Source: Streptomyces sp. SJL17-4
GTDB taxonomy: Bacteria; Actinomycetota; Actinomycetes; Streptomycetales; Streptomycetaceae
Direction of reading: 5' to 3'
Assembly (NCBI RefSeq): GCF_036826855.1
Contig: NZ_CP104578.1
Span: 4,561,501 to 4,625,500, forward strand
Length of the DNA stretch: 64,000 bases
This document shows, in pieces, positions 1 through 64,000 of this stretch. Both the position numbers and the translations under genes were made by a program. The notes beneath the pieces are model-generated. The model was given only the letters and a program-made list of their open reading frames with translations, was not told the DNA's origin and did no database searches. How positions within the stretch are numbered: the first letter of the stretch is position 1; every line of letters begins with the position of its first letter.

Positions 1-14
1 CCGCGGCCGTGCGC

Positions 15-1535
15 TCATGCGGCGGACTGCCGCCCGCTCACGCGGCGGGCCGTCGCAGCGGGACTGCGTCGACCACGGGACACCGGGCCGCGCTTACGCT
101 GCTCGGCCGCCGGCGCGGTGATGGTGACCGGGACGCCGGAGGGGGTCCGGGCGCCGGTGATCCGGTGGAGGGCTTCCTCGCCGGAGCGGACCTGGGTGGT
201 CTGGGGGACGATGCCGGCGTCGCCCAAGAGGCGGGTCAGGCCGCGGCGCTGGTGGGACGTGACCAGGGTGACGACACTGCCGGACTCGCCCGCACGGGCG
301 GTGCGGCCGCCGCGGTGCAGGTAGTCCTTGTGGTCGGTCGGCGGGTCCACGTTGACGACGAGGTCGAGGTTGTCGACGTGGATGCCGCGGGCGGCGACGT
401 TCGTGGCGACCAGGACGGTGACGTGTCCGGTCTTGAACTGGGCGAGGGTGCGGGTGCGCTGGGGCTGGGACTTGCCGCCGTGGAGTGCCGCGGCGCGGAC
501 TCCGCTGTCGAGGAGGTCCTGGGTGAGCCGGTCCACGGCGTGCTTGGTGTCCAGGAACATGATCACCCGGCCCTCGCGCGCCGCGATCTCCGTCGTCACC
601 CGGTGCTTGTCGGCGCCGTGCACGTACAGGAGGTGGTGTTCCATCGTGGTGACCGCCCCCTGGGAGGGGTCGACGGAGTGGACGACGGGGTCGGTGAGGT
701 AGCGGCGGACCAGGAGGTCGACGTTGCGGTCCAGGGTCGCGGAGAACAGCATCCGCTGGCCTTCGGGGCGCACCTGGTCCAGGAGGGCGGTGACCTGGGG
801 CATGAATCCCATGTCGGCCATCTGGTCGGCCTCGTCCAGGACGGAGATCGCGACCTCGCTCAGCCCGCAGTCACCTCGGTCGATGAGGTCCTTGAGGCGG
901 CCGGGGGTGGCGACGACGACTTCGGCGCCTCCGCGCAGGGCGCCGGCCTGGCGTCCGATGGGCATGCCGCCGACCACGGTCGCCAGGCGCAGCTTGACGG
1001 CGCGTGCGTACGGCGTGAGGGCGTCGGTCACCTGCTGGGCCAGCTCGCGGGTGGGGACGAGGACGAGGGCGAGCGGCCGGCGGGGCTCGGCGCGCTGCCC
1101 GGCGGTGCGGGCCAGGAGGGCCAGGCCGAAGGCGAGGGTCTTGCCGGAGCCGGTCCGGCCGCGGCCCAGCACGTCACGACCCACGAGGGAGTTCGGCAAG
1201 GTCGCGCCCTGGATCGGGAACGGCACGGACACGCCCTGCGCGGTGAGCGCGGCCAGAAGCTCCGCAGGCATGTCGAGTTCGCCGAACGCCTCGACGGCGG
1301 GCAGCGAGGGGGTGATCGTCTTCGGGAGGGCGAACTCTCCCTGTACCGGGACGGGCCGGCGGCCGTGGCCACCCCGGCGGCTGGGGTCTCCCGAACGGCT
1401 GGGGTCTCCCGAACGGCTCGGGGCGGACGAGCCGAAGCGACCGGCCCGAACCGGAGCGGCGGTGGAGCCGAAACCGGAGCCGCCGGTGCGGCGGCGGTTG
1501 CGGGAGGAGCGGCTGTTCGTACGTGTGGGGTTCAT
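15..1535 (-). CDS. DEAD-box ATP-dependent RNA helicase
   Basis: ATP-dependent RNA-unwinding enzyme of the DEAD-box family, cytosolic, about 506 aa. The first ~75 residues are Arg/Ser/Gly-rich and low in complexity, as in cold-shock helicases that bind RNA through basic tails. Then come the Q motif (FPIQ), Walker A (GRTGSGKT), motif Ia (PTRELAQQ), the DEAD box (VLDEADQM), motif III (SAT), motif V (ATNVAARG) and motif VI (HRGGRTARAG), so both RecA lobes look complete. The ATG at 1535 is preferred because AAGGAAGG sits about 8 nt upstream; an in-frame start at 1580 has no such site. The next gene upstream on the same strand encodes a cold-shock protein, which suggests a cold-response pair. A hairpin overlaps the ribosome-binding site (see 1542-1569). 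Confidence 0.93.
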   Translation of the reverse strand: MNPTRTNSRSSRNRRRTGGSGFGSTAAPVRAGRFGSSAPSRSGDPSRSGDPSRRGGHGRRPVPVQGEFALPKTITPSLPAVEAFGELDMPAELLAALTAQGVSVPFPIQGATLPNSLVGRDVLGRGRTGSGKTLAFGLALLARTAGQRAEPRRPLALVLVPTRELAQQVTDALTPYARAVKLRLATVVGGMPIGRQAGALRGGAEVVVATPGRLKDLIDRGDCGLSEVAISVLDEADQMADMGFMPQVTALLDQVRPEGQRMLFSATLDRNVDLLVRRYLTDPVVHSVDPSQGAVTTMEHHLLYVHGADKHRVTTEIAAREGRVIMFLDTKHAVDRLTQDLLDSGVRAAALHGGKSQPQRTRTLAQFKTGHVTVLVATNVAARGIHVDNLDLVVNVDPPTDHKDYLHRGGRTARAGESGSVVTLVTSHQRRGLTRLLGDAGIVPQTTQVRSGEEALHRITGARTPSGVPVTITAPAAEQRKRGPVSRGRRSPAATARRVSGRQSAA

Positions 1536-1541
1536 GCAGAA

Positions 1542-1569
1542 CCTTCCTTGATGCGGCACGTCATCAAGG
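1542..1569 (-). promoter_or_regulatory. Leader hairpin overlapping the helicase ribosome-binding site
   Basis: In the mRNA (minus strand), CCTTGATG and CATCAAGG form a perfect 8-bp stem with an 8-nt loop. The 3' arm runs directly into the Shine-Dalgarno stretch AAGGAAGG of the helicase gene. Part of the ribosome-binding site is therefore paired when the hairpin forms. Temperature control of translation is an inference; the complementarity is read directly. Confidence 0.5.
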
Positions 1570-1697
1570 AATTCCCGCAACGGTGGAGCAGTGCGGGGAC
1601 CATAAGAACGAGCCGAAGAGAATGCGAAAGCGAAATGGCGTGATGTCGAACGAACGCCGAGAGCCCCGCAGGTGCAATCGCTGCCGGAAAACGCGTG

Positions 1698-1738
1698 TAG
1701 CTGGGGCCCGCACCCCGAGGGATGCGGGCCCCAGCTAC
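1698..1738 (-). terminator. Strong hairpin terminator after the cold-shock gene
   Basis: A near-perfect stem (GTAGCTGGGGCCCGCA with its complement) around a short loop lies 17 nt after the csp stop codon. It should end csp transcription and insulate the helicase gene, which then needs its own promoter between 1536 and 1697. Confidence 0.85.
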
Positions 1739-1754
1739 GAACTGCGCGTCAGCT

Positions 1755-1958
1755 TCAGGCGGGAACGATGTTCTCGGCCGTCGGGCCCTTCTGGCCCTGC
1801 GCGATGTCGAAGGTGACCTTCTGGCCCTCCTGCAGTTCGCGGAAGCCCTGGGCGGCGATGTTCGAGTAGTGGGCGAACACGTCGGGGCCGCCACCGTCCT
1901 GCTCGATGAAGCCGAAGCCCTTTTCTGCGTTGAACCACTTCACGGTGCCGGCAGCCAT
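1755..1958 (-). CDS. Cold-shock protein (CspA family)
   Basis: Single cold-shock domain protein of 67 aa, an OB-fold RNA/ssDNA chaperone that keeps mRNA unstructured. It has RNP1 (KGFGFI) and an RNP2-like stretch (DVFAHYS, where VFVHFS is more usual), and starts [16 protein letters not shown], typical of actinobacterial Csp. Length is full for the family. AAGGAG lies 7 nt before the ATG. A promoter candidate at 2050-2078 implies an approximately 85-nt 5' leader, and a strong terminator follows. Its neighbour is a DEAD-box helicase, the usual functional partner in cold adaptation. Confidence 0.96.
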
Positions 1959-2429
1959 GTCATTTCTCCTTTGGGCATTACGCCGGCATCCACACTGTGC
2001 GGATGCCGTGTCGCCGCGATGATGCCCCGCCCGGAAAAAGACCGGAAACTTTAAGTTTTTTGGGTACCAAAACTGCAACTGAGATCGACAGTAGCATGCC
2101 GCAGTGGCTTCGGCGCGAAGAATAATCCCGCTCTGCGCGTCGGGGTAAATTCTCTCCCGGTGGGGCGAGTTAAACTCTGCGCCCGCGGGCGTAGATATTG
2201 ATTCACCCCGAGCGCAGTGTTTCGGAAGCGGGATCCCCGGTTCACGAATCGAACCTGCGGGCACGTGCCCGGCTCGGTGGTCGAGGCGGCTGGACGGGTG
2301 TAGTTCGGCACCTGACTCCGGCGCCGTCCGCCCGGAACGGTGCTGCGCCGGATTACATGGGCCTGCGCCTCGGCGCGGGGCGTGCCGGTGCCCTTTCACG
2401 GCCCCGGACCTGACGACGGGAAGAGCACC
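1959..2429. other. Divergent intergenic region, csp / M23 gene
   Basis: 470 bases without a supportable gene. It contains the csp promoter candidate and an AT-richer stretch (about 2045-2200) that is unusual for this genome and likely carries promoter elements for both directions. Open frames here lack family resemblance and ribosome-binding sites. Confidence 0.5.
2050..2078 (-). promoter_or_regulatory. Candidate promoter of the cold-shock gene
   Basis: On the minus strand TTGCAG and CTTAAA are separated by exactly 17 nt, close to the -35/-10 consensus of the housekeeping sigma factor. The spacer holds a near-palindromic T-run/GGTACC/A-run. Transcription would start near 2043, giving a leader of about 85 nt. 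Confidence 0.5.
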
Positions 2430-3704
2430 ATGGCAGAGCGTGAACCTCGGAACCGTACCGGCCGCAGCCCACTACGTCGCGGGCTCGCCGCCGCCGTGCT
2501 CGCAGCCGGCATGCTGACGGCTTCAACGGCAGCCGGATACGGGACCGGCGCGGCCACGCCGGCGCCCGGTCCGCAGTTCACGCCGTTGACGGCGGCCGTG
2601 ATGACCGAACCGACGCCGTTCGACGCCACGGACGGCAAGACGCACCTCTCGTACGAACTGCTCACCACGAACGCACTGCCCAGCAGCTCGCGGGTGCGGC
2701 TCGACCGTGTCGAGGTCCGGGACGCCCGCACGCACCGGGTGGTGGGCTCGCTGAGCGGCCAGGCGCTGGCCCAGGCCGCCAATCCGGTGGGTGACCCCCT
2801 GCCGGGTGCGGACGGGTCCACCCCGCCGCCCCCGGCGCCGACGCCGACCGTCATCCCGGGCTCCCAGCAGTGGGTGATCTGGCTCGACCTGGCCCTCGAT
2901 CGCGGCCAGCGGGTGCCCAAGGTGCTCGAACACCATCTCTCGGGTGCCGTCCTCACCGCCTCCGGCTCCTCCCCGTTCGAGGAGACGGTCCAGATCACCC
3001 CGACGGGCCGCACCGCCCCGCTGAACCTGAACGCCCCGGTCCGCCCCGGCACCTGGTACTCCAGCGAGTCGTGCTGCGGCAACACCCACCACCGGCGCGG
3101 CCTCGGCCCGATCAACGGTCGCTTCTACGTACCGCAGCGCTTCGCGATCGACTGGTACCGGGTCGGCGAGCGAGGCCAGACCTGGGAAGGCGACCCCGCG
3201 CGGCTCGCCAGCTACCTGAGCTACCGGCAGCCGGTCGTCGCCGCGGCCGGCGGCAGAGTGGTGGAGGTCCAGGACGGGATCCCGGACAACGCGCCGCCCG
3301 TCACGCCGCCGGTCCCGCCGATCGAGGAGACCGTCGGCAACCACGTCACCGTGGAGGTCGCGCCGGGCCGCTATCTGCTCTACGCCCACCTGAAGCCCGG
3401 CTCGCTCAAGGTCCGGGAAGGCGACCACGTCGAACCCGGCCGGGTTCTCGGGCTGATCGGCAACAGCGGCAACTCGACCACGCCGCACCTGCACTTCCAG
3501 GTGATGACCACAGCCGAGTTCTTCCCGACCGACAGCCCGCCGTTCACCTTCCGGAAGTTCCGCGTCGTCGGCCAGGTCGAACCCCGGATCTGGGACGACA
3601 ACGTGGGCCTGCAGCCGACCGGCGTCCTGCCGATCACGCCCTCACCGCACGACGGCCCTCACCATGCGCGGTACCCCCTCGACCGCGAGGTGCTCGAGTT
3701 CTGA
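2430..3704 (+). CDS. Secreted M23-family (LytM-like) peptidase homologue
   Basis: Exported protein of 424 aa: basic N-terminus then a hydrophobic run (about residues 18-36) as signal peptide, a ~200-residue N-terminal beta-rich region with a Pro-rich linker, then a C-terminal LytM/M23 fold. M23 enzymes are zinc endopeptidases that cut cell-wall peptides. The HxH motif is present (PHLHF, His353/His355) and Asp241 sits in FAID, but the His four residues before the Asp (HxxxD in active enzymes) is Arg237. One zinc ligand is therefore missing, so the protein may bind rather than cut peptidoglycan. The ATG at 2430 follows GGGAAGAG; an upstream in-frame ATG at 2340 lacks a ribosome-binding site. 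A strong terminator follows. Confidence 0.85.
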
Positions 3705-4066
3705 CCGGATTCCGGCCGGACCGACCGTCGGCGTGACCGACGGACCGGCTCGATCGGACAACGACAAAGCCCCAGGTCTCTGGCCTGGGGCTTTGCTCAC
3801 GAGCCCCGTCGGCGCCCTCTGTTGCTCGTGCTTCCCTGCTCGTGCCGGCACGGCTGTGGGACGGACAAGACGTCGATCAGCGCGAGGCCCTGACGGTGTG
3901 GCCCAGAGCGGCGAGCGGCAGTTCACGATCACGTTCCCGCGGGGCCCCCGCTGTTCCCCGCGGTCTCCCGTCCGATCGGGCACGTGAGGGGCATGGTCAA
4001 CCTTCGTCAGAGGGAGCGTCTCGATTCGTCTGCCATGACGGCATCATCCCTCCCCGGGGCTTTCCC
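3705..4066. other. Intergenic region after the M23 gene
   Basis: About 360 bases between convergent genes. It holds the hairpin at 3766-3794, which belongs to the repeat family described at 6862 and 20500. Nothing else is recognised. Confidence 0.5.
3766..3794. terminator. Bidirectional hairpin terminator, repeat copy A
   Basis: AAAGCCCCAGG and CCTGGGGCTTT flank a 7-nt loop. The flanks (GGACAACGAC before, CTCACGAGC after) also match the copy at 6862-6894, so the similarity extends beyond the stem. It terminates the M23 gene and perhaps the two-component operon. Confidence 0.8.
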
Positions 4067-4789
4067 TCAGTGTGTTCCCAGGCCGCCGCCGGAGGGCGAC
4101 ACGACTCCCGATTCGTACGCCGCGATCACCAGCTGGGCGCGGTCGCGGGCGGACAGTTTGGACAGCAGGCGGCCGATGTGGGTCTTCACCGTGCCCATGC
4201 TCAGGTGCAGGCGCGCCGTGATCTCGTCGTTCGACAGGCCCCGTGCGATCAGTTCCAGGACCTCGCGCTCCCGTTCCGTCACCCCGGTCAGTGCTGTGGG
4301 GGCGTGGCGGGAGCCGGGGGTCGGGTCGGGACGGCGGTTGAACTCCTCGATGAGACGGCGGGTCACGGACGGGGCCAGCAGGGAGTCGCCCGTGGCGACG
4401 ACCCGGATGGCGGCCAGCACTTCCGCGGGCGGAGCGTCCTTGAGGAGGAAACCCGCCGCGCCGGCCCGCAGGGCGGCGTAGACGTACTCGTCGAGGTCGA
4501 ACGTGGTCAGGATCAGCACCCGTACGCCGGTGGTCTCGGGGGAGCCGCGGATCAGCCGGGTCGCCTCGATCCCGTCCATGACCGGCATCCGGACGTCCAT
4601 CAGGACCACGTCCGGACGGTGCAGGCGGGCGAGTTCGACAGCCTCCGCCCCGTCGCCCGCCTCTCCGACGGCGGTGAGGCCGGGTTCGTGCTCGACGAGG
4701 GTCCGGAGCGATCCGCGCAGCAGCACCTGATCGTCGACCACGAGCACCCGGGTCACGCCCGTCACACCGTCCTCCCCCGCGTCTCTCAT
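4067..4789 (-). CDS. NarL/LuxR-type response regulator
   Basis: Cytosolic DNA-binding response regulator, about 240 aa. The receiver domain shows the acidic pair and phospho-acceptor Asp (VLMDVRMP) and the conserved Lys (FLLKD). After a linker comes a LuxR-type helix-turn-helix (LTEREREVLELIARGLSNDE-like, then a GTVKTHIGRLL recognition helix). The ATG overlaps the stop of the kinase gene as ATGA, suggesting translational coupling; a GTG at 4765 with a better-placed GGGGGAGG is an alternative that would shorten the protein by 8 residues. It is the last gene of the operon with the kinase and a membrane protein. A likely target is the inverted repeat at 6804-6840 (autoregulation, inferred). Confidence 0.93.
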   Translation of the reverse strand: MRDAGEDGVTGVTRVLVVDDQVLLRGSLRTLVEHEPGLTAVGEAGDGAEAVELARLHRPDVVLMDVRMPVMDGIEATRLIRGSPETTGVRVLILTTFDLDEYVYAALRAGAAGFLLKDAPPAEVLAAIRVVATGDSLLAPSVTRRLIEEFNRRPDPTPGSRHAPTALTGVTEREREVLELIARGLSNDEITARLHLSMGTVKTHIGRLLSKLSARDRAQLVIAAYESGVVSPSGGGLGTH

Positions 4790-5970
4790 ATCGTCGTTGT
4801 CGTGCCGTCCTGCGGCAGGCGGACGGAGACCGCGAACCCTCCCTCGGGGCGCGGGCCCGCGCTGAACGTCCCGCCGTGGAACATCGCCCGCTCCCGCATG
4901 CCGACCAGGCCGTGACCCGCCGCCCGGTCCTGGCCGGAACCTCGCAGGCCGTCGTCGGTGACCTCGATGCGCACCTCGCGCAGGTCGGCCTCGACCCTCA
5001 CCCGGCAGCGCGCGGGGGCCGCGTGCCTCACCGCGTTGGTGAGGGACTCCTGGACGATCCGGTGGACGGACAGGGCGAGGCCCGCGGGCAGGGCGCCGTC
5101 CGGCACCCGGACGTCCAAGTCGACCTCCATGCCTGCCTGTCGTGCCTGCTCGGCCAGCCCGCCGAGCGCGTCGATGCCGGGCGCCGGGCCCAGCGGGGCC
5201 GTTGCCGGGCCCGTGCGGAGCACACCCAGGGTGCGGCGCATCTCGGTCATGGCGGCCCGGCCGGTCTGTTCGATGACACGCAGAGCGTCCTCGGCCTCCT
5301 CCGGGCGGTGCTTGGCCACGTGCCCGGCGACCCCTGCCTTCACCACGATCAGGCCAAGGCTGTGCGACACGACGTCGTGCAACTCCCGTGCGATGCGCAA
5401 CCGTTCCTCGACGACGGCGCGTTCGGCGAGGTACGCGGCGCGATCCTCCTCCCGGGCCCGGCGGGCGCGTACGGCGAAGCCCGCCGCCCAGCCGCCGCCG
5501 AGGACCAGCCAGACCATGGCGGCGACACCGACCGCCCCGCTCCAGGTCTCGGCTGGGGTGACGACGGCCTCCCCGGTGAGGACGGCGGTCGCCGCGAGGA
5601 CGAGCGAGACGGCGAGCACCGGCACCGAGCGCCTCGGGGGCCGGGCGAGGGCGACCGCGTAGAGGACGAGGCCGGCCCCGGCCCACGGCTCGCGCGTGAT
5701 GTCCAGGAGGACGGCGGCGGAGGCTCCGGCGAGGGCTGTCGCCGCAGCCGGTACGGGCCAGAGCCGGCGGGCCGCGACCGGGAGGCCGACCGCCGCGGCC
5801 ACGAGCACGCCCGCCCACGCGGGGCCGGTGTAGGAGGGCTGCACCCCGTCGCCCGCCATCCGGGCGAAGCCGACGTACACGGCGGAGATGAGCAACGCGG
5901 TCGCCAGGTCGAGCGCGAGCAGGTCGATGCCGTGCAGCCGCCGGGGGACACGCATGGTCCGACGGTACAT
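4786..5970 (-). CDS. Sensor histidine kinase, HisKA_3 class
   Basis: Membrane-bound sensor kinase of about 394 aa, partner of the adjacent NarL-type regulator. The N-terminal ~170 residues carry several hydrophobic segments with short loops, so the signal is probably sensed in or at the membrane. A HisKA_3 dimerisation domain follows with the phospho-acceptor His in RELHDVVSH, then a compact HATPase with the N-box region (ESLTNAVRHA) and a G-box (GHGLVGMRERA). The ATG at 5970 lies 2 nt after the stop of the upstream membrane protein gene; ATG 5955 is an alternative. The signal is unknown. Confidence 0.93.
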   Translation of the reverse strand: MYRRTMRVPRRLHGIDLLALDLATALLISAVYVGFARMAGDGVQPSYTGPAWAGVLVAAAVGLPVAARRLWPVPAAATALAGASAAVLLDITREPWAGAGLVLYAVALARPPRRSVPVLAVSLVLAATAVLTGEAVVTPAETWSGAVGVAAMVWLVLGGGWAAGFAVRARRAREEDRAAYLAERAVVEERLRIARELHDVVSHSLGLIVVKAGVAGHVAKHRPEEAEDALRVIEQTGRAAMTEMRRTLGVLRTGPATAPLGPAPGIDALGGLAEQARQAGMEVDLDVRVPDGALPAGLALSVHRIVQESLTNAVRHAAPARCRVRVEADLREVRIEVTDDGLRGSGQDRAAGHGLVGMRERAMFHGGTFSAGPRPEGGFAVSVRLPQDGTTTTI

Positions 5971-5972
5971 CG

Positions 5973-6761
5973 TCAACCAGCCCGCCCGATCAGGGTCATG
6001 AGAACCAGTACGACGGTGACTACGAGGGACCAGCACAGCGTGGTTGCCCGGCCGGGCGCCGGGCCGTCGCGCAGCACGGTGACGCCCAGCGGGACGAGCG
6101 CGAGACAGAGGCCCGCGACGGCCACCACCGACAGCGGCGTGGTGCCCTTGAGTACGCCGAGCGGCAGCGCGGCCGTGGCGGCCAGGGCGAGCGCTCGGAC
6201 GGGACCCAGCACGCGCGCCCGCCAGGCCCCGGCAGCGAGGATCAGCCAGCCTCCCATGATCGCGACGTTGAGGGCGCTGAAGATGTGGAAGGCGCCGTAC
6301 GTGTCCGCGACGAACCGGGCGGCTGCCTCCGCACCCTGCCGGTCGGCGAGTTGGAAGGCGAGGTGGTCCACGCCGGCGTGGAACGTCCGGGCGAAGAGCC
6401 CCAGCACGGCGAGGACCCCGCCCCACAGGGCAGCCCCGGGACTGCGACGGCCGATCCGCACCGCCAACACGGCGAGGCCCGGCCACAGCAGGACGGTCCC
6501 CGCCGCGAAGGCGCCGTAGGAGACCGCGACCGGGCCGGGGTGCTCCACGCGGGCGGCGAGCTGCTCCGGGAAGAAGGAGGGGTAGGGCAGCCGCAGCAGG
6601 ACTCCGACCCCCAGCAGCACGGGCGCCGCCACCAGCGAGACACCGCCCACCCACCGCCCGGGAAAGGGTGCGTCGCCGTTCCACACCACGGGCAGGAGCC
6701 GGCCTTTGGCCGGAGCGGCGGCGCCGTGTCCGGCGGATGTGCTCCGTGTCGTTGTCGTCAT
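5973..6761 (-). CDS. Multi-pass membrane protein of unknown family
   Basis: About 262 aa, with six or seven hydrophobic segments beginning near residue 40 and a short hydrophilic N-terminus rich in Thr/Ser. I do not recognise the family; no transporter or enzyme motif is visible. It is the first gene of the operon with the histidine kinase and response regulator, and only 2 nt separate its stop from the kinase start, so it may be an accessory sensor or the main target of the system. The ATG at 6761 is chosen as the first Met before the Thr-rich start; the ribosome-binding site is weak. The operon promoter should lie near the inverted repeat at 6804-6840. Confidence 0.75.
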   Translation of the reverse strand: MTTTTRSTSAGHGAAAPAKGRLLPVVWNGDAPFPGRWVGGVSLVAAPVLLGVGVLLRLPYPSFFPEQLAARVEHPGPVAVSYGAFAAGTVLLWPGLAVLAVRIGRRSPGAALWGGVLAVLGLFARTFHAGVDHLAFQLADRQGAEAAARFVADTYGAFHIFSALNVAIMGGWLILAAGAWRARVLGPVRALALAATAALPLGVLKGTTPLSVVAVAGLCLALVPLGVTVLRDGPAPGRATTLCWSLVVTVVLVLMTLIGRAG

Positions 6762-6803
6762 GCCGTGAACGATGCCGCCCGTCGGTGCTCTCCGCGTCGG
6801 AGC

Positions 6804-6840
6804 ACGGTCCGATCCCCCCGCCGCTCCCACATCGGACCGT
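6804..6840. promoter_or_regulatory. GGTCCGAT inverted repeat, candidate operator
   Basis: ACGGTCCGAT and ATCGGACCGT are perfect 10-nt arms with a 17-nt spacer, and a third half-site (GGTCCGA) follows at once. It lies about 45 nt upstream of the first gene of the two-component operon. This is a plausible dimer-binding site for the NarL-type regulator encoded in that operon. Confidence 0.5.
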
Positions 6841-6861
6841 GGTCCGACCCCCGGGACAACG

Positions 6862-6894
6862 ACGAAGCCCCAGGCCGCCGGCCTGGGGCTTCGT
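6862..6894. terminator. Hairpin terminator, repeat copy B, beside the tRNA remnant
   Basis: ACGAAGCCCCAGGC and its complement form a long stem. It closely resembles the terminator of tRNA-Gly at 20500-20526 (same AAGCCCCAGG/CCTGGGGCTTCGT arms). Five nt later comes an 18-nt match to the tRNA 3' end, so the two elements were probably copied together. Confidence 0.8.
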
Positions 6895-6899
6895 TCACG

Positions 6900-6917
6900 A
6901 GCGGATGACGGGAATCG
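6900..6917 (-). repeat. tRNA-Gly 3'-end fragment, putative attachment-site remnant
   Basis: The 18 nt AGCGGATGACGGGAATCG are identical to the 3' end of tRNA-Gly(CCC) at 20535-20552, in the same orientation and in the same position relative to a similar terminator. The rest of the tRNA is absent. Direct repeats of a tRNA 3' end flanking a block of genes are the usual scar of site-specific integration. Confidence 0.6.
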
Positions 6918-6966
6918 GGCACGGCGTGCCGTCGAGGGGGCGGGGAGGCGTCTTCCCTCAGCCATG

Positions 6967-7000
6967 GCGGGACCGCAGGCAGTGGTGCCTGCGGCCCCGC
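6967..7000 (-). terminator. Terminator of the hemicellulase operon
   Basis: GCGGG-a-CCGCAGGCA and TGCCTGCGG-c-CCCGC form a 14-bp stem with one mismatch and a GTGG loop. It lies 16 nt after the stop codon of the GH74 gene. Confidence 0.8.
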
Positions 7001-7015
7001 TCGGGTGTGCTGGGG

Positions 7016-9640
7016 TCAGGACGGGTCGCCGTACTGGAGACCGCGTCCGTTGGTGCCGACGTAGACACGCCCGTAGATGTCGGGGTCGCCGGTGATGACG
7101 CCGACGCCGCCGATGCTGCCCCACTGGTGGGCGTCGTCGTTGACGCGGAGCCAGGTGGCGCCCTTGTCGGTGGAGCGGAAGACGCCGGTGACGTCCTTGA
7201 CGGTACCGATCAGGTACAGGGCCTGGTAGGAGGCGCCCGGCGCCGCCTTGCCGAAGCCGAGGGCGGAGGCGGACTGCACCGTCGTGAGCGTGGTGAAGGT
7301 GCGGCCTCCGTCGGTGGAGTGCAGCAGCCCCTTGTCACCGCCGGCGATCCACAGGTCCCCGGCGATGCCGGGGGCGGCCGTGAGCCGGCCGGTGGGCAGG
7401 TTGCCGGCGCGGGCGGTGAAGGTCGCGCCGCCGTCGGTGTCGGCGTAGAGCGTGCCGCCCGACAGGGAGTAGAAGGTCCTGGCCGAGGAGCGGTCGGCGA
7501 CGACTGCGGCGTCGTTGCCCAGGCCGTTGACCCTCGACCAGCTCGCCCCGTTGTCGGTCGAGCGGTACGGGGCCTGACCGGCTTCGGTCCAGACGATGGT
7601 GGAGCCGTCCGCCGACAGCGCGATACGGCCGTCCCGGGCACCGGCCACAGGCTCTGCCTTGAAGCCGGTCCAGTTGCTGCCGCCGTCGGTGGAGTAGGCG
7701 CCGTCCTGCTCGCCGCCACGGCCGACGCGGACCATCATCGAGGGCTTGGACTGGGCGAAGTCGATATCGGTGCTGTTGGTCATCAACGGGTTCTTCAGCC
7801 GCCCGGAGGGCACCTTGGTCAGGGAGTCGTGCCGGAAGCCGCCCTGGTCGCCCATGGAGGTGATGACGGTGGCGCCGCCGGGAGGGGCGACCGCGTCCAG
7901 CAGCGCGGTCTCCTCAAGGCCTCGGGCACCCATGCTCCAGTGGCTGGTGCCGCCGCTGTCGGAGGCATGGGCGTCCTTGCTGCGCAGGATGCCGTTGCCG
8001 GTGCCGTACAGCACGTGCCCGGAGTCGAAGGGATCGATGGCCAGGGCGGTCATCCAGTGCCCGGTGTGCGTGCCGACGTAAGGAGCGCCGGAGGCGTCCC
8101 GCGCCGACTTGCCGGCCAGCGCCTTCCAGGTCGTACCGCCGTCGGTGGTCCGGTAGATCTCGTCCTCGGGCCACCAGCGGCCGAGGGTGGTGACCATGAC
8201 CGTGGACGGCTTGCGCGGGTCGACCGCCAGACCGGAGAAGCCGTGACTTCCCTGGGACGGGGAGATGTTCTTCCACGCCCCGCTGCCCGGCGTGTGCTTC
8301 CACACCGAACCCGCCGTCACGCCGTTGGGTCCGAGATTGTCGGTGTACGTCAGGTACAGCGAGCCGTCACCGGAGAGCACGCCGTGCTGCGGCAGCTGGC
8401 CGGCGGGCTGCCCGGGGACGGCCCGCCAGGTGCTGCCGCCGTCGGTGGAGCGGTACAGGGAGGTGGATCTGTCGGCGACGCCGACGTAGACCGTCTTGCT
8501 GCCGGCCGGGCCGTACGTCACGAAGGAGATGCCGCCGCCACTGCTCGCCCCGTCCTTGACGGGGAACGAGGAGACGCGGCTCCATGTGACGCCGTGGTCG
8601 GTGCTGCGCCACAGGCCGTTCTTGCGGCTGCCGAGGAGCAGGTTGGCGTTGTTCGCGGGGTCGACCACCAGCCGCTCGCCCGCCCCGCGGCCGTCCTCGT
8701 TGCCGCCCAGCTTGAAGGGCAGGTCGGTGCGCTTGAAGGTGCGGCCCTTGTCGGTGGAGCGCAGGATCGCGCCGTTGCCCGCCCAGTCGTTGGTGTAGGT
8801 GCCCGCCCCGAGGTAGAGCCGCTCGGGGTCGACGGGGTCGGTGGCCACCGAGTCGATGCCCAGCAGGTTCCAGTCCTTCTCGCCGACCCAGTCGGTCAGC
8901 GGGATCCACTGCTCGGCCGCGGGGTCCCAGCGGTAGGCGCCGCCCATGTCGGTGCGCGCGTACAGCAGGCCCTTCTCCCGCTGGTTGAACACCAGCCCGG
9001 TGACGTAACCGCCGCCCACCACCTGGGCGTTGTTCCACACGTACGGTCCGGTCCCGGCCGCCGGGGACTCGGCCGTCTTCACCAGCTTCCACTGCTGGTT
9101 GGTGCTGCCCTTGCCGGGGTACTGGATGACCACCGCGCCATTGGCCGTGGAGCCTCCGGAGACGTCCAGGACCTGGCCGCTCCTGCGGGACGTGAAGGTG
9201 ACGACGTCGGAACCGCTCACCTCGTCGATCCGCCACTCCTGGGAGGCGGAGGCGCTGTCGGTCTGCTGCTCGGCGGCGGCCGCCTGGGCGGACGAACCGC
9301 CCGCTATGCCCAGCACTTTGCCGCTGTTGCGGTTCACCAGCTCGTAGTAGCCGTCCCCGGTGGGCCGCAGCTTCCACTGCTGGTTGGCGGTGTTCTGGTC
9401 GGTCCACTGCTGGATGCGGGTGCCGTCGGCGGTGGAGAAGGCGTTGACGTCCAGCGCCTTGCCGCTGCGTACGGAGACCAGCCGGTAGTAGGCATTGCCG
9501 TCGACCGTCGCGGCCTGCGAGTCGTCCTGCACGAACAGGAGATACGGCACGACGAGGGCGGGCGCTCCGAGCAGCAGTCCGGTCGCGGTCCAGCGACGGC
9601 GGTGACGCCCGCGGCGCCCACGGTTCGTGGGGTTCTTCAT
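7016..9640 (-). CDS. Secreted GH74 xyloglucanase with N-terminal ricin-type lectin domain
   Basis: Exported protein of 874 aa. A twin-Arg-rich N-terminus and hydrophobic run (to about residue 42) precede a beta-trefoil ricin-type lectin domain (about 45-185, QxW repeats such as NQQWKL). The catalytic GH74 part (about 195-874) consists of two beta-propellers built from repeats of the type LYRSTDGGSTW. GH74 enzymes cut the glucan backbone of xyloglucan. Candidate catalytic Asp residues lie in RTDMGGAYRWD and SMGDQGGFRHD, the two positions conserved in the family. A ricin-type domain at the N-terminus is unusual, since many Streptomyces GH74 proteins carry a C-terminal CBM2 (family knowledge). 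The ATG has AAGGAG 11 nt upstream. It starts 40 nt after the GH10-GH62 gene and is co-transcribed with it. Confidence 0.93.
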   Translation of the reverse strand: MKNPTNRGRRGRHRRRWTATGLLLGAPALVVPYLLFVQDDSQAATVDGNAYYRLVSVRSGKALDVNAFSTADGTRIQQWTDQNTANQQWKLRPTGDGYYELVNRNSGKVLGIAGGSSAQAAAAEQQTDSASASQEWRIDEVSGSDVVTFTSRRSGQVLDVSGGSTANGAVVIQYPGKGSTNQQWKLVKTAESPAAGTGPYVWNNAQVVGGGYVTGLVFNQREKGLLYARTDMGGAYRWDPAAEQWIPLTDWVGEKDWNLLGIDSVATDPVDPERLYLGAGTYTNDWAGNGAILRSTDKGRTFKRTDLPFKLGGNEDGRGAGERLVVDPANNANLLLGSRKNGLWRSTDHGVTWSRVSSFPVKDGASSGGGISFVTYGPAGSKTVYVGVADRSTSLYRSTDGGSTWRAVPGQPAGQLPQHGVLSGDGSLYLTYTDNLGPNGVTAGSVWKHTPGSGAWKNISPSQGSHGFSGLAVDPRKPSTVMVTTLGRWWPEDEIYRTTDGGTTWKALAGKSARDASGAPYVGTHTGHWMTALAIDPFDSGHVLYGTGNGILRSKDAHASDSGGTSHWSMGARGLEETALLDAVAPPGGATVITSMGDQGGFRHDSLTKVPSGRLKNPLMTNSTDIDFAQSKPSMMVRVGRGGEQDGAYSTDGGSNWTGFKAEPVAGARDGRIALSADGSTIVWTEAGQAPYRSTDNGASWSRVNGLGNDAAVVADRSSARTFYSLSGGTLYADTDGGATFTARAGNLPTGRLTAAPGIAGDLWIAGGDKGLLHSTDGGRTFTTLTTVQSASALGFGKAAPGASYQALYLIGTVKDVTGVFRSTDKGATWLRVNDDAHQWGSIGGVGVITGDPDIYGRVYVGTNGRGLQYGDPS

Positions 9641-9680
9641 GGGGGGTGTTTCTCCTTGCGTATGACCGTGGATCGGGCAG

Positions 9681-13955
<4,275 letters not shown>

Positions 13956-14125
13956 CCCCACCTCCCTCAGGGGAGCGATCTTCCCTCAGGGAAGCGATCC
14001 GCCGAGTACGGCGCCTCACCTTAGCGTCGGCAAGGTATGCGGCCAAAGCCTGAGCCGTGGGCCGACGGACCGGCCCGTGCCGACCTTGGAGGGCCCGGTA
14101 CCACGCGTTGTGGCACGACGGCGGA

Positions 14126-15322
14126 TCAGCCACGCCACTCGACCAGGACGAGAGTGGCGTCGTCCGAGGTGGCTTCGCCGCGTGCTCGCTTGAGCGTATG
14201 GGACAGGTCCCGTGCCACCGCGCGAACGCCTCGGTCCGCCTTCTCCAGCTGGTTCACCCAGTCGATGAGCTGGTCCTCGCCGAACTGCTCCTGCCCGCTC
14301 TCGTGCTCCTCGATCAGGCCGTCGGTGAAGCAGAGGACGCGGTCCCCCGGTTCGAGCATCACGCTGCTGACCTGTGGCTGGGCTCCTCCGAAGCCGACGG
14401 GGAGGGTGGTGGGGCTGTCCAGGCGGCCCATGACACGGTGCTCGCGGATCAGGACGGGGGCAGGGTGTCCCGCGTTGACCCACTGGAGACGGCCGGTGGT
14501 CGTGTCCAGCCGCATCATCTGTGCGGTGACGAAGTGGTCGGGGGCGAACTGCTCGGCCACCGCCCGGTCCATGAAGAGGTAGATCTCGGACAGCTCGATG
14601 CTGATGCGGCGGGCGTGCCGGTAGGCGCCGATGGCGACGGTGGCCAGGGTGGCCGCGTTCAGGCCGTGGCCCATGGCGTCGATCACGGCGAGGTGGAAGG
14701 TGTCGCCGTTCAGGGCGTAGTCGAAGCTGTCGCCCGCGATGTCGTAGGCGGGTTCGAGGACTCCGGCGACGGCGACGCGCGGCATGGTCATGGTCAGCGG
14801 CGGCAGGAGCGACCACTGGATCTCCGCGGCGACGCTCATCGGCTCGCTGCGGCGGGTGCGGAAGAAGAGGTCGGTGTGGTTGTTCTTGGTCTGCAGCAGG
14901 TCGGCGGCCAACCCCGCGATCCTGCGCAGGATGCGGCGGTCGTCGTCGTCGACCGCGTCCAGGGTGACGGCCAGGACGGCTTGGTCGCCGCCGTCGAGCA
15001 GCGGTAGGTGGACGCGTACCCCATCGGCCAGCGCCAGCTCGACCGGGCGAGACGTGAGGAAACACCTGCCGGCCTCCGAGTCGTCGATGGAGAGGGGCTC
15101 GCCGCCCGTCAGCCCTTCGGCGAGCAGGGGCACCAGCCTCTGCTGCCCGTAGTCCTGAAGCAGGATCTGCGGATCCCTGCCCCCCAACCGGCCCACTGTC
15201 TCGGCGATGACCAGCCCGATCCGGTCGGGCGGCAGCTCGTGCGCCCGGTCCAGGACCGCGCCCAGGAGTCCCTCTCCGAAGCTCTCCGAGCGATCGGGTT
15301 TCCCGAGCCGTCCGAGGGTCAT
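14126..15322 (-). CDS. GAF-like/SpoIIE (PP2C) serine phosphatase
   Basis: Cytosolic protein of 398 aa. The N-terminal ~180 residues resemble a GAF-type sensory domain (LPLLDGGDQAVLAVTLD). The C-terminal ~210 residues are a SpoIIE/PP2C phosphatase: PAYDIAGDSFDYA, the metal-binding AVIDAMGHGL, GHPAPVLI, CFTDGLIEE and TSDDATLVLVEW. Such proteins dephosphorylate anti-sigma antagonists in partner-switching pathways that control SigB-like sigma factors. No anti-sigma gene is adjacent here; the downstream DUF5994 and PRC-barrel genes have a stress-response flavour, so a general-stress role is an inference. GGAGG lies 7 nt before the ATG at 15322. Confidence 0.92.
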   Translation of the reverse strand: MTLGRLGKPDRSESFGEGLLGAVLDRAHELPPDRIGLVIAETVGRLGGRDPQILLQDYGQQRLVPLLAEGLTGGEPLSIDDSEAGRCFLTSRPVELALADGVRVHLPLLDGGDQAVLAVTLDAVDDDDRRILRRIAGLAADLLQTKNNHTDLFFRTRRSEPMSVAAEIQWSLLPPLTMTMPRVAVAGVLEPAYDIAGDSFDYALNGDTFHLAVIDAMGHGLNAATLATVAIGAYRHARRISIELSEIYLFMDRAVAEQFAPDHFVTAQMMRLDTTTGRLQWVNAGHPAPVLIREHRVMGRLDSPTTLPVGFGGAQPQVSSVMLEPGDRVLCFTDGLIEEHESGQEQFGEDQLIDWVNQLEKADRGVRAVARDLSHTLKRARGEATSDDATLVLVEWRG

Positions 15323-15556
15323 CCCGTTGCCTCCAACCGAGCGGCGATGACCTCGCCCGGTCCTGCCGTACGGGGCGGGTGCCGCGGCCGCGCGGCGACT
15401 GGGTACCGGAGCGGCCCGTACCAGAGATGTGGCCTTCAGGATGCTCCTCGGCGGCAGGTCACGCCACATGGCCACCATGTGGGGACACCGGTTGCAGGTG
15501 GCCGGGCCTCCCTCTCCGGGCCCTTTCGAGCCCGGCAGGTCCGGAGGCGGACCGGC

Positions 15557-15829
15557 TCAGCCGCCCTCTTCCTCCTCCGCTTCCATGAGGCGGATGCCCT
15601 GGTGGGTGAGCGAGACCATCGCGGGTGTGTTTCCCGGCTCCCAGTCGACGGTGACCAGTCCCTCGCCCGCGAGGTAGGAGCAGGCGGCGGCGAGATCCTG
15701 CTCCGGGATGCGCAGGTCGTGGTTGAGCGCGGCTCCGGTGATGCCGAGCAGGCGGTTTCCTTCGGCGGCCGCGTAGAGCGCCTGGAGGATCTGTCGGCGG
15801 TACCGCTGCCGCTCGTGGAGTGTCGCCAT
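15557..15829 (-). CDS. Small winged-helix-like hypothetical protein
   Basis: 90 aa, acidic C-terminus (EAEEEEGG). The pattern of helices followed by GEGLVTVDWEPGNTPAMVSLTHQGIRLM resembles a winged-helix DNA-binding fold of the kind that ends with a beta-wing and a last helix. The specific family is not recognised. The spacing from AGGA to the ATG is long (about 12 nt). It is the last gene of a compact minus-strand group beginning at 17056, so it may be co-transcribed with the DUF5994 gene. Codon use is typical of the region. Confidence 0.7.
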   Translation of the reverse strand: MATLHERQRYRRQILQALYAAAEGNRLLGITGAALNHDLRIPEQDLAAACSYLAGEGLVTVDWEPGNTPAMVSLTHQGIRLMEAEEEEGG

Positions 15830-15871
15830 GGCCGCGTGGTCCTGTCGTGGTGTGGTGCCGTTCGTGGCCGG

Positions 15872-16255
15872 TCAGCGTTCCTCGGGGTGGGGGCCGGTGC
15901 CGGTGGGTGGTCTGCTGGTGGCGAGCCAGGTGCGGGCGGGTCCGGCGGTGGTCTCGGTGTCGACGGTGAGGTGGAGCCGTGTGCCGCCGCCCGGCACGGG
16001 GTAGCTGCGCTGTTCCGTCCCGGCGAAGCACCGGCGGATCACTTCGGCGACCGCGCGGGCGGCCTCGGGGGTGGCGGAGACGATACGGATCTCGGCGTGT
16101 TCGGCCTGCGGCAGTGGTTCGTTCTCGGTGGGGTGCAAGACGGGCGTGCTCCGTTCGGGACAGAAGCGAGAGGCCGGCGGGTGGGTTGTCCCGGGTGTCG
16201 GGTGCCCCACCCGCGGCCTTCGGCCGGAGGAGTGGTCTGAGGTCGGGCAGGTCAC
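15872..16255 (-). CDS. Hypothetical protein coupled to a small membrane protein
   Basis: 127 aa. The N-terminal 45 residues are Pro-rich and of low complexity. The rest (EIRIVSATPEAARAVAEVIRRCF, then TRLHLTVDTE) looks like a small alpha/beta domain, but no family is recognised. The GTG start at 16255 overlaps the TGA of the upstream 69-aa gene (GTGA), which favours this start through translational coupling. A later TTG at the HPTENEP segment is possible if the Pro-rich part is not translated. Part of the minus-strand group starting at 17056. Confidence 0.6.
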   Translation of the reverse strand: MTCPTSDHSSGRRPRVGHPTPGTTHPPASRFCPERSTPVLHPTENEPLPQAEHAEIRIVSATPEAARAVAEVIRRCFAGTEQRSYPVPGGGTRLHLTVDTETTAGPARTWLATSRPPTGTGPHPEER

Positions 16256-16461
16256 GGCCAGGTGCCTGTAGGCCGCCGATCGGCGATCCGTTCGGGCGCC
16301 CCGGGGTTGTTGTGACCGGGGGGACGGCTGAGGGAGGGGTAGGGGTCGCTGAAGTGGTGGGCCGCTATGCGCGCGTCGTGCTGGGCGTTGAGCCGGTGGA
16401 TCAGGCGTGTGCCGAGCGCGATCAGAAGTGCGGCTGCCAGGAGCGTGATCACGGTCTCCAT
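16252..16461 (-). CDS. Small single-span membrane protein
   Basis: 69 aa. Residues 3-19 form one hydrophobic helix (VITLLAAALLIALGTRL); the rest is a hydrophilic tail rich in Pro, Arg and His. No known family is recognised. A strong ribosome-binding site (GGGAGGTGAGG) precedes the ATG, and only 4 nt separate the start from the stop of the DUF5994 gene upstream. The stop overlaps the GTG of the next gene. The tight packing indicates one transcript. Confidence 0.75.
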   Translation of the reverse strand: METVITLLAAALLIALGTRLIHRLNAQHDARIAAHHFSDPYPSLSRPPGHNNPGAPERIADRRPTGTWP

Positions 16462-16465
16462 GTCC

Positions 16466-17056
16466 TCACCTCCCGGTGTGTCCCGGCAGCGGGATCATCC
16501 GCGCGCCGACGACGGGGTGCGCCGCTGGGTGCGACCGGGGCGCCGGGTCGGCCCCGCCGTCGGTCTCCCAGGCGTCTTCGCTGCTCCGTGCCTCCCGCAT
16601 ACGGCGGCTGGTCGCGGCCTCGCCGGACATCAGCGAGCCCGCGGTGAGAACGCTGCCGGGGAGCGCGGCGGCAGTCATCAGCCGGGCCGCGGAGGCGGGT
16701 TCGGTCTCGGGCGGAATGACGAGCAGGTCGCAGCGGCCGGTCGTGTAGGACAGCAGGATGACCTTGTCCGGGTCCTGCTCGGTGAACCAGCCCACGTGCA
16801 GGACGTGGCCGGTGGCGGCGACCTTGTGCGGGACGACGGGCCAGTGGCCGGGGTTCACCAGGACACGGGTGATGCGGCCCGAGCGTCCTTCGAGGGCGTC
16901 GGCCAGCGCCGGCAACTCGGCTGCCAGGTCGCGGGAACGGGGCCACCAGGCGCCGTCGAGCCGACCGGCAAGGGTGGTCTTCGGGGTGAGCGACAAGCGG
17001 GCCGGAAGTCCTGGGGAGAGGGCGCGGTTCGCTGTCCTGTCGAGGGTGGTGGTCAT
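16466..17056 (-). CDS. DUF5994 family protein (copy 1)
   Basis: 196 aa. The core LDGAWWPRSRDLAAELPALADAL, then ITRVLVNPGHWPVVPHKV and CDLLVIPPETEP, matches the actinobacterial DUF5994 pattern. Function is unknown; there is no signal peptide or membrane segment. The C-terminal ~50 residues are a low-complexity extension missing from the second copy at 17363. Start chosen at the ATG of MTTTLDRTANRAL. It leads a minus-strand group of four small genes and is divergent from the other DUF5994 copy across about 300 bases. Confidence 0.85.
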   Translation of the reverse strand: MTTTLDRTANRALSPGLPARLSLTPKTTLAGRLDGAWWPRSRDLAAELPALADALEGRSGRITRVLVNPGHWPVVPHKVAATGHVLHVGWFTEQDPDKVILLSYTTGRCDLLVIPPETEPASAARLMTAAALPGSVLTAGSLMSGEAATSRRMREARSSEDAWETDGGADPAPRSHPAAHPVVGARMIPLPGHTGR

Positions 17057-17362
17057 GGCGGACCTGCCCCCGGGCCGCCCGTCGGCAGCCCGGTTGTTCG
17101 TTTTCCCCGGAAATGACACCTGCGTGAAAGCTGGTGCTCGAAGTACTTCCGGTACTTCCAGCGTACGTCCGAACAGTCCGTTCACGGCCCGATACGGGGA
17201 GGGACTTCCGGTTCGTACGAAAGAGTGTGCGGCGACGGGCGGACCTGCGGGAGCCGGAGTTACCGTGAGATGACGGCACGGTCGCCCCGCCGGCGGCCTG
17301 TCGCCCCGTGGGCGCGGCCGTGACGGGCCGCGGCACTTCACCCGTAGACGAGCGGATCCACC
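17057..17362. other. Divergent promoter region between two DUF5994 genes
   Basis: 306 bases without a gene. Two GTACTTCC units (17143-17150 and 17152-17159) form a 9-nt-spaced direct repeat between the two starts. A paralogue pair read divergently from one region suggests shared control. Confidence 0.45.
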
Positions 17363-17854
17363 ATGGCCGACTCCGACATCCCGCCCCCCTTGCTCCTGCC
17401 GGACGAGATCCACCAGGCGGTGCGCCCCGGTACGGCTCTGCTCCGGCTGGAGACGACGCACTCCCGGCAGGGCGTCCTCGACGGGGCGTGGTGGCCGCGC
17501 ACCCGAGACGTGGAGCAGGAGGTTCCCGCGCTGGTGGGAGCCCTGACCGAACACCTCGGACCCATCACCCGGGTCGGCCTGGACGCCACCGCGTGGGACG
17601 CGATCCCGCCCCGGCTGATCATCGGCGACCAGGTCGTGCACCTCGACTCCTTCCCCGTCGGCGACGACACCGTCCTGATCACCCGAGGCGACAAGGACCA
17701 CTTCGCACTGATGGTGGTGCCGCCGGACACGGAACCCGACGCCGCCCGCACGGCCATGGCCCGTGCGGTCCGCGCGGACAACATCACGCAGGCCACCGAG
17801 CTCCTCGTCGCCGCACTTCCCCCACCGACGACCGAACAGGGAGGAGAGACATGA
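17363..17854 (+). CDS. DUF5994 family protein (copy 2)
   Basis: 163 aa, paralogue of the protein at 16466-17056. It shows the same LDGAWWPRTRDVEQEVPALV, ITRVGLDATAWDAIP and HFALMVVPPDTEP blocks. Function is unknown. The stop codon overlaps the ATG of the PRC-barrel gene (ATGA), so the two products are probably made together. No membrane or signal sequence. GAGCGGATCC precedes the ATG; the ribosome-binding site is moderate. Confidence 0.87.
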   Translation: MADSDIPPPLLLPDEIHQAVRPGTALLRLETTHSRQGVLDGAWWPRTRDVEQEVPALVGALTEHLGPITRVGLDATAWDAIPPRLIIGDQVVHLDSFPVGDDTVLITRGDKDHFALMVVPPDTEPDAARTAMARAVRADNITQATELLVAALPPPTTEQGGET

Positions 17855-18207
17855 TCCAGACGGCGGACATCCGCGAGTGGCGCAACCAGGCCGTGGTGGA
17901 CCCCGGCGGCCACAAGATAGGCGAACTGGAATCCGTCTACGTCGACACCAGCACCGACGAACCGGCCATGGCCACGGTCCGCGTCGGCCTGCCCACCCGG
18001 CACCGCCTGGTGTTCGTCCCCCTGGAAGGGGCGACGGTGGGGCCGGGGTACGTGCGGGTCGCCCACGACAGGAAACTGGTGAAACAGAGCCCCTCCATCG
18101 GCCCGGACGACGTCCTGCCCTTCGAGGACGAGGAAGCCGTCTTCCGCCACTACGGCCTCACCTACGAACCCGGTACGAACGACGAACGGCAACTCGCCAG
18201 ACGCTGA
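17851..18207 (+). CDS. PRC-barrel domain protein
   Basis: 118 aa. The N-terminal ~85 residues fit a PRC-barrel (ADIREWRNQAVVDPGGHKIG, ELESVYVDTSTDEPAMATVRVG, HRLVFVPLEGATVGPGYVRV), the fold found in RimM and in photosynthetic reaction centre H subunits. The C-terminal tail ends with DEEAVFRHYGLTYE, common in actinobacterial stand-alone PRC-barrel proteins. GGGAGGAG precedes the ATG, which lies inside the end of the DUF5994 gene. The role is unknown. Confidence 0.88.
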   Translation: MIQTADIREWRNQAVVDPGGHKIGELESVYVDTSTDEPAMATVRVGLPTRHRLVFVPLEGATVGPGYVRVAHDRKLVKQSPSIGPDDVLPFEDEEAVFRHYGLTYEPGTNDERQLARR

Positions 18208-18233
18208 GCCCCCGACCGCCGGGAGGTGGCCCC

Positions 18234-18404
18234 ATGACACTCTTCCTCGCCCTGATCATCATCGCGATCATCCTGGGCCTCATCGGCGCCGTCGCCGACG
18301 GACTCCTCTTCCTGCTGTTCATCGGCATCGCGGTACTCGTGGCAGCCTTGCTCTACATGGCCATGCGCACCCGCCGCTCAGCCCGCCACCGCCCGCTCCG
18401 GTGA
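18234..18404 (+). CDS. Small hydrophobic membrane protein
   Basis: 56 aa, almost wholly hydrophobic (two closely spaced helices, about 3-22 and 25-45) with a basic C-terminus (MRTRRSARHRPLR). GGGAGGTGG lies 6 nt upstream of the ATG. It follows the PRC-barrel gene by 26 nt. Similar tiny membrane proteins often accompany actinobacterial stress genes; no function can be assigned. Confidence 0.75.
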   Translation: MTLFLALIIIAIILGLIGAVADGLLFLLFIGIAVLVAALLYMAMRTRRSARHRPLR

Positions 18405-18837
18405 CCTCGGGACCTGGTCAGGTCCAGCCCCGATGCCAGCGGTTGCCGCGACCAGCCCGCTGCCGACGTACCGTGCCCATCTCTTGGCCTCGGGGCCCTG
18501 GACGCCGTCGTCCCGGAGGGGACCGATCCGCTGGCTGTGAGGACGCTGATGCTCGGCGATGCCTACCGCACACCGGTCACGGTCACCTCTGCCGCGCTCG
18601 AAGAGGCCCTGCGGACGCTGGGGTGCGACGCGGGCCTCATGGCGGCGGTCGTCACAACGGCCCCAGCGCATTCACTCCGCCGAGGCCGCCCTTCCGGATC
18701 GTCACACGTGAGCGTGCTCGATCCATGTCCCATTGTACGACCGCGGGCCTGACAGGTCGGGAGGGAGAGCTCGACAGGTCTTGCGTTCGCGCAGTGTGAC
18801 GGTGCCACCGCCGACCCGACAGCCCGATCCTGAACCC
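18405..18837. other. Gene-poor stretch
   Basis: 433 bases between the end of the plus-strand group and the hydrolase stop codon. A 71-codon frame at 18537-18752 has no ribosome-binding site and no family resemblance, so it is not called. Possibly decayed sequence. Confidence 0.4.
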
Positions 18838-19602
18838 TCAGCGGCCGAGGTATCGCTCGATGGCCGCGGCGGCGGCCTCGGGGGACTCCTCCGGTGCGTA
18901 GTGTCCCGTGTCCGGGAGCACCTCCAGCTGAGCATTCGGATACCACTGGATCCAGGTCGCTCGCATGGCCTCGGGCCCCAGCGCGGGGTCGTTCGCGCCG
19001 GCGAGGAGGAGGACGGGGACCGGGTTGTCCTTCACCCGCTCGTGGAAGTCGACACGCGCCCAGGAGTCCAGGTACGTGCGAAAGGCCGTCGCCGAGGAAC
19101 ATCCCACCGAGCGGCTCACCATCCCGTCCAGCCAGGCGTCATCGCGCAGCCCGCCGGTGGTGTTGTCGATGATCGCCCTGCGGTTGCCGGGATTCTTCGC
19201 GGCCCCGGCGAACAGCTCCCACATCTCCCCTTCGAGCGGGAAGCCGGACGCAGGTACCGGCGAGATGCCGATGATCGAGCGGATGCGCTGCGGGGTCTCC
19301 AGCAGCATCAGTTGGGCCGCCTTGGCGCCCATGGAGTGGCCGATGACCGAGAAGGACTCCCAGCCCAGATGGTCGGCCACGGCCAAGGCATCCCCGGCGA
19401 CCTCGTCCATCGTGAACGCGCCGTCGGCGTCGATCGCCTCGCCGTAGCCGCGGCAGTCCAGGAAGGCGTAGCTGAACGCGTCCCCGTTCAAGTGGTCACG
19501 CATCGGGTCGAAGCTCGACCTGTCGCCGAACCAGTTGTGGAGCAGGAGGGCTCGCTCGGAGCCGGTGCCCATGACGTCGTGCGGAATGACCTGTCGTGTC
19601 AC
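18838..19602 (-). CDS. Alpha/beta-hydrolase
   Basis: 254 aa. Nucleophile elbow GHSMGA (Ser catalytic), an oxyanion-type strand LLLHNWFGD near the N-terminus, the acid in LLLAGANDPAL, and the His in PDTGHYAPEESP, so the triad is complete. The fold resembles the haloperoxidase/esterase group; substrate unknown. GTG start at 19602 preceded by GGGGAT. It stands alone, with gene-poor stretches on both sides, inside the putative tRNA-linked island. Confidence 0.9.
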   Translation of the reverse strand: MTRQVIPHDVMGTGSERALLLHNWFGDRSSFDPMRDHLNGDAFSYAFLDCRGYGEAIDADGAFTMDEVAGDALAVADHLGWESFSVIGHSMGAKAAQLMLLETPQRIRSIIGISPVPASGFPLEGEMWELFAGAAKNPGNRRAIIDNTTGGLRDDAWLDGMVSRSVGCSSATAFRTYLDSWARVDFHERVKDNPVPVLLLAGANDPALGPEAMRATWIQWYPNAQLEVLPDTGHYAPEESPEAAAAAIERYLGR

Positions 19603-19994
19603 AACATCCCCTGCTCATCAGGTGGTCGTGTGCTGCCGGCGGTCACCGGCGACCAAGTCTTGCGATCTCCGTCCGGCGGATGCGACGCGACGCCCCGCGA
19701 TGCGGGCATTCACTGTCGAGTCGAACCTGCAGAGCGGGGAAAGGAGGTGCGCAGTCGCTTCCGGCGCGCCTCGACCGGCAGGGCCGTGACCTGCCGGCTC
19801 GGGCGGCCTCGGCGCGGTCCCGCCGGGTGCGGCGGTCAGCCTCGATGAGGCATGACGTCGACGCCGTGTGCGGCTGCGAGCCTCAAGGTCGGGCGTCGGC
19901 CTGGACGTTACAGAGCTCGGCGCGGTGACTGTGGACCGACCGGGCTCTGGACGTGCGGACGAGTACTGCTCCGGTCAGGGCGGCTCAGAGCGGC
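19603..19994. other. Gene-poor stretch near the tRNA end of the island
   Basis: 392 bases with no supportable gene. No integrase remnant can be recognised, although this is where one would be expected beside a tRNA attachment site. Confidence 0.4.
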
Positions 19995-20006
19995 TCAGAG
20001 CGGCTC
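19981..20006. repeat. Tandem 10-mer at the stop codon of the 65-aa gene
   Basis: CGGCTCAGAG occurs twice in tandem plus a partial third unit. On the minus strand the unit contains the stop codon of the small hydrophilic gene (CTC TGA). Confidence 0.7.
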
Positions 20007-20192
20007 GTCGTGAAGGTCCTCTTCGCGCAGCAGCTCGTCCTCGCGGCGCGAGGTCTCCTTCTGGCCCTGCTTCTGTCCCCGTTCGCGGGACTGCCTGCCC
20101 GGCTGGGGGTGCGCGGGGTCTCCCGGTCGCTGGTGCCCTTGTGCCTCGCGGCCCTTGCCCGGCTCCTGATGCTTGTCCTGCTTACCGCCCAT
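19995..20192 (-). CDS. Small, highly hydrophilic hypothetical protein
   Basis: 65 aa, dominated by Gln, Gly, Lys, Arg, Glu, Asp and Pro, with almost no hydrophobic residues, so probably disordered. It has a glycine/glutamine-rich start (MGGKQDKHQEPGKGRE) and an acidic end (EDELLREEDLHDEPL). It resembles desiccation or general-stress hydrophilins in composition only. An excellent ribosome-binding site (AGGAGGAG) about 9 nt before the ATG is the main evidence that it is real. The stop codon lies inside a tandem 10-mer. Confidence 0.65.
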   Translation of the reverse strand: MGGKQDKHQEPGKGREAQGHQRPGDPAHPQPGRQSRERGQKQGQKETSRREDELLREEDLHDEPL

Positions 20193-20534
20193 GACCGCGA
20201 CTCCTCCTGATGCGTGGGTACGGACTACCTCGGATCACGCTCACACGGACAGCGACCGTCTGCATCAGGTCGACCGCGAAGCGAGGCACACGGGTGAAGC
20301 CCGTCCCGATGTGGCGGCGTCGGAGGCCGGAGGAACCGGCCGAGCTGCGCCGTGCCGGCATCGACCTCGACACCGGCTCGGTACGGGTTCGGCGGGCCGC
20401 TCCGGAGCCGTCGTCCGCAAGCTCCCGCCCCCGCCCCCTGGCTCCAACGCAGCCGCACGCGAAGGGCACGCGAGCCCCGGATAGGTCTGGACAACAAACA
20501 AGCCCCAGGTCGCTGACCTGGGGCTTCGTAGAAG
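20193..20534. other. Intergenic region next to tRNA-Gly
   Basis: About 340 bases holding the tRNA terminator (20500-20526). Overlapping open frames have no ribosome-binding site and are not called. Confidence 0.5.
20500..20526 (-). terminator. tRNA-Gly terminator, repeat copy C
   Basis: AAGCCCCAGGTC-GCT-GACCTGGGGCTT, 8 nt downstream of the tRNA 3' end on the minus strand. Two similar hairpins occur at 6862 and 3766. Confidence 0.88.
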
Positions 20535-20605
20535 AGCGGATGACGGGAATCGAACCCGCGCTATAAGCTTGGGAAGCTCATGTTCTACCATTAAACTACA
20601 TCCGC
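20535..20605 (-). tRNA. tRNA-Gly (anticodon CCC)
   Basis: 71 nt read on the minus strand. Acceptor GCGGATG pairs with CATCCGC; D-arm GTTT/GAAC; anticodon stem TGAGC/GCTTA with loop TTCCCAA, so anticodon CCC (reads GGG, glycine); T-arm GCGGG-TTCGATT-CCCGT; discriminator T and no encoded CCA. A terminator follows. Its 3' 18 nt recur at 6900-6917, so it is the probable integration target of the block to its left. Confidence 0.95.
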
Positions 20606-20767
20606 GCAGCGGCCCGGTGATCGGTGCCGCATCGTTGCACACTGTACCCCATGCGCCACTTGAGGCGAAGCTTGTGCTTTTTCGGGTGCGGAGTGCCGTC
20701 TGGAGGGTGTCCCGTTGATCCCCTAATGTGGCTTCCCGTCCACCATGTGTGTAGGGGAAGGGACTTG

Positions 20768-20941
20768 ATGGGTTCGATGGAGCGCACCGTCGTCCGTTGT
20801 GCCGAAGGGCATGTGTTCAGTACCGCTTCGTTCCCGTTGCAGCAGCTCGGGGCCGGGCGGATCGGGCCAGGGCGGCTCATCCGGTGTCCGCGGTGTGCGC
20901 GGCTGCGGCACGCGGTGCCGGTGGAGACCGGGCGGCGCTGA
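20768..20941 (+). CDS. Small zinc-ribbon-like protein
   Basis: 57 aa. Cys10 with the nearby His (RCAEGHVF) and a later CPRC form a C-H...CxxC set that could hold one zinc ion. Basic overall. No characterised family is recognised, but the compact zinc-ribbon look suggests nucleic-acid or protein binding. GGGAAGGGACTTG precedes the ATG at 20768; the ATG at 20777 is an alternative. A hairpin terminator (20952-20989) follows directly. Confidence 0.75.
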   Translation: MGSMERTVVRCAEGHVFSTASFPLQQLGAGRIGPGRLIRCPRCARLRHAVPVETGRR

Positions 20942-20951
20942 CCTGCGCCCG

Positions 20952-20989
20952 GGGCGCGGATGCCTGCCGATTGGGGCAGGTCCGCGCCC
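20952..20989 (+). terminator. Hairpin after the zinc-ribbon gene
   Basis: GGGCGCGGA and TCCGCGCCC enclose an inner CCTGCC/GGCAGG stem. It ends 18 nt before the dcd start, so the -35 region of dcd must overlap it. Confidence 0.75.
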
Positions 20990-20995
20990 TCTGCG

Positions 20996-21001
20996 TATCG
21001 T
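20996..21001 (+). promoter_or_regulatory. -10 hexamer of leaderless dcd
   Basis: TATCGT ends 6 nt before the GTG start and no Shine-Dalgarno sequence is present. Transcription would begin at or next to the start codon. Confidence 0.5.
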
Positions 21002-21007
21002 GGGGGC

Positions 21008-21583
21008 GTGCTTCTCTCAGACAAGGACATCCGGGCCGAGATCGATGCCGGACGGGTGCGCATCGACCCGTACGACGAATCCATGGTGCAGCCCTCGAGC
21101 ATCGACGTGAGGCTTGACCGCTTCTTCCGGGTGTTCGAGAACCACCGCTACCCCCACATCGACCCCGCCGTCGAGCAGCTCGACCTGACCCGTGAGGTCG
21201 AGCCCGAGGGTGACGAGGCGTTCATCCTCCACCCCGGCGAGTTCGTGCTCGCCTCGACCTACGAGGTCATCACCCTGCCGGACGACATCGCGTCGCGGCT
21301 GGAGGGGAAGAGCTCTCTCGGGCGGCTGGGGCTCGTGACGCACTCGACCGCCGGGTTCATCGACCCGGGTTTCTCCGGGCACGTGACCCTGGAGCTGTCG
21401 AACCTCGCCACCCTGCCGATCAAGCTCTGGCCTGGCATGAAGATCGGCCAGCTGTGCATGTTCCGGCTGAGCTCGCCCGCCGAGTTCCCGTACGGGAGCG
21501 AGCGGTACGGCTCCCGGTACCAGGGCCAGCGGGGGCCGACGGCCTCCCGCTCGTTCATGAACTTCCATCGGACCCAGGTGTGA
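21008..21583 (+). CDS. dcd: dCTP deaminase
   Basis: 191 aa, the family's usual length. Converts dCTP to dUTP (with release of ammonia) for thymidylate synthesis; cytosolic homotrimer. Diagnostic stretches are [28 protein letters not shown], the catalytic region [11 protein letters not shown] with its conserved Ser/Arg, the Glu in [10 protein letters not shown], and the nucleotide-binding tail [14 protein letters not shown] start fixed by the MLLSDKDI-like N-terminus. Probably leaderless (TATCGT 6 nt upstream). The phosphoribosyltransferase gene follows by 13 nt, so the two likely form a nucleotide-metabolism operon. Confidence 0.96.
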
Positions 21584-21596
21584 GGCGGTCGCAGGC

Positions 21597-22094
21597 ATGA
21601 GTGAAGTACGCGAGAACCTGACGTACGAGGGTTTCGGGCGCGCCGTCCGTGAGCTGGCGCAGACCATCGCCGACGACGGCTACGAGCCCGACATCGTGCT
21701 CTCCATCGCCCGGGGAGGGGTGTTCGTCGCCGGCGGGCTCGCCTACGCCCTCGACTGCAAGAACATCCATCTCGTGAACGTCGAGTTCTACACCGGGGTG
21801 GGGACCACCCTGGAGATGCCGGTCATGCTCGCGCCCGTGCCCGACGCGATCGACTTCAGCGACAAGAAGGTGCTCATCACCGACGACGTCGCCGACACCG
21901 GCAAGACCCTCAAGCTCGTCCACGACTTCTGCGTCGACCACGTCGCCGAGGTCCGCTCCGCCGTCATCTACGAGAAGTCCCACTCCCTCGTGAAGTGCGA
22001 GTACGTGTGGAAGAAGACCGACGAGTGGATCAACTTCCCCTGGTCGGTCGAGCCGCCCGTCGTCAAGCGCGAGGGCCAGGTCCTCGACGCCTGA
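21597..22094 (+). CDS. Phosphoribosyltransferase (purine salvage type)
   Basis: 165 aa. The PRPP-binding motif VLITDDVADTGKTL and an upstream PPi-loop-like stretch (IVLSIARGGVFVAGGLAYAL) mark a type I phosphoribosyltransferase. Members of this actinobacterial group are annotated as hypoxanthine/xanthine-type enzymes that remake nucleotides from free bases; the exact base cannot be told here. Starts 13 nt after dcd. A bidirectional terminator separates it from the convergent membrane protein gene. Confidence 0.9.
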   Translation: MSEVRENLTYEGFGRAVRELAQTIADDGYEPDIVLSIARGGVFVAGGLAYALDCKNIHLVNVEFYTGVGTTLEMPVMLAPVPDAIDFSDKKVLITDDVADTGKTLKLVHDFCVDHVAEVRSAVIYEKSHSLVKCEYVWKKTDEWINFPWSVEPPVVKREGQVLDA

Positions 22095-22113
22095 GCCCGC
22101 GGGACGAGACGCC

Positions 22114-22147
22114 AAGAGGCCCCCACCGGGTGCGGTGGGGGCCTCTT
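22114..22147. terminator. Bidirectional terminator between convergent genes
   Basis: AAGAGGCCCCCACC and GGTGGGGGCCTCTT form a perfect 14-bp stem with a short loop. It serves the phosphoribosyltransferase on the plus strand and the Yip1 protein on the minus strand. Confidence 0.9.
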
Positions 22148-22168
22148 CGTGTTCCGTTTCCCGTGTCG

Positions 22169-23062
22169 TCAGAGCATGCCGAGCTTGATCAGGCTCAGCA
22201 GCGCCACCAGCTGGATCGCCGACGCGCCCAGCGCCTTCGGCCACGGCAGGTCGTGCGAGCGGCTCACCATCATCGTGAAGAGCGCTCCGGCCGCCAGCCA
22301 GGTCAGCCAGCCGATCACCTGGACCAGGCCGTTCTCGCCGCCCAGGAACATCGCGAAGACGAGCCGCGGCGCGTCCGTGATCGACATGATCAGCATCGAC
22401 AGGCCCACCGTCGGCTGCCACGCCCCGTCGCCGCCCAGCTGGCGCGCCAGCGTGTGCGTCACGGCGCCCAGGATCAGTCCGCCGACGACGAAGGCGACGC
22501 CGGTCATCAGGACGGACGGGATCGCCGTCGACAGGGTCGCGTTGATCACCTCGTCGCGCGCCGTGTCGAAACCGAACAGCGCGAGCAGCCCGTACAGGAA
22601 GGTGACGATCAGCGCCGGGCCCCACACGGCGTGGTCCCGCATGCGCAGGAACGTGTCCGCCGGGCGCAGCACGATGCCGCTCAGGAGCGCCTTCCACGGG
22701 AGCCGGGGGCCCGTCGGGACGGGCGCGGCGCCGGGGCGGTGGGTCGAGGCGTCGCCGTAGGGGTCGTCGACGCTGAACATCTGGGTGTGGCCCGGGTTGT
22801 TCGCCGTCGCCGCGTGCGGGTGCTGCGGCTGGCCGTACGGCTCGCCGAAGTACTCCGGCTCCCCGTAGGGCTGTCCCTGCTGTCCCTGCTGTCCCTGCTG
22901 CCCCGGGTATCCCTGCTGCCCCTGCTGCCCCTGCGGTGGCTGCTGTTGCCACTGCTGCTGCGGGTACGGCGGCGGGGCCGCGTTGTACCCGTACGGCGCC
23001 TGCTGCGGTTGATTGTGCGGGGGGCGGTTGTCCCGGCCGCGTCCGTTCCTGAATCCAGCCAC
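22169..23062 (-). CDS. Yip1-domain membrane protein with Gln/Gly/Pro-rich N-terminus
   Basis: 297 aa. The first ~110 residues are low-complexity (repeated QGQQG and PYG units) and probably disordered. A Yip1-like domain follows with five membrane helices (about 130-297), including RPADTFLRMRDHAVWGPALIV at its start. Function in bacteria is unknown. The GTG at 23062 is chosen because TACGTT lies 7 nt upstream with no Shine-Dalgarno site, the leaderless pattern seen at other genes here; a GTG at 23119 has neither signal. Confidence 0.85.
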   Translation of the reverse strand: MAGFRNGRGRDNRPPHNQPQQAPYGYNAAPPPYPQQQWQQQPPQGQQGQQGYPGQQGQQGQQGQPYGEPEYFGEPYGQPQHPHAATANNPGHTQMFSVDDPYGDASTHRPGAAPVPTGPRLPWKALLSGIVLRPADTFLRMRDHAVWGPALIVTFLYGLLALFGFDTARDEVINATLSTAIPSVLMTGVAFVVGGLILGAVTHTLARQLGGDGAWQPTVGLSMLIMSITDAPRLVFAMFLGGENGLVQVIGWLTWLAAGALFTMMVSRSHDLPWPKALGASAIQLVALLSLIKLGML

Positions 23063-23277
23063 GTCGTCGAACGTACCCGCTTCCGCCGTGCGGGCGCTCC
23101 CCGGACCTGTCCTTGCCACTGAGCTGTGACATCCCCTAGGGGGTTGAGCGGAACCGCCGTGGGCCGTGACACGGTCGGTGGGCAGGCTTGCGGTCGTCGT
23201 TACAAATCCGACGTATCACCTCAATGTCGTACTCGTAGCTTCGGAGATGTCAGCGACCCGAGCAAGGAGCTCTTCCG

Positions 23278-24006
23278 ATGCGTGTCACCCGTCGTTCCGC
23301 CCGTACCGCCGCCGTCGCCACCGGGGCCGTCGCCGCCCTCCTCCTGCCGGCCGCCGGAGCCTTCGCCGCCGACGGGCCGGACCAGGGCCCGGACCCGACG
23401 CCGACGTCGAGCGACGAGTCGGTTCTCTGGCGGAACGTCGACCTCGCCGACGGTTCCCTCGCCAAGGTCTACAAGGACGGCCCCGATCGCTTCTCCGCCG
23501 AGATCTACGCCGGTGGGTCCCTGATCGACACCCTCGTCAGCACCGACGGGCAGCCCGCGTACGGGCAGAACAACGGCCTCCATGTCGTCCTCCGGCCCGA
23601 CGGCACCGTGCGGTCGTGGGTCGAGACCACCCCGAAGCCCGCCCCGAAGCCGGAGCCCAAGCCGACCCCGAAGCCCCAGCCCAAGCCCCACCCGCACCAG
23701 AAGAAGAACACCGTGCGCGCGGCCGACGCCCGGATCACCCTCCCCGACGGGAACGTCGCCAAGTTCTTCGCGAGCAAGAGCCGGCCCCGCGTCGAGCTCA
23801 CCCAGAAGAACGGCGCCCCCATCGGCTCCCTCGACCTCGAGCACCCGACCGCCGCCCACCACGGCTGGACGTACAAGCTCGTCGACGCCGGCAAGCACCA
23901 CTACAAGCTCGCCGCCATCGACACCCCCAAGCAGGGTGCCAACAGCTGGGTCTACGACTTCCAGGGTCGGCTCGTGGAGAAGTACGTCGCCCAGAAGACC
24001 GCCTGA
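23278..24006 (+). CDS. Secreted protein with two similar domains
   Basis: 242 aa. Signal peptide with Ala-rich core and AFAA cleavage region (about 1-30). Two related blocks follow: LADGSLAKVYKDGPDRFSAE (about 55-120) and LPDGNVAKFFASKSRPRVEL (about 155-220), both ending in a short beta-rich segment, separated by a Lys-Pro repeat linker (about 122-145). The duplicated domain is not a family I recognise; such linkers often cross the cell wall. AAGGAG precedes the ATG. Monocistronic, with terminator at 24024. Confidence 0.85.
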   Translation: MRVTRRSARTAAVATGAVAALLLPAAGAFAADGPDQGPDPTPTSSDESVLWRNVDLADGSLAKVYKDGPDRFSAEIYAGGSLIDTLVSTDGQPAYGQNNGLHVVLRPDGTVRSWVETTPKPAPKPEPKPTPKPQPKPHPHQKKNTVRAADARITLPDGNVAKFFASKSRPRVELTQKNGAPIGSLDLEHPTAAHHGWTYKLVDAGKHHYKLAAIDTPKQGANSWVYDFQGRLVEKYVAQKTA

Positions 24007-24023
24007 TACGCCTGACACAGCAG

Positions 24024-24062
24024 AAAGGGCCGCCCCGCGCTTCACGCGCGGGACGGCCCTTT
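24024..24062. terminator. Bidirectional terminator
   Basis: AAAGGGCCG-c-CCCGCGC and GCGCGGG-a-CGGCCCTTT form a 16-bp stem with one mismatch and a TTCAC loop. It lies between the convergent secreted-protein gene and the EtfD-like gene. Confidence 0.9.
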
Positions 24063-24072
24063 CACATCAGCC

Positions 24073-26334
24073 TCAGGCAGCCGGTTCCGGCTCCGGCTCC
24101 TCGGCCGGTTCCGGCTCCGGGTCCACCGGGGTCTTCACCGAGTCGAGGAGCAGCTGGGCCACGTCCACGACCGTGACGGACTCCTTGGCCTTGCCCTCGT
24201 TCTTCTTGCCGTTGACCGAGTCGGTCAGCATGACCAGGCAGAACGGGCAGGCGGTGGAGACGATGTCCGGGTTGAGGGACAGGGCCTCCTCGACGCGCTC
24301 GTTGTTGATGCGCTTGCCGATCCGCTCCTCCATCCACATCCGGGCACCACCGGCGCCGCAGCAGAAGCCGCGCTCCTTGTGGCGGTGCATCTCCTGCTGG
24401 CGCAGGCCGGGGACGGCGGACATGATCTCGCGCGGCGGCGTGTAGACCTTGTTGTGACGGCCCAGGTAGCACGGGTCGTGGTACGTGATCAGACCGTCGA
24501 CGGGGGTCACCGGGACCAGCTTGCCCTCGTCGATGAGGTGCTGGAGCAGCTGCGTGTGGTGGATGACCTCGAACTCGCCGCCCAGCTGGGGGTACTCGTT
24601 CGCGATGGTGTTGAAGCAGTGCGGGCAGGTCGCGACGATCTTCTTGGCCGACTTCGGCTTCTTCGTCGACTCGTCCTCGTCGTCCTCGCCGAACGCCATG
24701 TTCAGCATCGCGACGTTCTCGGCGCCGAGCTGCTGGAACAGCGGCTCGTTGCCCAGGCGGCGGGGCGAGTCACCCGTGCACTTCTCCTCGCCGCCCATGA
24801 TCGCGAACTTGACGCCCGCCATGTGGAGGAGTTCCGCGAAGGCCTTCGTGGTCTTCTTGGCGCGGTCCTCCAGGGCGCCGGCGCAGCCGACCCAGTAGAG
24901 GTAGTCGACCTCGGTGAGGTCCTCGACGTCCTTGCCGACGATCGGGACCTCGAAGTCGACCTCCTTGGTCCACTCGACGCGCTGCTTCTTCGCCAGGCCC
25001 CAGGGGTTGCCCTTCTTCTCCAGGTTCTTCAGCATCGTGCCGGCCTCCGAGGGGAAGGCGGACTCGATCATCACCTGGTAGCGGCGCATGTCGACGATGT
25101 GGTCGATGTGCTCGATGTCGACCGGGCACTGCTCGACGCAGGCGCCGCAGGTGGTGCAGGACCACAGGACGTCGGGGTCGATGACGCCGTTCTCCTCGGC
25201 GGTGCCGATGAGGGGGCGCTCGGCCTCGGCGAGGGCCGACGCGGGGACGTCCTTGAGCTGCTCCTCGGTGGCCTTCTCGTTGCCCTCCATGTCCTTGCCG
25301 CCACCCGCGAGCAGGTACGGCGCCTTGGCGTGCGCGTGGTCGCGCAGCGACATGATGAGGAGCTTGGGGGAGAGGGGCTTGCCGGTGTTCCAGGCGGGGC
25401 ACTGCGACTGGCAGCGGCCGCACTCGGTGCAGGTCGAGAAGTCGAGGATGCCCTTCCAGGAGAACTGCTCGACCTGGGAGACACCGAAGACGGCGTCCTC
25501 GGCCGGGTCCTCCCAGTCGATCTCCTTGCCCGCGGTCGTCATCGGCTGGAGCGCGCCGAGCGCGGTGGAGCCGTCGGCGTTCCGCTTGAACCAGATGTTC
25601 GGGAAGCCGAGGAAGCGGTGCCAGGCGACGCCCATGTTCGTGTTGAGCGAGACCGTGATCATCCAGGTGAAGGACGTGACGATCTTGAGCGCCGCGACGA
25701 AGTAGGTCAGGTGCTGGATCGTGCTCAGGTCCAGGCCGTCGAGCAGCGCGATCAGCGGGTACGAGGCGAAGAAGCCCGGCTCCCAGCCGGTGACGTGGTG
25801 CTGGACGCCTTCGAGGGCCCGCAGCGTCATGATGCAGAGGCCGACGATCAGGATGACGGCCTCGACGAAGTACGCCTGGCCGGTCTTGGAGCCCGCGAAG
25901 CGGGACTTGCGGCCCGCCCTGGTCGGCTTGCTGAGCTGCCGGATCACGATGAGGGTCACGATGCCCAGGACCGTCATCAGGCCGAGGAACTCGGTGAAGA
26001 TCTCGTACGGCAGCCAGTCGCCGATGATCGGGATCAGCCAGTCGGCCTGGAAGAGCTGGCCGAAGGCGTTGACGATCGTCAGGAGCAGCGAGAAGAAGCC
26101 CACCGCCACGAACCAGTGCGCGAAGCCGACGATGCCCCAGCGGTTCATCCGGGTGTGGCCGAGGAATTCCTTGACCAGGGTCACGGTGCGCTGGGTGGGG
26201 TCACCGGTGCGGGTGCCGGCGGGCACGGGCTGCCCGAGGCGCACGAACCGGTAGATCTGCACGGTGGCACGACCGAACAGCGCGACGGCCACCACCGTGA
26301 TGGCGATCGACACGATGATCGCGGCGAGTTGCAT
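24073..26334 (-). CDS. etfD: EtfD-like membrane iron-sulfur oxidoreductase (HdrD/GlpC type)
   Basis: 753 aa. About six membrane helices in the N-terminal third (residues 1-240) form a cytochrome b-like anchor. Two 4Fe-4S motifs follow, CTECGRCQSQCP and CTTCGACVEQCP, then two CCG domains (TCPHCFNT...HDPCYLGR...FCCGAGGARMW) of the heterodisulfide reductase type. The same layout occurs in mycobacterial EtfD, which passes electrons from electron-transfer flavoprotein (fatty-acid beta-oxidation) to menaquinone. The C-terminus is an acidic Pro-Glu tail. GAGGAG precedes the ATG. A duplicated CTACTAAGCGG element lies 21 nt upstream and is a likely operator. Stands alone. Confidence 0.88.
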   Translation of the reverse strand: MQLAAIIVSIAITVVAVALFGRATVQIYRFVRLGQPVPAGTRTGDPTQRTVTLVKEFLGHTRMNRWGIVGFAHWFVAVGFFSLLLTIVNAFGQLFQADWLIPIIGDWLPYEIFTEFLGLMTVLGIVTLIVIRQLSKPTRAGRKSRFAGSKTGQAYFVEAVILIVGLCIMTLRALEGVQHHVTGWEPGFFASYPLIALLDGLDLSTIQHLTYFVAALKIVTSFTWMITVSLNTNMGVAWHRFLGFPNIWFKRNADGSTALGALQPMTTAGKEIDWEDPAEDAVFGVSQVEQFSWKGILDFSTCTECGRCQSQCPAWNTGKPLSPKLLIMSLRDHAHAKAPYLLAGGGKDMEGNEKATEEQLKDVPASALAEAERPLIGTAEENGVIDPDVLWSCTTCGACVEQCPVDIEHIDHIVDMRRYQVMIESAFPSEAGTMLKNLEKKGNPWGLAKKQRVEWTKEVDFEVPIVGKDVEDLTEVDYLYWVGCAGALEDRAKKTTKAFAELLHMAGVKFAIMGGEEKCTGDSPRRLGNEPLFQQLGAENVAMLNMAFGEDDEDESTKKPKSAKKIVATCPHCFNTIANEYPQLGGEFEVIHHTQLLQHLIDEGKLVPVTPVDGLITYHDPCYLGRHNKVYTPPREIMSAVPGLRQQEMHRHKERGFCCGAGGARMWMEERIGKRINNERVEEALSLNPDIVSTACPFCLVMLTDSVNGKKNEGKAKESVTVVDVAQLLLDSVKTPVDPEPEPAEEPEPEPAA

Positions 26335-26354
26335 GAGGGGCTCCTCGGGCGGGC

Positions 26355-26376
26355 CTACTAAGCGGCTACTAAGCGG
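26355..26376 (-). promoter_or_regulatory. Tandem CTACTAAGCGG element upstream of etfD-like gene
   Basis: Two exact 11-nt copies lie head to tail 21 nt upstream of the start codon, followed by a TAAGTTACCGCTTA inverted repeat (minus strand). The sequence is AT-richer than its surroundings. Repeats at this distance suggest a repressor site over the promoter. Confidence 0.5.
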
Positions 26377-26452
26377 TAACTTATGGAGTCCGTGCTGAGA
26401 TTACCCGTTCGGGGCCCCGTGCTGTAGCGGCGCTCGCGGTGATCTGTGTCGC

Positions 26453-26932
26453 TCAGGCAAACCTTGCCGCGCGACGCCTGCGGACTGCTGGAAGCGTACG
26501 CGCCAGGATCGTCAGATCCATCCCCAGCCAGTGGTGGTCCACATAGTGGAGGTCGAGCAGCTCACGCTCCTCCCACGGGAGGTCCGAGCGTCCGCTGATC
26601 TGCCACGGGCCGGTGAGCCCGGGGCGTACGGAGAGCCGACGGCGTCCCTCGCCCGCGCACTCGCGGTGGCCGGGGGTCAGCGGGCATGGCCCCACCAGCG
26701 ACATCCGGCCGCCGACGACATGCACGAGGAGCGGCAGCGCGGCCAGCGGACTCTTCGTACGGAAGGTCAGCATCGTGAAGGGTTCTCCCTCCAAGCCTGC
26801 CACCGTGCGGCGGCGCAGCACCGCGCCGCTGCCGCTGAGGGCGATGGACAGGGCGGTGCCCGCGATCAGGGGCGACAGCGCGAGGAGCAGAAGGAGTCCG
26901 GCCGCCATGTCGACCGCGCGCTTCGCCGTCAT
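26453..26932 (-). CDS. Short bacterial sugar-transferase homologue, probably lacking catalytic residues
   Basis: 159 aa. N-terminal helix and motif (KRAVDMAAGLLLLLALSPLIA), GEPFTMLTFRT, RMSLVGPCPL and RPGLTGPWQISGRSDLPWEER identify the initiating phosphoglycosyl-transferase family (exopolysaccharide sugar transferase). The segment between FRT and MSLVGP is contracted: the usual SLDELPQ with the catalytic Asp-Glu pair is replaced by SPLAALPLL, and the preceding RxGRFLR stretch is missing. The protein may be inactive or have another role. No other polysaccharide genes are nearby. A GAAGGG site precedes the ATG. Confidence 0.8.
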   Translation of the reverse strand: MTAKRAVDMAAGLLLLLALSPLIAGTALSIALSGSGAVLRRRTVAGLEGEPFTMLTFRTKSPLAALPLLVHVVGGRMSLVGPCPLTPGHRECAGEGRRRLSVRPGLTGPWQISGRSDLPWEERELLDLHYVDHHWLGMDLTILARTLPAVRRRRAARFA

Positions 26933-27045
26933 GTGCTCATACCCTTCGGCGGTAATCCTGGGATCCTGGGATATGTCCGGACCCTTTCATGCGAAACCGG
27001 TCAAACGGGGGAACGGCGCGCTGTGAGTGGTTCGGGCGGCGAAGA

Positions 27046-27066
27046 GTTGAGCCCCCTCCACTCAGG
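27046..27066. promoter_or_regulatory. HAIR-like HspR operator 2 upstream of dnaK
   Basis: GTTGAGC-N7-ACTCAGG, a two-mismatch relative of CTTGAGT-N7-ACTCAAG. It ends 4 nt before the -35 hexamer at 27071, and its centre lies 52 bp from that of the main site. Confidence 0.65.
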
Positions 27067-27070
27067 TCTG

Positions 27071-27099
27071 TTGACGCAGTCCGCGTCGTCATGCATCCT
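27071..27099 (+). promoter_or_regulatory. Candidate dnaK promoter
   Basis: TTGACG and CATCCT are 17 nt apart. The -10 overlaps HAIR site 1 by two bases, and HAIR-like site 2 lies just upstream of the -35, so HspR bound at both would cover the promoter. Confidence 0.65.
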
Positions 27100-27118
27100 T
27101 GAGCCAGATCCACTCAAG
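27098..27118. promoter_or_regulatory. HAIR operator 1 (HspR site) upstream of dnaK
   Basis: CTTGAGC-N7-ACTCAAG matches the HspR-associated inverted repeat at 13 of 14 positions. HspR with DnaK as co-repressor binds such sites in Streptomyces (established). It lies between the -10 and the start codon. Confidence 0.93.
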
Positions 27119-27140
27119 TACGTCAGCTGGAGGAATCGAA

Positions 27141-28988
27141 ATGGCACGTGCGGTCGGCATCGACCTGGGCACGACTAACTCCGTCGTCAGCGTTCTGGAA
27201 GGCGGCGAGCCCACCGTCATCACCAACGCCGAGGGCGCCAGGACCACGCCGTCCGTCGTCGCCTTCGCGAAGAACGGCGAGGTGCTCGTCGGCGAGGTGG
27301 CCAAGCGTCAGGCCGTCACCAACGTCGACAGGACCATCCGGTCGGTCAAGCGCCACATGGGCACCGACTGGAAGATCGAGATCGACGGCAAGAACTTCAA
27401 CCCGCAGCAGATGAGCGCCTTCATCCTGCAGAAGCTGAAGCGCGACGCCGAGGCCTACCTGGGCGAGAAGGTCGTCGACGCGGTCATCACCGTCCCGGCG
27501 TACTTCAACGACTCCGAGCGCCAGGCCACCAAGGAGGCCGGTGAGATCGCGGGCCTCAACGTCCTGCGCATCGTCAACGAGCCGACCGCGGCCGCTCTCG
27601 CGTACGGCCTCGACAAGGACGACCAGACGATCCTCGTCTTCGACCTCGGTGGCGGCACCTTCGACGTGTCCCTCCTGGAGATCGGCGACGGCGTCGTCGA
27701 GGTGAAGGCCACCAACGGTGACAACCACCTCGGTGGTGACGACTGGGACCAGCGCGTCGTCGACTACCTGGTGACGCAGTTCCAGAACGGCCACGGTGTG
27801 GACCTGGCCAAGGACAAGATGGCTCTCCAGCGTCTCCGCGAGGCCGCGGAGAAGGCGAAGATCGAGCTCTCGTCCTCGACCGAGACCTCCATCAACCTGC
27901 CGTACATCACGGCCTCTGCCGAGGGCCCGCTGCACCTGGACGAGAAGCTCACCCGAGCCCAGTTCCAGCAGCTGACCTCGGACCTGCTCGACCGCTGCAA
28001 GGTGCCGTTCCACAACGTCATCAAGGACGCGGGCATCAACCTCTCCGAGATCGACCACGTCGTTCTCGTCGGTGGTTCGACCCGTATGCCGGCCGTCGCC
28101 GAGCTCGTCAAGGAGCTGACCGGCGGTCAGGACGCCAACAAGGGCGTCAACCCGGACGAGGTCGTCGCCATCGGCGCCGCGCTCCAGGCCGGTGTCCTCA
28201 AGGGTGAGGTCAAGGACGTCCTGCTCCTCGACGTGACCCCGCTGTCCCTCGGTATCGAGACCAAGGGCGGCATCATGACCAAGCTCATCGAGCGCAACAC
28301 CACGATCCCGACCAAGCGGTCCGAGATCTTCACGACGGCCGAGGACAACCAGCCGTCCGTGCAGATCCAGGTCTACCAGGGCGAGCGCGAGATCGCGGCG
28401 TACAACAAGAAGCTCGGCATGTTCGAGCTGACTGGTCTGCCGCCGGCCCCGCGTGGTGTCCCGCAGATCGAGGTCGCCTTCGACATCGACGCCAACGGCA
28501 TCATGCACGTGACCGCGAAGGACCTCGGCACGGGCAAGGAGCAGAAGATGACCGTCACCGGCGGCTCCTCGCTGCCGAAGGACGAGGTCGACCGGATGCG
28601 CCAGGAGGCCGAGCAGTACGCGGACGAGGACCACCGTCGCCGCGAGGCCGCCGAGTCCCGCAACCAGGGCGAGCAGCTCGTCTACCAGACGGAGAAGTTC
28701 CTCAAGGACAACGAGGACAAGGTCCCCGGTGACGTCAAGGCCGAGGTCGAGGAGTCTCTCGTCGAGCTGAAGGAGAAGCTCAAGGGCGAGGACACCGCGG
28801 AGATCCGCACCGCCACCGAGAAGGTCGCGGCCGTCTCCCAGAAGCTCGGCCAGGCGCTGTACGCCGACGCCCAGGGCGCGCAGGCCGCGGGCGGCGACGC
28901 CGGCGCCGGCCAGCAGGCCCAGGCGGACGACGACGTCGTCGACGCCGAGATCGTCGACGAGGACAAGCCGAAGGGCGGCGCTGCCTGA
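27141..28988 (+). CDS. dnaK: Hsp70 chaperone DnaK
   Basis: 615 aa. ATP-dependent chaperone: actin-like ATPase domain with [21 protein letters not shown] and [10 protein letters not shown], then the substrate-binding beta domain ([11 protein letters not shown]) and helical lid, ending in an Ala/Gln-rich tail and acidic [13 protein letters not shown]. In Streptomyces DnaK is also co-repressor with HspR. GGAGG lies 6 nt before the ATG. The stop overlaps the grpE start. Controlled by two HAIR-like sites upstream. First gene of dnaK-grpE-dnaJ-hspR. Confidence 0.99.
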
Positions 28989-29632
28989 TGTCGGAGGAGA
29001 CCCCGGGCTTCGAGGAGAAGCCCGAAGTCCCCGCCGACGGCACGCCCGAGGAGACCGATGCCGCTGCCTCCGCCGACAAGGCGGAGGGGGCGGCCCCGGC
29101 CGGGGACGCTACTGACGTAGCTCTGCTGGCGCAGCTGGACCAGGCCCGCAAGGCGCTCGAGGAGCGCACCGCGGACCTCCAGCGGCTCCAGGCCGAGTAC
29201 CAGAACTACCGCCGCCGCGTGGAGCGGGACCGGGTCACGGTCAAGGAGATCGCCGTCGCGAGCCTCCTGACCGATCTGCTTCCGGTGCTCGACGACGTCG
29301 GCCGGGCCCGGGACCACGGCGAGCTCGTGGGCGGGTTCAAGTCGGTGGCCGAATCGCTGGAGACCGTCGTCGCCAAGATGGGTCTGCAGCAGTTCGGCAA
29401 GGAGGGCGAGCCCTTCGACCCGACGATCCACGAGGCCCTGATGCACTCGTACGCGCCGGACGTCACCGAGACGACGTGCGTGGCGATCCTGCAGCCGGGG
29501 TACCGGATCGGCGAGCGGACCATCCGGCCCGCCCGTGTGGCCGTCGCCGAGCCCCAGCCGGGCGCGGCTCCGGCCAAGGACGACGCGAAGTCGTCCACTG
29601 ACGAGGAGAGCGGTGCCCCCGAGGAGGGGTAG
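28988..29632 (+). CDS. grpE: Nucleotide exchange factor GrpE
   Basis: 214 aa, long N- and C-terminal acidic disordered tails around the GrpE core (coiled coil with LQAEYQNYRRRVERD, then LLPVLDDVGRARDH and GEPFDPTIHEALMH). Promotes ADP release from DnaK. The ATG overlaps the dnaK stop by one base, so translation is coupled. The tails are longer than in the E. coli protein, as is common in actinobacteria. Confidence 0.98.
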   Translation: MSEETPGFEEKPEVPADGTPEETDAAASADKAEGAAPAGDATDVALLAQLDQARKALEERTADLQRLQAEYQNYRRRVERDRVTVKEIAVASLLTDLLPVLDDVGRARDHGELVGGFKSVAESLETVVAKMGLQQFGKEGEPFDPTIHEALMHSYAPDVTETTCVAILQPGYRIGERTIRPARVAVAEPQPGAAPAKDDAKSSTDEESGAPEEG

Positions 29633-29689
29633 CGCGACCGGCCAGGCAGCGGTGACATACCCCGGAGCAGTCCGGAAGGAGGGACGTCG

Positions 29690-30868
29690 ATGAGCACGAA
29701 GGACTTCGTCGAGAAGGACTACTACAAGGTTCTCGGCGTCCCCAAGGACGCCACCGAGGCCGAGATCAAGAAGGCGTACCGGAAGCTCGCCCGCGAGAAC
29801 CACCCGGACGCCAACAAGAACGACGTCAAGGCCGAGGAGCGCTTCAAGGAGATCTCCGAGGCGAACGACATCCTCGGCGACCCCAAGAAGCGCAAGGAGT
29901 ACGACGAGGCCCGCGCCCTCTTCGGGAACGGCGGCTTCCGGTCACCCGGAGGCCCCGGCGGCGGCTCGTTCAACTTCGATCTGGGTGACCTCTTCGGCGG
30001 CACCCAGGGCGGCGCGGGCGGCGGCTTCGGCGGCGGTGGCGGCATCGGGGACGTCTTCGGCGGCCTGTTCAACCGCGGCGGGGGTGCGGGTACCCGTACC
30101 CAGCCGCGGCGCGGTCAGGACATCGAGTCCGAGGTGACGCTCAGCTTCACCGAGGCCATCGAGGGCGCGACCGTACCGCTGCGGATGTCCAGCCAGCAGC
30201 CGTGCACGGCGTGTTCGGGCACCGGCGACAGGAACGGCACCCCCCGGGTGTGCCCGACCTGCGTCGGCACCGGACAGGTCTCGCGCGGCAGCGGCGGCGG
30301 CTTCTCGCTCACCGACCCGTGCGTGGACTGCAAGGGCCGCGGCCTGATCGCCGAGAACCCCTGCGAGGTCTGCAAGGGCAGCGGCCGGGCCAAGTCCTCC
30401 CGCACCATGCAGGTCCGCATTCCGGCGGGTGTCTCCGACAACCAGAAGATCCGGCTGCGCGGCAAGGGAGCACCGGGGGAGCGCGGCGGGCAGAACGGCG
30501 ATCTGTACGTCGTGGTGCACGTCGACACCCACCCGGTCTTCGGCCGCAAGGACGACAACCTCACCGTCACGGTGCCGGTCTCCTTCACGGAGGCGGCGCT
30601 CGGCGGCGAGATCAAGGTGCCGACCCTCGGCGGCCCCCCGGTCACCCTCAAGCTGCCCGCGGGCACTCCGAACGGCCGGACCATGCGCGCCCGGGGCAAG
30701 GGCGCGGTCCGCAAGGACGGCACGCGCGGCGACCTGCTCGTGACGGTCGAGGTCGCGGTGCCGAAGGAGCTGGACGACAAGGCACGTGACGCCCTGCAGA
30801 CCTATCGCGAGGCGACCGCCTCCGAGGATCCGCGGGCGGAGCTGTTCCAGGCCGCGAAGGGAGCGTGA
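29690..30868 (+). CDS. dnaJ: Hsp40 co-chaperone DnaJ (type I)
   Basis: 392 aa. J-domain (about 10-75) with a KAYRKLARENHPD segment, in which HPD stimulates DnaK ATPase; a Gly/Phe-rich region (about 85-140); four CxxCxGxG zinc repeats (CTACSGTG, CPTCVGTG, CVDCKGRG, CEVCKGSG); and the C-terminal peptide-binding domains. Strong GGAAGGAGGG site before the ATG, 57 nt after grpE. A type I DnaJ in an hspR operon is the usual actinobacterial DnaJ1. Confidence 0.98.
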   Translation: MSTKDFVEKDYYKVLGVPKDATEAEIKKAYRKLARENHPDANKNDVKAEERFKEISEANDILGDPKKRKEYDEARALFGNGGFRSPGGPGGGSFNFDLGDLFGGTQGGAGGGFGGGGGIGDVFGGLFNRGGGAGTRTQPRRGQDIESEVTLSFTEAIEGATVPLRMSSQQPCTACSGTGDRNGTPRVCPTCVGTGQVSRGSGGGFSLTDPCVDCKGRGLIAENPCEVCKGSGRAKSSRTMQVRIPAGVSDNQKIRLRGKGAPGERGGQNGDLYVVVHVDTHPVFGRKDDNLTVTVPVSFTEAALGGEIKVPTLGGPPVTLKLPAGTPNGRTMRARGKGAVRKDGTRGDLLVTVEVAVPKELDDKARDALQTYREATASEDPRAELFQAAKGA

Positions 30869-30872
30869 CCCG

Positions 30873-31316
30873 GTGGACGGGCGCCGACGCAATCCGTACG
30901 AACTGACCGACGAGTCGCCGGTGTACGTCATCTCGGTGGCGGCCCAGCTCTCCGGTCTGCACCCGCAGACCCTCCGTCAGTACGACCGTCTCGGTCTGGT
31001 CTCCCCGGACCGTACGGCGGGTCGTGGCCGGCGCTACTCGGCCCGTGACATCGAGCTGCTCCGTCAGGTGCAGCAGCTGTCGCAGGACGAGGGCATCAAC
31101 CTGGCCGGGATCAAGCGCATCATCGAGCTGGAGAACCAGGTCGCGGCGCTGCAGAGCAGGATCGCGGAGCTGTCGGCGGCCGTCGACGGCGCGGCGGCGG
31201 CGATGCGGCAGCGCGAGGCCCAGGTGCACGCCTCGTACCGGCGTGATCTGGTGCCGTACCAGGATGTGCAGCAGGCGAGTGCGCTGGTGGTCTGGCGCCC
31301 GAAGCGCGGCGAGTAG
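30873..31316 (+). CDS. hspR: Heat-shock repressor HspR (MerR family)
   Basis: 147 aa. Helix-turn-helix of MerR type (VYVISVAAQLSGLHPQTLRQ, YDRLGLVSPDRTAGRGRRYS) followed by a coiled coil (IIELENQVAALQSRIAEL). It represses the dnaK operon and clpB through HAIR sites, with DnaK as co-repressor. GTG start 4 nt after the dnaJ stop. As the last gene of its own operon it closes a feedback loop. A strong terminator follows. Confidence 0.97.
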   Translation: MDGRRRNPYELTDESPVYVISVAAQLSGLHPQTLRQYDRLGLVSPDRTAGRGRRYSARDIELLRQVQQLSQDEGINLAGIKRIIELENQVAALQSRIAELSAAVDGAAAAMRQREAQVHASYRRDLVPYQDVQQASALVVWRPKRGE

Positions 31317-31321
31317 TTCCC

Positions 31322-31370
31322 GTACGGAAGAGGCCCCCTCCATGGTTGGTGGAGGGGGGCTCTTCCGTAC
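31322..31370. terminator. Bidirectional terminator after hspR
   Basis: A long inverted repeat: GTACGGAAGAG plus CCCCCTCCA on one arm and its complement on the other, with a 7-nt loop and one mismatch pair. It ends the chaperone operon and the convergent 157-aa gene. Confidence 0.92.
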
Positions 31371-31376
31371 CCGGGT

Positions 31377-31850
31377 CTACGGGATGAGCTCCGCCACGAT
31401 GTCGCCGAGCGTCTCCCACCAGGGCGCCGCGCCCGTGCCGAACGCGGCGGCGAGGGCGGTGCCGACGGCGTGGTCGAGCGGGGTGGGGGTGGCGGCCGGG
31501 TCCCAGTCGGCGTCGACCCTGCCGTCCCCCGCGGACTCCAGGGTGCCGAGCGCCTTCCCGTTCCGGGTGAGCCGGCTGTCCACGTGCGAGCTGGGGACGA
31601 GCCGGTAACGCACGCCGTCGACACGGGCGTCCACACGGTAGGAGCGGCGCAGCAGCCGCCCCTTGGCGGGCGTGATGACGGCGGCCTCCCCGGCCACCGT
31701 CAGGGCGAGCAGGGCGGGCTTGCGGGTCCCGATCGGGGTGTGGGTGTCGGGGCGGGCCCCGGGGGCCCGTACGAGCTCCACGGTGGGCAGCTCGTGCCCG
31801 GAGACGCGGAGGGTGCCGGCGGGTCCGTCGAGGTCGATCTGTACGTACAC
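31377..31850 (-). CDS. Conserved hypothetical protein
   Basis: 157 aa, no signal or membrane segment. Beta-rich pattern (VQIDLDGPAGTLRVSGHELP, RKPALLALTVAGEAAVITPA, RRSYRVDARVDGVRYRLVP) and a C-terminal helix (HAVGTALAAAFGTGAAPWWETLGDIV). No family recognised. GTG start with a weak GGGAC site. It follows the LuxR-type regulator gene by 28 nt on the same strand and could be co-transcribed with it. Confidence 0.75.
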   Translation of the reverse strand: MYVQIDLDGPAGTLRVSGHELPTVELVRAPGARPDTHTPIGTRKPALLALTVAGEAAVITPAKGRLLRRSYRVDARVDGVRYRLVPSSHVDSRLTRNGKALGTLESAGDGRVDADWDPAATPTPLDHAVGTALAAAFGTGAAPWWETLGDIVAELIP

Positions 31851-31878
31851 GGTGGTCGGTTGTCCCGTTCGACGCTGG

Positions 31879-32862
31879 TCAGTTGTCCTGTTCGAGGATG
31901 CCCGACTGCGCGATCAAGTAGCCGAGCTGGGCCCGGCTGCCGCTGCCGAGGGCGGCGGCGAGTTTGGCGATGTGGGCGCGGCAGGTGCGGACGTTCATGC
32001 CGAGCCGGCGGGCGATGGCCTCGTCGACATGGCCCTCGACGAGGAGTTTGGCGATCGAGCGCTGGACGCCGCCTATGCCGTCCACGGAGGGGCTGTACGG
32101 GATCTCGTCCTCCCACGGCACGCCGTGCAGCCAGAACTGGTCGAAGACGCCGACGAGGTACTGGACGAGGCCTTCGTGGCGGAGTTCGAGGGCGACCTGG
32201 CGGTCGCTGCGCGCGGGCACGAAGGCGACCTTGCGGTCGACGATGATCAGCCGGTCGACGATCTCCTCGAGGGTGCGCAGGTCGAGCCCGTAGGGCGCGA
32301 CGCGTTCGACGTAGGCGAGGGTCGCGGGGTGGTGCCGTGCCGTGTGCTGGTAGAGCGTCCGCATCCGGACACCGCGGTCGAGCAGCGGTTCCATGCGGCG
32401 CAGGGCCGCTTCGAGGGTCTCGGGGCGGCGGCCGCTGCCGGGCTGGATGGTGAGGAGTTCCTCGGTGCACTCGTTGATGGCGCGGTCGAGGGCGGCGTTG
32501 ATGACGCTGAGGCCTTCGAGGACCGTGATCGCCTGGGCGCCGGAAGGATCCTGCGTGTGGATCGCCATGAACGGCTCGAAAACGTCCGCGAGGGCCAGTG
32601 CGTGCTGCCGCCGGACCTGTATCTCCAGCTCGATGGGGTGCACGAGCTGGTTGAGGGCGATCGACGGCGGCACGGGACGCAGGCACTGGCTGTCGTCCGG
32701 GTCCGGGTGCAGGAGGGAGAGTTCCCTCAGGCAGGGGGCTGCTTCGGCGTCCGCGCGGGCTATGCGGCCGGTGCGGAGAGCACTCGCATAGAGCTCCTTG
32801 CCCACGTCGCATAGTTCACCGTGACTGTGCTTATGACCGGACTCGTCGCATTCTCGCCTCAT
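31879..32862 (-). CDS. LuxR-type transcriptional regulator with large N-terminal domain
   Basis: 327 aa. The C-terminal ~65 residues are a helix-turn-helix of LuxR type (VDEAIARRLGMNVRTCRAHI, then LAAALGSGSRAQLGYLIAQ). The N-terminal ~250 residues are mostly helical with a Cys/His-containing start (ECDESGHKHSHGELCD) and no receiver signature, so this is not a classical response regulator; it may bind a ligand or peptide. ATG 32862 is preferred because GAGGGGGG lies just upstream; an in-frame start at 32883 lacks that. Read divergently from the small repeat-protein gene at 32991, its obvious candidate target. Confidence 0.88.
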   Translation of the reverse strand: MRRECDESGHKHSHGELCDVGKELYASALRTGRIARADAEAAPCLRELSLLHPDPDDSQCLRPVPPSIALNQLVHPIELEIQVRRQHALALADVFEPFMAIHTQDPSGAQAITVLEGLSVINAALDRAINECTEELLTIQPGSGRRPETLEAALRRMEPLLDRGVRMRTLYQHTARHHPATLAYVERVAPYGLDLRTLEEIVDRLIIVDRKVAFVPARSDRQVALELRHEGLVQYLVGVFDQFWLHGVPWEDEIPYSPSVDGIGGVQRSIAKLLVEGHVDEAIARRLGMNVRTCRAHIAKLAAALGSGSRAQLGYLIAQSGILEQDN

Positions 32863-32990
32863 TTGCACCCCCCTCAGGGTCATGAATTACAGGAACATGA
32901 TGCCCGGGTTGGCTGGTGGAAAGGGTCGGGAGTGAGCCATCGTCTTACTCGCGGGGGGGAGGTAGTGATCAAAAGAGGTGGAGATCGGCC

Positions 32991-33254
32991 ATGACCAGGA
33001 TGGTTCGTGCACTTAGCGCCATAGCCGTTGCGGCGGCTGCTCTCGGCGCACTCGCCGTCGGCGAGCCCTCGTGGGAGAGCACCCCGGCGCATTCCGTGGC
33101 AGGGCCGGGCGAGCCCTCGTGGGAGATCGCTCCGGCGCACGACGTGGTGGCGGGACCCGACGAGCCTTCGTGGGAGAGCGCTCCCAGGGACGTCGCGCTC
33201 GCCACTCCCGGCGAGCCGTCCTGGGAGATCGCTCCCAAGGGCGCGGGCGCGTGA
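32991..33254 (+). CDS. Short exported protein with four Trp-containing repeats (candidate peptide precursor)
   Basis: 87 aa. Residues 5-23 form a hydrophobic signal-like helix. The rest is four copies of a repeat with core EPSWE: Trp28, Trp44, Trp61 and Trp78, spaced 16, 17 and 17 residues, each followed by S/I-A/T-P. Apart from the repeats almost nothing is left. No family is recognised. The pattern is that of a multi-core peptide precursor or a secreted signal, but no modifying enzyme of a known class is adjacent. GAGGTGGAG precedes the ATG. The stop overlaps the GTG of the Rieske-like gene (GTGA), so the two are translationally coupled. A LuxR-type regulator is divergent. Confidence 0.8.
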   Translation: MTRMVRALSAIAVAAAALGALAVGEPSWESTPAHSVAGPGEPSWEIAPAHDVVAGPDEPSWESAPRDVALATPGEPSWEIAPKGAGA

Positions 33255-33571
33255 CCGTGCCGCCGGACGACCCCAGGTTCCGCCGGGAGATGGCTTCGGC
33301 CTACCGGTCCGGGTGGCACTTCGTCGACCTCGCCACGGCAATCCCCCACCGTGGCGACGCGCTGAAGATCACCCTCTTCGGAGAGCCGATCGTGGTGGCA
33401 CGGGAGCAGGACGAGGACGTCCGCGCGTACCGCTGCCTCCGCCGTCCCCGCGGCGCCCCACAGCCCATCCGCTGTGCCATCCGGTACGGCATGATCTTCG
33501 TCAATCTCGACCAGCGGGACCACCAGCTGATCGAGCCCGAGACCATCACCGCCACCCCCCGCAGTGCCTGA
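33251..33571 (+). CDS. Rieske-like small protein with the cluster His replaced by Arg
   Basis: 106 aa. The order WHFVDLATAIPHRGDALKITL, FGEPIVVAREQDEDVRAYRC and CAIRYGMIF follows the N-terminal part of Rieske [2Fe-2S] oxygenase domains (W...G....l.g.p.vv.r....v.A...C). In true Rieske centres CxH and CxxH bind the cluster. Here both Cys are kept (Cys62, Cys75) but the His positions are Arg64 and Arg78, and the loop between is shortened. A normal Rieske cluster is unlikely. The GTG overlaps the stop of the repeat-peptide gene. It may act on or bind the repeat peptide; that is an inference. Confidence 0.75.
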   Translation: MTVPPDDPRFRREMASAYRSGWHFVDLATAIPHRGDALKITLFGEPIVVAREQDEDVRAYRCLRRPRGAPQPIRCAIRYGMIFVNLDQRDHQLIEPETITATPRSA

Positions 33572-33613
33572 GCGATTCCCCCGTCGTTGTAGATCGCTCC
33601 GGCACTTCCCCCA

Positions 33614-33658
33614 CACAGCGGCGCCATCGCGGACCTGAAACGCGATGGCGCCGTTGTG
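33614..33658 (+). terminator. Terminator after the Rieske-like gene
   Basis: CGGCGCCATCGCG and CGCGATGGCGCCG flank a 9-nt loop, with further partial pairing outside (CACA/TGTG). Confidence 0.88.
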
Positions 33659-33744
33659 CTGCGCCCGCACGCGCCCCCCTCGCGTGCGGGCGCTCGGGTG
33701 TGTTCGGGCCCGGCCCCTCGCGCGCGTGAGGGCGCTCGCGTTGC

Positions 33745-34149
33745 TCAGGCCCGGCCCATCGCGCGCGTCAGGGCGATCTCGATGACCACCCGGTCCGGGT
33801 TCTCCGCCGGCGTGCGCCCGTAGCGCTCCGCGTAGCGCCCCACCGCGTCCGCGACGACCTCCGCCTCCGTACGGATGTGCGCGACGCCCTCCAGGGTGGC
33901 CCAGCGCCCCTTGTCGACCTGGCAGACCGCGACCCGCGCGCCGTCCACGCCCGCCGCCAGGACGTTGGCGACCTTCCGGCTGTGCTTGTTGGTGATGACC
34001 CGCGCGTATCCGCCCTCGGGGTCGTAGGTGACGCCCACCGCCACGACGTGCGGGGTGCCGTCCGGGCGCGGGGTGGTCAGGGTGCACATGTGGTACTCGC
34101 GCCAGAAGCTGAGGTACGAGTCGGAGGGGTTCCTCGGGTCGGTCGCCAT
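33745..34149 (-). CDS. PPOX-class (pyridoxamine 5'-phosphate oxidase-like) flavin/F420 protein
   Basis: 134 aa, single split-barrel domain: YLSFWREYHMCTLTTPRPDGTPHVVAV, then ARVITNKHSRKVANV and WATLEGVAHIRTE. Proteins of this size in actinobacteria are F420- or flavin-dependent PPOX enzymes; the substrate is unknown. TACGTT ends 6 nt before the ATG and no ribosome-binding site is present, so it is probably leaderless. It is divergent from clpB, and the HAIR site lies between them, so HspR might also affect this gene. Confidence 0.88.
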   Translation of the reverse strand: MATDPRNPSDSYLSFWREYHMCTLTTPRPDGTPHVVAVGVTYDPEGGYARVITNKHSRKVANVLAAGVDGARVAVCQVDKGRWATLEGVAHIRTEAEVVADAVGRYAERYGRTPAENPDRVVIEIALTRAMGRA

Positions 34150-34186
34150 GCACGGAACGTACCCGGGGAAGAGCCCCCTCCGACAC

Positions 34187-34207
34187 CTTGAGCGCATTCG
34201 ACTCAAC
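34187..34207. promoter_or_regulatory. HAIR operator (HspR site) upstream of clpB
   Basis: CTTGAGC-N7-ACTCAAC, two mismatches from the consensus. TTGAGC (34189-34194) and TACCCT (34214-34219) form a plausible promoter 19 nt apart, so the operator covers the -35. Confidence 0.88.
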
Positions 34208-34284
34208 TTTGTGTACCCTGGATGAGTCATAAAGGGAGAGGACCCGTACACCCGGACCCGTACACCCCAGGAGGAGCACCGCAC

Positions 34285-36909
34285 GTGGACGCCGAACTGA
34301 CCAACCGGAGCCGGGACGCGATCAACGCGGCCAGCAGCCGCGCCGTGTCCGACGGGCACGCCGACCTGACCCCCGCCCATCTGCTGCTCGCGCTGCTGAC
34401 CGGTCAGGACAACGAGAACATCACCGACCTGCTCGCCGCCGTCGAGGCCGACCAGGCCGCCGTACGCGCGGGTGCGGAGCGACTGCTCGCCGCCCTGCCG
34501 AGCGTCACCGGGTCCACGGTCGCGCCCCCGCAGCCCACCCGCGACTTCCTCGCGGTGATCGCCGACGCCGACCGGCGGGCCAAGGAGCTCGGCGACGACT
34601 ACCTGTCCACCGAGCACCTCCTCATCGCGCTCGCCGCCAAGGGCGGCCGGGTCGGTGAGATCCTCGGCGAGCAGGGCGCGAGCGCATCGAAGCTGCTCGA
34701 CGCCTTCGAGAAGAGCAGGGGAGGACGCCGGGTGACCACACCCGACCCGGAGGGTCAGTACAAGGCACTGGAGAAGTTCGGCACGGACTTCACCGCCGCC
34801 GCGCGCGAGGGCAAGCTCGACCCGGTCATCGGCCGGGACCACGAGATCCGGCGCGTCGTCCAGGTGCTGTCCCGCCGCACCAAGAACAACCCGGTCCTCA
34901 TCGGTGAGCCCGGCGTCGGCAAGACCGCCGTCGTCGAGGGCCTCGCCCAGCGGATCGTGAAGGGCGACGTACCCGAGTCGCTGAAGAACAAGCGGCTGGT
35001 CTCGCTCGACCTCGGCGCGATGGTCGCCGGCGCGAAGTACCGCGGCGAGTTCGAGGAGCGGCTGAAGACCGTGCTCTCCGAGATCAAGGCGAGCGACGGC
35101 CAGATCATCACCTTCATCGACGAGCTGCACACGGTCGTCGGCGCGGGCGCCGGCGGCGACTCCGCCATGGACGCGGGCAACATGCTCAAGCCCATGCTGG
35201 CCCGCGGCGAGCTCCGCATGGTCGGTGCGACCACCCTCGACGAGTACCGCGAGCGGATCGAGAAGGACCCCGCCCTGGAGCGCCGCTTCCAGCAGGTCCT
35301 GGTCGCCGAGCCCACGGTCGAGGACACCATCGCGATCCTCCGCGGCCTCAAGGGCCGGTACGAGGCCCACCACAAGGTGCAGATCAACGACTCCGCCCTG
35401 GTGGCCGCCGCGACCCTCTCCGACCGGTACATCACCTCCCGCTTCCTCCCCGACAAGGCCATCGACCTCGTCGACGAGGCGGCCTCCCGGCTCCGGATGG
35501 AGATCGACTCCTCGCCCGTCGAGATCGACGAGCTCCAGCGCTCCGTGGACCGGCTCCGCATGGAGGAGCTGGCCCTCAAGAACGAGACGGACCCGGCGAG
35601 CAGGCAGCGTCTGGAGAAGCTGCGGCGCGACCTCGCCGACCGCGAGGAGGAGCTGCGCGGCCTGACCGCCCGCTGGGAGAAGGAGAAGCAGTCCCTCAAC
35701 CGGGTCGGCGAGCTGAAGGAACGCCTCGACGAGACCCGCGGCCGCGCCGAGCGCGCCCAGCGCGACGGCGACTTCGACACCGCCTCCAAGCTGCTCTACG
35801 GGGAGATCCCGGCCCTGGAGCGGGAGCTGGAGGAGGCGAGCGAGGCGGAGGCCCAGCAGGAGTCCAGCAAGAACACCATGGTCAAGGAGGAGGTCGGCCC
35901 CGACGACATCGCGGACGTGGTCGGCGCCTGGACCGGCATCCCCGCCGGCCGCCTCCTGGAGGGCGAGACCCAGAAGCTGCTCCGCATGGAGGACGAGCTC
36001 GGCAAGCGGCTGATCGGCCAGTCCGAGGCCGTGCAGGCGGTCTCCGACGCCGTGCGGCGCACCCGCGCGGGCATCGCGGACCCCGACCGTCCCACCGGCT
36101 CCTTCCTCTTCCTCGGTCCGACCGGTGTCGGCAAGACCGAGCTGGCGAAGGCGCTCGCGGACTTCCTCTTCGACGACGAGCGGGCCATGATCCGCATCGA
36201 CATGTCGGAGTACGGCGAGAAGCACAGCGTCGCCCGCCTGGTCGGCGCGCCTCCCGGCTACGTCGGGTACGAGGAGGGCGGCCAGCTCACGGAGGCGGTC
36301 CGCCGCCGCCCGTACAGCGTGGTGCTGCTCGACGAGGTGGAGAAGGCCCACCCGGAGGTCTTCGACATCCTGCTCCAGGTCCTGGACGACGGCCGTCTCA
36401 CCGACGGCCAGGGCCGGACGGTGGACTTCCGCAACACCATCCTGATCCTCACCTCGAACCTGGGCAGCCAGTACCTGGTCGACCCGACGACCCCCGCGGA
36501 CGTGAAGAAGCAGCAGGTCCTGGATGTCGTCAGGGCCAGTTTCAAGCCGGAGTTCCTCAACCGGCTCGACGACCTGGTGGTCTTCTCCGCCCTCGACCGG
36601 GCCGAGCTCGGCCGGATCGCCCGGCTCCAGATCGACCGTCTCGCCAAGCGGCTCGCCGAGCGGCGGCTCACCCTGGACGTCACCCCGGAGGCCCTGGAGT
36701 GGCTCGCCGAGGAGGGCAACGACCCGGCGTACGGCGCGCGGCCGCTGCGCCGCCTCATCCAGACGGCGATCGGCGACCGGCTCGCCAAGGAGATCCTCGC
36801 GGGCGAGGTCCAGGACGGCGACACGGTCCGCGTGGACCGTCCCCAAGCTCTTGATGAGCTGGGGGAGACCCCACCCGAGGACGGCCTGATCGTCGGGGCG
36901 GTGCAGTAG
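34285..36909 (+). CDS. clpB: ClpB protein disaggregase
   Basis: 874 aa hexameric AAA+ disaggregase that works with DnaK. N-domain (1-150), NBD1 with Walker A (GEPGVGKT) and DELHTVVG, middle coiled coil (about 400-520, [18 protein letters not shown]), and NBD2 with [29 protein letters not shown] and the GARPLRR sensor. GTG start chosen for [20 protein letters not shown] beginning and GGAGGAG upstream. HspR-controlled through the HAIR site. The last ~25 codons contain an interspersed-type palindrome (36841-36865), which may have changed the C-terminus. Confidence 0.98.
36841..36865. repeat. Palindromic element inside the clpB 3' end
   Basis: CCCCAAGCTC and GAGCTGGGG form an imperfect hairpin followed by GGAGACCCC. 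It resembles short palindromic repeats I associate with Streptomyces intergenic regions. Here it is translated ([11 protein letters not shown]). Confidence 0.45.
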
Positions 36910-36936
36910 CTCAGTTGCGGCGCAGTAGCTCAGTTG
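36903..36936. repeat. 15-mer direct repeat spanning two convergent stop codons
   Basis: GCAGTAGCTCAGTTG occurs at 36903 and 36922. The first copy holds the clpB stop (TAG); the second holds the stop of the convergent gene (TCA on plus). Confidence 0.8.
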
Positions 36937-37382
36937 TCGAAGGCCTCCACACGTACGAGGGCGGTGTCCCCGTCCTCGTACGTGACCCGGACGTGCACGT
37001 ACAGCATCTCGTCGAACGACACGTCCACGCACCGGTCCTGCTCGCAGGAGAACGAGGGCTTCCCCGTCGGATAGGTCGCTTCCAGCCACCCCCCGACCTC
37101 GGAGCGTGGGATCCGGAACTCGGCGGTGGCCTGCGTGTCCTGCCAGTGGGCCGCCGTGCAGCGGGCGTCCTCGGCGCTCACCGGGAGGCTTCCCCGCGCG
37201 AAGGTCATCACCTCGGCGCAGTCGACCGGTTTCGATTCACCGATCTCGTCCCAGGCCATCGCGCCCCAGACCAGCAGGGCCATCGGACCGCCGCAGAACA
37301 CGGTCACCAGCGCCGAGACCCAGACCCAGGTCCACCTGCGCGGCTTCACCGGTCCGGTCTTCTTCCCTGTTCTCTCCCCCAT
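36930..37382 (-). CDS. Membrane-anchored hypothetical protein
   Basis: 150 aa. Lys/Arg-rich N-terminus, one membrane helix (about 17-42, WVWVSALVTVFCGGPMALLVW), then an external domain with four Cys (VDCAEV, ARCTAAH, FSCEQDRC) that could form two disulfides. No family recognised. Convergent with clpB and only 20 nt from it. The ribosome-binding site is weak; the ATG is fixed by the position of the basic N-terminus. Divergent from the YbjN gene. Confidence 0.75.
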   Translation of the reverse strand: MGERTGKKTGPVKPRRWTWVWVSALVTVFCGGPMALLVWGAMAWDEIGESKPVDCAEVMTFARGSLPVSAEDARCTAAHWQDTQATAEFRIPRSEVGGWLEATYPTGKPSFSCEQDRCVDVSFDEMLYVHVRVTYEDGDTALVRVEAFDN

Positions 37383-37489
37383 GAGGACCAGATCTTGTCA
37401 GCCCGCAGCGGATCGCGGGAGGCGGGGCTTGCCACAGACCGCCCGGCATGGGGGAGGATGGCGAGCATCCGTACGAAGGGAAATACACG

Positions 37490-38026
37490 GTGAGCATCGA
37501 CCCGTCCTCGATTCCGAATTTCGGGGGCCAGCCCCAGCCTCAGGCCGCAGGACCGGCGGGCCCCGTCGTCCCCGACCAGGACCTCGTCAAGCAGCTCCTC
37601 GAGCAGATGGAGCTGAAGTACGTCATCGACGACGAGGGTGACCTCGCGGCGCCGTGGGAGGAATTCCGCACGTACTTCATGTTCCGCGGCGAGGACGAGC
37701 AGCAGGTCTTCTCGGTGCGGACGTTCTACGACCGCCCGCACTCGGCCGACGACCGCGCCAAGATCCTCGACGCGATCGACGACTGGAACCGCCGCACCCT
37801 GTGGCCGAAGGTGTACACCCACCTGCACGAGGAGGAGGACGGCTCCGCCACCCTCCGCCTCATCGGTGAGGCCCAGATGCTGATCGGCACCGGCGTCGCC
37901 CTGGAGCACTTCGTGTCCTCCACGGTCAGCTGGGTCCGCGCCTCCATCGAGTTCGACAAGTGGATCGTCGAGCAGTTCGGCCTGGAGTCCCCCGAGGACA
38001 AGGCCGCGGGCGACGAAGAGGCCTGA
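37490..38026 (+). CDS. YbjN-domain protein
   Basis: 178 aa. Short Pro/Gln-rich N-terminus then a YbjN-type domain (about 40-160): DLVKQLLEQMELKYVIDDEG, FRGEDEQQVFSVRTFYD, NDWNRRTLWPKVY-like and LEHFVSSTVSWVRAS. YbjN proteins resemble type III secretion chaperones in fold; the bacterial role is not settled. GTG start preceded by GAAGGG. A strong terminator follows. Confidence 0.9.
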   Translation: MSIDPSSIPNFGGQPQPQAAGPAGPVVPDQDLVKQLLEQMELKYVIDDEGDLAAPWEEFRTYFMFRGEDEQQVFSVRTFYDRPHSADDRAKILDAIDDWNRRTLWPKVYTHLHEEEDGSATLRLIGEAQMLIGTGVALEHFVSSTVSWVRASIEFDKWIVEQFGLESPEDKAAGDEEA

Positions 38027-38044
38027 GCCTCCCCCGCACCACCA

Positions 38045-38080
38045 CGAGAGCCCGGCCCCTTCCGAGGGGCCGGGCTCTCG
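38045..38080. terminator. Bidirectional terminator
   Basis: CGAGAGCCCGGCCCCT-TCCG-AGGGGCCGGGCTCTCG is a perfect 16-bp stem between the convergent YbjN and aminotransferase genes. Confidence 0.93.
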
Positions 38081-38105
38081 TCGTCCGCGGTGGTGCGGCC
38101 GGGCG

Positions 38106-39275
38106 TCAGGCCAGTCGCTTGAGCCGGGAGACGGCCTCCTCCAGGACCTCGGTCTTCTTGCAGAAGGCGAACCGGACGAAGGGGGCGCCGGCCTCGCGGT
38201 GGTCGTAGAAGACGGCGTTCGGGATGGCGACGACCCCGGCACGCTCGGGCAGCGAGCGGCAGAAGGCGAAGCCGTCCTCGGCGCCGAGGGGGCGGATGTC
38301 GGTGGTGACGAAATAGGTGCCGGCCGGCTTGTAGACCGCGAAGCCGGCCTGTGCGAGGCCCTCGCTCAGCAGGTCCCGCTTGGCGGAGAGCTCCGCGCGG
38401 AGGGTGTCGAAGTACGTGGCCGGGAGGCGCAGGGCCTCGGCGATCGCGTACTGGAACGGTCCGGAGGACACGTACGTGAGGAACTGCTTGGCCGAGCGGA
38501 CCGCGGAGGTCAGCTCGGGGCTCGCGGTGATCCAGCCGACCTTCCAGCCGGTGAACGAGAACGTCTTGCCGGCCGAGCCGATGGTGACCGTGCGCTCCCG
38601 CATCCCCGGCAGGCTCGCGATCGGCAGGTGCTCGGCGTCGTCGAAGACCAGGTGCTCGTACACCTCGTCGGTGACGACGAGCAGGTCCCGCTCGACCGCG
38701 AGTTCGGCGACGGCGGTCAGCTCGGCCCGGGTGAGGACGGTGCCGGTGGGGTTGTGCGGGGTGTTGAGGAGGATCAGCCGGGTCCGGTCGGTGACGGCGG
38801 CCCGCAGTTCGTCGAGGTCGAGGACGTAGGACCCGTCGTGGGGGCGGAGGGTGACGGGGACCCGGGTGCCGCCGGCCATCGCGACGCAGGCGGCGTACGA
38901 GTCGTAGTACGGCTCCAGGGCGATGACCTCGTCGCCCGGTTCGACGAGGGCGAGCAGCGCCGCCGCGATCGCCTCGGTGGCGCCCGCGGTGACGAGCACC
39001 TCCGTGTCCGGGTCGTACGCGAGGCCGTACCGGTCCCGCTGGTGGTCGGCGATCGCCGAGCGCAGCTCGGGGACGCCGGGGCCGGGCGGGTACTGGTTGC
39101 CGCGGCCGTCCCGCAGCGCGCGGACCGCCGCCTCCCGGATCTCCTCGGGGCCGTCGGTGTCGGGGAAGCCCTGGCCGAGGTTGATCGCCCCGGTCCTGGC
39201 GGCGAGCGCGGACATCTCGGCGAAGATCGTCGTCCCGAACTCGGCGAGGCGGCGGTTGAGCGGCGGTCGTGTCAT
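38106..39275 (-). CDS. Class I/II PLP-dependent aminotransferase
   Basis: 389 aa. Fold-type I aminotransferase: INLGQGFPDTDGP near the N-terminus, VTAGATEAIAAALLALV, NTPHNPTGTVL, Asp of DEVYEHL, and the PLP Lys in GSAGKTFSFTGWKVGW. Closest in pattern to N-succinyl-diaminopimelate aminotransferase (DapC) and kynurenine/methionine aminotransferases; the sequence alone does not settle the substrate. ATG 39275 is preferred to ATG 39284 because AGGATGG is well placed for it. Kynurenine genes lie 11 kb away, so a transaminase role there is possible but unsupported by linkage. Confidence 0.92.
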   Translation of the reverse strand: MTRPPLNRRLAEFGTTIFAEMSALAARTGAINLGQGFPDTDGPEEIREAAVRALRDGRGNQYPPGPGVPELRSAIADHQRDRYGLAYDPDTEVLVTAGATEAIAAALLALVEPGDEVIALEPYYDSYAACVAMAGGTRVPVTLRPHDGSYVLDLDELRAAVTDRTRLILLNTPHNPTGTVLTRAELTAVAELAVERDLLVVTDEVYEHLVFDDAEHLPIASLPGMRERTVTIGSAGKTFSFTGWKVGWITASPELTSAVRSAKQFLTYVSSGPFQYAIAEALRLPATYFDTLRAELSAKRDLLSEGLAQAGFAVYKPAGTYFVTTDIRPLGAEDGFAFCRSLPERAGVVAIPNAVFYDHREAGAPFVRFAFCKKTEVLEEAVSRLKRLA

Positions 39276-39375
39276 GACGGCCATCCTGCGGCGAAGCTCT
39301 GGACTTCCTCAAGTGCGCTTTGACGGGACGCCGTAGCGGGAATCTCCCTCGCACAAGAGAACGGGGGTAGTACTG

Positions 39376-39627
39376 ATGGAAATCTTCCTCTTCATCGTCC
39401 TGGGATTCGTGGTCGTCGCGGGGGTGATCCTCGCCGTGGGGAACGGCCTCGGCAAGGGGGCCTCGACGTCGCGGTCGCGCGGGCGGCGGGCGGGCACGGA
39501 CAGCGGCAGCATCACCTGGGCGGACGGCGGCAGCGGGAGCAGCTGCGGTGGCGGCTCCAGCTCCTGCGGCGGGTCCTCCAGCTCCTGCGGTGGCGGCGGT
39601 GGTGGTGGCTGCGGAGGCGGCAGCTGA
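39376..39627 (+). CDS. Small membrane protein with Cys-Gly-Ser tail
   Basis: 83 aa. One N-terminal membrane helix (about 2-24, IFLFIVLGFVVVAGVILAV), a basic segment, then a tail almost purely of Gly, Ser and four Cys in CGGG/CGGS repeats. The spacing (C-6-C-7-C or similar) differs from classic metal sites. It could bind metal, be thiol-active or anchor to other proteins; no family recognised. ACGGGGGTAG before the ATG is a weak ribosome-binding site. Confidence 0.7.
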   Translation: MEIFLFIVLGFVVVAGVILAVGNGLGKGASTSRSRGRRAGTDSGSITWADGGSGSSCGGGSSSCGGSSSSCGGGGGGGCGGGS

Positions 39628-39923
39628 GCACCCGAGTGACGGAAGGCTCCGCAGGCGCGTGGCACGTGACGTGGGCAATCAGAGCCGACATGTCGATCAG
39701 TTCTGATTGAACAATTGAACTGTGGGGTCCCCGAAGGGGTTGGAAAACACAGCAAGTTGGGTAAAAACGCTGCGAGTCGTCCGGCGTCCGTGGTTCTCTC
39801 GCTCCTGACAGAGACAGCCCTCGGACCGTGTGTGGACCCGAGCCGGCGATCCCCCACTGCCGTTGAACCCTTCTCCGGGGCGCCCCCGGCCCACCCGTCA
39901 AACCGTGTTTGCGGAGCCGACCC
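39628..39923. other. AT-richer intergenic region
   Basis: 296 bases before the DUF2617 gene. It holds GTTC-N5-GAAC (39700-39712) directly followed by AATTGAAC, so GAAC-type half-sites are repeated, and a GGGGTCCCC hairpin just after. This is the most operator-like part; no gene is supported. Confidence 0.4.
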
Positions 39924-40481
39924 ATGCTCACCACCCTGAAAACCTCCTACACCGATACCCGTGCGGCCGATCTGGCCTGGGCCCTCGGGCGCGAGCCGCT
40001 GCCCGCCCTCGCCGTGCTCGACCTCGAACTCTCCGGCGCCAAGCTGCAGTTGAGGCTGCTCGGCGCCTCCCACCAGGTGCTCCTGGAAGAGGAGGGCCGC
40101 AGCTGCTCGGAGACCGTCGCCTGTATGCCCGGCAGCAGCACGCCGCTGCCGCTCGGCGTCTCCAAGCGCGTCGGCGAATGGGAGTACGAATTCGCCGCCC
40201 GCGTCGAAACGCTCACGCACGGCTCCTTCGCGGGCCGCGCGCAGGAGTTGCTGGCACTCGTCGCCGACCACCCCAACGGCCTCGCGGGGACCTTTCCCGG
40301 CTCCCCGCACGCCTTCACGGCCATGCTGGCGCAGCGCCACGAGGGCCAGGTGCGCTGGCGCACCTGGCACGCCTACCCGCAGGAAGGGCAGTTGGTGGTG
40401 ACCAGGACCCGTCTCGGCGTACGTATGCCTGCAACGCTCTCATACGCCCTCCCGGAGCTCCAGATCCACTCGTGTGAGTGA
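39924..40481 (+). CDS. DUF2617 family protein
   Basis: 185 aa. Begins MLTTLKTSYTDTRAADLAWAL, with LDLELSGAKLQLRLLGASHQVLL and the WEYEFAARVETL block typical of actinobacterial DUF2617. No catalytic motif or membrane segment. It lies 36 nt before the spermidine synthase-like gene, an order that I recall being conserved in Streptomyces, so a link to that enzyme is plausible. A GGAG 10 nt before the ATG is a fair ribosome-binding site. Confidence 0.85.
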   Translation: MLTTLKTSYTDTRAADLAWALGREPLPALAVLDLELSGAKLQLRLLGASHQVLLEEEGRSCSETVACMPGSSTPLPLGVSKRVGEWEYEFAARVETLTHGSFAGRAQELLALVADHPNGLAGTFPGSPHAFTAMLAQRHEGQVRWRTWHAYPQEGQLVVTRTRLGVRMPATLSYALPELQIHSCE

Positions 40482-40504
40482 CAGGGGGTGTCCTGGTCGT
40501 GACG

Positions 40505-40510
40505 TAGCGT
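40505..40510 (+). promoter_or_regulatory. -10 hexamer of the leaderless spermidine synthase-like gene
   Basis: TAGCGT ends 7 nt before the ATG. No Shine-Dalgarno sequence is close to the start. Confidence 0.45.
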
Positions 40511-40517
40511 TACGGTC

Positions 40518-42200
40518 ATGATCGAGCCGACCGTGACCATGCCACCCAAGGAGGTGCGGCGGGCGCCCGCGCGGCGGCCCGAGCCGCCGCGCCGGACGGT
40601 GCGGTTCCCGGTCCTCGCGGTGGTCTTCGTCTGCGCCGCCTGCGGCCTGGTCTACGAGCTCGAACTGGTCGCGCTCGCCTCCTACTTGATCGGCGACTCG
40701 GTCACCCAGGCCTCCGTCGTGCTCTCCGTCATGGTCTTCGCCATGGGGGTGGGCTCGCTCCTCGCCAAGGCGCTGCGCTGCCGCGCCGCCGTCGGCTTCG
40801 GCCTGGTCGAGGCCGGACTCGCGCTCGTCGGCGGCACCTCGGCGATGGTGCTGTACGCGGCCTTCGCCTGGTTCGGCGAATCGCGGTACGTCCTCGTGGC
40901 GTTCTCCCTCGCCATCGGGGTGCTCATCGGCGCGGAGATCCCGCTCCTGATGTCGCTCATACAGCGGGGCGACCGCTCGGGCCGGTCCGGGCGGAAGGCC
41001 TCGCTCGGGGAGCAGGACGACGCCGCCGGGACGGTCGCCGACCTCTTCGCCGCCGACTACGTCGGCGCGCTGGTCGGCGGCCTCGCCTTTCCCTTCCTGC
41101 TGCTGCCCTGGCTCGGCCAGCTCACCGGCGCCCTTGTCACCGGCGCGGTCAACACCGTGGCGGGCGGCGGCCTCGTCCTCTGGGTGTTCCGCCGCGACCT
41201 GACCTCCCGCTCCCGGGCCCTGCTCGTCGCGGTGAACGTGGCGGTCCTCGCCGTCCTCGCCACGGCGACCGTGCTCGTCGACGACTTCGAACAGGCCGCG
41301 CGCCGGGCGGTGTATGGGGAGCGGGTGCGGGTCGCCGTCCACACCGAGCTCCAGGAGGTCGTCGTGACCGGGGGACCGGAGGGCCCGCCCGACCTGTTCC
41401 TCGACGGTCGCCTCCGGGTGGCCGGCGAGGACGAGCACCGCTACCACGAGGCGCTGGTCCACCCCGCGATGAACGGCGCGCACGCCCGCGTGCTGATCGT
41501 CGGCGGCGGCGACGGCATGGCCGCCCGCGAAGCCCTGCGCTACCCCGGGGTCCGCTCCGTCACCGTCGTCGAACTCGATCCGGGCGTCGTCCGTCTCGCC
41601 CGGACGGACCCGGCCCTCGCCGCACTCAACGCGCAGGCGTTCCGGGACCCGCGCGTCCGGGTGGTCCACGCGGACGCCTTCCGCTGGCTGCGGGGGCTCC
41701 GGGGCGCCACCGAGCGTCTGCAGGAACGGTACGACGTGGTGATCTCCGATCTGCCCGACCCCGGAATCACCCCCAGCACCAAGCTGTACGCGCAGGAGTT
41801 CTACGGGCTCGTGGCCCAGGTCCTCACGCCCGCCGGGCGGTTCGCCGTGCATGCGGGGTCCGTCACCGACCGGCCCCGCACCTACTGGACCGTGGACGCC
41901 ACCCTGCGCGCGGCGGGCTTCGCGACCCGCCCCTACAGCGCGAGCGGCCGCCCCCCGGGCTTCGCCGCCGGACCCGACCGCGCCGACAGGGCCGCCGGTA
42001 CGGGGCGGGGGCCCGGCGACTGGGGCTTCCTCCTGGCCGTACCGGGCAGCCGCCCACCCGTCCTCGGCCTCGCCCCCGACGTGCCCCGGCTGCGCTCGCT
42101 CGCCGAGGACACCCTGGAGGCGGCGGCGCGCCGCGCCGAGCGCCACCGGGGCGCCGAACCGCCCCCGTCGACGCTGGTGCACCCGAGGTACGGAGGCTGA
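40518..42200 (+). CDS. Membrane-bound spermidine/spermine synthase-like protein
   Basis: 560 aa. The N-terminal ~240 residues contain about seven membrane helices; the C-terminal part is an aminopropyltransferase fold with the nucleotide/dcSAM-binding motif [29 protein letters not shown] and the catalytic-type [14 protein letters not shown] (E. coli SpeE uses Asp here). The enzyme would transfer aminopropyl groups to make polyamines; the membrane-fused form in actinobacteria is less studied and may have another acceptor. The C-terminal 90 residues are a low-complexity extension. Probably leaderless. Confidence 0.88.
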
Positions 42201-42296
42201 AGGTTTCGGCAGCAGGACGACGGTAAGAGGCAACAGCGGGGGCGGCGCGGCAGCCGGGTTCCGTGCCGAACGGGCGACGCCGCGCCCCCGCCTGAG

Positions 42297-42302
42297 TAGG
42301 CT
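42297..42302 (+). promoter_or_regulatory. -10 hexamer of the leaderless SRPBCC gene
   Basis: TAGGCT ends 8 nt before the ATG; no Shine-Dalgarno sequence. Confidence 0.45.
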
Positions 42303-42310
42303 CGGCTTCC

Positions 42311-43228
42311 ATGGAGCATGAGGTGTTCGTCCCGGTCCCGGCCGAGGTTCTGCGTACGACGCTCACGGACCCGGCCCGGGTGGTGCGCTGCGTCCCCGGT
42401 CTCCAGCGCGACGCCGACGCGGAGGCGGGCCCGCTCACGGGCCGGCTCAAGGTGCGGGTCGGCGGCAACACCATCACCTACCGGGGCGCCCTGAAGGTCG
42501 TCGAGCGGGACGGCGCCATCACCTACGAGGGCCGGGGGACCGAGGCCCGGGGCAAGGGCACGGCGGAGCTGTCGCTCACCGTCGTCCTCACTCCGGTGGC
42601 CGAGGGCACCAGCCTGAACTTCACCGGCGGCCTGACGACGGTCGGCCGGCTCGCCGAGGCGACGGACGAGGCCCGGGCCACGGCGGGCGCCCGGCTGCTC
42701 GACAAGTTCGCGGAAGGACTGGCGGCGCTGGCGGAGGCGTCGGACGGGTCGGGGGAGACGCCCGAAGGGGCGGCCACCGCCGATACGGATGCCGATGCCG
42801 ATGCCGCCGATTCTGCCGCCGATGTCACCCCCGATGCTTCCGCCGATGACGTCGCCGATGACATCGTCGAGCCCGACTCCGACGACGACGGTGTCGACGA
42901 CGGTGTCGAGGAGCCGCGCCGGAGTCCCGTCTTCGACGCGCCGGTCCCGCCGCCCTCCCTCGACCCCCTCCTCGACGAGGAATTCGGCGACACGCCCATC
43001 GAGTTCCCCGCCCCGCAGCCCGCCGCCGAGGCCGCCCACGCCCGCCGGACCATGATCGGCCGGAGCGCCGAGGAGGTCGACCACGCGCCGCCGCGCGGCC
43101 GGTACGCCCCCGTTCCCGCGCCGGCGGCGTCGAGCGCCGGTGCCACCCTGCGCTGGATCGCCCCGGCCGCGGCCCTCGCGCTCGCCTCCGCCGTGGTCGT
43201 GGGCCGGGCACTGCGCCGACGCCGCTGA
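42311..43228 (+). CDS. SRPBCC (CoxG-like) protein with acidic linker and C-terminal helix
   Basis: 305 aa. The first ~140 residues form an SRPBCC/START-like domain (HEVFVPVPAEVLRTTL, CVPGLQ, LTGRLKVRVGG), related to CoxG of carbon-monoxide dehydrogenase clusters; no such cluster is present here. A long linker rich in Asp and Ala (about 155-200), encoded by GATGCC-like repeats, leads to a C-terminal membrane helix with a basic end (ALASAVVVGRALRRRR). So a cytosolic lipid- or ligand-binding domain tethered to the membrane is likely. Role unknown. Confidence 0.85.
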   Translation: MEHEVFVPVPAEVLRTTLTDPARVVRCVPGLQRDADAEAGPLTGRLKVRVGGNTITYRGALKVVERDGAITYEGRGTEARGKGTAELSLTVVLTPVAEGTSLNFTGGLTTVGRLAEATDEARATAGARLLDKFAEGLAALAEASDGSGETPEGAATADTDADADAADSAADVTPDASADDVADDIVEPDSDDDGVDDGVEEPRRSPVFDAPVPPPSLDPLLDEEFGDTPIEFPAPQPAAEAAHARRTMIGRSAEEVDHAPPRGRYAPVPAPAASSAGATLRWIAPAAALALASAVVVGRALRRRR

Positions 43229-43234
43229 CACGAT

Positions 43235-43240
43235 TAGGGT
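43235..43240 (+). promoter_or_regulatory. -10 hexamer of the leaderless epimerase gene
   Basis: TAGGGT ends 6 nt before the GTG start; no Shine-Dalgarno sequence. Confidence 0.5.
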
Positions 43241-43246
43241 CGGGAC

Positions 43247-44038
43247 GTGAGCATGCAGACGCGACTGACGGCGGGCGACGCCGAGTTGACCATCAGCCCC
43301 GAGAACGGCTGCCGGATCGAGAGCCTTCGCATCGGCGGCACCGAGGTGCTGCGCCAGGGCGAGCGCTTCGGAAGCTTCCCGATGGTTCCCTGGTGCGGGC
43401 GGACCGAGAACGGCCGCTTCCGCAACGGGCCCACCAGCCACCAGCTCCCGGTCAACGCACCCCCGCACGCCATCCACGGCACCGTCCGCGACCTCGCCTG
43501 GAAGACCGCCCGGGTCTCCGCGACCGAGGCCGTCTTCACCTGCGAGCTCGGTGACCCGTGGCCCTACAAGGGCACGGTCACCCAGGTCTTCGAGCTGGCC
43601 GAGGACGCCCTCACCCTCCGCTTCGGTGTCGAGACCTACGACGACTCCTTCCCCGCCCAGGCCGGCTGGCACCCCTGGTTCCTGCGCAACCTCGGCCGGG
43701 GCGGCCAGGACGTGCGGCTCGACTTCACCGCCGCCTGGCAGGAGGAGCGCGGCGACAACCACCTCCCGACCGGACGCCGTATCGACCCCGCCCCCGGTCC
43801 CTGGGACGACTGCTTCGGCATGCCCGAGGGCGTCGACGTCACCCTCACCTGGCCGGAGGAGCTGGAGCTGAAGGTCACCAGCCGCGCCGAGTGGGTCGTG
43901 ATCTACGACGAGCCCGAGGAGGCCGTCTGCGTCGAGCCGCAGTCCGGCCCGCCGAACGGCCTCAACACCCACCCCCGTCTGGTCACCCCGATCGACCCCC
44001 TGGAGGTCGAGAGCGTCTGGACCTGGCGGCGGCTCTAA
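43247..44038 (+). CDS. Aldose 1-epimerase family protein
   Basis: 263 aa. Galactose mutarotase-like fold: FPMVPWCGRTENGRF, the catalytic His region APPHAIHGTVRD, QAGWHPWFLR, and the late acid in EAVCVEPQSGPPNG (Glu as base). It interconverts alpha and beta anomers of hexoses or phosphorylated sugars. GTG at 43247 or ATG at 43253 are both possible; the GTG fits the leaderless pattern. pyrE follows 10 nt after the stop with its own -10 hexamer. Confidence 0.93.
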   Translation: MSMQTRLTAGDAELTISPENGCRIESLRIGGTEVLRQGERFGSFPMVPWCGRTENGRFRNGPTSHQLPVNAPPHAIHGTVRDLAWKTARVSATEAVFTCELGDPWPYKGTVTQVFELAEDALTLRFGVETYDDSFPAQAGWHPWFLRNLGRGGQDVRLDFTAAWQEERGDNHLPTGRRIDPAPGPWDDCFGMPEGVDVTLTWPEELELKVTSRAEWVVIYDEPEEAVCVEPQSGPPNGLNTHPRLVTPIDPLEVESVWTWRRL

Positions 44039-44041
44039 GCT
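44036..44041 (+). promoter_or_regulatory. -10 hexamer of leaderless pyrE
   Basis: TAAGCT overlaps the epimerase stop codon and ends 7 nt before the pyrE ATG; no Shine-Dalgarno sequence. Confidence 0.5.
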
Positions 44042-44048
44042 GCTCAGC

Positions 44049-44588
44049 ATGACTGACGTACGCGCTGAGCTGCTCCAGCAGATCAAGGACAAGGCCGTGG
44101 TGCACGGCAAGGTGACCCTCTCCTCGGGTCTGGAAGCCGACTACTACATCGACCTGCGCCGGATCACGCTGGACGGCGAGGCCGCGCCGCTGGTGGGTCA
44201 GGTCATGCTCGACCTGACGGCCGACCTGGACTTCGACTGCGTCGGCGGTCTGACCCTGGGCGCCGACCCGGTGGCGACCTCGATGCTTCACGCCTCCGCC
44301 GCGCGCGGACAGCGCCTCGACGCCTTCGTCGTACGGAAGGCGCAGAAGGCGCACGGCATGCAGCGCCGTATCGAGGGCACGGACGTCAAGGGCCGTCGCT
44401 GCCTGGTCGTCGAGGACACCTCGACCACCGGCGGCTCGCCGCTGACCGCCGTCGAGGCCGTCCGCGAAGCCGGCGGCGAGGTCGTCGCCGTGGCCACGAT
44501 CGTCGACCGGGGCGCCGCCGAGGCCATCGCCGGGGCGGGTCTGACGTACCTCACGGGCTACCAGCTGGCCGATCTCGACCTGGCGTAA
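44049..44588 (+). CDS. pyrE: Orotate phosphoribosyltransferase
   Basis: 179 aa, usual length. Joins orotate to PRPP to form OMP in pyrimidine synthesis. PRPP motif CLVVEDTSTTGGSPL, the flexible-loop region VRKAQKAHGMQRRIEG and the N-terminal VVHGKVTLSSGLEADYYID are all present. Own -10 hexamer close to the start suggests a leaderless transcript. The other pyrimidine genes are not in this window. Confidence 0.97.
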   Translation: MTDVRAELLQQIKDKAVVHGKVTLSSGLEADYYIDLRRITLDGEAAPLVGQVMLDLTADLDFDCVGGLTLGADPVATSMLHASAARGQRLDAFVVRKAQKAHGMQRRIEGTDVKGRRCLVVEDTSTTGGSPLTAVEAVREAGGEVVAVATIVDRGAAEAIAGAGLTYLTGYQLADLDLA

Positions 44589-44653
44589 CCGCCGCGAAGT
44601 CGTGACTTAGGTCCCGGACCCGGGTGATACCTGTCCTGACCTGCACTTTTTTC

Positions 44654-44691
44654 AAGGGGCGGGGTGTTTCACGTGAAACACCCCGCCCCTT
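44654..44691. other. parS site (ParB centromere) inside a 38-bp perfect palindrome
   Basis: The core TGTTTCACGTGAAACA (44665-44680) is a perfect match to the bacterial parS consensus. It is extended on both sides by 11 nt (AAGGGGCGGGG and complement), making a 38-bp palindrome in the pyrE-fda intergenic region. ParB binds such sites near oriC to organise chromosome partition. The outer arms could also act as a terminator for pyrE. Confidence 0.95.
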
Positions 44692-44810
44692 GGTGTGCCG
44701 GGCCCGTGGGAGCCCGGGGAAGAGTCTGGAAGGATGGGCGTCGACGATGACGTCGCCCCCAGGTCAGGGACAGCAACGCACACACCCCGCACATCACAAG
44801 GAGCGGACGA

Positions 44811-45833
44811 ATGCCCATCGCAACCCCCGAGGTCTACAACGAGATGCTCGACCGGGCGAAGGCAGGCAAGTTCGCCTACCCGGCCATCAACGTGACTTCG
44901 TCCCAGACCCTGCACGCCGCCCTGCGCGGCTTCGCGGAGGCCGAGAGCGACGGCATCATCCAGATCTCGACCGGCGGAGCCGAGTTCCTGGGCGGCCAGT
45001 ACAACAAGGACATGGTCACGGGCGCCGTTGCCCTGGCCGAGTTCGCGCACATCGTCGCCGCGAAGTACGACATCACGGTCGCGCTGCACACCGACCACTG
45101 CCCGAAGGACAAGCTGGACGGCTACGTCCGTCCGCTGCTCGACGTCTCCGCCGAGCGCGTCAAGGCCGGTCGTAACCCGCTGTTCCAGTCGCACATGTGG
45201 GACGGCTCCGCCGAGACCCTCGCCGACAACCTGGCCATCGGCCAGGAGCTGCTCGCGAAGGCCGCCGCCGCCAAGATCATCCTTGAGGTCGAGATCACCC
45301 CGACCGGTGGCGAGGAGGACGGCGTCAGCCACGAGATCAACGACGAGCTGTACACCACCGTCGACGACGCGCTCCGCACCGCCGAGGCCCTCGGCCTGGG
45401 CGAGAAGGGCCGTTACCTGCTCGCCGCCTCCTTCGGCAACGTGCACGGCGTCTACAAGCCGGGCAACGTCGTCCTCCGCCCGGAGCTCCTCAAGGACCTC
45501 CAGGCCGGTGTCGCCGAGAAGTACGGCAAGGCCTCCCCGTTCGACTTCGTCTTCCACGGCGGCTCGGGCTCCACGGCCGAGGAGATCGCCACCGCGCTCG
45601 AGAACGGCGTCGTGAAGATGAACCTCGACACCGACACCCAGTACGCCTTCACGCGTCCGGTGGCGAACCACATGTTCAAGAACTACGACGGCGTCCTGAA
45701 GGTCGACGGCGAGGTCGGCATCAAGTCGACCTACGACCCGCGCACCTGGGGCAAGCTGGCCGAGGCCGGCATGGCCGTCCGGGTGACCGAGGCGTGCGCC
45801 GCGCTGCGCTCGACCGGCACCAAGCTGAAGTAA
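44811..45833 (+). CDS. fda: Class II fructose-bisphosphate aldolase
   Basis: 340 aa, zinc-dependent aldolase of glycolysis and gluconeogenesis, cleaving fructose 1,6-bisphosphate. Zinc ligands are visible in ALHTDHCPKD, LEVEITPTGGEEDG, NVHGVYKPG and FHGGSGS; the catalytic Asp lies in TDHC. Ribosome-binding site AAGGAGCGG before the ATG. The leader of ~120 nt follows the parS palindrome. A hairpin follows the stop. Confidence 0.98.
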   Translation: MPIATPEVYNEMLDRAKAGKFAYPAINVTSSQTLHAALRGFAEAESDGIIQISTGGAEFLGGQYNKDMVTGAVALAEFAHIVAAKYDITVALHTDHCPKDKLDGYVRPLLDVSAERVKAGRNPLFQSHMWDGSAETLADNLAIGQELLAKAAAAKIILEVEITPTGGEEDGVSHEINDELYTTVDDALRTAEALGLGEKGRYLLAASFGNVHGVYKPGNVVLRPELLKDLQAGVAEKYGKASPFDFVFHGGSGSTAEEIATALENGVVKMNLDTDTQYAFTRPVANHMFKNYDGVLKVDGEVGIKSTYDPRTWGKLAEAGMAVRVTEACAALRSTGTKLK

Positions 45834-45844
45834 GCCTGTGAGTG

Positions 45845-45878
45845 AAGGGCCCGGTACCTCCCGAGGTGCCGGGCCCTT
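45845..45878 (+). terminator. Hairpin between fda and the lyase gene
   Basis: AAGGGCCCGG-t-ACCTC and GAGGT-g-CCGGGCCCTT, tight loop. It follows the fda stop by 11 nt and lies in front of the next gene's ribosome-binding site, so it may allow partial read-through. Confidence 0.85.
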
Positions 45879-45900
45879 CGCGTACCGCGAGGGAGGCCTG

Positions 45901-47061
45901 ATGTACGACTTCGACCGGCAGACCGACCGGAACGGGACCTGGTCGGTCCAGTGGGACGGGATCGCGGACCGCTTCGGCGTCCCCGACCTGCTCCCCTTCA
46001 CCATCTCCGACATGGACTTCACCTCCCCGCCGGAGGTCCTCGCGGCCCTGCGGGACCGCGTCGACCACGGGGTCTTCGGCTACACCGACTGGCGGCTCGG
46101 CGAGTTCCGCGAGGCGATACGCCACTGGTACACCACCCGGTACGACGCCGAGATCGACCCGGACTCCCTGGTGTACGCGCCCTCCGTGCTCAACCAGCTC
46201 TCCCAGCTCCTGCGGATGTGGACCGAACCCGGCGACGGCGTCGTCGTCCACACCCCCACGTACGACGGCTTCCGCAAGGCCGTCACCGGGCTCGGGCGCG
46301 AGCTGCGCGGTGTCCCGGTCGGCGACACCGAGGCCCTCGAACGGGAGCTGGCCCGGCCGGACGGCAAGGTCCTGCTGCTCTGCTCCCCGCACAACCCGAC
46401 CGGCCGGGTGTGGACGGAGGACGAGCTCCGGGAGTTCGCCACGCTCGCCGAGCGCCACGGAGCGGCCGTCGTCAGCGATGAGATCCACGCGGACCTGACC
46501 ACCGAGGGCCACCGCCACATCCCGTGGACCCGGATCGCCGAGCGGGGCCGGGGCCACCGCTGGGCACTGATCACCTCGGGCACCAAGGCCTTCAATTTCC
46601 CCGCGCTCTCCGGCTCGTACGGGGTCATCGGCGACCCCGACGAGCGCGAGACCTTCGTCCGGCGCATGGAGACCGGCGAGGGGCTCGCCTCGCCCGCGGT
46701 GCTCTCGCTGACCGCCCACATCGCCGCCTACCGGCACGGCGCGGCCTGGCTGGACGAGCTGCGCGCGTACGTGGCGGGCACGATGGACATGCTCCGGGAG
46801 CACCTCGCGACCGGCCTTCCCGAGCTCGGCTGGGCGCCCCCGCAGGCGGGCTACCTCGCCTGGATCGACCTGCGGCCCCTCGGCATCGAGGAGACCCGGC
46901 TGCAGGAGGAGCTGATCACCGTCGAGAAGGTCGCGATCATGCCGGGCGGGGTGTACGGCACGCCCGGCTTCGTCCGGCTGAACGTGGGCTGTCCGCGGGA
47001 GAAGGCCGAGCGGGGGGTGGCCTCGCTGGTCCGGGCGGCTGGGCGGTTGCGTACCGCCTGA
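45901..47061 (+). CDS. MalY/PatB-type PLP aminotransferase / C-S lyase
   Basis: 386 aa. Starts MYDFDRQTDRNGTWSVQWDG, with PFTISDMDFTSPP, CSPHNPTGRVWTEDEL, DEIHADL and the PLP Lys in TSGTKAFNFPAL, all typical of cystathionine beta-lyase-type members of this family (cleave C-S bonds, e.g. cystathionine to homocysteine). Full length. GAGGGAGG precedes the ATG; an earlier in-frame start would place the terminator hairpin inside the gene. The last codons are the first unit of a five-copy tandem repeat. Confidence 0.92.
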   Translation: MYDFDRQTDRNGTWSVQWDGIADRFGVPDLLPFTISDMDFTSPPEVLAALRDRVDHGVFGYTDWRLGEFREAIRHWYTTRYDAEIDPDSLVYAPSVLNQLSQLLRMWTEPGDGVVVHTPTYDGFRKAVTGLGRELRGVPVGDTEALERELARPDGKVLLLCSPHNPTGRVWTEDELREFATLAERHGAAVVSDEIHADLTTEGHRHIPWTRIAERGRGHRWALITSGTKAFNFPALSGSYGVIGDPDERETFVRRMETGEGLASPAVLSLTAHIAAYRHGAAWLDELRAYVAGTMDMLREHLATGLPELGWAPPQAGYLAWIDLRPLGIEETRLQEELITVEKVAIMPGGVYGTPGFVRLNVGCPREKAERGVASLVRAAGRLRTA

Positions 47062-47197
47062 CCCGGGCAGTGGGCGGTGGCGTACCGCCTGACCCGGGGC
47101 AGTGGGCGGTGGCGTACCGCCTGACCCGGGGCGGCGGGGGGTGGCGTACCGCCTGACCCGGGGCGGCGGGCGGTGGCGTACCGCCTGACCCGGGCGT
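47040..47197 (+). repeat. Five tandem 32-nt repeats at the lyase 3' end
   Basis: Units begin at 47040, 47071, 47103, 47135 and 47167. Each contains GTACCGCCTGACCCGGG, which in the first unit is the last codons and stop (CGTACCGCC TGA) of the lyase gene. GGCGGT and ACCGCC within a unit form a small hairpin, so the array would make a row of hairpins in RNA. Confidence 0.9.
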
Positions 47198-47250
47198 TCC
47201 GTGAGGCGGATGCTCGCACCGGGGTGCAGGGGGCCGTCTCCGCGAGGACC

Positions 47251-48714
47251 ATGGCTGGCATGGGCGTGCGGGACGTGCGGATGGCATCGAGGACCGGGCG
47301 ATGGATCGTGTTCACGACCGTCCTCGGCTCCGGCATGGCGCTGCTCGACTCCACCGTCGTCAACGTGGCGCTGCCGCACATCGGCGAGGACCTGGGCGCC
47401 GACCTGGCCGTGCTCCAGTGGACGGTCAACGCCTACATGCTCACCCTGGCCGGTCTGATCCTGCTCGGCGGATCGCTCGGCGACCGGTTCGGCCGGCGTC
47501 GGATCTTCGTGATCGGTGTGGTGTGGTTCGCCCTCGCCTCGCTGCTCTGCGGCCTCGCCCCGAACGCCGGGGTGCTGATCGCCGCCCGCGCCCTCCAGGG
47601 CGTGGGCGGGGCACTGCTGACCCCGGGGTCCCTGGCGCTGATCCAGGCGAGCTTCCACGAGGACGACCGGGCCAGGGCGGTCGGGCTGTGGTCCGGCTTC
47701 GGCGGGGTGGGGGCGGCGATCGGGCCGTTCGTGGGCGGCTGGCTGGTGGACGGTCCGGGCTGGCGGTGGGTGTTCCTGCTGAACGTGCCGCTCGCCGCCC
47801 TCTGCGTCCCCGTCGCGCTGAAGCACGTCCCCGAATCGCGGGACGAGACCGCGCACGGACGCTTCGACGTGCTCGGCGCGGTCCTGGGCGCGGCGGCCCT
47901 CGCGCTCGTGACGTACGCGCTGATCGGCGAGGCCTGGTGGGCCGGGGCGGCCGGGGTCGTCGGCGGCGCCTGGTTCGTGGTGGTGGAGCGGCGGCGGGGC
48001 GAGCGCGCGATGGTGCCGGCGTCGATCTTCGCGTCCCGGATGTTCACGGCGGTCAACCTGGTCACGCTGTGCGTGTACGCCGCATTCGGCGGTTTCTTCT
48101 TCCTGGCCGCCCTCCAGCTCCAGGTGGTGGCCGGCTACTCGGCGCTCGGTGCCGGTACGGCCCTGCTGCCCACGACCGTCCTGATGCTGCTGCTGTCGGC
48201 GAGGTCCGGGGAGCTGGGGGAGCGGATCGGGCCCCGGATCCCGCTCACGGTGGGGCCGCTGCTGTGCGCCGCGGGGATGCTCCTGATGCTGCGGGTCGGT
48301 GAGGACGCCTCGTACGTACGGGACGTGCTGCCGGCCCTGCTGGTGCTCGGGCTCGGGATGACGGCCCTGGTCGCGCCGCTGACCGCGACCGTGCTCGCCT
48401 CGGTGGACGTGTCCCGGGCGGGCCTGGCCAGCGGCATCAACAACGCGGCGGCGCGGGCGGCCGGGCTGCTCGCGGTGGCCGCGCTGCCGATGCTGGCCGG
48501 GATGGGCCCGGAGGCGTATCTCTCGGCGGAGGAGTTCGGGTCGACGTTCCGGCGGGCGATGCCGATGTGCGCGGGGATCCTGGTGGTGGGCGCGGTGCTC
48601 GCCTGGACGACGATGCGGACCCCGGCGGGGGCGGACTGCCACCCGGAGTGCAAGGTGCACTGCGGGGTGACGTCCCCACCGCTCGACCCGGGACAGCGGG
48701 ACGCGTCGGCCTGA
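47251..48714 (+). CDS. MFS drug exporter (DHA2, 14-TM type)
   Basis: 487 aa proton-coupled export protein. About 14 membrane helices; motif A (GSLGDRFGRRRIF), TM1 motif (LGSGMALLDSTVVNVALPHI) and motif C (GGVGAAIGPFVGGWL) are those of EmrB/QacA-like pumps. Substrate unknown. The C-terminal ~35 residues are a Cys-containing tail (CHPECKVHCG), unusual for the family. ATG 47251 is preferred (GAGGA just upstream) to an upstream in-frame start inside the repeat array; ATG 47281 is an alternative. No regulator is adjacent. Confidence 0.93.
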   Translation: MAGMGVRDVRMASRTGRWIVFTTVLGSGMALLDSTVVNVALPHIGEDLGADLAVLQWTVNAYMLTLAGLILLGGSLGDRFGRRRIFVIGVVWFALASLLCGLAPNAGVLIAARALQGVGGALLTPGSLALIQASFHEDDRARAVGLWSGFGGVGAAIGPFVGGWLVDGPGWRWVFLLNVPLAALCVPVALKHVPESRDETAHGRFDVLGAVLGAAALALVTYALIGEAWWAGAAGVVGGAWFVVVERRRGERAMVPASIFASRMFTAVNLVTLCVYAAFGGFFFLAALQLQVVAGYSALGAGTALLPTTVLMLLLSARSGELGERIGPRIPLTVGPLLCAAGMLLMLRVGEDASYVRDVLPALLVLGLGMTALVAPLTATVLASVDVSRAGLASGINNAAARAAGLLAVAALPMLAGMGPEAYLSAEEFGSTFRRAMPMCAGILVVGAVLAWTTMRTPAGADCHPECKVHCGVTSPPLDPGQRDASA

Positions 48715-48759
48715 GGGGCGTCCGGCCGCCGGGGACGGTGCCGGGGACGGGACCGGGTG

Positions 48760-48827
48760 CTTCCCGCCACGGGCCCTTCGGCGGGCTGGGACTGTTCCCG
48801 CCACGGGTCCTCCGGCAGGCGGGACTG
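48760..48827. repeat. Two tandem ~35-nt imperfect repeats before the DUF3151 gene
   Basis: TTCCCGCCACGGG(C/T)CCT(T/C)CGGC and GGGACTG-type ends recur twice head to tail, with a few substitutions. Confidence 0.7.
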
Positions 48828-48843
48828 AGGCAGACTGGGCCCC

Positions 48844-49257
48844 ATGGCCATGCATGAGAACCTCCTGGGGGGACCGGCCCCCACCCACCTGCCCGACGAC
48901 CCGGGTCCGCGCGAGCTGCTCGCGAACGGTACGGCTCCGGCGGACGTCGCCGCGAAGTACCCGACCTCCTCGCTCGCCTGGGCGCAGCTCGCGGACGACG
49001 CGTACGAGCGCGGCTCGGTCGTCGAGTCGTACGCCTACGCCCGTACCGGCTACCACCGCGGTCTCGACGCGCTGCGCCGCAACGGCTGGAAGGGCCACGG
49101 CCCGGTGCCGTGGGAGCACGAGCCGAACCGCGGCTTCCTGCGCGCCCTGCACGCGCTCGCCCGCGCGGCCGGCGAGATCGGCGAGAAGGACGAGTTCGAG
49201 CGCTGCACGACCTTCCTGCGGGACTCCTCGGAGACCGCGGCGGAGACGCTCGGCTGA
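48844..49257 (+). CDS. DUF3151 family protein
   Basis: 137 aa. Matches the actinobacterial DUF3151 pattern: HLPDDPGPRELLANG, AAKYPTSSLAWAQLADDA, YAYARTGYHRGLDALRRNGWKG-like and LRALHALARAAGEIGE. Soluble, helical, TPR-like. Function unknown. CAGACT ends 7 nt before the ATG, a weak match to the leaderless pattern. Confidence 0.9.
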   Translation: MAMHENLLGGPAPTHLPDDPGPRELLANGTAPADVAAKYPTSSLAWAQLADDAYERGSVVESYAYARTGYHRGLDALRRNGWKGHGPVPWEHEPNRGFLRALHALARAAGEIGEKDEFERCTTFLRDSSETAAETLG

Positions 49258-49465
49258 CATCGCCCGACGGCTGAAACTGGCCGGATTTCCCCTGCTCCGA
49301 CGGACCGGGGGAAATCCGGACAGACTCCCCGGGCCGTTCGAGACTGTTCGACTGGGGCCGGTACGATCCCCGGAACCGCAGGACCGAACAAGGACCGAAC
49401 ACGCCGGTACCGAGGCTTCCTTTCCTCTTCCCCCACTGCCGGCCGACGCAGGGGAGAAGTCTGTC

Positions 49466-50392
49466 GTGGGCAAGCGTGCCGCATCCGCATCCGCAGGACG
49501 GCGACGAACGCGGAGCCGGCGGCGGGGCAGAGGCAGACGCGGTCCCGCCGGCCGACTCGTGCTGCCGACGCTGGTCCTGATGACGGTCGCGCTCGGCGCC
49601 GGCGTCGCCCTCGCCCACTTCAACGGCCCGCCCGTCGAGGACACGGCGGCCCCGGCCACCACCCCCGCGTCGACGGCGACGACGAGCCCGGCCCCGGGGG
49701 AGGCCACCCCCGCCCCCCGGCCCACGACGGCGAAGCCGAAGCCGCCGCCGAAACCGAGGTCGACGCCCCCGAAACCGACGTCGAGCCCGAAGCCGAAGGC
49801 GACCCCGAAGCAGCCGCCCACCGTGCCGCAGTCCGGTGCCGGGACCTTCACCACCGCGCAGGCCTCCGGTACGCCGGTCGGCGACAGCGGAGAGCTGCGC
49901 CGCTACCGGGTCCAGGTCGAGGAGGGCATCGACCTGTCGGCGCGCGAGACGGCCGCCGAGATCCAGCGGATCCTGGCCCATCCGCGCGGCTGGGCCGCGC
50001 ACGGCCGGGGCCGTTTCCAGCTGGTCTCGGAGAACGCCGACTTCGTCATCCGGATCGCCACCCCCGACACCGCCGACGCGCTCTGCCTGCGGCAGGGCCT
50101 GAACACCCGCGGCGAGCTGAACTGCGAGACCACCGACGGGGTCGTGGTGAACCTCAAGCGGTGGATGCTGGGCTCGCCGACCTTCGCGGGGGAGGCCGCC
50201 GAGTACCGGCACCTGATCATCAACCACGAGGTCGGGCACGAGATCGGCATCCGGCAGCACATGGGCTGCCCGGGTCCGGGCAAGCTCGCGCCCGCGATGA
50301 TGCAGCAGATCAAGGGCCTGGACGGGTGTCGATCGAACGCATTTCCGTATGACGAAGACGGGAACTACATCACCGGGCCGATCGTGTCATGA
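49466..50392 (+). CDS. DUF3152 protein, membrane-anchored putative metallopeptidase
   Basis: 308 aa. Arg-rich N-terminus (1-35), one membrane helix (about 36-55, GRLVLPTLVLMTVALGAGVAL), a long Pro/Lys/Thr linker (about 65-115), and an external domain. In that domain NHEVGHEIGIRQHMGC contains HExxH plus a Gly three residues later and a third His one position later than in metzincins (HExxHxxGxxxH). The usual zinc-peptidase look makes enzymatic activity plausible but unproven. GTG start with GGGGAG upstream. Confidence 0.87.
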   Translation: MGKRAASASAGRRRTRSRRRGRGRRGPAGRLVLPTLVLMTVALGAGVALAHFNGPPVEDTAAPATTPASTATTSPAPGEATPAPRPTTAKPKPPPKPRSTPPKPTSSPKPKATPKQPPTVPQSGAGTFTTAQASGTPVGDSGELRRYRVQVEEGIDLSARETAAEIQRILAHPRGWAAHGRGRFQLVSENADFVIRIATPDTADALCLRQGLNTRGELNCETTDGVVVNLKRWMLGSPTFAGEAAEYRHLIINHEVGHEIGIRQHMGCPGPGKLAPAMMQQIKGLDGCRSNAFPYDEDGNYITGPIVS

Positions 50393-50516
50393 TGCGCTTG
50401 GGACGGCGCGCGACGCAGCACGCCTCCCGAGGGGACCGGGGCTCCCGTGCCGCAGGGACGTACGTGCGGGCGGTGGAGCAGACCGCTACCCGGTAGTTCG
50501 TATCGAGGAGACAGAA

Positions 50517-51374
50517 ATGTCACTCTCCCCGGGTTCTCCCGATTCCGCAGCAGGTTCGGCCACCAACGCCCCGAACCTCGACTTCGCCGGCACCACGCCG
50601 TACGAGGACTACGTCCAGGCGGACGTCCTCACCCACCTCCAGCACCTCCGCTCGGACGACCCCGGCGAGATGGTCTTCCTGGTCACCACCCAGGTCATGG
50701 AGCTGTGGTTCACGGTCATCGTCCACGAGTGGGAGACCGCGAGCCGCGCCCTGCGCGAGGACCGCGTCCCCGTCGCGATGGACGCGCTCAAGCGATCGGT
50801 CCGCGAGCTGGAGGCGCTCAACCACTCCTGGCGGCCGCTCGCCCAGCTCACCCCCGCCCAGTTCAACGCCTACCGGTCCGCGCTCGGCGAGGGCTCCGGC
50901 TTCCAGTCCGCGATGTACCGGCGGATGGAGTTCCTGCTCGGCGAGAAGTCCGCGTCGATGCTCGTCCCGCACCGGGGCGCGCCGCGCGTTCACGCCGAGC
51001 TGGAGAAGGCGCTCCACGAGCCCAGCCTGTACGACGAGGTCCTCGGGCTGCTCGCCCGCCGCGGCCTGCCCGTCCCCGCCGCGGTCCTCGGCCGCGATCT
51101 CGCGCAGCGGTACGAGCCCTCGGCCGAGGTCGAGGCGGTCTGGGCCGGGATCTACGCGGACGCCGACCAGAACGGCGAGCTCGTGCGGCTCGGCGAGGCG
51201 CTCAGCGACGTCGCCGAACTCGTCTGGCGATGGCGCAACGACCATCTGGTGGCGACCCGCCGCGCCATGGGCTCGAAGACCGGCACCGGCGGCTCGGCGG
51301 GCGTGGCCTGGCTGGAGAAGCGCGCCCAGAAGAACGTCTTCCCGGAGCTCTGGACGGCGCGCAGCCATGTCTGA
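50517..51374 (+). CDS. kynA: Tryptophan 2,3-dioxygenase
   Basis: 285 aa haem enzyme that opens the indole ring of L-tryptophan to N-formylkynurenine. PYEDYVQADVLTHLQ, MVFLVTTQVMELWFTVIVHEWE, the substrate-binding Arg/haem His region and RWRNDHLVATRRAMGSKTGTGG are characteristic. GAGGAGACAGAA precedes the ATG. kynU overlaps its end by 8 nt and a formamidase follows, completing the route to anthranilate. A small palindrome CTACC-C-GGTAG lies 20-30 nt upstream. Confidence 0.97.
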   Translation: MSLSPGSPDSAAGSATNAPNLDFAGTTPYEDYVQADVLTHLQHLRSDDPGEMVFLVTTQVMELWFTVIVHEWETASRALREDRVPVAMDALKRSVRELEALNHSWRPLAQLTPAQFNAYRSALGEGSGFQSAMYRRMEFLLGEKSASMLVPHRGAPRVHAELEKALHEPSLYDEVLGLLARRGLPVPAAVLGRDLAQRYEPSAEVEAVWAGIYADADQNGELVRLGEALSDVAELVWRWRNDHLVATRRAMGSKTGTGGSAGVAWLEKRAQKNVFPELWTARSHV

Positions 51375-52584
51375 GACTGATGTCATGGCAGACCTCCAGA
51401 AGAAGGCACACGCACTCGACGCCGCCGACGGACTGGGCAAGCACCGCGAGAAGTTCGCGCTCGACGCCGGGACCGTCTACCTCGACGGCAACTCGCTCGG
51501 CGCGCTGCCCGCCCACGTCCCCGCCCGGATGGCCGACGTCATCACCCGCGAGTGGGGCGAGCTGCGCATCCGCTCCTGGGACGAGTCCGGCTGGTGGACC
51601 GCGCCCGAGCGGATCGGCGACCGGATCGCCCCGATCGTCGGGGCCGCCCCGGGACAGATCGTGGTCGGCGACTCGACCAGCGTGAACGTCTTCAAGGCGG
51701 TCGTCGCCGCGGCCCGGCTGAGCGCCGACGACCGTGACGAGATCCTCGTCGACGCGACGACCTTTCCCACGGACGGGTACATCGCGGAGTCCGCGGCGCG
51801 GATGACGGGTCACCGGATCGTGCCCGTCGACCCGGCCGCCATGGCCGCGGCGGCCGGCCCGCGGACGGCCGCCGCGCTCGTCAACCACGTCGACTACCGC
51901 AGCGGCCGCCGCCACGACCTGCCCGGCATCACGGCCGCGCTGCACGCGGCGGGCGCGCTCGCCGTCTGGGACCTGTGCCACAGCGCCGGCGCCCTGCCGG
52001 TCGGCCTGGACGCGCACGGGGTCGACCTCGCCGTCGGCTGCACGTACAAGTACCTGAACGGCGGGCCCGGTTCACCGGCCTACCTGTACGTCGCCGAGCG
52101 CCACCAGGCCGCCTTCGACTCGCCGCTGCCCGGCTGGAACTCGCACAGCGACCCGTTCGCCATGACCCCCGGGTACGAGGCGGCCGCGGGCGCCGTACGG
52201 GGCCGGGTCGGGACGCCCGACATCCTTTCGATGCTGGCGCTCGAAGCGGCGCTCGACGTCTGGGACGGCGTCGCCGTCGAGGACGTACGGGCCAAGTCCC
52301 TGGCGCTCACGGACTTCTTCCTGGAGTGCGTGCGCGCGTACGTCCCGGAGGGCCGCGTCACCTCCGTGACGCCGGAGGCGCACGAGGAGCGCGGCAGCCA
52401 GACCGCGCTCGCCTGCGAGAACGCGCCCGCCGTCATGGCCGAGCTGATCAAGCGCGGTGTCGTCGGCGATCTGCGCCGCCCCGACATCCTGCGGTTCGGC
52501 TTCACCCCGCTGTACGTCGGCTTCGCGGACGCGGAGCGGGCGGCGCGGGTGCTCGCGGAGGTCCTGGCGGACCTGCCCGCCTGA
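51367..52584 (+). CDS. kynU: Kynureninase
   Basis: 405 aa PLP enzyme that splits kynurenine to anthranilate and alanine. FALDAGTVYLDGNSLGALP, VVGDSTSVNVFKAV, NHVDYRSGRRHDL, DLCHSAGALPVGL and the PLP Lys in VGCTYKYLNGGPGSPAYLYV are diagnostic. It overlaps the kynA end by 8 nt, so translation is coupled; an internal ATG at 51385 is an alternative start. Anthranilate can feed tryptophan resynthesis or secondary metabolites. Confidence 0.97.
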   Translation: MSETDVMADLQKKAHALDAADGLGKHREKFALDAGTVYLDGNSLGALPAHVPARMADVITREWGELRIRSWDESGWWTAPERIGDRIAPIVGAAPGQIVVGDSTSVNVFKAVVAAARLSADDRDEILVDATTFPTDGYIAESAARMTGHRIVPVDPAAMAAAAGPRTAAALVNHVDYRSGRRHDLPGITAALHAAGALAVWDLCHSAGALPVGLDAHGVDLAVGCTYKYLNGGPGSPAYLYVAERHQAAFDSPLPGWNSHSDPFAMTPGYEAAAGAVRGRVGTPDILSMLALEAALDVWDGVAVEDVRAKSLALTDFFLECVRAYVPEGRVTSVTPEAHEERGSQTALACENAPAVMAELIKRGVVGDLRRPDILRFGFTPLYVGFADAERAARVLAEVLADLPA

Positions 52585-52720
52585 GGCCTCGGCAGGGTTC
52601 CGCGCGGCCTCGCGCGGTCTCGTACGGTCCGATGATCGCCTGATCTGCGGGGGCTCCACTCCTGGTACCGTCCCCGCAGGTCAGGCCAATTCGGCCCCGT
52701 ATCCGAGAGGTTGGAACACC

Positions 52721-53590
52721 ATGCCGGACCCCGCCGCGCGCGATGCCGCCGAAGAGTCGTCGGCCTTCTCGCACCCGGCCGTCCCCCCGGACGTCTCCGC
52801 CGCGTACGGCGACCACCCGGACCAGGTGATCGACTTCTACGCCCCGCGCGGCGGACGGACCCGGGCGCCGCTCGTCGTCGCCCTGCACGGCGGGGCGTGG
52901 CGGGCACCGTACGACCGGCAGCACCTGACCCCGTTCGTGGACTTCCTGGCCCGGCGCGGCTTCGCCGTGGCGAACGTCGAGTACCGGCGCGGCAGCGGCA
53001 TCCCCCGGCAGGGTGGTGCCACCCCGGTCGCCGGGCGCTGGCCCGAGACCTTCGACGACGTGGCGGCCGCGCTCGACGCCCTGCCCGAACTCGCCGCCGT
53101 CCACCTGCCGCAGGCCGACACCGGCCGGATCGTGCTCACCGGCCACTCGGCGGGCGGCCAGCTCGCCCTCTGGGCCGCCGCCCGGCACGTGCTGCCCGTC
53201 GGCTCCCCGTGGCGGCTGCCCGCCCCGCCCGCGCTGCGCGGGGTCGTCGCCCTCGCCCCGATCGCCCACTTCGGCCGGTCGGTCGAGCTGGGGGTGTGCG
53301 GCGGCGCGGTCACCGAACTGCTCGGCGGCCCGTCCTCGTACGAGGAGCGGGCGGCCCACACCGACCCCTCGGTACTGCTGCCGACCGGGATCGCGACCAC
53401 CGTCGTCCAGGGCCGTACGGACGTCGACGTGCCGTACACCGTCGCCGACGCCTACGCCGAGGCGGCAGCGAAGGCGGGCGAGACGGTCGGCGTGACGCTC
53501 CTGGAGGAGGTCGGTCACTTCCCGCTGATCGACCCGGCGGCGGACGCGTGCGCGGTGGTGGCGGAGGAGATCGCCCAGCTGGCCTGGTGA
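52721..53590 (+). CDS. Alpha/beta-hydrolase, probable kynurenine formamidase
   Basis: 289 aa. The HGGxW motif (ALHGGAWR) of arylformamidases is present, with nucleophile GHSAGGQ, the acid in GRTDVDVPY and the His in EVGHFPL. Kynurenine formamidases of the alpha/beta-hydrolase type carry just this HGGxW element, and the gene follows kynA-kynU, so it probably removes the formyl group from N-formylkynurenine. Broad esterase activity remains possible. GAGAGG lies before the ATG at 52721, about 136 nt after kynU. Confidence 0.85.
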   Translation: MPDPAARDAAEESSAFSHPAVPPDVSAAYGDHPDQVIDFYAPRGGRTRAPLVVALHGGAWRAPYDRQHLTPFVDFLARRGFAVANVEYRRGSGIPRQGGATPVAGRWPETFDDVAAALDALPELAAVHLPQADTGRIVLTGHSAGGQLALWAAARHVLPVGSPWRLPAPPALRGVVALAPIAHFGRSVELGVCGGAVTELLGGPSSYEERAAHTDPSVLLPTGIATTVVQGRTDVDVPYTVADAYAEAAAKAGETVGVTLLEEVGHFPLIDPAADACAVVAEEIAQLAW

Positions 53591-53698
53591 CGAGCCGGGT
53601 GACGACCTGACGTTCGTTTCCCGTACAACCACTTGATCCGGTCGCGAGTCTGATCGGGCACGGCACGTCCGTGCCCGCTCTTCTCGTGGGGGTTCACC

Positions 53699-55930
53699 TT
53701 GCAGTTCCGCTCCACCGGTACCCGTTCCACCCGTCTCGCCGCCGCCGTCACGGCGGTCCTCGCCGTCACGGCCCTCGGTGCCGGCACCCTGGCCACCGCG
53801 CCGACCGCCTTCGCGGCCACCCCGGCCGCCGTGACGGCCCCGGCCGCCCAGGACGACGCCGTCCTCCCCGTCTACCCGGAGGGCATGGACCTGGGGGGCC
53901 TGGGCACCTCCGGCTTCCTCGCCCACTCCCTCGGCCACGACGGCTCCCGGAAGCTGCTGTGGACGCCGTACGACGGCGGCGCCGCGACCTCGCTCCAGGT
54001 GCCCGAGGACGGCGGCTGGACCATGGGAGCCGGCGACGTGGTCGTCCTCGGCGACGACAACTGGTCCGCCCAGATGCGTTCGATCACCCTGCGGAACATG
54101 GCCACCCCCTCCGCCCCGGGCGTCGACATCGACCTCGGCGCGCTCGACGGCAACTACGTGGCCGTCCTCAGCCCGACGAGCGTGCTCGCGCAGCTGACGA
54201 ACGCGGTCGGCCAGGCCGAACTGCACGTCGTGACCAAGGACGGCACCACGACGACCCACCGCAAGATCTCGGGCCTGCCCGCGAACGCCACCGACTACTT
54301 CGGCTCGAACGCCCACGACGGCTCCGTCCTCGTCGGGTACGAGACCGGCCCGGAGTTCGAACGGACCGGTGGCCGGGCCCTGATCGACGTGGCGGCCGGC
54401 ACGGCCACCACGACGTACGCCTCCCCCGAGTCCGGATACGGTTTCGGCGGCCTGGAGTTCTCCGCCTCCCACGTGACCTGGTTCGCCAACGAGGCCGGCA
54501 CCGGTGACTACATCGCGTCCGTCGACCGCGCGACCGGGGAGGAGAAGCGGACCGTCCTGGGCGCCCACGACGGCGAGTGGTACTCCACGCTCGTCGGCGA
54601 CTGGCTGGTGTACGGCAACCCCACGACGCCCGTCCGGGCCGTCTCCCTCGCCACCGGCGAGGTCCGGCAGCTCATGGACTCCGGTTCGACCGCGGGCAGC
54701 CCCGGCGACGGCACCGCAGTGGTGCACGGCGCGACGGCCGCCGACGGCAAGGGGCTGTTCCGGATCGAGCTCGCGGAGGACGGCACCCCGAAGGCCACCA
54801 AGGTGGCCGACGAGGCCCCGCTGGTCGACCTGAAGATCGAGCAGGTCCACGTCCCCGACCGGGTGAACCTCGACCAGACCGGCGGCGAGGTGACGCTGGG
54901 GTGGACCCTGTCGCACCGCGAGGCCTACGTGGACGTCACGCTGACGCACATGGTCACGGAGAAGGAGTACCGCACCCGCGTGTACGCCCCCGCCGAGGGC
55001 AACCGCTTCTCCTTCAGCTGGGACGGCGTCCTCGACGGGGCGGACGCGCCGAACGGCTCGTACGCGGTGATGGCAGAGGCCGTGCTGCTCGACGGCACCG
55101 GCGAACCGGTCCACCAGGGCTGGCGCATGGACGTCGTCCGCACGATCAACACGCACGACTTCACCAACAACGGCTCCACCGACGTCCTCGCCCGTGACGC
55201 CTCCGGCGTGCTGTGGCGCGACGACCTGCGGGACCGGTCCGCGGACGGCCACGTCGAGACCGCCGGGCGCACCCGGATCGGCGCCGGGTGGAACACGTAC
55301 AAGCAGATCGAGGCCGTCGGCGACCTCGCGGGCAACGAGGTCGCCGACCTCGTCGCCCTCGACGGCTCGGGCGTGCTCTGGCACTACCTCGGCAAGGGCT
55401 ACGGCACCTTCGACACCAGGGTGAGGATCGGCGGCGGCTGGGGCGTCTACAACAAGCTGACCGGCGGCTCGGACCTCGACGGCGACGGCCGCACCGACCT
55501 CCTCGCCACGGACGCCTCCGGCGTGCTGTGGTTCTACAAGGGCACGGGCGACGCCGTGAAGCCGTTCGCGACCCGCGCCCGCGTCGGCGGCGGCTGGGGC
55601 GTCTACAACCAGCTCACCGCCGTCGGCAACATCGCCGGCACGGCCGCCGGGGACCTCGTCGCCCGCGACACCGCCGGCGTCCTCTGGCTCTACCAGGGCA
55701 ACGGGAACGGCAACTTCACCACGCGCGTGCGGGTCGGCGGCGGCTGGGGCGCCTTCTCCCAGCTCGTGGGCGCCGGAGACGTCGACTCCGACGGCCGCCC
55801 CGACCTGATCGCGTATGGAGCGGGCGGCACGTACGTCTACCGCTCCACGGGCTCCGCCCTCACCCCGTTCAGCCGTCGGACGACGGACCTGTACGCGGGA
55901 GAGGGAACCAAGTTCAACAGCGTCGCCTGA
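53699..55930 (+). CDS. Secreted VCBS/FG-GAP repeat protein
   Basis: 743 aa. Signal peptide with AFAA cleavage (about 1-40), a ~440-residue N-terminal beta-propeller-like region, and about five C-terminal repeats of ~50 residues (LDGDGRTDLLATDASGVLWFYKG; also DLVARDTAGVLWLYQG) of the VCBS type that bind calcium in related proteins. Often such proteins attach to carbohydrate or other cells; target unknown. TTG start at 53699, preceded by GTGGGGG. The gene end is tandemly duplicated (55920-55954). Confidence 0.85.
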   Translation: MQFRSTGTRSTRLAAAVTAVLAVTALGAGTLATAPTAFAATPAAVTAPAAQDDAVLPVYPEGMDLGGLGTSGFLAHSLGHDGSRKLLWTPYDGGAATSLQVPEDGGWTMGAGDVVVLGDDNWSAQMRSITLRNMATPSAPGVDIDLGALDGNYVAVLSPTSVLAQLTNAVGQAELHVVTKDGTTTTHRKISGLPANATDYFGSNAHDGSVLVGYETGPEFERTGGRALIDVAAGTATTTYASPESGYGFGGLEFSASHVTWFANEAGTGDYIASVDRATGEEKRTVLGAHDGEWYSTLVGDWLVYGNPTTPVRAVSLATGEVRQLMDSGSTAGSPGDGTAVVHGATAADGKGLFRIELAEDGTPKATKVADEAPLVDLKIEQVHVPDRVNLDQTGGEVTLGWTLSHREAYVDVTLTHMVTEKEYRTRVYAPAEGNRFSFSWDGVLDGADAPNGSYAVMAEAVLLDGTGEPVHQGWRMDVVRTINTHDFTNNGSTDVLARDASGVLWRDDLRDRSADGHVETAGRTRIGAGWNTYKQIEAVGDLAGNEVADLVALDGSGVLWHYLGKGYGTFDTRVRIGGGWGVYNKLTGGSDLDGDGRTDLLATDASGVLWFYKGTGDAVKPFATRARVGGGWGVYNQLTAVGNIAGTAAGDLVARDTAGVLWLYQGNGNGNFTTRVRVGGGWGAFSQLVGAGDVDSDGRPDLIAYGAGGTYVYRSTGSALTPFSRRTTDLYAGEGTKFNSVA

Positions 55931-55954
55931 GGACTCGGCGTCGCCTGAGGACTC
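55920..55954 (+). repeat. 17-mer tandem duplication with stop codon
   Basis: GCGTCGCCTGAGGACTC occurs at 55920 and again at 55938. Each copy contains GCC TGA, the last codon and stop of the VCBS gene. Confidence 0.85.
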
Positions 55955-56022
55955 TCCTAGTCCTCAAGGGGGACCCGGAAGGATCCGCATCGAGCGGGAC
56001 GACCGGGTCTCCCGTCCCCCCG

Positions 56023-56028
56023 TACCGT
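56023..56028 (+). promoter_or_regulatory. -10 hexamer of the leaderless kinase gene
   Basis: TACCGT ends 6 nt before the GTG start of the histidine kinase; no Shine-Dalgarno sequence. Confidence 0.5.
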
Positions 56029-56034
56029 TTCCGT

Positions 56035-57348
56035 GTGACCCAGACACAGACCCCCGAGACGAGCCGCAGCCCCGAGATCCGCCTGGCGCAGGTGGCCCTC
56101 GGCGGCCTGCGCCAGGAACTCTTCCACGACGCCTTCGCCTACCGGCCGCTGCCGCGCATGGACGTGGAGAGCAGGCCCCTGCGCTTCCTGCCGCGGCGGA
56201 TACGCGTGTACGCGGGGTTGCTGCCGCACGCGGTCGTCGCCTTCATGGCGATGATCGTCTTCATCATCGGGATGGAGCGCTACCACGGCGCCATCGGCCC
56301 GATCGGGCTCGCGGCCGGCCTGGCGCCGGCCACGATCGTGCTGCTCACCCTGATCAGGCCGGTCCTCGCCTTCTGGGCCTCGATCGGCACGACGCCGTTC
56401 ATCGGGTACATCGCAGGTTTCGGGACCGGCTGGCCCTGGGCGGCGAACTCCTTCGCCGCCCACCTCGTGGTCCTCGCCGTGGTGGCCGCCCGCACCCGGC
56501 CCCGCACCGCCGTGTGGATGTGGATCGGGACGGCCGGCTACGCGCTCTTCGCCGAGATGTTCCTCGGGATGGGTGGCGGCACCGACGCCCTCCCGATGCT
56601 GTTCGTCTCGGCCATGGTCCTGCTCACCGTCACCGTCTTCCAGGTCCGCCGCCAGGCCGACCGCGAGGTCACCGCCCAGCAGACCGTCACCGCCCAGGAG
56701 CGCTCCAAGCGGACCCTCCTGGAGGAGCGCACCACCATCGCCCGCGAGCTGCACGACGTCGTCGCCCACCACATGTCGGTGGTCGCCATCCAGGCCGAGG
56801 CCGCCCCGTACCGGGTCGAGAACCCGCCGCCGGAGCTGGAGCAGGCCTTCCTCACCATCCGCGAGAACGCCGTCGCCGCGCTCACCGAGCTGCGCCGCAT
56901 CCTCGGTGTCGTCCGCGCCGAGGACTACGAGGCCCCCGACGCCCCGCAGCCGACCCTCGCCGACCTCGACGCGCTCGTCCGCAACGTCCAGGAGGCCGGG
57001 CTCGTCGTCGAGAAGACCGTGACCGGCGCCGTACGCGAGCTGCCGCAGGGCGTGGAGCTCTCCGCGTACCGGATCGTCCAGGAGGCCCTGTCGAACGTGC
57101 TGCGGCACGCGCCCGGCGCGGCCGCGAAGGTCGAGGTCAGCTACGTCCTCGGCGGTCTGGGCCTGCGCATCGCCAACGGACCGGCGCGCGGACTGGTCAA
57201 GCCCTCCCCGGGCGCCGGCCACGGCATCACCGGCATGCGGGAGCGTGTGACGATGCTCGGTGGGGAGATGACCGCCGAGGTCACCGAGGACGGTGGCTAC
57301 GAGGTCGCGGCCTTCGTCCCCGTGAGCCGTGAGGAGAGTGACCAGTGA
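56035..57348 (+). CDS. Sensor histidine kinase, HisKA_3 class
   Basis: 437 aa. About five membrane helices (70-215) after a ~60-residue N-terminal cytosolic stretch, then HisKA_3 with the phospho-acceptor His in RELHDVVAHHM and a HATPase with ALSNVLRHA and GHGITGMRERV. It has the same architecture as the kinase at 4786 but low sequence likeness in the membrane part. GTG start, probably leaderless. The regulator's GTG overlaps its stop (GTGA). Confidence 0.94.
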   Translation: MTQTQTPETSRSPEIRLAQVALGGLRQELFHDAFAYRPLPRMDVESRPLRFLPRRIRVYAGLLPHAVVAFMAMIVFIIGMERYHGAIGPIGLAAGLAPATIVLLTLIRPVLAFWASIGTTPFIGYIAGFGTGWPWAANSFAAHLVVLAVVAARTRPRTAVWMWIGTAGYALFAEMFLGMGGGTDALPMLFVSAMVLLTVTVFQVRRQADREVTAQQTVTAQERSKRTLLEERTTIARELHDVVAHHMSVVAIQAEAAPYRVENPPPELEQAFLTIRENAVAALTELRRILGVVRAEDYEAPDAPQPTLADLDALVRNVQEAGLVVEKTVTGAVRELPQGVELSAYRIVQEALSNVLRHAPGAAAKVEVSYVLGGLGLRIANGPARGLVKPSPGAGHGITGMRERVTMLGGEMTAEVTEDGGYEVAAFVPVSREESDQ

Positions 57349-58007
57349 TCCGCGTGCTGATCGTCGACGACCAGATGATGGTCCGCGAGGGCTTCTCGGT
57401 GCTGCTCGGCGCGATGCCGGACATCGAGGTCGTCGGCGAGGCCGTCAACGGCCGGGAGGCCGTCGCCCAGGTCGCCGCCCTCCATCCCGACGTGGTCCTC
57501 ATGGACATCCGGATGCCCGAGCTGAACGGCATCGACGCCACCCGGGAGATCGTCGCCGCCGACGCCGACGCGAAGGTGCTCGTCCTGACCACCTTCGACC
57601 TCGACGAGTACGTCTACCAGGCGCTGCGCGCCGGGGCCTCCGGCTTCCTGCTCAAGGACGCCTCCGCCCGGCAGCTCGCGGACGGGGTGCGGGTCGTCGC
57701 GGCCGGCGAGGCGCTGCTCGCGCCGACCGTCACCAAGCGGCTGATCACCGAATTCGCGAAGGCGCCGGGGAGCTCTCCGCGCCCGCCGGCGATGGCGCAG
57801 ATAGGGGAGCTGACGGAGCGGGAGACGGAGGTCCTGGTGCTCATCGCGCAGGGCCTGTCGAACTCCGAGATCGCCGAGCACCTCGTCGTCGCCGAGTCGA
57901 CGATCAAGACGCATGTGAGCCGCATCCTGGTGAAGCTGGGGCTGCGCGACCGGACGCAGGCGGCGGTGTTCGCGTACGAGGCGGGTCTGGTGCGGGTCGG
58001 CGGGTAG
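57345..58007 (+). CDS. NarL/LuxR-type response regulator
   Basis: 220 aa. Receiver domain with phospho-acceptor in VVLMDIRMPELNG, Thr of VLVLTTFD and Lys in SGFLLKDA; a C-terminal LuxR-type helix-turn-helix (LTERETEVLVLIAQGLSNSE, STIKTHVSRILVKLGL). Close paralogue of the regulator at 4067-4789. Coupled to the kinase through a GTGA overlap. Its 3' end including the stop is duplicated downstream. Confidence 0.95.
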   Translation: MIRVLIVDDQMMVREGFSVLLGAMPDIEVVGEAVNGREAVAQVAALHPDVVLMDIRMPELNGIDATREIVAADADAKVLVLTTFDLDEYVYQALRAGASGFLLKDASARQLADGVRVVAAGEALLAPTVTKRLITEFAKAPGSSPRPPAMAQIGELTERETEVLVLIAQGLSNSEIAEHLVVAESTIKTHVSRILVKLGLRDRTQAAVFAYEAGLVRVGG

Positions 58008-58035
58008 TGCGGGTCCGGTGCGGGTCGGGGGGTAG
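57989..58035 (+). repeat. 19-mer duplication with stop codon, response-regulator 3' end
   Basis: GGTGCGGGTCGGCGGGTAG (57989-58007) recurs with one mismatch at 58017-58035. Each copy holds the TAG stop. A second short repeat (CCTCCAGGC(A/G)GTAGT) follows at 58039-58078. Confidence 0.8.
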
Positions 58036-58075
58036 GACCTCCAGGCAGTAGTGGGGCAGGGCCTCCAGGCGGTAG

Positions 58076-58081
58076 TAGCGT
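58076..58081 (+). promoter_or_regulatory. -10 hexamer of the leaderless P450 gene
   Basis: TAGCGT ends 6 nt before the ATG; no Shine-Dalgarno sequence. Confidence 0.45.
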
Positions 58082-58087
58082 CCGGTC

Positions 58088-59275
58088 ATGGACGTTGCCT
58101 TCGACCCCTGGTCCCCGGAGTTCGTCGCCGATCCCTACCCCGCCTACGCCGAGTTGCGCGCCACCGGCCGCGCCCACTGGTACGGGCGGACGCAGCAGTG
58201 GCTGATCCCGCACCACGAGGACGTGTCGGCGCTCCTCCGGGACCGGCGGCTCGGGCGGACGTACACCCACCGCTTCACCCACGAGGAGTTCGGCCGGGAG
58301 GCGCCGCCGGCGGCGTACGAGCCCTTCCACACGCTCAACGACCACGGGCTGCTCGATCTGGAGGCGGCCGACCACACCCGGATCCGGCGGCTCGTGTCGA
58401 AGGCCTTCACCCCGAGGACGGTGGAGCGCCTGGCGCCGACGGTACGCCGCCTCGCCGCCGATCTGGTGGGGGATCTGGTGGCGGCGGGCGGCGGCGACCT
58501 GCTCGCCTCGGTCGCCGAACCCCTCCCCGTCGCGGTGATCGCCGAGATGCTCGGCGTCCCCGAGGACGACGAGGAGCGGGGGCGGCTGCGGCCCTGGTCG
58601 GCGGCGATCTGCGGGATGTTCGAGCTGAACCCCTCGGAGGAGACGGCCCGGCGGGCGGTCGAGGCCTCCGTCGAGTTCTCGGACTATCTGCGGGAGCTGA
58701 TCGCGCGGCGGCGGAAGAGCCCGGGGGACGATCTGATCTCGGCGCTCATCGGGGTGGAGGAGCTGACGGAGCAGGAGATGATCTCCACCTGCGTCCTGCT
58801 CCTGAACGCGGGCCACGAGGCCACCGTGAACACGACGGTCAACGGCTGGTGGACCCTGCTGAAGCACGACGTCCGTCCGGATCCCGAAAAGTTGTCCACA
58901 GCTGTGGAAGAACTTCTGCGCTACGACACCCCGCTCCAGATGTTCGAGCGCTGGGTCCTCGACGACATCGAGATCGGCGGCCAGGTCATCCCGCGCCGCT
59001 CCGAGGTCGCCCTCCTCTTCGGCTCCGCCAACCGCGACCCGGCCCGCTTCGGCCCCACGGCCGACGAGCTCGACCTCACCCGCGCCGACAACCCCCACAT
59101 CACCTTCGGCGCGGGCATCCACTACTGCCTGGGCGCCCCGCTGGCCCGCCTCGAACTGGAGGCCGTCTTCGGCGAGTTGCTCCGCCGCGCGCCGGGCCTG
59201 CGGCTCGCGGTGGAGCCCGTGTGGAAGCCGGGATACGTGATCCGGGGCTTCGAGGAGCTGCTCGTGGAGCTGTGA
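58088..59275 (+). CDS. Cytochrome P450 (CYP)
   Basis: 395 aa soluble bacterial P450. I-helix LLNAGHEATVNT with Glu-Ala-Thr in place of the more common Asp/Glu-Thr pair, ExxR in EELLRYD, and the haem loop FGAGIHYCLGAPLARLE with the Cys ligand. It would oxidise a small organic substrate using a ferredoxin; no ferredoxin gene is adjacent. Full length. The family number cannot be given from sequence reading alone. Confidence 0.95.
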   Translation: MDVAFDPWSPEFVADPYPAYAELRATGRAHWYGRTQQWLIPHHEDVSALLRDRRLGRTYTHRFTHEEFGREAPPAAYEPFHTLNDHGLLDLEAADHTRIRRLVSKAFTPRTVERLAPTVRRLAADLVGDLVAAGGGDLLASVAEPLPVAVIAEMLGVPEDDEERGRLRPWSAAICGMFELNPSEETARRAVEASVEFSDYLRELIARRRKSPGDDLISALIGVEELTEQEMISTCVLLLNAGHEATVNTTVNGWWTLLKHDVRPDPEKLSTAVEELLRYDTPLQMFERWVLDDIEIGGQVIPRRSEVALLFGSANRDPARFGPTADELDLTRADNPHITFGAGIHYCLGAPLARLELEAVFGELLRRAPGLRLAVEPVWKPGYVIRGFEELLVEL

Positions 59276-59303
59276 GCACTGCTGCTCTACAAAGCAGCAG
59301 TGC

Positions 59304-60878
59304 TCAGCTCACCATGTCCCGCCGCCGCAGACCCGTCAGGCCCGCCGCCACGAGCGCCGCCGCCAGGGCCGTCAGTGCCAGGACCGGCGTCCAGGCCGTC
59401 TCCGGGCCGGGGAGCTTCGGGAGGTGGCCGAAGGGGGAGAGGTTCAGGGCCGCCTGCGGGAGGTCGAGCGCCGGGCCGATCCAGCCGAGGGCCAGACAGA
59501 GACCGGCCGCGCCCCACGCGGCGGTCGCGGCCTTCGGGGCGGCGCCCCAGAGGAGGACCGCGAGGCCGGCGAGTGTCCACACCGCCGGGAGCTGGGCGAG
59601 CGAGGCGCCCAGGATCGGGCCGAGGTCGTGCCCGTACGCGAGGGCGAGACCGAGTCCGCTCAGGGCGAGGATCAGGGCCGAGCCACCGAAGGCGATCAGC
59701 AGGTGTCCGGCCGCCCAGCGGAGCCGGCCGAGGGCGTTCGCGAGGAGCGGTTCGGCGCGGCCCGAGGTCTCCTCGCCGTGCGGCCGCAGCACCGAGCCGA
59801 CCGCGAACAGGGCCGCGACCATCCCGAAGAGGGACACCATGGTGGCGAGGAAGGCGTCGGTGAGGGCGCTCTGGCCGCCCATCCGCTCGAAGATCTGCCG
59901 GGCCTGTTCGTTGTCGCCGACGATGTCGGCCGCGCCGTCGACCATCCCGCCGAAGACGAGCCCGCCGAGCAGGAAGCCCAGCGACCAGCCGAGGAGCGTG
60001 CCGCGCTGGAGCCGCCAGGCGAGCGCGCCCGCCGTCGCCAGCCGCCCCTCCGCCGGGCCCGGCCGGGTCGCGAGGAAGCTCGCGCCGACGTCCCGGCGGC
60101 CGGTCAGCGCGTACGCCGCCGCCGTCTGGACCAGGACCGCCGCCGCGATCAGGAGCAGCACCCACCAGCGTTCACCGGCGAAGGCGCGGACGTTCTCGGC
60201 CCAGCCGATCGGCGACAGCCAGGTCAGGACACCGCCGCCGTCCGCCGTCCCGGAGTCCCCGGCCGCCCGCAGGGCGAACGCGAGGCCGACGGCGGCCCCC
60301 GCCAGGCCCTTCGCGAGCCGCGCGCTCTCCGTCAGCTGGGCGGCGAGCGCGGCCGTGGTCGCGAAGACCATGCCGGTGCCGCCGATCGCCAGGCCGAGGG
60401 CGAGCGCCCCGGCCGCGCCCTGCCCGGCGAGCCCGGCGGTGACGATGAGGGCGACGGCGGCGTTGACGACGAGGGCGGCGAGGAGGGCGGCGGTGAGCGG
60501 GGCCCGGCGGCCGACCGCACCGGCGGAGAGCATCTCCTGGCGGCCGGTCTCCTCCTCCTCGCGGGTGTGCCGGACGACGACGATCAGGCTCGCGACGGCG
60601 GCGAGGATGGCGGCGAAGGTGCCGAACCGCCAGGCGACGAGCCCGCCGAGGGAGTCGTCGAAGACCGGCCCGTAGAGGGCGCGCATCGAGCTGTTGGCGG
60701 TCATGGAGGCGGCGAGCTCGGCGCGTTCGGCGGCCGTGCCGTAGAGCCCTTCGAGCGAGCCGACACCGCTGGCGACCATGCCGCCGGTGACGAGCGCCCA
60801 GACCGGGATCATCAGCCGGTCGCGGCGGAGGGCGAGCCGGGTGAGGATGCCGGTGCCGGCGAGGCTGACGGTGCTCAT
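59304..60878 (-). CDS. ABC exporter permease, two-domain type
   Basis: 524 aa with about twelve membrane helices in two halves. It matches the actinobacterial ABC-2-like exporter permeases (starts near [20 protein letters not shown], internal [21 protein letters not shown] and [22 protein letters not shown], the latter two being similar loops). Likely exports a drug or lipid. Its ATG overlaps the stop of the ATPase gene (ATGA), so the two subunits are made together. Divergent MarR-type regulator upstream. Confidence 0.92.
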
Positions 60879-61771
60879 GACGTGGCCACCTCGTCCGCGT
60901 AGTGGCGGAGGAACAGCTCCTCCAGGGTGGGCGGGGTGCTGGTGAGGCTCCGTACGCCCGAGGTGGTCAGGGAGCGCAGGACGGCGTCGAGCTTGTCGGT
61001 GTCGACCTGGAGCTTGACCCGGTGGCCGACGACGTCGAGGTCGTGGACGCCGGGGAGGTGGGCGAGGCCGTTGGGCGCGGCGGCGAGTTCGGCGGTGACG
61101 CTGGTACGGGTCAGGTGCCGCAGCTCGGCGAGCGAACCGGACTCCACGGTCCGGCCCTTGCGGACGATGCTGACCCGGTCGCAGAGGGTCTCGACCTCGC
61201 TGAGGATGTGGCTGGAGAGGAGCACGGTCCGGCCCCGGTCGCGGGCCTCCTCGACGCAGCTCTGGAAGACCTCCTCCATCAGCGGGTCGAGACCGCTGGT
61301 GGGCTCGTCGAGGACGAGCAGGTCGACGTCGGAGGCGAAGGCGGCGACGAGGGCGACCTTCTGCCGGTTGCCCTTGGAGTAGGTGCGGCCCTTCTTGGTG
61401 GGGTCGAGCTCGAAGCGCTCGATCAGCTCGGCGCGCTTCGCCCGGTCGAGGCCTCCCCGGAGCCTCCCGTACAGGTCGATGACCTCTCCGCCGGAGAGGT
61501 TGCGCCACAGGGTCACGTCGCCGGGGACGTACGCGATCCGGCGGTGCAGCTCGACGGCGTCCCGCCAGGGGTCCCTGCCGAGCAGCCCGACACCGCCGGA
61601 GTCGGCGCGGAGGAGGCCGAGGAGGACCCGGATGGTGGTGGACTTGCCGGCGCCGTTGGGGCCGAGGAAGCCGTGGACCTCGCCGGTCTCGACGGCGAGG
61701 TCGAGGCCGTCGAGCGCGTGGGTACGCCCGAAGGACTTGTGCAGTCCGACGACGCTGATTGCCTTCGTCAT
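60875..61771 (-). CDS. ABC exporter ATP-binding protein
   Basis: 298 aa. Walker [11 protein letters not shown]-loop YVPGDVTLW, a degenerate signature ([11 protein letters not shown] where LSGGQ is usual; typical of this exporter group), Walker [14 protein letters not shown] and switch His in [10 protein letters not shown]-terminal ~80 residues form a DUF4162-like domain. Powers the permease encoded after it. TACGTT ends 7 nt before the ATG and no ribosome-binding site is present, so the operon is probably leaderless. Confidence 0.95.
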
Positions 61772-61778
61772 GCTTCAG

Positions 61779-61807
61779 AACGTACGCTCATTTCACAAAG
61801 TTGTGAA
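61779..61807 (-). promoter_or_regulatory. Promoter and operator between ABC exporter and MarR-type gene
   Basis: On the minus strand TTCACA (61802-61807) and TACGTT (61779-61784) are 17 nt apart, a plausible promoter. TTCACAA-AG-TTGTGAA (61792-61807) is a perfect inverted repeat covering the -35 and spacer. The divergent regulator is the obvious candidate to bind it. Confidence 0.7.
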
Positions 61808-61855
61808 GTTAAGGAAACGTATAAAGTTGGAGCGGCGGAGCGAACCAGGGAGACG

Positions 61856-62356
61856 ATGACCGGCATGACGACCACCGAGGCGAGCAAGGACGGCAACGAG
61901 GAGGGCGTGTCCCGCTTCGTGGAGCGCTTCGCCGCCGAACTGACGGAAGCCGGCATGCAGCGCATGGCCTCCCGCGTCTTCGCGGCGCTCCTCGCCTCCG
62001 AGACCGCCTCGATGACCTCGGCCGAGCTGGCCGAGCAGCTGCGGATCAGCCCGGCGGCCGTCTCCGGCGCGATCCGCTACCTCAGCCAGGTCAGCATGAT
62101 CAGCCGCGAACGCGACCCCGGCACCCGGCGCGAGCGGTACGTCCTGCACAACGAGCTCTGGTACGAGACCTTCACCCGCCGCGACCAGATCCTCGTCCGC
62201 TGGGAGAAGGTCCTCCGCGACGGTTCCGAGACGCTCGGACCGGACACGGCGGCGGGCATGCGGACGGCCGAGACGGCGGAGTTCTTCGCGTTCCTCCAGC
62301 GGGAGATGCTGGGCATCATGGACCGCTGGGCGGCCTACCGGGACGCGCGGACCTAG
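61856..62356 (+). CDS. MarR/GbsR-type transcriptional regulator
   Basis: 166 aa. Winged helix with MTSAELAEQLRISPAAVSGA as recognition part and SMISRERDPGTRRERYVLH as wing; long helices on both sides make a dimer. Members regulate drug exporters, often divergently, as here. Start at ATG 61856 with GGGAGACG upstream; ATG 61865 is an alternative. Likely represses the ABC operon through the operator at 61792-61807. Confidence 0.92.
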   Translation: MTGMTTTEASKDGNEEGVSRFVERFAAELTEAGMQRMASRVFAALLASETASMTSAELAEQLRISPAAVSGAIRYLSQVSMISRERDPGTRRERYVLHNELWYETFTRRDQILVRWEKVLRDGSETLGPDTAAGMRTAETAEFFAFLQREMLGIMDRWAAYRDART

Positions 62357-62395
62357 GTCCCGTGAGCCCGGCATGATCCAAAAGACAGGCGCTAG

Positions 62396-63208
62396 CTAGT
62401 CCTGAGGCCTGGGCAGCGTCAGCCCCCACGCCTCCTCCAGGACCGTCCACGTCCGCCGCCGGACCGGCCCCGTCACGCGGCCGTCCGCGCGGTAGCGGAA
62501 GTCCGGGCCCGAGACGGTGAGGACGTGGGCGGTCGTGTGCCGGGGCGGGAGGGCCGAGGGATGGACGACCACCTCGGCCGTACCGCCGACCGAGCGGACC
62601 GTCAGGCTCTCCAGCGGCGTGTCGACATCGGTGAGCAGCACCCCGTCCGCCTCCACCCGCAGCCGGTGGGCGCGGACTGCGAGGGCCGTCGGGGCCGGGC
62701 GGACCAGGGTGCGGACGAGGGAGCGGCAGGTGCCCCAGACGGTCGGGGACGCCGAGGCCAGGGCGGGGGTGGCAGGACCGCCGGGGATACAGAGGTCGCC
62801 GAGGACGACGCCGTCGCTGTCGTCGACCAGCAGGTCGAGGCGCCGTACGGCCCCGTCGAGGACCGCCCGGGCCGCGGCCGGGGTCGAGCGCGGCACGCCG
62901 AGGGCGTGGGCGATCTCCAGGGCGTCCGGGGCACCTATCGGGACCAGGGAGAGCGCGCCCGCGGCGAGCTCCCGCTCCCGGTGCAGGAGGGCCACCGTCC
63001 GCAGCAGCGCACGGTCGTCGCCGAGCACCACGGGGCGCCGTGAGCCGCGCCGGGCCAGGGCGCGGGAGAATTCCTCCGGGCTGTCCGGCAGGCAGATCTT
63101 CGCCTCCGCGCCCGCGGACAGCACATCTTTCGCGATCCGCACGGACTCGCCGTCAATTCGGCGGGCGACCGGGTCGACGATGACCAGCAGCTGGTCGTGA
63201 TCCGACAC
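62396..63208 (-). CDS. Diacylglycerol kinase-like (lipid kinase) protein
   Basis: 270 aa. Similar in order to DAGK/YegS-like lipid kinases: LLVIVDPVARRIDGES, AKICLPDSPEEFSRALA, LSLVPIGAPDALEIAHALGVP (corresponding to the GGGT/N-type nucleotide region) and C-terminal beta strands with VEADGVLLTD. The GGDG motif that binds ATP is VLGDDRALL here, so catalysis is uncertain. GTG start chosen with GAGGAAGG upstream. Divergent from purA. Confidence 0.78.
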   Translation of the reverse strand: MSDHDQLLVIVDPVARRIDGESVRIAKDVLSAGAEAKICLPDSPEEFSRALARRGSRRPVVLGDDRALLRTVALLHRERELAAGALSLVPIGAPDALEIAHALGVPRSTPAAARAVLDGAVRRLDLLVDDSDGVVLGDLCIPGGPATPALASASPTVWGTCRSLVRTLVRPAPTALAVRAHRLRVEADGVLLTDVDTPLESLTVRSVGGTAEVVVHPSALPPRHTTAHVLTVSGPDFRYRADGRVTGPVRRRTWTVLEEAWGLTLPRPQD

Positions 63209-63242
63209 CTCGGTCCTTCCTCGGGTAGCATCTTTGTGCAAG

Positions 63243-63269
63243 AGCCCCTTGCGCTATTGCGCCAGGGGC
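63243..63269. terminator. Hairpin in the purA leader region
   Basis: AGCCCC-tt-GCGC and GCGC-ca-GGGGCT with a TATT loop. It lies between the divergent lipid kinase and purA genes, about 80 nt before purA, and may be an attenuator or a terminator for an upstream transcript. Confidence 0.5.
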
Positions 63270-63350
63270 TTCGTCTATTCCGGGGCACACCGGTGAGGCG
63301 GCCTCGGCCCCTGACCTTGGACATGCCCCACCCGGAAGGGGTGTACGCCT

Positions 63351-64000
63351 GTGCCCGCACTTGTGCTGCTCGGTGCTCAGTGGGGTGACGAGGGCAAGGG
63401 AAAGGCCACCGACCTCCTCGGTGGATCCGTTGACTATGTAGTGCGCTACCAGGGCGGCAACAACGCCGGCCACACCGTCGTCGTCGGCGACCAGAAGTAC
63501 GCGCTGCATCTTCTCCCTTCCGGAATCCTCTCGCCGGGGTGCACCCCGGTGATCGGAAACGGTGTCGTCGTCGACCCGGCGGTCCTGCTCTCCGAGCTGA
63601 GTGGGCTGAACGAGCGCGGCGTCGACACGTCGAAGCTCCTGATCAGCGGTAACGCTCACCTGATCACCCCGTACAACGTCACCCTCGACAAGGTGACGGA
63701 ACGGTTCCTCGGCAAGCGCAAGATCGGCACCACGGGTCGCGGCATCGGCCCGACCTACGCCGACAAGATCAACCGCGTCGGCATCCGGGTCCAGGACCTG
63801 TACGACGAGTCGATCCTCACCCAGAAGGTCGAGGCGGCGCTGGAGGGCAAGAACCAGCTGCTCGCCAAGCTGTACAACCGGCGTGCGATCGACGCGGAGC
63901 AGATCGTCGAGGAGATGCTCCAGTACGCGGAGCAGATCAAGCCGTTCGTCGCGGACACCACGCTGATCCTGAACAACGCGCTCGACGAGGACAAGGTCGT
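63351..64000 (+). CDS. purA: Adenylosuccinate synthetase (5' part, runs off the window)
   Basis: Joins IMP and aspartate with GTP in AMP synthesis. GTG start giving [21 protein letters not shown], then [10 protein letters not shown], the IMP-binding [14 protein letters not shown], and [12 protein letters not shown], all hallmarks of PurA. Only the first ~216 codons are in the window; the reading frame stays open to the last base. GGAAGGGG lies about 9 nt before the GTG. Confidence 0.97.

Follow-up and report, generated by a model that had tools for sequence, protein, structure and literature searches.

What does a Streptomyces locus do in which a LuxR-type regulator gene faces the gene of a small repeat peptide, and the peptide gene runs into that of a Rieske-like protein? 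The window analysed here (64,000 nucleotides of Streptomyces sp. SJL17-4, NZ_CP104578.1, positions 4,561,501 to 4,625,500) carries this locus between dnaK-grpE-dnaJ-hspR on one side and clpB on the other (names of flanking genes assigned by eye, hspR additionally by a MerR match). The order is hspR, a 157-aa ORF (-), regulator (-), peptide (+), Rieske-like gene (+), a PPOX-class F420 oxidoreductase gene (-) and clpB. The Rieske-like protein was 98% identical to SVEN_3427 of S. venezuelae, and by this protein the host is close to S. venezuelae. An earlier note, made from the DNA letters and their translations, had described a signal-like helix followed by four EPSWE repeats, a peptide stop overlapping the Rieske-like start, and a divergent regulator; the helix and repeats were confirmed in the 87-aa ORF at the tryptophans listed in Table 1, and the coordinates confirmed the overlap and the divergence.

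Table 1. Features of the locus, in positions of the window.
Feature	Position	Strand	Basis or remark
157-aa ORF	31377-31850	-	between hspR and regulator
Regulator: TrmB-type sensor (degenerate winged helix, coiled coil, PLD-like domain) plus LuxR/NarL HTH	31879..32883	-	profile search, Foldseek
LuxR-type HTH, residues 265-334	31882..32091	-	tracks peptide motif weakly
PLD-like part of sensor, residues 119-262 of the 334-aa frame	32098..32529	-	strongest co-variation with peptide motif
Conserved block between divergent genes, putative operator	32874..32903	.	alignment of divergent regions
Repeat peptide, 87 aa: signal-like N-terminal helix (about residues 1-22) plus four EPSWE repeats	32991..33254	+	
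EPSWE repeat 1	33063..33077	+	Trp 28
EPSWE repeat 2	33111..33125	+	Trp 44
EPSWE repeat 3	33162..33176	+	Trp 61
EPSWE repeat 4	33213..33227	+	Trp 78
Rieske-fold protein, 106 aa, without Fe-S ligand pattern	33251..33571	+	start overlaps peptide stop

The TGA of the peptide gene shares bases with the GTG that starts the Rieske-like gene (GTGA). The two genes overlapped in this way at 91 of 116 Rieske-like loci, and at the other 25 the peptide stop lay 1-5 bases upstream. The longest frame of the divergent regulator encodes 334 aa, and an ATG at 32862 gives 327 aa. This ATG is the likely start, because it is preceded by a better ribosome-binding site (GAGGGGGG) and because 327 aa is the commonest length among relatives (47 of 225 regulators and 40 of the 114 closest, starts picked by script).

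Loci for comparison were taken from 80 genomic matches (L024-L103) and from further genomes. The 80 are the best of at least 560 confirmed matches, and close relatives are over-represented among them for that reason. The 116 Rieske-like loci gave 111 distinct peptides, with a few genomes occurring twice. All 116 loci had, upstream of the Rieske-like gene, a short ORF with a signal-like start and one or more [DEN]xxW motifs, a signal-like N-terminus being part of the extraction criterion. With a more restrictive motif expression, 37 of the 80 peptides escaped and were found by eye and then by script. Loss of the peptide from relatives that keep the Rieske-like gene, named in the earlier note as an outcome that would refute its reading, was looked for and not seen. 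Among own-genus genomes the Rieske-like protein was found in 248 of 296 at E up to 1e-10 (3 of them weak, at 1e-14 to 1e-15), and a class-wide sample of 148 genomes had it in 13 of its 14 own-genus members. Beyond the genus, that sample gave weak matches alone (best E 1.6e-9 to 1.5e-7), which sit inside long frames in six genomes (family f15). Of the 48 genomes lacking the Rieske-like protein, 20 were examined, and none had a LuxR relative or peptide within 1.5 kb of clpB. Regulator, peptide and Rieske-like gene appear to come and go together.

The peptides carried 1-10 copies of [DEN]-x-x-W, 393 in total, and 393 of the 402 tryptophans beyond residue 15 fell inside the motif. Position one was D in 231 copies, E in 159 and N in 3. 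The tetramer varied among species (EPSW, DPGW, EPTW, DSGW, DISW, DSTW and others) and was uniform in 92 of 105 multi-copy genes; identity of the three other motif positions was 0.96 within genes (mean of 105 gene means) and 0.39 between genes, a within-gene value equalled in 0 of 1000 shuffles. Linkers between copies were 40% identical. Since the codons for the same motif residue differed in 607 of 1879 within-gene comparisons, the copies are, on this codon evidence, kept alike by protein-level selection beyond fresh duplication alone. Nineteen of the 116 peptides terminated at the motif or one residue past it (LDSTWD and NDSKWD are among these ends), including 3 of the 6 single-copy peptides at the hspR-clpB locus. 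With its signal-like start, the peptide is probably exported.

The regulator was characterised by profile and by structural model. A profile built from 44 relatives matched the structure of archaeal TrmBL2 (hmmsearch, E 1.5e-10, profile positions 14-259) and the NarL HTH (E 7.2e-10, positions 264-332). Foldseek of the regulator model, which had a mean pLDDT of 82.7 but a pTM of 0.51, returned TrmBL2 (1.8e-13), the PLD-family nuclease Nuc (8.7e-8) and the TrmB sugar domain (1.8e-6). In the window's own protein, GerE scored 17.0 bits, under the Pfam cut-off of 23.5, and Pfam found nothing else; GerE was present at the C-terminus in 43 of the 44 relatives (E up to 0.01). PF01978 (TrmB) was matched by 9 of the 44 and was absent from the window's protein, in which the winged helix is degenerate. 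By profile and model, then, the regulator joins a TrmB-type/PLD-like sensor to a C-terminal LuxR HTH, which makes it a member of the TrmB fold family as well as a LuxR-HTH protein. Its domain order (winged helix, coiled coil, PLD-like domain) is that of TrmB/TrmBL2, as is its fold within the model's pTM of 0.51. TrmB itself is titled sugar-binding in the PDB, whereas here a LuxR HTH is added and the ligand is likely a peptide. No TPR family and no autoinducer-binding domain was among the matches listed for the 44 relatives (25 of 30 Pfam families).

The region between the divergent genes was aligned for 32 hand-picked loci. The block CAGGAACATGATGC (32890-32903) was exact in 30 of the 32 regions, and TCCTG-N5/6-CAGGA was present in 23, the window having TCATG-N5-CAGGA instead. 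Autoregulation at this putative operator would be the natural reading of the alignment. The exact 14-mer occurred in the own genome at the hspR-clpB locus alone. A wider regulon read from operator copies was considered and rejected, since the genome had no second exact copy and its one-mismatch sites elsewhere numbered 5, a reversed control pattern giving 3.

Protein distances were correlated with motif distances over the 80 loci. For the regulator, r was 0.77 at residues 119-190, 0.71 at 191-262, 0.53 at 1-60, 0.43 at 61-118 and 0.30 in the HTH; for other proteins it was 0.22 (PPOX), 0.15 (Rieske-like) and 0.14 (ClpB), with the reservation that species pairs in these tests are not independent, which the tree counts below answer in part. 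Synonymous distances correlated with the motif at r 0.16-0.32, residues 1-60 being the exception at 0.42, and the values for residues 119-262 were weak (0.20-0.31). After removal of ClpB, HspR and PPOX distances (72 of the 80 loci, some genes being incomplete), the partial r was 0.72 for residues 61-262 (0 of 500 permutations), 0.23 for the HTH (0 of 500) and 0.08 for the Rieske-like protein (20 of 500). Eighteen of the 20 regulator columns most strongly linked to the tetramer lay within residues 119-262, which contain 89 of the 189 variable columns (98 loci). The control genes change more slowly than the PLD-like part, yet residues 1-60, which change faster than either, are less tied to the motif.

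Pairs of species with the same motif were compared with pairs of different motif (98 loci). At ClpB synonymous differences of 0.06-0.12, residues 119-262 were 2.5% apart in same-motif pairs (58) and 30.5% apart in different-motif pairs (52); the corresponding values were 6.2% and 35.8% for residues 61-118, and 3.0% and 10.3% for the HTH. Residues 61-118, outside the PLD-like part, diverge just as much, which is what a swapped block would show, so the divergent block by itself cannot pinpoint a binding site. The window was also aligned with eight DPGWH-type relatives. DNA identity was 88-96% for hspR, the Rieske-like gene, PPOX and clpB, 81-91% for the HTH, 74-75% for the PLD-like part, 65-69% for the regulator N-terminus and 58-63% for the peptide. 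On trees of 70 of the 80 loci (again limited by incomplete genes), which are quick trees of short regions read by parsimony counts, the motif, sorted into three classes, changed class 3 times for residues 1-118 and 3 times for residues 119-262, against 14 for the HTH, 14 for the Rieske-like gene, 17 for PPOX, 14-17 for ClpB and 16 for HspR. Changes of single tetramers numbered 15 and 15 for the two sensor regions and 25-30 for the other genes. When only well-supported branches of an 80-locus clpB tree were counted, the forced changes numbered 12 (EP class) and 11 (DP class). On these comparisons motif and sensor are swapped as one unit between close species, in the manner of pherotypes, a history not shared by the HTH, the Rieske-like gene or the flanking genes. 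The earlier note had left two possibilities side by side, a peptide signal and a modified peptide; the signal half is strongly supported by the co-variation of motif with sensor and by their joint exchange.

The modified-peptide or redox half is not supported. The note's word "degenerate" for the Rieske-like protein was apt: PF00355 matched at 16.6 bits, below the curated cut-off of 20.3. A profile of 39 relatives matched the Rieske domain of ring-hydroxylating oxygenase alpha subunits (5xbp, E 2.7e-5), and the model gave a weak Rieske match (best E 5.7e-3). Unlike the oxygenases, the protein has no catalytic domain and no cluster-ligand pattern. Rieske [2Fe-2S] clusters are held by C-x-H ... 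C-x2-H, and the aligned positions are taken here to be the cluster-binding positions of the oxygenases. The C-R-H-R-G of oxygenases aligned with R-R-P-R-G, where the alignment ends, so that the first ligand pair is replaced by R64-x-P66. For the second pair there was no C-x2-H, the sole candidate being C75-x2-R78. R64, P66, R67, G68 and R78 were invariant in 25 aligned members, and Cys62 and Cys75 were replaced in some. Behind a linker of variable length, the C-terminus carried an invariant PRSA in 39 relatives (TPRSA in 25). By these residues the protein should lack a [2Fe-2S] cluster, and because the ligands are missing it is unlikely to be a modifying enzyme; a redox or peptide-modifying role was rejected. 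A search of the own genome found no Rieske-like paralogue above chance.

Taken together, the locus is probably a ligand-receptor signalling cassette, in which the motif peptide would be read by the TrmB-type/PLD-like LuxR-HTH regulator. From gene anatomy and co-variation we infer export, proteolytic release, re-import and binding by the PLD-like domain. With its basic N-terminus, hydrophobic helix and Ala-x-Ala-like end, the propeptide would be a Sec substrate, and proteases would free short D/E-x-x-W peptides from one or several sites. An oligopeptide permease of general use would take the freed peptides back up, and their binding to the PLD-like domain would alter the action of the regulator at the divergent operator, with specificity set by the variable x residues. 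It counts against this reading that the window's locus showed no dedicated protease or importer. Recognition of the motif by the sensor, as suggested by co-variation, would be the strongest step of this reading, and the extracellular phase and the part played by the Rieske-like protein its weakest. The latter may be a metal-free binding or effector protein co-produced with the peptide. Its sequence is conserved and barely changes with the motif, so it would not be what reads the variable residues; speculatively, its invariant arginines might bind the motif's conserved acidic position, in which case co-variation would not be required.

Three other explanations were weighed against this cassette. 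The peptide could be a structural or surface repeat protein under control of the regulator, with motif and regulator linked only as neighbours that recombine together. Exchange of the cassette is indicated, and linkage alone yields a shared history, but the synonymous correlations of residues 119-262 are far below their protein correlations, and the Rieske-like gene adjoins the peptide gene yet hardly tracks the motif. Ending in the motif, as half of the locus's single-copy peptides and several paralogous ones do, would also be odd in a structural repeat. We consider this explanation very unlikely. Still less credence, to the point of being extremely unlikely, is given to a multi-core RiPP precursor that the Rieske-like protein would modify or carry. 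In its favour are the repeated cores with their conserved Trp, the overlap or near contact of the genes, and the Rieske-type fold, which the profile indicates and the model weakly supports. Against it stand the replaced ligands and variable cysteines described above, and the absence of a Rieske-like gene from the paralogous LuxR-peptide loci. In addition, Pfam and NCBIfam recognised no other modifying enzyme, protease or transporter between hspR and clpB in the window, and no RiPP modifying enzyme or recognition element in the neighbouring ORFs, PPOX being on the other strand.

The same co-variation of motif and sensor would be expected if the regulator bound un-exported precursor in the cytoplasm and reported export or envelope capacity, with no pheromone involved. 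All parts needed for such an internal sensor are cytoplasmic before export, and the locus sits among heat-shock genes (hspR, clpB). Repeated exchange of the cassette and species-specific repeats, however, suit a signal between cells and have no evident private use, and paralogous pairs occur elsewhere on the chromosome. An internal sensor is therefore held to be unlikely.

The paralogous pairs were sought around relatives of the regulator, since a plain search of the own genome for peptide relatives returned chance-level matches only. The regulator family had 1-17 members per genome (E up to 1e-20, 26 own-genus genomes), and the own genome held 14 further places with regulator relatives. Three of these had a nearby motif peptide, one ending NDLSWG, one with two copies of DFVWD and one with four of DSGWQ. 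A strict-filter peptide was present at 34 of 73 LuxR-neighbourhood loci (427 kb; 24 with a Rieske-like gene), comprising 13 from the own genome and 60 chosen around the strongest LuxR matches of other genomes. As a control, 20 random 20-kb own-genus stretches (400 kb) were scanned; of their 145 signal-like small ORFs, 12 had [DEN]xxW within the tail and none passed the strict filter. The association noticed in the window is thus beyond chance. Outside the Rieske-like loci a strict peptide lay near 15 of 48 regulators, on both deep branches of the regulator tree (frames below 260 or above 460 aa excluded), and no nearby peptide passed the strict filter at the other 33. Rieske-adjacent regulators formed one group on the tree (97/91). 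Several single-copy peptides at paralogous loci terminated in the motif, an end that the strict filter favours. With a looser filter, the class sample was scanned at 28 loci (12 of the own genus, 16 of others), and the 16 outside the genus gave a look-alike peptide at L232 (family f14) only; on these loci the claim for the pairing in the wider Actinobacteria would be weak.

With what known systems might the cassette be compared? RRNPP ligands are short, linear and often C-terminal, and a TPR domain is the mark of their receptors. In RRNPP systems a communication propeptide and an intracellular receptor are encoded as an adjacent gene pair (PMC10075063). The present locus resembles them (Rap, NprR, PlcR, PrgX, Rgg; Bacillota) in that a short signal-like propeptide adjoins the regulator at all 116 Rieske-like loci. 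It differs in its receptor, which is TrmB-type/PLD-like with a LuxR HTH and no TPR found, in its ligand core, which is [DEN]xxW and often repeated, and in its Streptomyces host, where import and maturation are predicted steps. In agr and comQXP, a variable middle cassette (signal plus sensor part) is exchanged among relatives between conserved flanks. The population pattern here is alike, but no sensor kinase or signal-modifying enzyme (AgrB, ComQ) was recognised between hspR and clpB, and the regulator is a one-component protein. By analogy, the cassette would work like an RRNPP pair, and its population pattern is like that of agr/comQXP, but it is a member of neither. With LuxR/LuxI acyl-homoserine-lactone sensing it shares a LuxR-type HTH; unlike that system, it had no autoinducer-binding domain among the matches listed and no LuxI in the neighbouring ORFs scanned.

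The earlier impression that no named system matches has held, with Pfam and NCBIfam giving partial HTH, Rieske and TrmB matches alone and the literature searched none. No description of the locus or peptide class was among the matches listed in a literature search that covered mainly open-access papers, so that absence is not proven. The general kind, a peptide pheromone with a one-component receptor, is known; new within the literature searched are the kind of receptor, the kind of ligand and the group of hosts. Quorum sensing in Streptomyces was described in a 2024 study as predominantly by butyrolactones or butanolides, and the same study, having sought signalling-peptide genes in its own strain, reported no strong candidates there (PMC11019849). 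We regard as evenly balanced the proposal that Streptomyces, and perhaps other Actinobacteria, possess a large undescribed class of linear-peptide pheromone systems, in which a genome would encode several TrmB/PLD-LuxR paralogues as receptors, many of them paired with a dedicated [DEN]xxW propeptide, and of which the hspR-clpB one would represent exchangeable pherotypes gating antibiotic production. A receptor-ligand class recognisable in sequence, for which cores are predicted and specificity variants occur naturally, would make peptide communication in Streptomyces directly testable, and might provide a handle to switch on silent antibiotic clusters.

A link to antibiotic production is offered by S. 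coelicolor. In one related genome the order was hspR, a 372-aa periplasmic-binding protein (PF13407), three LuxR relatives (394, 327 and 345 aa), a peptide with SDTIWS at its end, a Rieske-like gene and clpB, with no PPOX match seen there. In S. coelicolor hspR is SCO3668 and clpB is SCO3661 (PMC2631018), and the LuxR proteins SCO3666 and SCO3665 are given as 394 and 327 aa (PMC3282765). From this gene order and these exact neighbour lengths, and not from sequence, SCO3664 is identified as the peptide-adjacent regulator. SCO3664 is among the insertion targets of mutants with actinorhodin raised more than 50-fold, in a study that reports restoration of 12 of 16 complemented regulator mutants, a count for the whole set (PMC6585502). 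As an orthologue by synteny, SCO3664 would restrain actinorhodin production, and the cassette offers a concrete route to asking why its insertions raise actinorhodin so strongly. In the window, the place between hspR and the regulator is taken by the 157-aa ORF, for which Pfam and NCBIfam gave no match; this ORF was variable or missing among relatives, even among strains of the same motif.

One or two additional LuxR paralogues were present at the hspR-clpB locus in many Streptomyces genomes (examined loci L153, L157-L159, L162-L170, L172, L254 and L265), and these clustered separately from the peptide-adjacent regulator. When 44 relatives of the regulator were profiled, DUF7436 was matched by 11 and the NCBIfam model AbsR2 (LuxR family regulator) by two.

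The 157-aa ORF of the window matched no family and was mostly absent from some relatives (e.g., L035, L039 and L053). At L265, its place beside hspR was occupied by a PF13407 protein.

Features at the studied locus, its relatives and paralogous LuxR loci
Feature	Position	Strand	Remark
157-aa ORF	window 31377-31850	-	adjoins regulator
Periplasmic-binding protein, 372 aa	L265:3081-4199	+	PF13407, 223.7 bits
NDLSWG peptide gene and subsequent 103-aa ORF	L007:609-1091	-	
Two NDSGW peptides	L173:1240-1398 and 4682-4840	-	

At a paralogous LuxR locus in the window's own genome (L007), the NDLSWG peptide gene was followed on the same strand by a 103-aa ORF without a Pfam match, an arrangement parallel to that of the window, where the peptide gene is followed by the Rieske-like gene; the 103-aa ORF is perhaps a different small partner. 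A single LuxR gene in genome G017 (L173) was flanked by two similar NDSGW peptides, neither of which passed the strict filter for signal-like [DEN]xxW small ORFs near LuxR genes.

Several of the short peptides of this class (protein records P0010, P0139, P0161, P0173 and P0175) carried the UniRef name "5'-nucleotidase", evidently a misannotation. The record labelled Microtetraspora glauca (L087) is probably mislabelled, since it held a Streptomyces-type locus, with a Rieske-like protein 87% identical, and was placed with Streptomyces on the clpB tree.
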